Virus record (IMG/VR): IMGVR_UViG_3300009506_000173
Location: 1-27,443 of that record
Origin: a virus
Direction: 5' to 3' (one strand)
Length of the DNA stretch: 27,443 bases
A program made the translations under genes and the position numbers. Below the pieces are notes generated by a model. The model ran no database searches, was not told the DNA's origin, and was given only the letters and a program-made list of their open reading frames with translations. Position 1 is the first letter of the stretch. The number at the start of each line of letters is the position of its first letter. Positions 1 to 27,443 of this stretch are shown here, one piece after another.

Positions 1-1
1 G

Positions 2-616
2 CTTTCCAGGACGCTCTATTTTCAAATGATAGGGCGCGGCCTGCGTCCTGCCCTTGGGAAGGCCCACTGCGTGATTCTGGACCATGTAGGGAACCTTCAG
101 GAACACGGGCATCCCCTCGAGCCTTATGATTGGCAGTTCCACGGGCGGGAGAAGCGCACAGGAGGCGAAGGCATATCCCGGTCGGTCCTTCGCCTGTGCG
201 ATAAGTGCTTTCTGTACTATGAGGGCGAAACATGTCCGAACTGCGGAGGCCAACGCAAGGCAAAGAAGCGCACGGACCTGGAGGAAGTGGACGGGCGCCT
301 TGTGGAGATCAAGGGGCCGAAGGTGGACCTGAAACCGAAGACGCCCGAGCAAAAACAGGAACTGGAGGACCGCGTTAACGAACTGGTCGACAAATGCCAA
401 ATCAACCCCGACGACAACGTGCTCGAGATAGACCTCTCGGCGGTGACCGAACTGTTAATGATTGCCGAAGGGATGGGTTACGATGCGCGGTGGGTTTACC
501 ATCGGGTGTCCGTGGATATGAGGACCGTGAATTATCCCCTGCTTCACGCCATTGCCAAGGTCAAAGGCTACAAGCCCGGATGGGCTTACTACCAAGGGAA
601 GGAACTTGCCAAATGA
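2..616 (+). CDS. SF2 (DEAD/DEAH-type) helicase, C-terminal part, cut by the left edge
   Basis: The frame is open from base 2, so this is the 3' end of a longer gene and not a gene starting at the ATG at 26. The first residues contain helicase motif VI (FQMIGRGLRP), followed by a CVILDH segment and a DW pair, as in phage SF2 helicases related to type III restriction subunits. A zinc ribbon follows (CDKC and CPNC, about 197-244). The tail ends in GYKPGWAYYQGKEL, a C-terminal signature I associate with this phage helicase group. Family knowledge: these ATP-driven DNA translocases act in phage replication or recombination. The Walker A and B motifs would lie to the left of the window and cannot be checked. 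The stop overlaps the next gene by ATGA (613-616). Which helicase subfamily this is remains open. Confidence 0.85.
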   Translation, partial: LSRTLYFQMIGRGLRPALGKAHCVILDHVGNLQEHGHPLEPYDWQFHGREKRTGGEGISRSVLRLCDKCFLYYEGETCPNCGGQRKAKKRTDLEEVDGRLVEIKGPKVDLKPKTPEQKQELEDRVNELVDKCQINPDDNVLEIDLSAVTELLMIAEGMGYDARWVYHRVSVDMRTVNYPLLHAIAKVKGYKPGWAYYQGKELAK

Positions 617-801
617 AAAACGAAATACACCCCGTAAAGGAAACACTCCTGCTGTTATGGCTTATCCCGTTGGGGGGCCTTCTCCGGCTCCTGGACCGAA
701 GCGCGGATGACTGTGTCAAGTGGTACAAGCGGTACCACGCCGCCGGATGCTACATCGCGAACTATATCGAGCGCACAATGAAAAAAAATAATCATAAATA
801 G
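613..801 (+). CDS. Small hypothetical protein with one hydrophobic segment (62 aa)
   Basis: The start ATG overlaps the helicase stop (ATGA), which indicates translational coupling. The 62-residue product has a Leu-rich hydrophobic stretch at about residues 11-25 (LLLLWLIPLGGLLRLL), then a basic/aromatic tail with two Cys and a Lys-rich end. It could be a small membrane protein with one short helix, or a small soluble helical protein. I do not recognise the family. The ATGA junction and the in-frame stop just before an AT-rich intergenic region support a real gene. A longer reading of the same frame from 394 is ruled out because it would lie inside the helicase. Confidence 0.6.
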   Translation: MKNEIHPVKETLLLLWLIPLGGLLRLLDRSADDCVKWYKRYHAAGCYIANYIERTMKKNNHK

Positions 802-854
802 CGCAAGGCATTGTTTTTATTGCAAATAAAAAATTGATTATTCGCGCCTTACCT

Positions 855-894
855 CTTGACATTTATTATATTTTTCTGTTATAATTAAGTCAAG
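855..894. repeat. Imperfect inverted repeat enclosing the promoter (possible operator)
   Basis: CTTGAC (855-860) is repeated inverted as GTCAAG (889-894). The similarity extends inward as CTTGACATTTATTATA against CTTGACTTAATTATA on the other strand, with one gap. The left arm contains the -35 box and the right arm follows directly on the -10 box, which is where a dimeric repressor would bind. Part of the symmetry could be coincidence of two AT-rich promoter elements. Confidence 0.4.
856..885 (+). promoter_or_regulatory. Consensus sigma70-type promoter
   Basis: TTGACA (856-861) and TATAAT (880-885) match the -35 and -10 consensus exactly and are separated by 18 bp of AT-rich DNA. The predicted start of transcription is near 892, just before the ribosome binding site (AAGGAGG, 902-908) of the gene at 917. 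It would drive the 45-aa gene and the deformylase gene. The rest of the 802-916 intergenic region holds only AT-rich sequence. Confidence 0.8.
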
Positions 895-916
895 AAAAGA
901 AAAGGAGGCGCATACA

Positions 917-1054
917 ATGATTAAGAAGGGCGACAAAATAAAGACAGCATACGGCGAGAGGGGCACGGTCATCAGGGTTCTCGGCACCTCAGTATTTACG
1001 ACCATAGACAACGGCAGCTACGTTCACATAACCAAGCTGACGGTTATTGGATAA
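917..1054 (+). CDS. Small KOW/SH3-barrel-like protein (45 aa)
   Basis: The start is set by AAGGAGG at 902-908, eight bases before the ATG, directly downstream of a consensus promoter. The product has the pattern of a small beta barrel: MIKKGDKI...GERGTVIRVLGTSVFTTIDNG...HITKL. This resembles KOW/SH3-like motifs, with a GxxGxV turn and alternating beta residues. Such domains bind RNA, DNA or protein partners; the partner here is unknown. It lies 15 bp upstream of the deformylase gene and shares its promoter. It is too short for most gene callers, but promoter, ribosome binding site and composition all support it. Confidence 0.78.
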   Translation: MIKKGDKIKTAYGERGTVIRVLGTSVFTTIDNGSYVHITKLTVIG

Positions 1055-1069
1055 CCGAAAGGGGAAATA

Positions 1070-1483
1070 ATGCCAATCAAACCCATCGTACAGGATCGAG
1101 CCGAACTGAAGAAACCATGCAGGGAAACCACGCCCGAAGAGGCCCTACCGGTCATCATGGACCTTATGGACACCGCCCACCGCCACAAAAAACGCTGCGT
1201 CGGGCTTGCCGCAAATCAGATCGGTTCGAATTTGCGGGTGTTCGTCGTCAAGGTGCGGGGGAAATTCGTCGCCTTCATTAATCCGGAATGCCACGGGTTG
1301 AAGCCCAGGGTAAAGACTATCGAGGGATGCTTGAGTTTCCCAGGGCAGGAAACGGAAACAAGGCGCTACCCGCTTATAATGACATCCCCTCCCAGGGGCA
1401 AGAAAAAGGGCCTTGTGCTTGACGGTATCGCGGCCATAGCCTTTCAGCATGAACTGGATCACTTAAACGGGGTGACAATATGA
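1070..1483 (+). CDS. def: Peptide deformylase, phage type
   Basis: Peptide deformylase removes the formyl group from the N-terminal methionine of new proteins. All three family motifs are present in the 137-residue product: motif I GLAANQ (residues 45-50), motif II EGCLS with metal ligand Cys87, and motif III HELDH with ligands His127 and His131 and catalytic Glu128. The protein stops six residues after motif III, so it lacks the C-terminal helix of bacterial deformylases, as I recall for other phage deformylases. A ribosome binding site (GAAAGGGG) precedes the ATG. It shares a promoter with the KOW-like gene at 917. By family knowledge the enzyme should be active. That it supports translation of phage proteins during infection is inference. 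Confidence 0.93.
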   Translation: MPIKPIVQDRAELKKPCRETTPEEALPVIMDLMDTAHRHKKRCVGLAANQIGSNLRVFVVKVRGKFVAFINPECHGLKPRVKTIEGCLSFPGQETETRRYPLIMTSPPRGKKKGLVLDGIAAIAFQHELDHLNGVTI

Positions 1484-1500
1484 ACAACGCGCTAGAGGCT

Positions 1501-1905
1501 TTAATCGGGACTATTGCTTTTTTCGCTGGACTCGGGGCCTTGTGGCTTATGTGTAAGGCTTCCCTGTCCGCTATCGATAATATGAAAGCCCCCCATGTCA
1601 AGAATCAGATCCCGAAAAGAGGACTGCGCCTTGGACATTCGACCAGTGACCTTGACTTCTACCCCGGTGAAGACGGCCAACTTCTGCCCGATCATGTCAG
1701 GGGTTATTTCAAGGACCGTGAAGCCGGCCAGGTCCGGCCAACCGATCGGGGCCGCGTGAAGCGGTCGGGGATCCGCAAGAACAATGGAATCGGGGGACCG
1801 GCGAAGAACCTTTCCGGCCCACCCCATACCGGAATTTATACGAAACAGCCGCTGATTCGGCGGTAGACTTGAGAGGATTTCGCGTATGCGGTCCTTTTCG
1901 TTCAT
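1501..1905 (-). CDS. VRR-NUC domain nuclease (134 aa)
   Basis: The product follows the VRR-NUC pattern of small phage nucleases in the PD-(D/E)XK superfamily: LFRINSG near residues 20-26, PRPLH then GWPDLAG with Asp58, an ITPD...AVFTGVEVK strand with Glu83 and Lys85, and GRMSKAQ with Gln94 followed by a GG turn. Family members are structure-specific nucleases or Holliday-junction resolvase-like enzymes acting in DNA processing. The last 25 or so residues are low-complexity and may be unimportant. The gene is antisense to the plus-strand genes around it. No Shine-Dalgarno sequence precedes the ATG, but TATAAT lies only five bases upstream, which suggests a leaderless transcript. The overlapping plus-strand ORF (1480-1866) is treated as a shadow. 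Confidence 0.85.
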   Translation of the reverse strand: MNEKDRIREILSSLPPNQRLFRINSGMGWAGKVLRRSPDSIVLADPRPLHAAPIGWPDLAGFTVLEITPDMIGQKLAVFTGVEVKVTGRMSKAQSSFRDLILDMGGFHIIDSGQGSLTHKPQGPESSEKSNSPD

Positions 1906-1910
1906 GACTT

Positions 1911-1916
1911 ATTATA
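1911..1916 (-). promoter_or_regulatory. Possible -10 box for a leaderless VRR-NUC mRNA
   Basis: On the minus strand TATAAT lies at 1916-1911, five bases before the ATG at 1905. A transcript starting six to eight bases after this box would begin at or within the start codon. No good -35 box is seen 16-18 bp upstream (the nearest is TTCTTC-like), so the promoter is tentative. Confidence 0.35.
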
Positions 1917-1932
1917 ACACAAGGAGGAGAAT

Positions 1933-2493
1933 ATGAAGAACAGAGGGAGATGGATAATAGCGCTGATAATAATAATTTTTATCTGCGCATGTGGAAACAG
2001 TGGTGGAGGACATAAAACGCCTCCGGATTTTCCGCCCGTAATAACCAATGCGCCAATCGAATTTTCATGTCTTGGGGTCAATAACGAGATAGTCTGCTCG
2101 AGTATCGAAGAAACCCCAGGAATATGGAACTCAGGAGCCGTTCAGATCACAGGAAGCCCAATGCCAATGGATTTCATGAACGTGGAGGTCGTAAACAACG
2201 GATTGATGAACGCAGCCTTTTTTATCTACAGCGATGTCCATATTTCCGGATGTTGGGATGGGGTCATAGTCTCGGATGCAATTACCCTAATGCCCGGGGA
2301 TTCCTTTGCGTTCTCTGAATTACTATGGAATTACAGATGTGGAATGCTTGGATATCAGGATGCGCTTGTCTCGATTTACAACGCCGTCGATTTTGACTCT
2401 TCAAGCATGAATCCGATTAACTATCCACGCACGGATCTGATAGCAAATGCCATTGTTCACTGGGATAACAGACTACCAGGCGACATGCCATAA
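1933..2493 (+). CDS. Putative phage-encoded lipoprotein (186 aa)
   Basis: The N-terminus is a typical lipoprotein signal: a basic start (MKNRGR), a hydrophobic core rich in Ile, and an ICAC lipobox with the lipidated Cys at residue 20, followed by a Gly/Ser linker. The mature part is Asn- and Pro-rich with several Cys and no recognised domain. An AAGGAGGAG ribosome binding site precedes the ATG. It is the last plus-strand gene and ends next to the terminator at 2494. Phage lipoproteins often act in lysogenic conversion, superinfection exclusion or as outer spanins; none of these is shown here. The size and lack of Pro-rich spanin features argue against an outer spanin. Confidence 0.75.
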   Translation: MKNRGRWIIALIIIIFICACGNSGGGHKTPPDFPPVITNAPIEFSCLGVNNEIVCSSIEETPGIWNSGAVQITGSPMPMDFMNVEVVNNGLMNAAFFIYSDVHISGCWDGVIVSDAITLMPGDSFAFSELLWNYRCGMLGYQDALVSIYNAVDFDSSSMNPINYPRTDLIANAIVHWDNRLPGDMP

Positions 2494-2526
2494 AAAAAGG
2501 GGGCCGAGAATATCGGCCCCCTTTTT
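2494..2526. terminator. Bidirectional rho-independent terminator
   Basis: A 9-bp perfect stem (GGGGGCCGA, 2499-2507, paired with TCGGCCCCC, 2513-2521) with a 5-base loop is flanked by A5 on the left and T5 on the right, so it can stop transcription in both directions. It sits directly after the lipoprotein stop codon and 9 bp from the end of the convergent late operon. Confidence 0.93.
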
Positions 2527-2535
2527 GTTTCATGC

Positions 2536-3306
2536 CTAGCCATACAAGGCTACGATTTCCTGAAGTCTTCCCTGATAATAATTCTGAGACTGTTCGAGCG
2601 CATCGGGCGCATTCTCGATCTCGAGCCTGATTCTTATGTCTTTTGCCAGATTCATTGCCTTGGCTATTGCCAGTTTCTTTTCCTCTGCCTTCTGGATTAC
2701 GGAAAGCCCCGAAACCCTGTCATGCTCGATTTCAAGATATTGCGCCTCGGTAACGTTTGCCTCAAGGGTGGCCCCGACAGGCACCTTATCTCCTAATTTT
2801 ACAACTTTGCCATGTTTCCATTTTCCTGATATCTTATGAAAATATGTGGTGCCGCGCTGATCTGGTATTTCTATACCGTCAAGGCTTACCAAAACGCCCG
2901 CTGGGGCCTGTTTTATGGCCTCTGACAGCCTCAAAGCCTCAGTGGCCTCTACTATCTCCTCTTGCCTCTTTGGCTCGAAATAAACGGCATTTTCGAGCCT
3001 CAGTTCCCTTATTTTATCCTCAAGGGCGCCGGCAAGGTCCATCAGTTCGGCCTGTAATCCCTCCATGGCTTCCATGGCGGATTTATAGGCACTTTCGTTA
3101 TTGCTTTTCCTTGCCTGGATAAGCGCCCTGTAGGCTTCATTGTATTCCGCCTTCTTTGCCTCGAGGGCCTTATGTTCATCCGTTGCGGGGACAAGCTCAA
3201 CCAGAGCCGCTTTTGTTGCTTCAGGATCCATCATGGGAGAATCAAAACCCACGATGATTTTGTGGCCATCCGTTTCTTTATAAATTACTATTTTCTTGTC
3301 GTTCAT
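2536..3306 (-). CDS. Coiled-coil protein at the end of the tail operon, unknown function (256 aa)
   Basis: This is the last gene of the late operon. I place the start at the ATG at 3306 because AGAGGAAGG lies seven or so bases upstream. The ATG at 3336 would overlap the fibre gene by 19 bp and has no such site. The product starts with a short beta segment, then a long Ala/Glu/Lys-rich helical stretch (about residues 45-130), a central part with GTTYFHKISGKWKHG and VPVGATLE resembling a small beta domain, and a helical C-terminus. The position next to the tail-collar fibre is where Mu-like phages keep fibre assembly proteins, so a fibre chaperone or fibre-associated role is plausible but unproven. 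I do not recognise the family. Confidence 0.72.
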   Translation of the reverse strand: MNDKKIVIYKETDGHKIIVGFDSPMMDPEATKAALVELVPATDEHKALEAKKAEYNEAYRALIQARKSNNESAYKSAMEAMEGLQAELMDLAGALEDKIRELRLENAVYFEPKRQEEIVEATEALRLSEAIKQAPAGVLVSLDGIEIPDQRGTTYFHKISGKWKHGKVVKLGDKVPVGATLEANVTEAQYLEIEHDRVSGLSVIQKAEEKKLAIAKAMNLAKDIRIRLEIENAPDALEQSQNYYQGRLQEIVALYG

Positions 3307-3317
3307 TGTTCCTTCCT

Positions 3318-4133
3318 CTAGTACCAGATAACCCATTTTGTCGAGTAGTTCGTCATGCGGGATTCCGATGATGTTCTCGGTGTCCCGTTTGTCCCATCGT
3401 CTTTAGGCGAACTTGCCAATCCCTGACGGTCTGGCGTCGCCACATTCTCGGCGGTACATTTCGTAGCAGATCCCGGCGCCTCGCTTGCGGTTGTCCCATA
3501 TACGAATTCGGCATTGACGGAATCCTCTGCCATGCCATTGTAATGTATATGGCCCTGCAAAGCGTCAAGCTGTATGTCTCCGAGATACCTTGAGGCTCCG
3601 TCCGGATCCACGCTGGCCGCAACGTCAAGTCCTCGTGGTGCGTATCCTCTTGTATCCGGAAGTATCAGATATGCTCCGGTTGTATTTGGGCTTGAGCCAT
3701 CGGAATTGTCGGCCCTGAAATATCCGCCGCCGGCAGCGGCCACTGCCGCGTTATTTGCATCTCCTACATAACAGGCTGCATCAAGGTCGGGATAGTTAGC
3801 CCTGAGAATTCCCTGTCCATTGAGCAATAAACACCTATGGCCTGTCGTACCTGGGTCCGAAGCAAGATGCCATTCCTGCACAGTTCCAGGCGCCCCTCCA
3901 AATCCTTTATGGAGGGCTTCCCTGATCTGCGAGTTGGTATCAGACTCCACGACACCGTTGGGCGATAATCCGGCTCGATTAAGTATCATCTGCCATATGC
4001 CCCACATGCTGTCGTTTATCATGTTCGCCACGAATTCGGTGCCATCGGTTGCCGAAGGTCCGCTGGCGTTTACCGCCAGTATGTTCGGGAACGAACCGCT
4101 GAAATTAATGAAAGCCGAAGCATAATCCAGCAT
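3318..4133 (-). CDS. Tail fibre protein with tail-collar domain (271 aa)
   Basis: The C-terminal half follows the phage tail-collar pattern: LPDTRGYAPRGLD at about residues 158-170, a DGASRYLGD...DALQGHIHY segment with His195 and His197, and the closing MTNYSTKWVIWY. In such fibres the HxH motifs bind metal ions in a trimeric distal domain. The N-terminal 80 residues (SMWGIWQMILNRAG...) likely form the attachment to the baseplate. It is short for a fibre, so it may be a collar/tip protein or use another protein as shaft. A good ribosome binding site (AGGAGG) precedes the ATG. It follows the gp48 homologue, where Mu encodes its fibre. Role: receptor recognition, inferred from family and position. 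Confidence 0.85.
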   Translation of the reverse strand: MLDYASAFINFSGSFPNILAVNASGPSATDGTEFVANMINDSMWGIWQMILNRAGLSPNGVVESDTNSQIREALHKGFGGAPGTVQEWHLASDPGTTGHRCLLLNGQGILRANYPDLDAACYVGDANNAAVAAAGGGYFRADNSDGSSPNTTGAYLILPDTRGYAPRGLDVAASVDPDGASRYLGDIQLDALQGHIHYNGMAEDSVNAEFVYGTTASEAPGSATKCTAENVATPDRQGLASSPKDDGTNGTPRTSSESRMTNYSTKWVIWY

Positions 4134-4149
4134 CTTCCAATCCTCCTGT

Positions 4150-5403
4150 CTATGTGAAAGTAATTACAAGTGCCGCCCATGAATGTAACGGCTTGTATTT
4201 TAAAATCAAACGTAGAAATTCATCCTCGCGGGTTCCGTCGACCGTTGCGTTAGCTATTGCCGTTATGGATTGCTTGTCCGATCTGTAAAGCTCGACATCA
4301 TCCATAAAAGCCGTCCCCGTAGGAGTTCCATCCCATTCATGCCTTATCCTTATCTTGCGTGCGCTGATGGGAATATCATAATCAGCATTGAAAGTCGGGT
4401 ACCCGATTGTTTTCTCCAGTTGTTCGTATCCTGAAGTCACAGCCGTCTTATCCAGAAGCGTGATAGAAGATATCAACATATCATCGGCGTCCCTGAATTC
4501 TAGGATATTCTTATAATTGCCGGCCGTATAAGCTGTCACATCATTTTTTATTTTTACTGTATAAAGCCGAAGCGGATCGATATCGTATGATATGCTTTCG
4601 GCTCCTAAAAGATCCGCACCGATAGCCACAAGTTTTGAACAATAGGTCCCGGATGCCGGATTGATATTATCGATCGTAGAATTGTTTTGGGTCCAATCCG
4701 AAAAGCTGCCTGTTTCAAATCCTCCATTACTGATTAAATCGATATAACCATATGTGGCCGTGCCTCCGACAAAAAAGACAAATGGCCAATCGCCTGCTTC
4801 TGTCGGTATCGGATATTCTATTCGTTCGATTATCACGTCATCATATTCTCCAGCGCCATGTCCAATTCCTGCATATATGGTTCCGGCAACCGAAGTGAAT
4901 ATTTTTCTGGTTTTAAAAATTTCTCCATTTACAAGAAGAACCCCACCCGACCTTCCGGCAAAGGCATCATCCCTTCCGGCATATGCATTTCCTCCACCCG
5001 CTACCATTTGGAAAAGCTGGTCAAGGATCACTGCAGGATCTATCGTTGGGTCATTTTCATAAACAAAAACATTAAAACCGGAATTGTCAAAGACATTCTG
5101 TAAATCATCTATGGTTCCCGTTCCCTGTTCTCTATAGGCAAGCTGTGCAAGTCTCTGGCGCCGGGTCGCTTCGCTTATAAGAGAATTGGTCGGGATCCCA
5201 TATTCCTTTTCCAAATCAGATAATATGGTGGTTTTATTAGGATTTCGGATGTCTTTAATATCGACAAGGAAAGCCCTGAGAAATTCCATGTTGTCAGCGA
5301 TACCATCTAAAAGCTGATCGAGTTTCTCTTCCTCTTCAGGTTCCCACAATAACCCAGGTGGCAGCGCGTCATCGAGCATTTGCCTCATTAAATCTCTAGA
5401 CAT
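4150..5403 (-). CDS. Mu gp48-like (YmfQ/DUF2313) baseplate protein with inserted carbohydrate-binding-like domain
   Basis: Residues 1-120 match the gp48/YmfQ family: DDALPPGLLW, ISEATRRQRLAQLAYREQGTGTIDDLQ and YENDP. The last 30 residues (FLRLILKYKPLHSWAALVI) are the usual end of this family. Members are usually about 200 residues; this one has 417. The extra part includes a Gly-rich stretch (AYAGRDDAFAGR) and, at about residues 222-375, a module starting ISNGGFETGSFSDWT and ending FMDDVELY. That is the opening and closing pattern of CBM4/9-like or galactose-binding beta sandwiches. Family role: part of the baseplate wedge/fibre connector. The inserted domain suggests direct glycan contact by the baseplate (inference). 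The start follows GGAGG by eight bases and overlaps the upstream gene by 8 bp. Confidence 0.87.
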   Translation of the reverse strand: MSRDLMRQMLDDALPPGLLWEPEEEEKLDQLLDGIADNMEFLRAFLVDIKDIRNPNKTTILSDLEKEYGIPTNSLISEATRRQRLAQLAYREQGTGTIDDLQNVFDNSGFNVFVYENDPTIDPAVILDQLFQMVAGGGNAYAGRDDAFAGRSGGVLLVNGEIFKTRKIFTSVAGTIYAGIGHGAGEYDDVIIERIEYPIPTEAGDWPFVFFVGGTATYGYIDLISNGGFETGSFSDWTQNNSTIDNINPASGTYCSKLVAIGADLLGAESISYDIDPLRLYTVKIKNDVTAYTAGNYKNILEFRDADDMLISSITLLDKTAVTSGYEQLEKTIGYPTFNADYDIPISARKIRIRHEWDGTPTGTAFMDDVELYRSDKQSITAIANATVDGTREDEFLRLILKYKPLHSWAALVITFT

Positions 5404-6589
5404 ATGTTATGCCTCCAGAGGCCAGTTTTGCCAATTCGCCCTGTGACAACTGATAAGCCGGCAAGGAATCGCCCATGACGTCACTGAATGCCACGCTGTC
5501 GGCAGTTCCGCCGTTGGAGCTTAGAACATCAGCTACCACGTCCGAAACAGTGAGATCCGTTATTTTATCGTTACGGTCCACGATGCTGTCCAATCCGTCC
5601 ACATAAGGCTTGATACGCTGAAAATAATCTGAAAGCGCCGTCTGTATTTCGCTCTTCGCCTTGGCTTCCAGGTCCGAGGATATGGAGAGATTGTTTATCT
5701 GCACATAAAATGCGGTGCGAGTTATAGAAACCACGAATAGTGTATCGTCCGTCAATCCTAAAGGCTGTCGGGCAAGTCCTGTCACGGGATCAGTTGTTAT
5801 TGAGGTCCGGACCTCGTCAAGCAGGCTTTGGGGGGCAATTCCATCAACATCGATAGATGTCTCGGCCTGCACGTAAATCGTTCTATCTGGCGGGGTTGAT
5901 TCAAGCAAAAGAGCGACTGGTTTCCCTGCATATGGATAAGCCCGGGCAACTCCCGCTACTTCTTCGGCCCATGCCCTGTAATCAGCCGCATTCCCTCCTC
6001 CCGTGATATTCCTTATGGCATCGAGGATTCTAATGCGGAAAGATTCATCGGTTTCTTCGTCAGCGCCTGTGTTTGTTATAGCTGTAACCGTCGCCACTGT
6101 TTCGGCTCCAGCTACTTGTGTTCCTATATTTAGTTCATCACCTATCTGAAGGTTGCCCGCCACTCCAGGTTCTTCTGCGGTCATTGACAGTTCCGCCACT
6201 CCTGAAGTCGGGATGCCTATCGTAGCCGAACTGTCAAGAAAATAACGCATCCCGTTTGGGCTTCCGATAAAATCAATATTTTGAGATATGACGGTGCCGT
6301 TAGTCCCGGGCAGATCTGCCTCGATAACTGTGGCCTCTGCGGCCTTTCTTATCACTCCATATTCAGCCCCGAGCAGATCAAGGCCATCCCCAAAAGCGGT
6401 AATGGCCAGCATCTGTTTTAACTGGTAGGCCGCATAATTCTGGAGCGATTTTCCGCCGATAGCTTGCGCGGCCGCAAGCACACGATTAAAGGCTTTATCA
6501 TTCAGTGGGGTAGTCAGATTTAAGGCTGCCTCTAGATTGGCTAGGAATTGGTCCTTTAATTCCTGAAGTGTTTTGGTATCGTATGCCAT
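5396..6589 (-). CDS. Baseplate J-like protein (Mu gp47 family)
   Basis: This 397-residue protein belongs to the baseplate J/gp47 family, which forms the baseplate wedge with the gp48 and gp46 homologues. Visible family traits are an N-terminal helical part with FGDGLDLLGAEYG, a central beta region with PGVAGNLQIGDEL, the stretch ETDESFRIRILDAIRN...GGGNAADYRAWAEEVAGVARAYPY, and a C-terminal domain with YFQRIKPYVDG. The length is typical. The start codon overlaps the final base of the gp46 gene and the end overlaps the gp48 gene by 8 bp, so the three genes are probably translated together. Confidence 0.94.
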   Translation of the reverse strand: MAYDTKTLQELKDQFLANLEAALNLTTPLNDKAFNRVLAAAQAIGGKSLQNYAAYQLKQMLAITAFGDGLDLLGAEYGVIRKAAEATVIEADLPGTNGTVISQNIDFIGSPNGMRYFLDSSATIGIPTSGVAELSMTAEEPGVAGNLQIGDELNIGTQVAGAETVATVTAITNTGADEETDESFRIRILDAIRNITGGGNAADYRAWAEEVAGVARAYPYAGKPVALLLESTPPDRTIYVQAETSIDVDGIAPQSLLDEVRTSITTDPVTGLARQPLGLTDDTLFVVSITRTAFYVQINNLSISSDLEAKAKSEIQTALSDYFQRIKPYVDGLDSIVDRNDKITDLTVSDVVADVLSSNGGTADSVAFSDVMGDSLPAYQLSQGELAKLASGGITYV

Positions 6590-7029
6590 CAGGTATTCCT
6601 TTCGTGCGCGGGATTGACGGCCTGCGCCTGCCAGTTCAAGCCGTTGCGCGTAAGAATTATTGTCTGAGAATCCTGCCCGGGCGGTTCGAGTAAAATTACC
6701 ACTTCTATCTTGTTCGATTCAGGATTCGAGGCTTCCACTGTTATGCGCCCGAAGGCGGGATTAGTCAAGGCGCGAACGGCGGCCTGCTCAATATCTACAA
6801 GAGCCTGAAGGGTTAAAGGTTGCCGTGTTGCCTTGAGAAAATCGGAGCCGACTTGTTCATTGGTATCGCTGAAAAGGTAATTCCCCGCCCATCCCTCTTC
6901 AGTGAATAAGGCGATGATGGCAAGGTTCTCGAGCCCTTGGTCCATAATGGGCTGTCCGCCCTTGTATATCAATTTTGAGCCATCAGGGCCGAGGAAAAGT
7001 CGGGGATCTCCTGAAAAGATATCGACCAT
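6589..7029 (-). CDS. Phage GP46 family baseplate protein
   Basis: The 146-residue product has the GP46-type arrangement: DPRLFLGPDGSKLIYKGGQPIMDQGLENLAIIALFTEEGWAGN at the N-terminus, then a helical/beta part in which TLQALVDIEQAAVRAL is the recognisable stretch. Proteins of this family are small baseplate wedge or hub-proximal components, related in position to T4 gp25-like proteins. The order between the gp45 and gp47 homologues is the Mu order. The start has only a weak GGCGAG site two to eight bases upstream and follows the preceding small gene by 2 bp, so its translation may depend on that gene. Confidence 0.88.
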   Translation of the reverse strand: MVDIFSGDPRLFLGPDGSKLIYKGGQPIMDQGLENLAIIALFTEEGWAGNYLFSDTNEQVGSDFLKATRQPLTLQALVDIEQAAVRALTNPAFGRITVEASNPESNKIEVVILLEPPGQDSQTIILTRNGLNWQAQAVNPAHERNT

Positions 7030-7031
7030 GG

Positions 7032-7175
7032 CTACTCGCCTGTGTCCCCTGTGCCGGTTTCTCCCTGGTCATGGTCCTCGGGGGGGCCAGCTATAATAAA
7101 TGAAGGCCAACAAAATCCGGCCGCATCGAGTTCGTCAAGCAGGGGTGTGCTTATTTGTCCTAGCCCTATCATCAT
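7032..7175 (-). CDS. Small protein between gp45 and gp46 homologues (47 aa)
   Basis: The ORF begins MMIGLGQISTPLLDELDAAGF and ends in an acidic Gly/Thr-rich tail (HDQGETGTGDTGE). Its start overlaps the gp45 stop by ATGA and its stop lies 2 bp before the gp46 start, so it exactly fills the space between two conserved genes. This tight fit, in an operon without other gaps, is the main support. I recognise no domain. It could be a small baseplate component or only a coupling leader peptide that brings ribosomes to the gp46 gene. Confidence 0.55.
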   Translation of the reverse strand: MMIGLGQISTPLLDELDAAGFCWPSFIIAGPPEDHDQGETGTGDTGE

Positions 7176-7726
7176 GGCAACTTAACCTCCTCCACTTTGG
7201 CCGGTGAAAAATCAACTGCGATGGTGCCGGCTGATCCTGCCGCATCGGCCTTTGTAGAAAAGGCCGCATTTATCTGTGTTATCAAGCTCTGAAGAGCCGT
7301 TTCAAGGGCCGCAAATCTAACGGCAAAATCAGCGTTCCCGTTGATCTCTATTATACCAGAATCAAGCAAGGAAATGGCGGCGGCTATCCCGATAATATCG
7401 ATGCGCCCGTTTTTCAATAAATCGATGAAACATTGGACGTCGGCATTATCATCTATGGCGTAAAGGCTCTGTTCTCCTGGCTCCGTTTTGGACACAACAC
7501 CATCATCACAGCCGATGGCTATTTTATAGCCGGGACCGACCTCGAAAATAAAGACCTTGCTGCCGTCTATCGGGTTTCCGTCCGTGCCCGGGAGCGCTAT
7601 ATATTCGACTGTTTGCATGTCGTCCTTATTCGTGATCTCAACCTGAAGCATCAGGCGTTCATCGCTGCCGTCCCGGTTGAACACCACCTCGCGCCCCCGG
7701 ACTATGCCTTTACGTATTTTACTCAT
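7172..7726 (-). CDS. Mu gp45-like baseplate spike/assembly protein V
   Basis: The product (184 aa) has the N-terminal OB-like beta domain of Mu gp45 and gpV-type proteins: an RLMLQVEITNKDDMQTVEY strand pair, the ALPGTDGNPIDGSKVF turn, and GPGYKIAIGCDDG. A helical segment (residues about 130-165, FAVRFAALETALQSLITQINAAF) follows. The family forms the trimeric central spike under the hub that pierces the host outer membrane. I see no clear C-terminal HxH iron site, which some spikes carry at the tip, so the tip may be supplied by another protein. The gene overlaps its upstream and downstream small neighbours by TAATG and ATGA. Confidence 0.88.
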   Translation of the reverse strand: MSKIRKGIVRGREVVFNRDGSDERLMLQVEITNKDDMQTVEYIALPGTDGNPIDGSKVFIFEVGPGYKIAIGCDDGVVSKTEPGEQSLYAIDDNADVQCFIDLLKNGRIDIIGIAAAISLLDSGIIEINGNADFAVRFAALETALQSLITQINAAFSTKADAAGSAGTIAVDFSPAKVEEVKLP

Positions 7727-7806
7727 TAGCCGACACCCCCCGAGAAGTCTTCGAAGTCGAAGATGTCCGCCAACCAGTCAGTTATTTTCTTTAGCAGGGA
7801 TTCCAT
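7726..7806 (-). CDS. Microprotein (26 aa), amphipathic and acidic
   Basis: A 26-codon ORF, MESLLKKITDWLADIFDFED..., is preceded by GGGAGG with ideal spacing (about seven bases) and its stop overlaps the gp45 start by TAATG. It also overlaps the end of the DUF4406 gene by 16 bp. The first 18 residues can form an amphipathic helix (L, I, W, L, I, F on one face). It may be a membrane-active peptide or a leader that couples translation of the spike gene. No family is recognised and peptides of this size are hard to prove. Confidence 0.5.
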   Translation of the reverse strand: MESLLKKITDWLADIFDFEDFSGGVG

Positions 7807-8102
7807 CCGATATCCTCCCATGTAAGGTATTCTATTCTCATCCCCGTTTTCTTGGCATTCTCGTATTCACGCATAGCCCCGGGGCTGTGGATCCAATCAG
7901 GCAGGAAAAACGCGGTGCCGTTCCTGCAAACCCACATCATGGCGAAGCACACATGCATGTAGTCTTCATAATCGAAACCCAAGGACATGACGGCGGGCGA
8001 CATCACTGCGTAGCCTTGGGATTCTATATATCTTTTGGCGTGCTCGAACTTGTCTTTATATCTTGGATCCCCTGTTATTTTTCCGGCTATGTATCCTTTC
8101 AT
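7791..8102 (-). CDS. DUF4406 protein, nucleoside deoxyribosyltransferase-like (103 aa)
   Basis: The start MKGYIAGKITGDPRYKDKF, the central AVMSPAV...YEDYMHVCFAMM, and DWIHSPGAMREYENAKKTG follow the DUF4406 pattern, a fold related to nucleoside 2-deoxyribosyltransferases. The YIAG glycine turn and the SxGAxxEYxxA segment with a Glu in the usual catalytic position are present. I choose the ATG at 8102 because it overlaps the upstream stop by ATGA; a start two codons earlier (8108) is possible. Family function is not settled; hydrolysis or transfer at an N-glycosidic bond of nucleotides is the reasonable guess. It is an enzyme-like gene inside a structural operon, so probably a moron. Confidence 0.78.
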   Translation of the reverse strand: MKGYIAGKITGDPRYKDKFEHAKRYIESQGYAVMSPAVMSLGFDYEDYMHVCFAMMWVCRNGTAFFLPDWIHSPGAMREYENAKKTGMRIEYLTWEDIGWNPC

Positions 8103-9343
8103 TTCCATGGTTCTACTATGGCCTCCTTCGTGTAAACCTGCGGTGGGATTATATTTAAAATTGATTTTTTCTCGCTTTCCCTTTCCTCGAACTCAACCGA
8201 TCGAATGAGAAAATCGAAACCATTAGGGACAAAGATTGCGGGACTGATAACCGTGACCTTCTGATTTTCTTGCCATGGTTCACCGGTCCTTTCATTAAGC
8301 CATCCAACTACTGGAATCGCTATGGTAAGAGCATCTACGATCGATTTATTCCTTTCCCATCTGGCGGCTGTATATATCTCGCCTCTGGTCGATTCCTGAA
8401 CACTGAAGGTTTTCATCCTGGACCGTGGGACGTTTTTGTCCTTTACTATCCCTTCATTGCTTCCGAAGGGAGTGACATTGATTGCCCTGTAAGTATTAAA
8501 TCTTCTGCGCCCATCAAAAGCCGCCCCGAAATCCAGTACAGGAAAAACTCCCTGCTCGAGCGTGGCCACCGGCTTTGATCTTGTATCCGCTTCGGTCAAT
8601 AATAAATCGCCATTGGGTGTCGAAGAGATAAGAACGCCGCGCTCCTTGGCTAATTTATTTAAATGAGCGAAGACAGTTTCTGTTTCATTAGCGGTTATTC
8701 TGTCGAAAACACCGCCCGTGTCCGCTTCGAATACCGCCTTTATTCCGAATGGCTGTACGAGCTTTTGCACGCGCTGCTTTAATGTCACGCCATTCTCTTC
8801 ATATGGCGGACGAAGGTTTGAATCAATAAGATCGGCGGTCTTGCTAAAGCCTACAAGGTCTACCGTTATCTGGTCCGTTGTAATATTCGGAGTAACTACA
8901 TAAAGACGTCCGGAGATGAAGAGCTTACCCCCAATGTAAACCTTGACCGGAGGATATGAATAAGGGCGGAGACGTCGATCCAGTTCGGGATTGTCCCCCG
9001 GGAGCCAGTTAATAGTTGCCGTCCATCCATCCGAAGCAGTGTCGATCGTCCTTATGACTCGGGCCGCCATATGCCTGATCTCCAAACCGTCAATCACTAT
9101 GGAAAGTTCATCCGGTTCGCGGTTCGAAATGGAAGGCTCATCCGGCAAGAGTTCCGCAAGCTCCGGAATAAAGATAACCTCGCCCGGATAGATGAGATCA
9201 GGATCGCCGCTTTTTAAATTCGACTGGTTAGCCCTCCATATCCTGGGCCAATGATTTGAATTACCGTAGGCGCGGCGGGCGACTACGGATAATGAATCCT
9301 CATCTATTATTGTGTATTGTTTGCCGGGGATAGGTCTGGCCAT
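8099..9343 (-). CDS. Baseplate hub protein (Mu gp44/gpP-like) with N-terminal LysM domain
   Basis: Residues 8-60 form a LysM-like module (YTIIDEDSLSVVARRAYGN...WPRIWRANQS...IYPGEVIFIP). The rest, from about residue 75, resembles the gpP/gp44 hub fold (gp27-like ring under the tail tube): an IVIDG entry strand, PVKVYIGGKLFISGRLYVV, VDLVGFSKTADLIDSNL, and the TLKQRVQKLVQPFGIKAVF segment. In Mu the hub and LysM-type tube-end functions are on separate proteins; here they are joined. The hub connects the tail tube to the gp45 spike. It overlaps the upstream gene by one base and the DUF4406 gene by ATGA. Confidence 0.9.
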   Translation of the reverse strand: MARPIPGKQYTIIDEDSLSVVARRAYGNSNHWPRIWRANQSNLKSGDPDLIYPGEVIFIPELAELLPDEPSISNREPDELSIVIDGLEIRHMAARVIRTIDTASDGWTATINWLPGDNPELDRRLRPYSYPPVKVYIGGKLFISGRLYVVTPNITTDQITVDLVGFSKTADLIDSNLRPPYEENGVTLKQRVQKLVQPFGIKAVFEADTGGVFDRITANETETVFAHLNKLAKERGVLISSTPNGDLLLTEADTRSKPVATLEQGVFPVLDFGAAFDGRRRFNTYRAINVTPFGSNEGIVKDKNVPRSRMKTFSVQESTRGEIYTAARWERNKSIVDALTIAIPVVGWLNERTGEPWQENQKVTVISPAIFVPNGFDFLIRSVEFEERESEKKSILNIIPPQVYTKEAIVEPWK

Positions 9344-10611
9344 TAAACGTACACCACCACTTCCCTGCCCTGTGACATTATAAAGTGCTCGGTGTCCTGA
9401 AGTCCGTTGCTTTCAATGAACAGGGTGATATTGGCGTCGTCCTCGCCTGGGCCGCCATATTCCTCCATTGCCACCATGACCGGATTTCTCGGCCTGTCAA
9501 GAGTAAAACGTTTCTCGACTTTGAGATCAAAAGAGGACCGTAAAAGATAAGCGACCATCAGGGCATTCAATTGGGCTGCCCCCGGAAAAGATTGGGATTG
9601 CGAGAAATACTGTCTGTCTATGGGTTCATTTTTAAAAAGGTCTTGCGTTGCATCCAGCGCGTTCGTACTATCTGTGAAAAGCGCGACATTCCTCTCTATC
9701 AGCTCTACGGCATCAGTACGGGACAAGAGAGTGCCGGTGCTTGATATCTCCGCCACGGCCCCGAATGTGGCCGTCAGTGCTAATTCCTGAATGGCCACGC
9801 GATTATAAGAAGAGGTGCCAGGTTCCTCGGGTGTCAAACTGAAGGAAATATCATCCGCGAAACCCTGATAAGCATCAAGCCGTGTTGATATATCAGTAAT
9901 AGCTCGGGCCGGAAGTTGTATTAGTTCCTGAAGTTGGCCGGCCACACTTATGACATCAAGCGGGACCACCTCGAGTACCCTGTTTATGTCTCTTTTTATG
10001 GCTTCGATCTCGGATGTTATGGCCGCACTGAAAGCGGACACCGCCTCGAGTTTGCCTTCTATGGAAGACACGATATCTAGAACTCCATTCCTGAAGGCCC
10101 CAACCTCCGCCGCCAAGCGCTGAAAAGTTGACTGCTCAAGCTGCTCGGCTGCTATATCGTTAAGCTCATCTATTTGAGCCGCTATACTTGCCTGCAATTC
10201 AGCCGCCGAAGGAAGCGCGGCAACATCCAATGGTTCTATCCAGTCGGTTTCGATCTGAGTGACGTTGCCCGATTCTATCGGTTGTATATTTGGGGAAAAG
10301 CTCAATGGCTGTAATTTTTTAAGCCCGAGCACGGGATGAATGACCTCCCAAATGCCGCGCTCCGACAAAGCGCGCATGAAGGCTTCGGTCTCGAGGTCGT
10401 TATTCGGTCCCTCAAAATAAATCGTCAAAGTATAGGTTCTCGAAGACGTCCCCAAATCCTGTACTACCGAACCGTTAACCCCGGAAAAATTGAAGATGCC
10501 CACCTTCTTTGATTGTGGTGCCGAATTACCTATCCATAAGGCATTGAAGACAACACCGTCGGGGGAGGTCAGTTGTATGCTTGAACGAAGCCTGTCACGA
10601 TAATCTGGCAT
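9343..10611 (-). CDS. DNA circularisation N-terminal domain protein (Mu gp43/gpN-like tail protein)
   Basis: The N-terminal 110 residues carry the DNA circularisation protein N-terminal pattern: DRLRSSIQLTSPDGVVFNALW...KKVGIFNFSGVNGSVVQDLG, then YTLTIYFEGPNND and a terminal WEVIHPVLG segment. The middle (about residues 130-250) is helical and the last 130 residues contain ERFTLDRPRNPVMVAMEEYGG, also usual for the family. Despite the family name, members sit at the tail tube-baseplate junction in contractile phages. The position between tape measure and hub matches Mu. The stop shares one base with the hub start. Confidence 0.9.
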   Translation of the reverse strand: MPDYRDRLRSSIQLTSPDGVVFNALWIGNSAPQSKKVGIFNFSGVNGSVVQDLGTSSRTYTLTIYFEGPNNDLETEAFMRALSERGIWEVIHPVLGLKKLQPLSFSPNIQPIESGNVTQIETDWIEPLDVAALPSAAELQASIAAQIDELNDIAAEQLEQSTFQRLAAEVGAFRNGVLDIVSSIEGKLEAVSAFSAAITSEIEAIKRDINRVLEVVPLDVISVAGQLQELIQLPARAITDISTRLDAYQGFADDISFSLTPEEPGTSSYNRVAIQELALTATFGAVAEISSTGTLLSRTDAVELIERNVALFTDSTNALDATQDLFKNEPIDRQYFSQSQSFPGAAQLNALMVAYLLRSSFDLKVEKRFTLDRPRNPVMVAMEEYGGPGEDDANITLFIESNGLQDTEHFIMSQGREVVVYV

Positions 10612-10620
10612 TTCGCGCTC

Positions 10621-12435
10621 CTAGCTGATATTATTATCGCCCATTATCTGCATGTCAATGGCAGGCGCGCCGCGTGTTTCTGCTTGCGCCTTGCTTCCCG
10701 CCGGCGCTCCGGCTATATCGATGCGGCCCTTGAACTCTATCTCTCTACGGGCCTCTGCTTCCGCCTGGTTTGGCGGTACGCGGCCTTCGGCCCTTGCCTC
10801 TATATCGGCTTGGAATGCGTCAATCTTTCCGATAGCTTCGTCAATTCCCGGGACTTCTTTGCCAAAAAAGTTAGCAACTGATTTTATACCCTTGAGTATT
10901 CCCTTGATACGCCCGCCCCAAATTGTCGCGTAAAGATTGACGAACTTGAAGAACATCTGCGCGATGGCATCGAACATTATCCGCCACCCGATCTTGATTT
11001 CCTCCCACCAGTTTATGATGAAAGCAGTCAAGAAGACCAGCCCCGCTATGATTGCCGTGACCGGGTTCGTAAAGAGTACAATGGCCTGCGCTGCCGCGAC
11101 TAATTTCATGACGCCGGTATAGGCAAGCCAACCCGCAAGCAGAAGTCCGAGGGCCTCTTTAAATGGTTTGATTATTTTCCATATATTCTTAATGACTTCG
11201 AGCGTAAATTCAAGGCCGTTTATTATCGGTTCCGGATCGAAGCCCCGGATGGCTTCGGTCAAGGCGTCAAGGCCGTTTTTTCCGCGAACCTCGAAGGCTT
11301 CTATTATCTTAAAGCCAAATTCCGTGGCGGCGCTGCCGAGGGTTTTGAGGCGGTTTCCTAGTGATTGCCTCATGCGTTCGGCGGTTTTTTCGCTTGTGCC
11401 GGCCGCGTTATTCAGCACTTGCTCAAATTGGTCGATGCCCTCCAGCGAATCTATGAGGTTCTTCGCGCCCGCGATTGCCCTCTTGCCGAATATCGCATTC
11501 ATTACCTTGGCGGTCTGGACTTCTCCGGCGCCCTTCAGTTTATCCCGAACCTCTCCGAGGATAGTTGTCATCTTCTTCATGTTGCCGGTGCCGTCGTCCA
11601 CCGATACACCCAGGAAATCCAGCGCTTGCTGAACTTCTCCGGTGGGGGCCGCAAGACGCAGCATGCCGTTTTTCAGGGCTGTGGCTGCGTCTGTGCCCTT
11701 GATTCCGGCATTACCCAAAGCGGCGGTCATAGCCGCCACTTCTTCAAGAGAAGCCCCGACAATGCGCGAAACAGGCCCGGCCTGCTTCATTGTCTCGAAT
11801 TGCGACTCGATGGTTACGTTTGCGCTGTTGGCGGATTTTACGAGAACATCGTTTAGCCTGTTAAGGCTTGCTATTTTCTTTGCCGTGGTATCTGCTTCCA
11901 GGCCGAAGGCACCCATGAGGTCCGATGAATAATCGGCAACCGTGGCGAAATCCTCGCCCGAAGCAGTGGCGAGGTTTATCATGCTGTTAAGGGATCCCAT
12001 GGCCTCGGCGGAACTGAAGCCGGCACGTGCTAAAAAGTCAAGCGCGTCGGCGGATTGGGCTGCCGTGAATTCCGTGGTTGCGCCGGCCTCTCGGGCGCGG
12101 TCGCGGATCCTTGAAAGTTGCACCTCAAAATCGGCGGCATCGGGGCCGATATCCTTGAACCTGGATGTGGCCCCGATCGTCGCCTGATCGAAATCAATGA
12201 ATTGCCGCGTGACGTTGCCAAGGCCCTGTTGTAACGCGCCGAGGCCCTTTTGCAAGGCCCCGGCCGCCAGAATGCCTTTCATAACGTCACGAAGCCTTGA
12301 GGCTCCCGACGTAGCATCACGGAAGGACTTTTTAGCGGTACGCCCGAAACGCGACGCGGCCCGGTCCTGGTCCCTGAAAGCGGGAGTGACCTTATCCTTG
12401 GCGCCAAACCTTGTAGAAAATGCAAACTCGGCCAT
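10621..12435 (-). CDS. Tail tape measure protein (604 aa)
   Basis: The tape measure fills the tail tube and sets its length. The protein has the TP901-type core: FTAAQSADALDFLARAGFSSAEAM, SDLMGAFGL, KSANSANVTIESQFETMKQAGPV, and AALGNAGIKGTDAATALKNGMLRL. Two or three hydrophobic stretches (about residues 428-475) follow, as in tape measures that insert into the host membrane. It is short: at about 1.5 angstrom per residue it predicts a tail near 90 nm. The start codon shares one base with the stop of the chaperone extension (TGATG). The C-terminal part is Ala/Gly/Glu-rich without an enzymatic domain, so no peptidoglycan hydrolase is carried here. Confidence 0.94.
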   Translation of the reverse strand: MAEFAFSTRFGAKDKVTPAFRDQDRAASRFGRTAKKSFRDATSGASRLRDVMKGILAAGALQKGLGALQQGLGNVTRQFIDFDQATIGATSRFKDIGPDAADFEVQLSRIRDRAREAGATTEFTAAQSADALDFLARAGFSSAEAMGSLNSMINLATASGEDFATVADYSSDLMGAFGLEADTTAKKIASLNRLNDVLVKSANSANVTIESQFETMKQAGPVSRIVGASLEEVAAMTAALGNAGIKGTDAATALKNGMLRLAAPTGEVQQALDFLGVSVDDGTGNMKKMTTILGEVRDKLKGAGEVQTAKVMNAIFGKRAIAGAKNLIDSLEGIDQFEQVLNNAAGTSEKTAERMRQSLGNRLKTLGSAATEFGFKIIEAFEVRGKNGLDALTEAIRGFDPEPIINGLEFTLEVIKNIWKIIKPFKEALGLLLAGWLAYTGVMKLVAAAQAIVLFTNPVTAIIAGLVFLTAFIINWWEEIKIGWRIMFDAIAQMFFKFVNLYATIWGGRIKGILKGIKSVANFFGKEVPGIDEAIGKIDAFQADIEARAEGRVPPNQAEAEARREIEFKGRIDIAGAPAGSKAQAETRGAPAIDMQIMGDNNIS

Positions 12436-12608
12436 CAGTTCCTGCCCTTTCCTGGACGCGCTTCCTTCGCTTTATTTGCGGCCGCCACTTCGGCCCGTTC
12501 GATAGCCTTGTGCCATCCGTTAAAATATTTCAGGTCGTCGTAATCGGCCGCCCTTATTTCGCTCATGGACTGTCCTCTGTAGAACATATTGCCCATGAAC
12601 TGGTCCAT
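12435..12608 (-). CDS. Tail assembly chaperone C-terminal segment in the -1 frame
   Basis: This frame is open from the end of the chaperone gene to the tape measure start. It encodes MDQFMGNMFYRGQSMSEIR followed by AADYDDLKYFNGWHKAIERAE and a basic tail, the W-and-D-rich type seen in the frameshifted half of tail chaperones (gpGT-like). The ATG at 12608 has no ribosome binding site, and the similarity begins near FYRG, before the only ATG with a fair site (12566, AGAGGA). It is therefore most likely made by -1 slippage at 12628-12634 as an extension of the gene at 12617. A separate short protein starting at 12566 or 12608 is the alternative. In the frameshift model the extension begins at 12629. 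Confidence 0.68.
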   Translation of the reverse strand: MDQFMGNMFYRGQSMSEIRAADYDDLKYFNGWHKAIERAEVAAANKAKEARPGKGRN

Positions 12609-12616
12609 CGCCGGTG

Positions 12617-13054
12617 CTACACAACTATAAAAAGCTGCGCCAACCTCTGCATGATAGAGATGTCCACGGGGTCCATTTTGGCCATGCCGTTTGAAGTGCT
12701 ACCGCAGAGGCTTGCCATAAAGGCGAAATCCTTCTCGGTCTGCCCCTTGGCCTTGTCGCGCTCCTTCATCGCGTTGCCATTAAGGCGGCGATATGTCACG
12801 GAAGTCACGTCGCCCTTGGGGTATACAAGATTATGGCGGACTTCGCCGTTGTCGAGAACCTCGATGTGTCCGGCACGGATCGCGCGAACGAGCCTGTTGA
12901 TAACGGTTGCCACCCATTCGGGTCCGTTCTCTATCTCGAGGTCGTTCTTGTCGATATCGTAGGAATCCAGGAGTTTCTGCATCTGCTCCCTGGCCGATTC
13001 TTCGGAGATTTTGTGCTTCTTCATTACTGCCTGTTTTTCGTTTTCGCTGCTCAT
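12617..13054 (-). CDS. Tail assembly chaperone (Mu gp41-like), zero-frame product
   Basis: The 145-residue product sits between tail tube and tape measure, where tail chaperones lie. Its core (HNLVYPKGDVTSVTYRRLNGNAM, then KDFAFMASLCG and DPVDISIMQRLAQLF) follows the gp41/TAC pattern, in which the protein coats the tape measure during tail assembly. The N-terminal 60 residues are a helical, charged extension. The start is supported by GGGAG seven or so bases upstream. The last residues after LF (IVV) are only three codons long, as expected if a fraction of ribosomes shifts to the -1 frame here to make the longer form. Confidence 0.87.
   Translation of the reverse strand: MSSENEKQAVMKKHKISEESAREQMQKLLDSYDIDKNDLEIENGPEWVATVINRLVRAIRAGHIEVLDNGEVRHNLVYPKGDVTSVTYRRLNGNAMKERDKAKGQTEKDFAFMASLCGSTSNGMAKMDPVDISIMQRLAQLFIVV
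12628..12634 (-). other. Candidate -1 frameshift site (CTTTTTA)
   Basis: On the minus strand the zero-frame codons are CAG CTT TTT ATA, with the stop three codons after TTT. A tRNA on TTT can slip back one base and still pair with TTT because of the T5 run, and the A-site codon ATA is rare in many bacteria. It is not a classical XXXYYYZ heptamer in frame, so efficiency is uncertain. Confidence 0.5.
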
Positions 13055-13188
13055 ATGCTTCTCCCTTCACTTTGGTTGACACGCGATGGGCGGATGCACC
13101 GGGACAGAGCCGCCGGCCAATTATCCCTATCGAGGAGGAAGGACTCCCCGCGCCGGTGATTGTCCATCACTGGACATTGGCCTTTCAT
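13051..13188 (-). CDS. Possible small ORF before the tail chaperone (45 aa, tentative)
   Basis: The ORF starts MKGQCPVMDNH and its stop overlaps the chaperone start by ATGA. It fills the only sizeable gap (13055-13206) in this part of the operon. The upstream AGG is weak and only about three bases away, and the sequence (three Arg-Pro/Cys-rich segments) does not look like a folded domain. It could be a coupling leader or chance. The same stretch contains a hairpin, TGTCCA-GTGA-TGGACA, at 13161-13176. Confidence 0.28.
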   Translation of the reverse strand: MKGQCPVMDNHRRGESFLLDRDNWPAALSRCIRPSRVNQSEGRSI

Positions 13189-13206
13189 CGCCTGTCTTTA
13201 TCACGG

Positions 13207-13581
13207 CTACGCCGCGAAAAGTTCCCATGTCCCGGATTCCGGGATCATGGTTATTTCTACGCTGTGCTCCTCGCTCTCGTAATTGTCGAGCATGATAGTG
13301 CCCGTGCTGCGGAATACGGAACCGTCGGCCAACTCGTAAGACATGGCATATGTCCCGAGTTCGTCGGCTTTCCCTTCAAGCGTGGCGAACTCCGCAGGCG
13401 TACATATCAGCTTGGCTCCCTCGACGTTCCCCGAGGCCCTTGTGACCTTCACCATGTTGCCGCCCGAATGAGGCACGGCCTCTTTTTCGAGCTTCGGCGT
13501 TTTGGCGAAGTTCCCATCGGCTGCGGCATTATAGGATATGCCGTCGATGAGGACTTTTCTTATGCTTCCCGAAACTGACAT
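13207..13581 (-). CDS. Tail tube protein (Mu gp40-like)
   Basis: A protein of 124 residues directly downstream of the sheath gene, with the Mu-type tail tube pattern: GSIRKVLIDGISYNAAADGNF, the EKEAVPHSGG loop, VEGAKLICTPAEFATLEG, and DGSVFRSTGTIMLDNYESEE. The family forms the stacked hexameric rings of the inner tube that the contracted sheath drives into the cell. Length and beta-rich composition are typical. AAGGGGAGG lies about six bases before the ATG. It is separated from the sheath gene by only 13 bp, so tube and sheath are made together. Confidence 0.93.
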   Translation of the reverse strand: MSVSGSIRKVLIDGISYNAAADGNFAKTPKLEKEAVPHSGGNMVKVTRASGNVEGAKLICTPAEFATLEGKADELGTYAMSYELADGSVFRSTGTIMLDNYESEEHSVEITMIPESGTWELFAA

Positions 13582-13594
13582 ATGTCACCTCCCC

Positions 13595-15160
13595 TTACTG
13601 TATCAGCGCGAAGCTGGTATCGAATTCGATGACGCTGTCAAAGATATTGCCGATTCCGGACAGTATCGCCTTCGTTGTCATGTTGAAGCCGTCGCCGGCG
13701 GGCCTTACAACAACGCTGCCGGCTACCTTGAGCGCGTCAATACTGAACTGCGCGTCGGCTATCCATGCCTTTGCGTTCCATGCCTTGTAAAGAGCGACGA
13801 GGTCGTCCTTTACGCTGTCAATGTCGCGGGCCTTGGTACGGTCCACAGTGCTGGTCACCTTCGCAAGATCGGTGACAATCGAGATGCCCTTCCATTTCTC
13901 CTGCTCGAAGAGAACCCGCATGGAGTTCATCATGTTCTGGAGTTTGCTTATATTGACCATCTCGCGGTAGCCGTTACTGTTTACGGGGACGCTGTCGGGC
14001 CTGTAGAACGTCACCACATTCTGAAGATAAACGCTGCCGGACTTGACACGGGTCGGGCTTATGCCGCCCTTGACCGCGATGTCGCGGTTGTCGTAGTCGC
14101 TTGTCCACCTGTCGGAACCCTTATCCCCAGGCCATACGCCTTCGAGAAGAACGTCGACGTAATGCTCGGCGGCGCGGATCTGGTTAAGCCTTGCCATATT
14201 GCCGATTGCCAGCGCGGCTATTTCCGAAGGATGGGACGGGCTGTCCGGAACCGCGATGACTCCGTTCGCCCTGTCTGTTTTCCTGGCGTCGGCAAGAGCC
14301 ACAAGGGCTGCGAGCCCCGCGCTGCCGGCTGTTACGTCGCCGGTCAATGCGCGGAAAGGACGCGAGACGACCTTCGCGTAAAGGCCGGTCGCGGTATCGC
14401 CTGCCCCCACGTAGTCCCTTATTTTGTTAAGGGTCGCCGCCTCGGGGCCGTAACCGTGTACAACGTCCGTATAGAAGTCCTCATTTGCGTCGTCGCCGGT
14501 ACCAAGGCCGTCAAGGGCGGTCTGGATGTCAGGGTTCGTGGCGCCGCTTGCCATGGCTACTATCGCCGTGACTACTCCGGTCGGAAGCTCCTGCGCGACG
14601 TCCAGGTTGAAGGCGATACTGATGTTGTTGCCCTCCGGCCCCTTGCTCTTGGCGGTAATGTTCACCTGTGAAGTGGTGACGCCGTCCACCGCCGCCGTGA
14701 CCGGGAGTTCCTTGATCGCATTGATAGCCGCCGCCGTTTTCGTTGCCAGATCGTCCTCGGTATCCGCATCCTCTACTGCAATGCTTACCAGGTCGCCGGC
14801 GATGTAAAGATACATGGTGCCAGCAAGGACACCCGCGCTTCCCGCGAAGTCAATGCTGCCGTCTGCCGCCACGGCCCCGCCCGCTTCCGACTGAGGCTGT
14901 ATGAATGTCGGAATACCCTGACTGCCGATGAAGGCTTTGAGCGCAAGCCTGTGGACCATGAAGCCAAATCCGAACTTGTCGCCGGCATCCTCGGGGCTGA
15001 ATACCTGGACCGGGACTTCGTCAACTACGGTAGCTTTTGCAGGGTCGTATGTGCCTATGATGAGAATCTTGCGGGGCACATTTTCGGCGGCAACTGCAAA
15101 GGCGACGTTATCAACGCTAACGCCTATAGCTGCTGCCTTTGAAGACTCATTCAATCCCAT
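13595..15160 (-). CDS. Tail sheath protein (Mu gpL-like)
   Basis: The 521-residue product is a contractile tail sheath subunit. Recognisable parts are the N-terminal PRKILIIGTYDPAKA strand with the VPVQVFSPEDAGDKFGFG segment, the central ADARKTDRANGVIAVPDSPSHPSEIAALAIGNMARLNQIRA, the WPGDKGSDRWTSDYDNRDIAVKGG stretch, and the C-terminal end with VALYKAWNAKAWIADAQ and a closing VIEFDTSFALIQ strand that links neighbouring subunits. Residues about 95-200 form an extra domain on the sheath surface. AGGAGG precedes the start. This gene fixes the morphotype as contractile (myovirus-like). Confidence 0.95.
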   Translation of the reverse strand: MGLNESSKAAAIGVSVDNVAFAVAAENVPRKILIIGTYDPAKATVVDEVPVQVFSPEDAGDKFGFGFMVHRLALKAFIGSQGIPTFIQPQSEAGGAVAADGSIDFAGSAGVLAGTMYLYIAGDLVSIAVEDADTEDDLATKTAAAINAIKELPVTAAVDGVTTSQVNITAKSKGPEGNNISIAFNLDVAQELPTGVVTAIVAMASGATNPDIQTALDGLGTGDDANEDFYTDVVHGYGPEAATLNKIRDYVGAGDTATGLYAKVVSRPFRALTGDVTAGSAGLAALVALADARKTDRANGVIAVPDSPSHPSEIAALAIGNMARLNQIRAAEHYVDVLLEGVWPGDKGSDRWTSDYDNRDIAVKGGISPTRVKSGSVYLQNVVTFYRPDSVPVNSNGYREMVNISKLQNMMNSMRVLFEQEKWKGISIVTDLAKVTSTVDRTKARDIDSVKDDLVALYKAWNAKAWIADAQFSIDALKVAGSVVVRPAGDGFNMTTKAILSGIGNIFDSVIEFDTSFALIQ

Positions 15161-15173
15161 AATTTTCCTCCTG

Positions 15174-15848
15174 TTAAATTGTCGGGTTCGTCACTTCGAC
15201 GCCCTGTAGTGCGCTATCGCCATCAAGCGTAATATCCGAATCGAATGTCACGTCACCAGGCTCCGGAAGGCTTACGCCATGTATGGATTCCTCAAGCCTG
15301 CAAGTCAAACGCATCGAAGCCGAAAGGACAAAGAACTCGCCATCCTGCGATGGGGTATCCTTCCTTATCTGGTCCACTTTTCGGCTTGCTATCATTTTCA
15401 AGTCTGGACGATCCTTTGGAGGATCCACCCCCATCTGCTCGTTTCGCGCGTCCATGAGTACATTCCATATAATCGCGATGAGGTCGTCCATCTGTTCGTC
15501 CGCGCGCGTAGAGGCTTCCGACATCGCCCTTAATGCTTTGGCCTTGTCATTCTCCGAAGCCGTCTCATCATTAAGGGTTGCCAGATCTATCTCGGCGGAT
15601 GTCGCAACCAGAAGCTCTACAAGAAACGTTGGGGTATGAATGACATCCCCATAAGATTGAGCCGCACCGTCGGGGAAGGTCCCTTCGGAATAATAAAGGG
15701 TCACCTGCCTGTTCGCGTTTATATGCTCGGCGGAAGCCCGGTGCCTCTGATGTCCTATAGTAAAATAGCGTCCCGCCTCGGCGGGCACCAGAACATTCTC
15801 GATGATTGAACGCTTCAGTGTTTGAAAGTTCATGAGGGGCGTTGTCAT
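15174..15848 (-). CDS. Putative tail terminator/completion protein (224 aa)
   Basis: The gene lies directly upstream of the sheath, where Mu carries gp37-type tail completion proteins. The product starts TPLMNFQTLKRSIIENVLVPAEAGRYFTIGHQRH, has a middle helical part (ATLNDETASENDKAKALRAMSEASTRADEQMDDLIAIIWNVL) and a beta-rich end. Dimeric N-terminal helix plus beta sheet would suit the tail terminator fold, but sequence alone does not prove it. Its start overlaps the upstream gene by ATGA and it ends 13 bp before the sheath start. The closing residues (SDITLDGDSALQGVEV) look flexible. Confidence 0.7.
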   Translation of the reverse strand: MTTPLMNFQTLKRSIIENVLVPAEAGRYFTIGHQRHRASAEHINANRQVTLYYSEGTFPDGAAQSYGDVIHTPTFLVELLVATSAEIDLATLNDETASENDKAKALRAMSEASTRADEQMDDLIAIIWNVLMDARNEQMGVDPPKDRPDLKMIASRKVDQIRKDTPSQDGEFFVLSASMRLTCRLEESIHGVSLPEPGDVTFDSDITLDGDSALQGVEVTNPTI

Positions 15849-16264
15849 GACGTCCTCTGTACTGCCTTGGTAGGATAGAGCCTTATGAAGCCGATGGACC
15901 GGCCCCCCTCTGTGGCCCTGTCAAGGCTCAAAACATAGTCCTGCATCTCGGCTGTAAGTTTCGGATCTTTTGGAAAACGCACATGCCATTTTTCGCCGTC
16001 CAATGGAATGCGCTCTAGGCTGGAACGGCGGAGGACGATCGTGGGTTTGTTCTCCACGATGTCCTCCCCCGCTTCGGGTGAGAATCGAGTAGATGTGTAG
16101 TGGACCTGACCGTAAAGCGGCTCTGGATTGGCAGGGTCGGGACTGTTAGCGCTCGTTTTATAGCTTTTTCCGTCCGGGCCGATAAGTTCCACCGGCATAC
16201 CCCAATCTTGCGGCCGTTCGAGAGTTACGGACAAGTCCTTCTCCATCTGCTCACGAAGGCTCAT
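15845..16264 (-). CDS. Putative head-tail connector (stopper/FII-like) protein (139 aa)
   Basis: The product shows a short N-terminal helix, MSLREQMEKDLSVTL, then a beta barrel-like part: MPVELIGPDGKSY, LYGQVHYTSTRF, NKPTIVLRRSSLERIPLDGEKWHVRFP and a last IGFIRLYPTKAV strand. This is the pattern of small head-completion proteins placed between capsid and tail genes (lambda FII/gp16-type stoppers). The RRSSL...DGEKW segment is the most family-like stretch. The position between the connector candidates and tail terminator agrees. Function by analogy only. Confidence 0.68.
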   Translation of the reverse strand: MSLREQMEKDLSVTLERPQDWGMPVELIGPDGKSYKTSANSPDPANPEPLYGQVHYTSTRFSPEAGEDIVENKPTIVLRRSSLERIPLDGEKWHVRFPKDPKLTAEMQDYVLSLDRATEGGRSIGFIRLYPTKAVQRTS

Positions 16265-16266
16265 TG

Positions 16267-16527
16267 CTACTTGCCGGCCTCTTTGCCGTCCTGCTTGCCA
16301 CTGGTTTTACCGGTGCCACTGGGGTTATCGGCCGGGGGGGTGGCCGGGGGAGAAGTCTTCTCCCCGGCCTTGTCCCCCTCTTCGACATAGCTGGCCTTCA
16401 GCTTGTGTGGGCCGACGTTTATTACCTTGCCGCCCTCGAGGGCCTTGATGATCTCACCGCGCTTGCCCTTCGGAAAAAGGCGGTCGACCTTGGCATGCAG
16501 TTCCTTTGAAACCACATAGGCGCCCAT
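16267..16527 (-). CDS. Small basic protein of the connector region, unknown (86 aa)
   Basis: The first 50 residues (MGAYVVSKELHAKVDRLFP, GEIIKALEGGKVINVGPHKL) could form a small helix-strand domain; the remaining 36 are low-complexity Pro/Gly/Lys/Ser-rich and are probably disordered. The start overlaps the stop of the gene before it by TAATG, and the stop is 2 bp before the next start. It may be a head-tail joining or scaffold-like accessory protein. I do not recognise a family. Confidence 0.68.
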   Translation of the reverse strand: MGAYVVSKELHAKVDRLFPKGKRGEIIKALEGGKVINVGPHKLKASYVEEGDKAGEKTSPPATPPADNPSGTGKTSGKQDGKEAGK

Positions 16528-16994
16528 TACTTGCCGCCCTCTTTAGGCTTCGTGAGTTCTTCGACCTGGGTCTCGAGTTCGTTTATCCTTGCGGCCTTTT
16601 CCTTGACGTCGTCTTCAAGGGACTCGTTATCCTTGGCGGCCTTCTCGATCTGGTCCTTGAGGGCCTCGATTTTCTTGTCCCTGGACTCACAAGCCTTACA
16701 AGGGACATCCCCCTTGCCCTTGGCCTTCAGGTCTTCGTTGGCCTTCTCCAGCTGGTTTCTGAGCGTGGTGTTCTCACGCTTCAGGGCCTTTAGCTGTGCG
16801 TTTTCCTTGGCGGCGGACGCCCCCTTCTCTATCTTTACAGGGGCGTCGCTGATGTCGCCGTTCCTGGCCCATTTCTCGAGGGTCTTTTCGTCTATGCCCT
16901 CGACCGGGATTTCCTTCCCGTACCCATAGCTGACGCCGGCTATTCGCACGACGCCTGCCCCGGTCCAGTATACCTTCTTTTCCTGCTTTGCCAT
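16527..16994 (-). CDS. Coiled-coil protein after the capsid gene, with CxxC motif (155 aa)
   Basis: Residues 5-50 form a small beta-rich N-terminal domain (VYWTGAGVVRIAGVSYGYGKEIPVEGIDEKTLEKWARNG). From about residue 60 to the end the protein is a Lys/Glu-rich coiled coil with heptad Leu/Ile positions, broken in the middle by VPCKACES, a CxxC pair that could bind metal or form a disulfide. It lies between capsid and connector genes, where head-tail joining proteins are normally encoded, so the N-terminal part may belong there. AAAGGGAGG precedes the start. No family recognised with confidence. Confidence 0.72.
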   Translation of the reverse strand: MAKQEKKVYWTGAGVVRIAGVSYGYGKEIPVEGIDEKTLEKWARNGDISDAPVKIEKGASAAKENAQLKALKRENTTLRNQLEKANEDLKAKGKGDVPCKACESRDKKIEALKDQIEKAAKDNESLEDDVKEKAARINELETQVEELTKPKEGGK

Positions 16995-17011
16995 TATCCA
17001 TCGCCTCCCTT

Positions 17012-18235
17012 TTAGGTTATCAGGCCCTTCAGGGTAACGAACCCGTCGGTCTGCGTGGTTGCCATTATCGGGGCGCTCTGCGTCTTCAGGACCACCGAAG
17101 AATGGTCGGGCGAACGGTAGGCGAATGGATAGAACATACGGGAATCCACAACGCCGGTGTTCTGGACTTTTGCCGGGATTTCGGGGGCCGTCATACTCAT
17201 GCCGAACATTTCCTGATAGAGAGCGACTTCGTCGGCAGTTATCGGGAGTCTGTTAGGCGGCCCGAAGTAACGGTCGCAGCGCACGTTCGGGTGGAATATA
17301 AGGGCCTGGTCCGTCGGCATCCACGGGGTTTCGGTTTCGACACCCGGAGTAGTGAAGTCGTCGGTGAAGGTCAGGTCGTATGTGAATATCCATACCTTGC
17401 GGCCCTTGTCGGTCTCAATCCAGCCGCGCGGCTGAAAACCGTTGTCGCGGTACTTGGCAAACTGCGTGGGCAGCGTAACCATTTCTCCACCAAGGTTCAC
17501 AAAGAAGTAGCGCCTGACATCGGCAACGGAACTTATATCGGAATCGGACTTCATTGCCGCGAAGGAATCGGTGCCGACAAGAATGCCGTAATCCCCGAAT
17601 AGAAACGCCTCCTGCTGAAGCTGGTCAATGCCGCCGTCGATGTCGGCTATGATCGTCTGGCTGCCGGAATCCCATGCGTTCGCAACGGTTATGATGTTTC
17701 CGGCGTTGCGGTAGAAGTCATAGATGAAATCGGCGTTGGCGGTTGCCAGTATGGCCGGGTGCTGCCCGTTCAGCAGGGCTTCGCGGCAGAGGTATTCCAT
17801 TGTATGGATGTGCTGGTTCATATGCTCGAAGTGAATGAGCATAGCCTTGCGCGCCATCCTGTCCTCGCGCGAGTTGCGCTGGTATGGGGTTTCACCGGCC
17901 ACGCGGTTAAGAAGTTCATCGGAATCTATGCGCCCCTTTGTCTCGATGAGGGGCCATTTCCTGGCTATGTTCGTGAACTTCTCCTCGGTCTGGCTTTTGG
18001 TTCGCGTGACATCCTCGCCGGTCGTCCGGTTTATCATGCGTGCGAGATAACGCCCGGAGCGCCTCTTTATGTCGATCTCGATGGTTTTGGAATCGGTGCT
18101 AAACACCGTCCTACCCATAGGCGAACCCGCCCAAAACGCCCCCTGAAATGCCGTAGGGGCGATAATCTCCATGGTCTCGTCGAACTTCTCGACCATGAGA
18201 CGCGTGTATTCGTTGACTGCCGTCACGTTGCTCAT
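17012..18235 (-). CDS. Major capsid protein (lambda gpE-like)
   Basis: The 407-residue product follows the gpE family (HK97 fold): an N-terminal arm, FQGAFWAGSPMGRTVFSTDSKTIEIDIKRRSGRYLARMINR, the long helix region around ARKAMLIHFEHMNQHIHTMEYLCREALLNG, the GILVGTDSFAAMKSDSDI stretch and the C-terminal FHPNVRCDRYFGPPNRLPITADEVALYQEMFGMSM. It is longer than lambda gpE (341 aa). AAGGAGG precedes the start. It is preceded by the decoration protein and followed by the connector genes. Capsid shape and triangulation number cannot be told from this. Confidence 0.95.
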   Translation of the reverse strand: MSNVTAVNEYTRLMVEKFDETMEIIAPTAFQGAFWAGSPMGRTVFSTDSKTIEIDIKRRSGRYLARMINRTTGEDVTRTKSQTEEKFTNIARKWPLIETKGRIDSDELLNRVAGETPYQRNSREDRMARKAMLIHFEHMNQHIHTMEYLCREALLNGQHPAILATANADFIYDFYRNAGNIITVANAWDSGSQTIIADIDGGIDQLQQEAFLFGDYGILVGTDSFAAMKSDSDISSVADVRRYFFVNLGGEMVTLPTQFAKYRDNGFQPRGWIETDKGRKVWIFTYDLTFTDDFTTPGVETETPWMPTDQALIFHPNVRCDRYFGPPNRLPITADEVALYQEMFGMSMTAPEIPAKVQNTGVVDSRMFYPFAYRSPDHSSVVLKTQSAPIMATTQTDGFVTLKGLIT

Positions 18236-18248
18236 TTAGTCAGCCTCC

Positions 18249-18995
18249 TTATGCGTTCTCAGCCCGCGAAGCGGTCTGGCTGCTTTCCGGTATCAGCTGT
18301 ATCTCGGTGAGGGTGTCCCTAATGGTTTTGCCAGTTGCAAGAACCGTGTCAAGGGTCGTGACACCGTCGTCGAATACGAGCTTGTCACCGTCGAACCTGG
18401 CGCCGTTTATCAGTATCGGCGCGTCCTCCACATCCCCCGCCACCAGATCCGCAAAGGCGATATCGTCGCCAAGGAAAATCCCAATGATTATCTCGGAACC
18501 GTCCGCAAGTGCGGGATTGAATGGCACGAATTTGCCGTTTGCGGTAATGGCAAGAGTGAAGAGATCGCCAACGATGAAGTCTGTGGCGCCATCGGTAATG
18601 GTAAATACCAGCCCGCCTGCCACAACGGGGGTGGCGGCCCCGGCCCCGACTATCATTTCGATAGGGGAGGCCACGATATTTCCGTTGGGGTCCGTGAGTT
18701 TGAATATGCCGCCGTTTGCTATTGCGCCGATGCACTCAAGCTCGTAAGAGCCGACGATGGGAGTGCCCCCGGGGGCGGCTGCCACGCCGGAAACGGTGCC
18801 GTCGCCGGTATTGCCGCCGTCGGCGGTCATGTTCGCGGGTATCGTCACGGGCTTCTTTGCCATCATGGTGTACTGCACCAAGTCCGCCGCGCGTCCGGCA
18901 TCCTGCTCGATAACGGCGTCGTCCACCTTGGCGGACGGGAAGCTGTAGATGATAAACCCGGTCGTGTCGTTGTTCTGCCTTGCCTGCACGCTCAT
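18249..18995 (-). CDS. Head decoration protein (gpD-like) with inserted beta domain
   Basis: The N-terminal 50 residues (SAKVDDAVIEQDAGRAADLVQYTMMAKKPVTI) and the C-terminal KFVPFNPALADGSEIIIGIFLGDDIAFADLVAGDVEDAPILINGA form the gpD-like decoration part that trimerises on the capsid surface. Between them, at about residues 60-160, lies a separate module: VGSYELECIGAIANGGIFKL, DPNGNIVA and LVFTITDGATDFIVGDLFTLAI. I have seen this module inserted in other phage decoration proteins. It would point outwards and may act as a surface-exposed, possibly binding, domain. GAGGGGGT precedes the ATG. It overlaps nothing and directly precedes the capsid gene. Confidence 0.88.
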   Translation of the reverse strand: MSVQARQNNDTTGFIIYSFPSAKVDDAVIEQDAGRAADLVQYTMMAKKPVTIPANMTADGGNTGDGTVSGVAAAPGGTPIVGSYELECIGAIANGGIFKLTDPNGNIVASPIEMIVGAGAATPVVAGGLVFTITDGATDFIVGDLFTLAITANGKFVPFNPALADGSEIIIGIFLGDDIAFADLVAGDVEDAPILINGARFDGDKLVFDDGVTTLDTVLATGKTIRDTLTEIQLIPESSQTASRAENA

Positions 18996-18996
18996 A

Positions 18997-19392
18997 TTAC
19001 ACCCCCTCTTTCAGGCGGTCTTTCCTTGCCTGGAAGCCGGCCTCGGCCTGCTCTTCGGCGGAAAGGTCGCCGGCGCCCTGCGTATCCTCGCTCTGCTCTT
19101 TGAGCGCGGCGGCCTCTTTGGCCTTCTCGTTTTCCCTGTCCACGATAGCCACGACTGCCTCGAAGGCTTCGATGCTCTTCTCGCCCTTGACAACTAGAAC
19201 GCCCATCTCTTTCGTGGTTTTGTCGTAAGCGTCGGAAGCGAGAATCGGCCCGACCTTGCCCATCATTGCCTCGATGTGCTTGGTGGCCTCTTCTTTACCC
19301 TCGGTTTTGCCCTCGGCGCGTGCCGTTGCCAGTGCCGCGTCATACTCGGCTTTGGCGCCGGTATTTGCGGCAAGTAGCTCCAGTAAGTTCAT
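18997..19392 (-). CDS. Putative scaffold-like helical protein (131 aa)
   Basis: The start is placed at the ATG at 19392 because AGGAGG lies eight bases upstream; the upstream ATG at 19440 has no such site. The product is helical and rich in Ala, Glu and Lys (LAANTGAKAEYDAALATARAEGKTEGKEEATKHIEA...), with a middle segment with YDKTTKEMGVLVVKG. It lies between head protease and decoration protein, the place of the lambda Nu3 scaffold, so a scaffold role in prohead assembly is likely. Sequence identity to known scaffolds cannot be seen, as these diverge fast. Confidence 0.7.
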   Translation of the reverse strand: MNLLELLAANTGAKAEYDAALATARAEGKTEGKEEATKHIEAMMGKVGPILASDAYDKTTKEMGVLVVKGEKSIEAFEAVVAIVDRENEKAKEAAALKEQSEDTQGAGDLSAEEQAEAGFQARKDRLKEGV

Positions 19393-19446
19393 AACCTTTT
19401 CCTCCTGCATTTTATTGCCCGCACCTGCGGGGCTGTCCATAGATGC

Positions 19447-20463
19447 TCATGTTCCACCACCGCATCCGCCGTTATCTGCGGAAGTTTTACCGGTAGCAGG
19501 CTCAAAAGTTTTGCCATCGTGTGCCCTGCAATGCTTGCGGGCTTCAGAAGCCGACCAGATACCTTTTGGATATCTGAAGGCTTGCGTGGTTGTCGTGGTT
19601 TTTCCTTTAAGTTTGCCGATGATTATATCCAGCCTCTTCCCATCGGCTGTCCTGCTTATCCTTCGGAAACTGCCCTCGGCAAATTCCCCGGGTTCGCGCA
19701 CGCGACACGCGTGTTCGTTCGGGTAGGGGGCCTCGGGGTTGAACTCTTCTCCGGCGGAATAATCATCCTCTGAGAACTCGGACCAGTACTCGGCGGTTGC
19801 CGTTTCGGTTCCCTGGTCCAGAAGCGCGATGCTATCAACATAAGCAACGGCTTTGTCGATGTCCTTGTTAGCCGCTTCGTTGTTTTTGAGCAGCTTGAAG
19901 CAGTCCCGCACGGAAGCCTTGGCGACTAGAAGGGCCGTCTCCTTGTCGCGGTCCTCGACATCGTCTTCATCGGGATCCTCTAGAATCTCGTCAATGAAAC
20001 CTTCGCTCAGTATTTCATTTCCGAAAAGATAAGTTTCGTCATCCATGAGTTCTTTTACGGCGGCGAGTTCCTTCCCTGTTTTCTTGGCGTAAGCCTTGGC
20101 GAGAATGTTCGATAACTGCTCGAGCGTGTTTGCGGTCTTTCGCATATCGTTGTGATTGCCGGCAGTAATAGCCAGCGCGTTGTGGATCATAAAGATGGCG
20201 TTTTCATAGGCGCTCACCTTGTCGGCGGCGAGGACAATATAGGAACCCATGGAGGCGGCTATGCCCGTAATCCTTGCCTCGGTTTTTCCCTGGTATGCCC
20301 TTATGAGATTGAATATCTCGATGCCTTCAAAGACAAAGCCCCCGGGAGAATTGACAAGAAACACGACCGGCTTTCCCTTGGCCTTGGCAAGCTCCTCGCG
20401 TATGAAGCGCGCGGATATGCCACCCATCCCGATAGGTCCGCTCAGTACAATTTCAACCGCCAT
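19447..20463 (-). CDS. Head maturation protease (ClpP/S49-like), with extra C-terminal domain
   Basis: The N-terminal 170 residues follow the ClpP-like head protease pattern: VVFLVNSPGGFVFEGIEIFNLIR, ITGIAASMGSYIVLAAD with nucleophile Ser71, FMIHNAL with His94, and MDDETYLFGNEILSEGFIDEI with candidate acid Asp141 or Asp142. It cleaves scaffold and prohead parts during head maturation. Residues about 170-235 are an acidic linker, and residues about 245-320 (CRVREPGEF, FRRISRTADGKRLDIIIGKLKGK..., QAFRYPKGIWSASEARKHCRAHDGK) form a small domain seen fused to phage head proteins. GGAGG precedes the start, and a possible promoter lies at 20515-20542. Confidence 0.93.
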   Translation of the reverse strand: MAVEIVLSGPIGMGGISARFIREELAKAKGKPVVFLVNSPGGFVFEGIEIFNLIRAYQGKTEARITGIAASMGSYIVLAADKVSAYENAIFMIHNALAITAGNHNDMRKTANTLEQLSNILAKAYAKKTGKELAAVKELMDDETYLFGNEILSEGFIDEILEDPDEDDVEDRDKETALLVAKASVRDCFKLLKNNEAANKDIDKAVAYVDSIALLDQGTETATAEYWSEFSEDDYSAGEEFNPEAPYPNEHACRVREPGEFAEGSFRRISRTADGKRLDIIIGKLKGKTTTTTQAFRYPKGIWSASEARKHCRAHDGKTFEPATGKTSADNGGCGGGT

Positions 20464-20514
20464 GCGGGGCCTCCTGTCTTGTCAGATTTGCAATGAAATC
20501 CATCCCTGTCATAT

Positions 20515-20542
20515 TTTGTATTATCTTCTTTAATTTTGTCAA
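20515..20542 (-). promoter_or_regulatory. Possible promoter ahead of the head protease gene
   Basis: In the 86-bp gap before the protease gene a perfect TTGACA (minus strand, 20542-20537) is followed at 16 bp by TACAAA (20520-20515, 4 of 6 matches to TATAAT), in strongly AT-rich DNA unlike its neighbours. It would give a late transcript starting at the head genes. No terminator is visible before it. Confidence 0.55.
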
Positions 20543-20549
20543 GTTTTCG

Positions 20550-20876
20550 TCACTTCTCCAAAACCTGAATTTGCGTGCCCTCGGCAGGCGCAAAGGTGTC
20601 AATATTTGCCCCCGCGTCCTCGCGTTCTATCCAGTAAAGACTATCCGAAGACGTCGCGGGCATGACTATCTCAAATTCAAAACGCCCATCGGTTCCCGTG
20701 GGGATTGTAGCCTCCACCGGATCTATCGTATAAGCCGCGTCCCCCGGTTCGTCCTTGGCGTAAAAACGAATGGTCAGGCCCGTTATATCCACAGGCGTCA
20801 CGCCGTCTGCCTCGAACAGGCGAAACTTCAGGGTCTTCGTGTCGTTCACGTTAAACTTCAGGATCGGAAGGCTCAT
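20550..20876 (-). CDS. BppU-like immunoglobulin-type beta protein (108 aa)
   Basis: The start is placed at 20876 because this ATG overlaps the upstream stop by ATGA; three residues earlier is possible. The product follows the N-terminal domain pattern of BppU-type baseplate upper proteins: FNVNDTKTLKFRLFEADGVTPVDITGLTIRFYAKDEPG, a YTIDPVEATI strand and a GRFEFEIVMPA end. In lactococcal phages this domain joins host-binding proteins to the baseplate. Here it is alone and far from the baseplate genes, in a block of other beta-rich proteins. It may connect them to the virion (inference). Confidence 0.7.
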   Translation of the reverse strand: MSLPILKFNVNDTKTLKFRLFEADGVTPVDITGLTIRFYAKDEPGDAAYTIDPVEATIPTGTDGRFEFEIVMPATSSDSLYWIEREDAGANIDTFAPAEGTQIQVLEK

Positions 20877-21589
20877 GGTTCGCACCCCTCTAAAATTATT
20901 ATTTCCGCCGATTCGTAAACAGGCTCCTGCGGCAACTCGTAAGTAGCCGCGAAAGAGACAAGCGTTCCCGTATAGGCCCCCTCTGCGTAATCGGTTCCTA
21001 TTCTTACGTCTTCGGCGGACGGATAATCAACTACAAACATATTCATTATGGTTGGCATAATATTTACATTTGATGTTAATGATGTCCCGAGTACGGCGGC
21101 GGCCTTGCCTGTATTCTCCAAAGCGGTGACCGTCAACTTATAAAGCCCGGGCAAGTTCACGGCTGATATTTCTACGGGGGCATTTGTCGCGGCTGCACTT
21201 GCGTTGTCCTTTGCATAAATGATTGAATGGTTTATATCGTCAACCGTTGCGGGCACATTATTGAAGGTATCCCATGCCGTATAACAGGCAACGAACTCCA
21301 CACCAGGGACAAGCAAATCCGTGATGACAAGGGCGGGGATCAAATAGACATCTGCCGAGGCCGATACTCCTCCAAGTGCTATAAACTTGACCGTGGCGCT
21401 CTCTACATCATCCATCCGGACGCGATAGACACCACCACCTATCTCCTCGGGTAAGTTCAAAGGATCCGCGACAACACCATCAAGGACATATTTGAGCGTA
21501 TGATTTGCAGCATCGAGCAATGCAGGTTTATTGTTCGCACTATCCCATGCCACATAATAGATCCATACGGTCGTGCCATTCCTTATCAT
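20873..21589 (-). CDS. Tandem beta-domain protein, probable virion/adhesin part (238 aa)
   Basis: Two copies of one module make up most of the protein: residues about 8-90 (IYYVAWDSANNKPALLDAANH, VYRVRMDDVESATVKF) and about 97-182 (CYTAWDTFNNVPATVDDINH, LYKLTVTALENTGKAAAV). Each shares YxAWDxxNNxPAxxDxxNH and a GxYxxxV-type strand, the layout of a small immunoglobulin-like fold. The N-terminus has no signal peptide. It is followed by a third, weaker part (residues 190-238). The start shares one base with the stop before it (TGATG). Likely function: surface-exposed fibre or adhesin part. No family name can be given. Confidence 0.75.
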   Translation of the reverse strand: MIRNGTTVWIYYVAWDSANNKPALLDAANHTLKYVLDGVVADPLNLPEEIGGGVYRVRMDDVESATVKFIALGGVSASADVYLIPALVITDLLVPGVEFVACYTAWDTFNNVPATVDDINHSIIYAKDNASAAATNAPVEISAVNLPGLYKLTVTALENTGKAAAVLGTSLTSNVNIMPTIMNMFVVDYPSAEDVRIGTDYAEGAYTGTLVSFAATYELPQEPVYESAEIIILEGCEP

Positions 21590-22215
21590 CAGCGAACCCT
21601 CCCGAAAAGGTGAAAAGGCGTCTTAACCACGGCACGCAAGAGGTCTACGTTTCTCCAATCAGCATAAGCCTGACGTCCCGCAATATTTATATCACCATAT
21701 ACGCCCAGCGACGATGTATCGAATGAACGCACAATGGCCGATGAAAAAGATATGGTAGATTGCAAAGCCTCGCCCATAAATATACGGCATAGGCTTAAAT
21801 TACCTGTGCGGCTTATCTTCAGCGTGTACCAGATGTCTTCCAGGAAATAATAATTTGAACTTAGGCTATCCCATGCAGTTCCTGTCCATTGACCGAACGT
21901 AAATCGTCGGGTGGTTGAGGTATCCTTGAACGCCTGGAGAATGATATGCGCCTTTGCCGCCGCCATGGCCCGGTCCTCGATATCATTTACCATCAGGAAA
22001 GCCGATACGTTTGCAAACTGAATGGTACCGGAGCGCATTCTGAAGTCGATGGAAAATTCGCCAAAATCACCATCCCATACATCAATAGTATCGTCGGCAA
22101 TAAATTCGGTGTCATTTGCGGCTTCACAATTATCTATTGCGTACAGATTGGCATCGACAGTGCCCTTGCCGGTTCCGGAATTATGGATCCAATCTGTTAA
22201 GGTCTCATTGGCCAT
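21589..22215 (-). CDS. LamG/concanavalin-type beta-sandwich protein (208 aa)
   Basis: The sequence has the alternating strands and Trp/Asp pattern of jelly-roll lectin-like domains: WDGDFGEFSIDFRMRSG, AKAHIILQAFKDTSTTRRFTFGQWTGTAWDSL, DIWYTLKISRTGNLSLCRIF and LQSTISFSSAIVRSFDTSSLGVYG. The stretch WYTLKISRTG is typical of LamG-like modules. Such domains bind glycans or proteins. No enzyme motif is seen. It starts after an AAGGT site and is followed with a one-base overlap by the tandem beta gene. A receptor-contact role is inference. Confidence 0.72.
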   Translation of the reverse strand: MANETLTDWIHNSGTGKGTVDANLYAIDNCEAANDTEFIADDTIDVWDGDFGEFSIDFRMRSGTIQFANVSAFLMVNDIEDRAMAAAKAHIILQAFKDTSTTRRFTFGQWTGTAWDSLSSNYYFLEDIWYTLKISRTGNLSLCRIFMGEALQSTISFSSAIVRSFDTSSLGVYGDINIAGRQAYADWRNVDLLRAVVKTPFHLFGRVR

Positions 22216-22216
22216 G

Positions 22217-22705
22217 TCATACCTTATCGAGGTCTATAAATCTGTCCCACCATGTATCATGCGCCGCTTGTATACTGGCAAGACGAAGTGCCCATTCCAC
22301 TGTATCGTTCATCCTGCCACCGTTGGCGTCAGCGTATTCACCACGAAGCGCCCAATGATGCGCCAGGAGAGATCCGCTGTTATCCTCAATTGGTCGACCG
22401 GTAATCTGATTTGATGGATTGGCTATCACGCCCTGTCCTATCTGATCGAGATCGATAAGAAATGGCGGTATACCGCCAATAACAAACGAGCGGGTGAACG
22501 CATCATTGGCCGCATCATCGCGCCTCGCTATGATCCTGAGTTCTTTAGGCGACCACACGTTCAGGAACCAGCTCCTGAATTCCTCCGCGTTCACCGTCAA
22601 TCTATACGATTCATGCCAGAGACGCATCAGTTCCATCATGCGCTCACAGAAATGTATCCGCTGGCCCTGATTGATGCACGATGCAGGAAAGAAATCCCCG
22701 TTCAT
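22217..22705 (-). CDS. Unknown protein next to the holin (162 aa)
   Basis: The ATG at 22705 is the start: it overlaps the holin stop by TAATG, and AAGGAA lies just upstream. A start at 22810 would lie inside the holin gene. The product begins MNGDFFPASCINQGQRIHFCER and is mostly helical with several Trp (SWFLNVWSPKELRIIARRDD, HHWALRGEYADAN, WALRLASIQAAHDTWWDR). It has no signal peptide or membrane segment. I do not recognise it. Its place between lysis and beta-sandwich genes suggests a structural role, but nothing proves it. Confidence 0.72.
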   Translation of the reverse strand: MNGDFFPASCINQGQRIHFCERMMELMRLWHESYRLTVNAEEFRSWFLNVWSPKELRIIARRDDAANDAFTRSFVIGGIPPFLIDLDQIGQGVIANPSNQITGRPIEDNSGSLLAHHWALRGEYADANGGRMNDTVEWALRLASIQAAHDTWWDRFIDLDKV

Positions 22706-23334
22706 TAATATTCCTTGACAGATCCGATAATTTTTGCGGACAGGGCTCCAAGAATGGGGGACTGGTCCAATTCCCCCGCTTCGATGCGTTGCTTGACACC
22801 GCGATGCCATGAAGCAACCCCGAGAATGGCCCCAGGTATTCCGAAGAGAAAAGCCAGCTGTCCGATTATCCCCGGAATGTCTGCAAACAATTCCGTTTTA
22901 CCTTTGGATATTGAATACCCGATAAGGACGAAAATGCCGATGACCGCGACGACAAAAGCTATAGCGGAAACGAAACCCCAAAACGGGCGCCACGCGCCCG
23001 CCCACGGGTGTCCCTGTGAGGTTTCCGTGCGGATTGAAGCATTGACACTCTCGATGGTTTTTGCCTCTGCTTCCGCCTCTGCAATGGCCGCCTGAAGACT
23101 CAGACGCTGAAGCTCCGCCCTGTTGTTTTCCTGCAATTCCATGAGGCGCATTTTCTGCTCCGGCGTCGCGTTTACAAGGGCCGCCGCTATATTGTCAGGA
23201 TTGCCATCGGTCCCGAGCGCGTCCCCTATCCATCCGCCGACCATGCCACCTGCGGGACCGCCCAAAGCCGTCCCGAGCACGGGCGCTATCTTTCCTAGCC
23301 CTTCCTTTACCTTGTCCCATGTTTTCGAACCCAT
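22705..23334 (-). CDS. Holin of the three-TM type (Holin_3TM/GTA holin-like)
   Basis: A 209-residue protein with the pattern of the GTA-type 3TM holin family: a Gly-rich N-terminal segment (LGGPAGGMVGGWIGDALG, residues 24-41), a helical stretch, then TSQGHPWAGAWRPFWGFVSA at residues about 105-124, one clear hydrophobic helix (about 121-141), and another (about 152-176). The HPW..AWRPFWG motif is the family hallmark. Holins form membrane holes that release the endolysin at lysis time. The gene follows the amidase gene by 1 bp and has GGAGG before its ATG. It lies in the lysis block, which supports the call. Confidence 0.88.
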   Translation of the reverse strand: MGSKTWDKVKEGLGKIAPVLGTALGGPAGGMVGGWIGDALGTDGNPDNIAAALVNATPEQKMRLMELQENNRAELQRLSLQAAIAEAEAEAKTIESVNASIRTETSQGHPWAGAWRPFWGFVSAIAFVVAVIGIFVLIGYSISKGKTELFADIPGIIGQLAFLFGIPGAILGVASWHRGVKQRIEAGELDQSPILGALSAKIIGSVKEY

Positions 23335-23335
23335 G

Positions 23336-23941
23336 TTATCCTCCGTTTTGGTTTATCGCTACCATTGCCGCAAGGTGAGCCATGGCGACTTTGTCGCGGG
23401 CCTCTTCATCGAGAAGGTAGCGAGTGAGTTCTTCGCGGTTATCCATAAAGAAATTCTCTGTCAGGATTGCCGGCATTTTCGTGTTCTTCAGGACATGGAA
23501 GCCGGCCTCCTTGTCAACATCCCCGTCCTGCATATCCGTGCGCTTGCGCGCCTCGGGGAATGCCTTGTGCATCTTCTCAAGGAAAACCGTGGCCAGCGGA
23601 TCTGCGGGGGTATCGCCCGGAGATGTCCAGACTTCGATGCCATGGCCTCCACCGGCATTCACATGAATAGAGACATAAACGCATAGAGAGCCGTATTTAT
23701 CATAAAGGCGGTTCGCTATCGAAACGCGCTCGGCAAGAAAAACATCCTCCTCCGTGTCCACAAGGTTAAAAGCTGTCACCCCGAAGAGGTACGCCCATTT
23801 CATGATACGCTTGACGATTGCCCGATTGAATTCCCCCTCATAAAAAGGAAGGTCGTCAAAAGGGGAACGCTTGCCGGCTGTTTGCGGATATCCGTTTATG
23901 ATACCGCCGTGGCCCGGGTCCAAAATGAACAGTTTCTCCAT
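23336..23941 (-). CDS. N-acetylmuramoyl-L-alanine amidase (Amidase_3), endolysin
   Basis: The enzyme cuts the amide bond between muramic acid and L-alanine in peptidoglycan. All zinc-site motifs of Amidase_3 are present: LDPGHGG (His11), YEGEFNRA (Glu35), YVSIHVNAG (His93) and the catalytic TENFFMDN (Glu162). The 201 residues are a single catalytic domain with no cell-wall-binding repeats and no signal peptide, as for endolysins released through a holin. AAGGAGG lies three bases before the ATG, closer than usual. The neighbouring 3TM holin gene starts 1 bp downstream. Confidence 0.94.
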   Translation of the reverse strand: MEKLFILDPGHGGIINGYPQTAGKRSPFDDLPFYEGEFNRAIVKRIMKWAYLFGVTAFNLVDTEEDVFLAERVSIANRLYDKYGSLCVYVSIHVNAGGGHGIEVWTSPGDTPADPLATVFLEKMHKAFPEARKRTDMQDGDVDKEAGFHVLKNTKMPAILTENFFMDNREELTRYLLDEEARDKVAMAHLAAMVAINQNGG

Positions 23942-23950
23942 AATCCTCCT

Positions 23951-24343
23951 TCAGCTACCGAGAGATTCGGCGGCTATGGCTTTGGGTTTACTATCATAAA
24001 GGCCGTCAACTCTTGAATGGACGGCACGGAAGTCGGCCTTGACGTCTTTTTTGAACTCTTTGACATCGTCCTTCATCTCTTTTTTAAAGTCCCGAATATC
24101 TACTTTCAAGCCCGTGAAACCGTCGCGGATCTCTTGCCTGAAGTCTTCATCGTCACGGATAACACGAGACATTTCTTCTTTGCATTTCTCTGTGGTGACG
24201 GCTTTATCGGATTTGTCCTCCACCCGGGTCATCCAGCGTCTTATTAGCCAGATAAAAAATCCGATAATGCCACTGCCAACTACCATAAACATAAAATTTA
24301 TCGCGCCCGATATAAATATTTTTGTCAGGTCCGCGTCGTTCAT
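23951..24343 (-). CDS. Membrane-anchored coiled-coil protein, spanin- or holin-accessory-like (130 aa)
   Basis: One membrane helix lies at about residues 9-34 (IFISGAINFMFMVVGSGIIGFFIWLI), followed by RRW and a charged coiled coil (residues 60-115) with three repeats of the type DxRDFKKEMKDDVKEFKKDVKADF. The layout N-TM then coiled coil matches inner spanins (Rz-like) and lysis-associated small membrane proteins. The gene is just upstream of the amidase. No Rz1-like nested outer spanin is seen. The lipoprotein at 1933 is a distant alternative partner. The start shares one base with the upstream stop (TAATG). Confidence 0.72.
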   Translation of the reverse strand: MNDADLTKIFISGAINFMFMVVGSGIIGFFIWLIRRWMTRVEDKSDKAVTTEKCKEEMSRVIRDDEDFRQEIRDGFTGLKVDIRDFKKEMKDDVKEFKKDVKADFRAVHSRVDGLYDSKPKAIAAESLGS

Positions 24344-24900
24344 TATGCTACCTCGAAATGGTCTGTTTTCATGGCAATTGTGCCAGCGCTTGAACCGTCG
24401 GTATTTGTAATTCTAACGAGGTATTTCTCTGTTGTTTTTAAAACTAGAATAATCGAATCCTCAGATGCCTCTCCAGAAGCGTTGGCAACTCCGGTGCCAT
24501 TTGAAGGCAAAAGAAGCTCCGCGAAAAGAGTGCCAGGAGCATTTATTATCGGTCCGGATCTTAATATTACCTCGCCGGGGCCGGCTATATTCATGTTTCG
24601 ATTGAAAGGTTGAAGCAAGGTACCATCATTATTGGCATCGGTTCCCCTGTAAATATCAACCGTAAAGGGTCCCCCAATACTATCAAAGGCCAAAGGCTGC
24701 AAAACCATGACATTACCTGTAAAGGATGTCGGATCAATTACAACATCCAAAACGCCTGATGCGGCTATGGAGAATCGTTTTCGGATTGACCACGCTATGC
24801 CCTCGACTGCTTTTGCGTCTTCTATTTTCAGCGATATCAGGGCATTGAAAGCACTGAATGCGCTGGCTAATGCTTTTAATACTCCGGAACCTATTCCCAT
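24343..24900 (-). CDS. Beta-rich virion-type protein of unknown function (185 aa)
   Basis: The first 40 residues are helical (VLKALASAFSAFNALISLKIEDAK), and the rest form strands: FTGNVMVLQPLAFDSIGGPFTVDIYRGTDAN, GPGEVILRSGPIINAPGTLFAELLLPS, SEDSIILVLKTTEKYLVRITNTDG. I have a weak memory of this QPLAFDS...VDIYRGTD...YLVRITNTD pattern in uncharacterised phage proteins found near fibre and structural genes. There is no enzyme motif, signal peptide or membrane segment. It overlaps both neighbours by TAATG. A surface-structure role is inferred from context only. Confidence 0.72.
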   Translation of the reverse strand: MGIGSGVLKALASAFSAFNALISLKIEDAKAVEGIAWSIRKRFSIAASGVLDVVIDPTSFTGNVMVLQPLAFDSIGGPFTVDIYRGTDANNDGTLLQPFNRNMNIAGPGEVILRSGPIINAPGTLFAELLLPSNGTGVANASGEASEDSIILVLKTTEKYLVRITNTDGSSAGTIAMKTDHFEVA

Positions 24901-25373
24901 TATATCACCAAGGTCACATAATCCAACTGCAGATTATGCGCCGCGTTGCCCCCTACTGGATGATATAGCCGCAAAACCACATCGCCGTTTTCATCTATGA
25001 AATCCGGCATAAGTGAAGGCGGAATATCAGAGTAGCGGTAGTTCAGGCCATTGCCTGTTTCGTAGGTATGCAGCTTTTTCCATGTCATCGAGTTATTATC
25101 GAAAAGCTGCACCTCTTCCCAATGAGTAGCGGAACCGGCATACGCCATGGAAATTCCGACGCGACGGAAGCTCTTGACACCCGTGAAGGTTATCACGGCA
25201 ACACTCCCGGGAGTAGCGGCGGCCTCTTGAATATTCAGGATATTGCCATCCTGCCATTGTTTTATATCATCCACGGTACCCGTGGGGGTTCCCGTTGAGA
25301 CATTCAGAGAGGAGGGAGCAAGGTGTAACTCGGGAAAGTTAATCCCAGGGCCGATACCGGCTCCTTGCTTCAT
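24900..25373 (-). CDS. Galactose-binding-like beta-sandwich protein (157 aa)
   Basis: Two starts are possible: 25394, which overlaps the upstream stop by ATGA, and 25373, which has GGGAGG about seven bases upstream; I prefer the second, and the difference is seven residues. The product has the strand order of F5/8-type or galactose-binding domains: VAVITFTGVKSFRRVGISMAYAG, HWEEVQLFDNNSMTWKKLHTYE, YRYSDIPP, and a final strand block with DVVLRLYHPVGGNAAHNLQLDYVTLVI. Family members bind sugars or surfaces. No signal peptide. It shares one base with the next gene. A host-surface contact role is inference. Confidence 0.72.
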   Translation of the reverse strand: MKQGAGIGPGINFPELHLAPSSLNVSTGTPTGTVDDIKQWQDGNILNIQEAAATPGSVAVITFTGVKSFRRVGISMAYAGSATHWEEVQLFDNNSMTWKKLHTYETGNGLNYRYSDIPPSLMPDFIDENGDVVLRLYHPVGGNAAHNLQLDYVTLVI

Positions 25374-25390
25374 TATGCCGCCTCCCCCTA

Positions 25391-25672
25391 TCATGCCTCT
25401 ACCCTGACCTCTCCGTCCTTCGTTCCTGTGAGCCAGACGTAAACATCAATCTGCTCCGAAGAACTGATAGTCTCGGCAGGACCGTCAAGGAAAATCTGTC
25501 CGCCCCTGAAATCTGCCTCGGCCGGCGCGGGATCTCCCGTGGGCACATACGTTGCAAGCCATCGTCCGCCCGCCGAACCTGGCTTTACCTTGCGAACTAC
25601 TCCGACGGTGACAGCCGTTGCTATCTTTACCGCCTGTCCTTTAGTTACGGTCACAAAAGCTGGTGCCGCCAT
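25391..25672 (-). CDS. Small beta protein directly after the portal gene (93 aa)
   Basis: The start shares one base with the stop of the portal's second frame (TAATG). The product begins MAAPAFVTVTKGQAVKIA, has a Gly-rich turn (KPGSAGGRW), then strands LATYVPTG, RGGQIFLDG, and IDVYVWLTGTKDGEVRVEA. The composition is that of a small beta barrel or immunoglobulin-like domain. I do not recognise a family. Its tight coupling to the portal reading frame suggests that translation of the portal's C-terminal segment matters for its expression. Confidence 0.7.
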   Translation of the reverse strand: MAAPAFVTVTKGQAVKIATAVTVGVVRKVKPGSAGGRWLATYVPTGDPAPAEADFRGGQIFLDGPAETISSSEQIDVYVWLTGTKDGEVRVEA

Positions 25673-25959
25673 TATTTGCCCTCCCTGTTTTCAAGTTCAT
25701 CCGCAACGGCTTCTGCTATTTCATCCACCATTGCCGCCGCTTGTCTGTCCGGATTTCCACCTGTGCCGGCGCCTGGTTTCTGCCATGGGGGAGGAACCTT
25801 CTCGCCGTATTCGTGCTCAAGCTGTACGCGGTTCGATTCCGCGTCGCTGCCATTAAGGTCGCTGGCTTCTCGCTCCATGGTAGTCAAGCCGAGGCTTAGA
25901 TTTTCGCGCCTTGCCTTGGCCGTCTTCGACGGGTCAATTGTCCGGCATGGGGGCACCAC
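25672..25959 (-). CDS. Portal C-terminal segment in the +1 frame (frameshifted from the portal)
   Basis: This frame continues the portal homology that the main ORF loses at its stop (25934-25936). After TIDPSKTAKARREN come LGLTTMEREASDLNGSDAE and HEYGEK, the usual end of lambda-type portals (compare the family pattern DPxKxxxA...GLxTxExEAxxxGxDxxE). There is no ribosome binding site for a separate start, and the only candidates are GTG or an internal ATG. Removing one C from the five-C run at 25949-25953 joins the frames into one portal of about 585 residues. It is therefore part of the portal, either through a real or programmed frameshift or a base error in the sequence. Confidence 0.75.
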   Translation of the reverse strand: MVPPCRTIDPSKTAKARRENLSLGLTTMEREASDLNGSDAESNRVQLEHEYGEKVPPPWQKPGAGTGGNPDRQAAAMVDEIAEAVADELENREGK

Positions 25960-27430
25960 GCCATGTCCCGTGAAGCCATGCCGCCTTCAGAACGGGGTCG
26001 CTCCATCCAGGGGCCTCGATACGTCCGGCCGCGATCTCGCCGGAAAGCCACATCTCGAATATAGGGTCGCCGTCGTCGGCAGCCCATTCGTGCCTCCATA
26101 TATTCACGTTGCGCCAGAAGAGGATTAACGTCGCGCGCGACGCGGAGTAGTTCTGGTTGAATCTCATCAGGACTACTTCAAGCGGAATGCCGGCGGCCGC
26201 CGAGAGGTAATACATAAAGGCGTCCACAAACTTGTCGAAGGAATCGACCGGGGCGTTTGGATTAAACGGTTTGACCTGGTCGCCCTGCCCTGCGTTAAGG
26301 ATCCACATAGAGCCAGGGACATCTGCCGTGAACTCCGGCTTCTGGTAGCACTGAAGTTCCTTCGGAACATTCAAGGCATCGGCGGCGGGGGTCGGGGTAC
26401 TGCCGAACTGTTGTGCCGCCGCGCCTCCGCCGAAGGTCGTAAGCCCTTCGCGGAAAATGTGCGTGGGGTCGAAGTCCTTATTTTCTACGGAAGCGACAAT
26501 CATCGACTGGTTTATGGCCTTCTTGATATGAGCTTCCTTGAAGTCCGTGATGTTTTCAAGGCCCTGAATGGCAAATCCGATACGGGAATAGCCACGTCCT
26601 TGCCCTGCATATTCGGGGCGGAAGCCGTGAATCATAAAGAGGCGTTTGGACTTCGGCCCCTTGCGCTGGATAGTCACGGTCTTGAAGGATCCCTGACCGT
26701 CGCGCGCGTGTACGCGATAAGACTTCTCGCGCCCGCGTTCGTCGCGCTCTATGCCGTCGTAAAGGTTCTCCATGTACTCGCCGTATGTGCCCGAATATCC
26801 GTGGCCCGTTATCTGGTCCGGGTCCAGGAACTCCCACTGCAACGGGTTCTGTAGATCCTTCTCCGGGGAATAATAAAGACGGCGGAAGATGTCATTGTCT
26901 CGATGCTGAAAAATCATATAGAGGTGCTGCGATTGGTAGAACGTCATCGTCTCGCTGCGGTGATGCTTCTTATCACGGCACCATAAGTCAAAACGGGTGT
27001 CCGTATTTCTTGCCCATTCCCTTGCGCGCTCGGGCGTGATCCCTAATATCTCCGCGCGGGGGCTTGACTCGCGGACCAGCGCGACATCCGCGATGCTGTC
27101 GGCGTACCTGTCAATAATTGCCCGGGCTTGCGGACTATCATGATAGATGTCGCGGGCATTAAGCCGCATGCGGGTATGATTGATAACACGACTCCGGCCT
27201 GCATTGGAAAGCCCATAGGGCCAGCCGGCTCCACCGCTTCGGCTACCGGCATAGAATGCGCCATCGGTGTTATGATAGGCAACCGGCTGCGCTCCCCGGG
27301 AGAGAATATCCAGCTGCTCAAGTCCGGAATTTATGACGGCGTTCTTGATCTCGACGCCCCTGTTTCTGATGGCACTCACAAAATCGCGTGCGAAGATCTC
27401 CTCATAGCTTGGCCTGTAGCCGTTACCCAT
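25934..27430 (-). CDS. Portal protein (lambda gpB family), main reading frame
   Basis: The dodecameric portal ring forms the DNA entry and exit vertex of the head. The 498-residue frame shows the lambda-family pattern: an N-terminal YEEIFARDF, RDIYHDSPQARAIIDRYADSIADVAL, WEFLDPDQITG, LFMIHGFRPEYAGQGRGYSRIGFAIQGLENITDFKEAHIKKA, then SFDKFVDAFMYYLSAAAGIPLEVVLMRFNQNYSASRATLILFWRN and the WLHGTWRGAP end. GAGGAG lies seven bases before the ATG, close to the window edge. The frame ends early, and the C-terminal 85 or so residues continue in the next frame (25672-25959). The terminase genes would lie beyond the right edge. Confidence 0.94.
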   Translation of the reverse strand: MGNGYRPSYEEIFARDFVSAIRNRGVEIKNAVINSGLEQLDILSRGAQPVAYHNTDGAFYAGSRSGGAGWPYGLSNAGRSRVINHTRMRLNARDIYHDSPQARAIIDRYADSIADVALVRESSPRAEILGITPERAREWARNTDTRFDLWCRDKKHHRSETMTFYQSQHLYMIFQHRDNDIFRRLYYSPEKDLQNPLQWEFLDPDQITGHGYSGTYGEYMENLYDGIERDERGREKSYRVHARDGQGSFKTVTIQRKGPKSKRLFMIHGFRPEYAGQGRGYSRIGFAIQGLENITDFKEAHIKKAINQSMIVASVENKDFDPTHIFREGLTTFGGGAAAQQFGSTPTPAADALNVPKELQCYQKPEFTADVPGSMWILNAGQGDQVKPFNPNAPVDSFDKFVDAFMYYLSAAAGIPLEVVLMRFNQNYSASRATLILFWRNVNIWRHEWAADDGDPIFEMWLSGEIAAGRIEAPGWSDPVLKAAWLHGTWRGAPMPDN

Positions 27431-27443
27431 TATTCAACTCCTC

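Follow-up and report, generated by a model that had tools for sequence, protein, structure and literature searches.

The window, by which we mean the whole stretch of DNA analysed here (an IMG/VR record, 27,443 bases long), is part of the genome of an uncultured phage with a contractile tail; its late genes all lie on the minus strand. They run from the portal gene through the block described below to an S14 protease, p147, an HDPD-type decoration protein and the capsid, and then into a tail part with sheath, tape measure, baseplate hub and wedges, and tail fibre; portal (PF05136), protease, decoration protein and capsid follow one another as in a lambda-type head module. Beyond the tail genes, on the opposite strand, lies a peptide deformylase gene (PF01327, 3e-26; 1070-1483, +). 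Portal and protease are not adjacent: ten same-strand genes, in the order p93, p164, p185, p130, endolysin, holin, p162, p208, p238 and p111, lie between the portal stop at 25672 and the protease start at 20463 (25672 to 20550, minus strand; Table 1). The separation of about 5.1 kb that an earlier note had read from the letters alone is confirmed by the portal (PF05136) and protease (phrog_94) matches on either side, and its "eight or so" genes come to ten, with endolysin and holin among them as it had said. The note had described all of them as coupled by overlaps of one to four bases. This is true of most junctions, the exceptions being a 9-base gap before the endolysin gene, 1-base gaps around the holin and p208 genes, and an 86-base gap before the protease gene, the only sizeable gap in the block.

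Table 1. Features of the portal-protease interval and its borders in the window
Feature	Position	Strand	Evidence or remark
Portal, lambda type	25672-27430	-	PF05136 1.2e-46; frame broken near 25939; 585-aa open frame in L002
p93, small beta-rich protein, proposed base/adaptor	25391-25672	-	Homologues behind portal, 12 loci
p164, CBM/galactose-binding-like jelly roll, N-terminal MIG peptide, proposed spike/adhesin	24900-25394	-	Fold match
p185, phrog_5335-like (1.7e-9), N-terminal IG peptide, proposed second spike or spike shaft	24343-24900	-	
p130, one N-terminal TM helix and coiled coil; i-spanin-like topology	23951-24343	-	
Endolysin, N-acetylmuramoyl-L-alanine amidase, Amidase_3	23336-23941	-	PF01520 4.9e-20
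Holin, GTA_holin_3TM / phrog_1544, 3 TM	22705-23334	-	PF11351 1e-6
p162	22217-22705	-	Start re-assigned to 22705; homologue p180 in L008
p208, beta-rich, lectin-like by reading only	21589-22215	-	
p238, two tandem ~80-aa Ig-like repeats	20873-21589	-	
p111/p108, weakly BppU_N-like beta protein	20550-20876	-	ATG at 20876
Promoter-like site: TTGACA, 18 nt, CAAAAT	20513-20542	-	Consensus match, before protease
Head maturation protease, S14/ClpP type	19447-20463	-	phrog_94 6e-61; downstream border of block

At the portal border, one extra base near 25939, either a genuine mutation or an error of assembly, interrupts the frame. Since the 99.8% identical contig L002 reads through this position over 585 aa, the apparent 95-aa gene at 25959-25672 is the C-terminus of the portal and no gene of its own. 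At the protease border, the TTGACA of the 86-base gap is kept in the window and in the related contigs L007 and L008, the flanking DNA being about 67% identical between the window and the other two; if the consensus match marks a promoter, it would separate expression of the capsid genes from the portal-block transcript. Two further observations concern these relatives. The C-terminal domain of the protease (window 19447-19720) is nearly identical in L007 and L008 despite differing N-terminal halves, and is 57% identical to a protein stretch in the otherwise unrelated contig L003. In the terminase-portal interval of L007 there is an 18-base tandem repeat of about 21 copies (4170-4546), of which L008 has a short remnant.

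To place the arrangement, a mixed portal profile was used to collect 80 IMG/VR loci, and HMMs served to measure the distance between portal and protease, the two genes being called adjacent when the gap was 50 bases or less. They were adjacent in 56 of the 59 distant loci that had both genes (25–30% portal identity), so the rule that lambda-type heads keep portal and protease together, on which the earlier note relied, stands and the rarity of the exception is real. The nearer group (38–58% portal identity) carried inserts of 0.5–5.7 kb in 8 of 12 loci. With the window, L007 and L008 included and L036 counted as adjacent, large gaps occur in 11 of 16 near loci against 3 of 59 distant ones (Fisher P 3e-7, which is only indicative because the contigs are related). 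Of the eight closest cultured portal relatives that were examined, seven likewise have portal and protease adjacent; Vibrio phi 2, Vibrio R19R, FP_Lagaffe, EalM-137, HFM1 and EcoM-473R2 share the order of portal, S14 protease, decoration protein, capsid and sheath but have the first two side by side, without the block. The exception is Pseudoalteromonas phage vB_Psp_PY6 (L017), with two unannotated beta-rich genes (90 and 180 aa) in its portal-protease interval (4541-5357) but no lysis genes there. These proteins were tested as homologues of p93 and p185, respectively, and no homology was detectable; as a cultured phage, PY6 is a possible accessible model for the same idea. No well-described phage group with the order of the window was found among the nearest cultured relatives or in literature searches, and its only other occurrences are in IMG/VR contigs that belong to no described group. 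Two scans of genome contigs for a host, with portal and terminase alignments, gave no relative, and viral searches with p111, p164 and p185 returned only contigs already found. The block is a clear exception to the rule of adjacency, and by the gap counts the insertion site belongs to the undescribed clade of the window and its relatives and not to lambda-type heads generally.

What fills the gap varies widely within the near group: L045 and L049 have glycosyltransferase-like genes there, L037 a LamG protein, and L038, L042 and L044 nothing. Such diversity fits ordinary mosaic insertion, in which the gap simply tolerates morons, lysis and beta genes are unconnected and the beta proteins need not be virion parts; unrelated genes inserted into head operons have been described in Microbacterium phages (PMC7302621). 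However, mosaic insertion predicts neither a p93 fixed behind the portal nor a peptide that recurs in the proteins after it (see below), and the order of the block is common to the window, L007 and L008 although their p93, p164, p185 and p111 are only 50–71% identical between the window and the other two. We consider this explanation rather unlikely.

A profile search detected p93 in 12 loci and in none of the 62 distant ones; in 11 of the 12 its gene comes immediately after that of the portal, and in L052 one gene further on. L037 has two copies. In L040 the protease gene follows p93 directly, so p93 can occur without a spike. In L049 (6259-6924) and L045 (6019-6684) it is the glycosyltransferase-like genes, 50% identical to each other, that stand directly behind the portal and replace p93. 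No p93 homologue was found in Pfam, PHROGs, NCBIfam, the PDB or by tblastn against cultured phages, and the p93 profile gave only chance matches to unrelated proteins in the PDB; by these searches p93 is a new protein family. The proteins encoded after p93 are mostly unrelated beta proteins, yet their N-termini are alike: MIGGGG (p164), GIGSG (p185), MIGNKP (L005), VIGNKP and MIGNAG (L037), IIGDGG (L039), MIGGVK and MIGDGL (L046), LIGDGG (L047), MIGTGI (L051), and MIGKGI and FIGDLV (L052). The motif IG[DNGKTSQ] falls within the first 15 residues of 15 of 16 p93-linked proteins compared with 18 of 1089 other genes (P 5e-24, a post hoc value, as the motif had been seen before testing and some of the 16 proteins are mutually homologous). 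The beta proteins p208 and p238, further down the block, do not carry it. An N-terminal peptide shared by unrelated binding domains, encoded after a conserved small protein, has the look of an anchor.

The earlier note had named the folds of several beta proteins. Its galactose-binding-like protein is borne out by p164, whose model, of low confidence (pLDDT 54, pTM 0.54), matches galactose-binding and carbohydrate-binding jelly rolls: Foldseek against the PDB returned CBM29, CBM4, CBM36, CBM16, CBM6 and MAM domains (E of about 4e-4 to 2e-3, with CBM29, CBM4, CBM36 and CBM16 at 4e-4 to 1e-3; probability 1.0) as well as a phi812 baseplate protein, and BFVD matches include collagen-repeat and lectin fibre proteins of uncultured phages (best E 4.6e-9, 28% identity). 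Structure prediction was less informative for p185; its model is a beta-sandwich (mean pLDDT of the two models, 51–54) with no PDB fold match below E 1e-3. A p185 homologue, 37% identical, occurs in L046, and a match to an NRNRN-type protein of L052 (E 1e-3, probability 22%) is suggestive only. Sequence searches of the PDB gave nothing. The tandem immunoglobulin-like protein is p238, with two clear repeats of about 80 residues (36% identical, P 1e-8) and a C-terminal IIILEGCE tail common to p370 of L007. Two other assignments were not confirmed. The supposed LamG-like protein, p208, has no Pfam match, and the gathering score of PF13385 (Laminin_G_3) is not reached in the window; this family does occur in the same gap of L037 (8e-18) and of L093 (1e-6), which is without p93, as does the carbohydrate-binding family PF14262 in L050. 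For the BppU-like protein, p111, all three homologues score 13.4–16.4 bits for PF10651 against a gathering threshold of 23.1.

The lysis genes are identified by family. Endolysin and holin lie side by side, and both the PF01520 and PF11351 matches are above cut-off, which makes this part of the earlier reading firm. The spanin-like protein is not confirmed: the only candidate is the TM/coiled-coil protein p130, for which no family scores above chance (best spanin profile E 0.04), and the block contains no lipobox ORF that could encode a lipoprotein partner. Endolysins of the clade are of three unrelated kinds, Amidase_3 in the window, DUF5675 (3e-27) in L007 and, in L008, a 193-aa protein without a family that is a putative endolysin by its position. 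The p162 homologue of L008, p180, is at the same place and 37.6% identical; L007 has none. In the stretches read of Flavobacterium pippi8-1 and of the Vibrio cyclitrophicus prophages, no endolysin or holin relative lies between portal and protease, and the record of Alistipes AS73P1, which has no functional annotation, is uninformative on this point. Because the gap of the more distant L049 and L050 (38–39% portal identity) likewise holds a TM/coiled-coil gene, short membrane proteins and a probable endolysin, the two endolysins being 59% identical and that of L050 matching YkuD weakly, lysis genes may be an old feature of this site, though this is a weaker call.

The block was sought in related phage genomes and is present in L007 and L008, a pair that shows how it changes. 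Their DNA identity is 98% in the first 4.2 kb, 95.8% in the part that follows up to the end of p191, and 94.6% in the part that begins with p111. The segments between these flanks, 2.5 kb long in L007 and 3.2 kb long in L008, share a single stretch of 120 bases (78% identical), in the TM/coiled-coil gene. The swapped region begins at the start of this gene, ends just before p111 and differs in its endolysins, holins and lectin/Ig-like genes; the latter are p208 and p238 in the window, a fused p370 in L007, and p237 and p141 in L008, with p237 or the N-terminal part of p370 as the counterpart of p208. Judging from these alignments, only the segment comprising the TM/coiled-coil gene, endolysin, holin, p162, p208 and p238 is swapped as a unit, among near-identical phages. 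The proposal that the whole block behaves as one module therefore fails, since p93, p164, p185 and p111 remain linked to the head genes (p111 is conserved at 65–71% in the clade). Co-exchange of p208 and p238 with endolysin and holin would also be expected if the beta proteins were secreted or envelope-associated partners of the endolysin, binding wall or surface at exit and not being virion parts. Against this, p93, p164 and p185 do not move together with the lysis genes, the gaps of L037, L046, L051 and L052 hold p93 and beta proteins without a recognised endolysin, and a lipobox is missing from the block; we think it very unlikely.

We propose instead that the portal-protease junction is an insertion site with two layers, a spike layer that travels with the head genes and a lysis/lectin layer that is exchanged separately, and judge the chances of this to be about even. 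The first layer would consist of p93, p164 and p185, with p93 as a virion base or adaptor protein and the proteins after it as surface spikes with sugar-binding beta domains, docked at a common site by their shared short IG peptide; docking of this kind would allow unrelated binding domains to be plugged in. Before engagement of the tail fibre, the spikes may bind host polysaccharide weakly and multivalently, in the manner of RcGTA head spikes (see below). The second layer, from the TM/coiled-coil gene to p238, would be swapped as one by recombination, which may match the wall-cutting enzyme and the surface-binding domains to the host envelope. The earlier suggestion of a cassette for host-surface contact and exit, or of capsid- or vertex-attached fibres, agrees with the CBM-like p164, the anchor-like IG peptide, the conserved p93 and the LamG and carbohydrate-binding domains of relatives; the single module does not stand.

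Where on the particle p93 and the IG proteins might sit is a separate matter. Genes for neck fibres often lie close to those for head completion, and the place of p93 next to the portal gene would suit whiskers or a collar at the head-tail junction, and not the capsid vertices. Gene neighbourhood, however, does not settle location in the particle, and the nearest described system of a base and a peptide is located on pentamer vertices (PMC7296036); we regard a neck or portal-proximal position as distinctly unlikely. That system is the head spike of RcGTA, with Rcc01079 as base and Rcc01080 as fibre on eleven pentamer vertices, and a first contact with polysaccharide has been proposed for it (PMC7296036, PMC10218006). 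Both systems pair a small beta protein with a separate beta fibre, which binds sugar in RcGTA and would do so here, and the RcGTA fibre is held by a short hydrophobic and glycine-containing N-terminal peptide, to which the shared IG peptide would correspond. Unlike in RcGTA, several unrelated putative fibres share the peptide here, and the genes lie between portal and protease, beside lysis genes. A profile of nine p93 sequences matched no RcGTA chain in the PDB up to E 10 and had no NCBIfam match; as p93 is no detectable homologue of the RcGTA base, the likeness is one of working and not of membership. Agrobacterium phage 7-7-1 also combines a contractile tail with extra head-attached fibres for first host contact, but it is flagellotropic, the gene for its fibre has not been identified and no homologue was detected (PMC12796354).

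It is a plausible extension, to which we give somewhat less than even weight, that p93, as a virion base protein of a kind not seen before, and the IG peptide form a general plug-in system for unrelated sugar-binding domains in this uncultured contractile-tailed clade, tied to an exchangeable lysis/lectin cassette. That lysis and lectin genes are swapped as a unit suggests joint selection of surface binding and wall cutting. If the proposal is true, interchangeable sugar-binding spikes plug into a virion site that is marked by a single small conserved protein together with a short peptide, and the IG peptide would make such spikes, unannotated ones included, findable in metagenomes by sequence alone.
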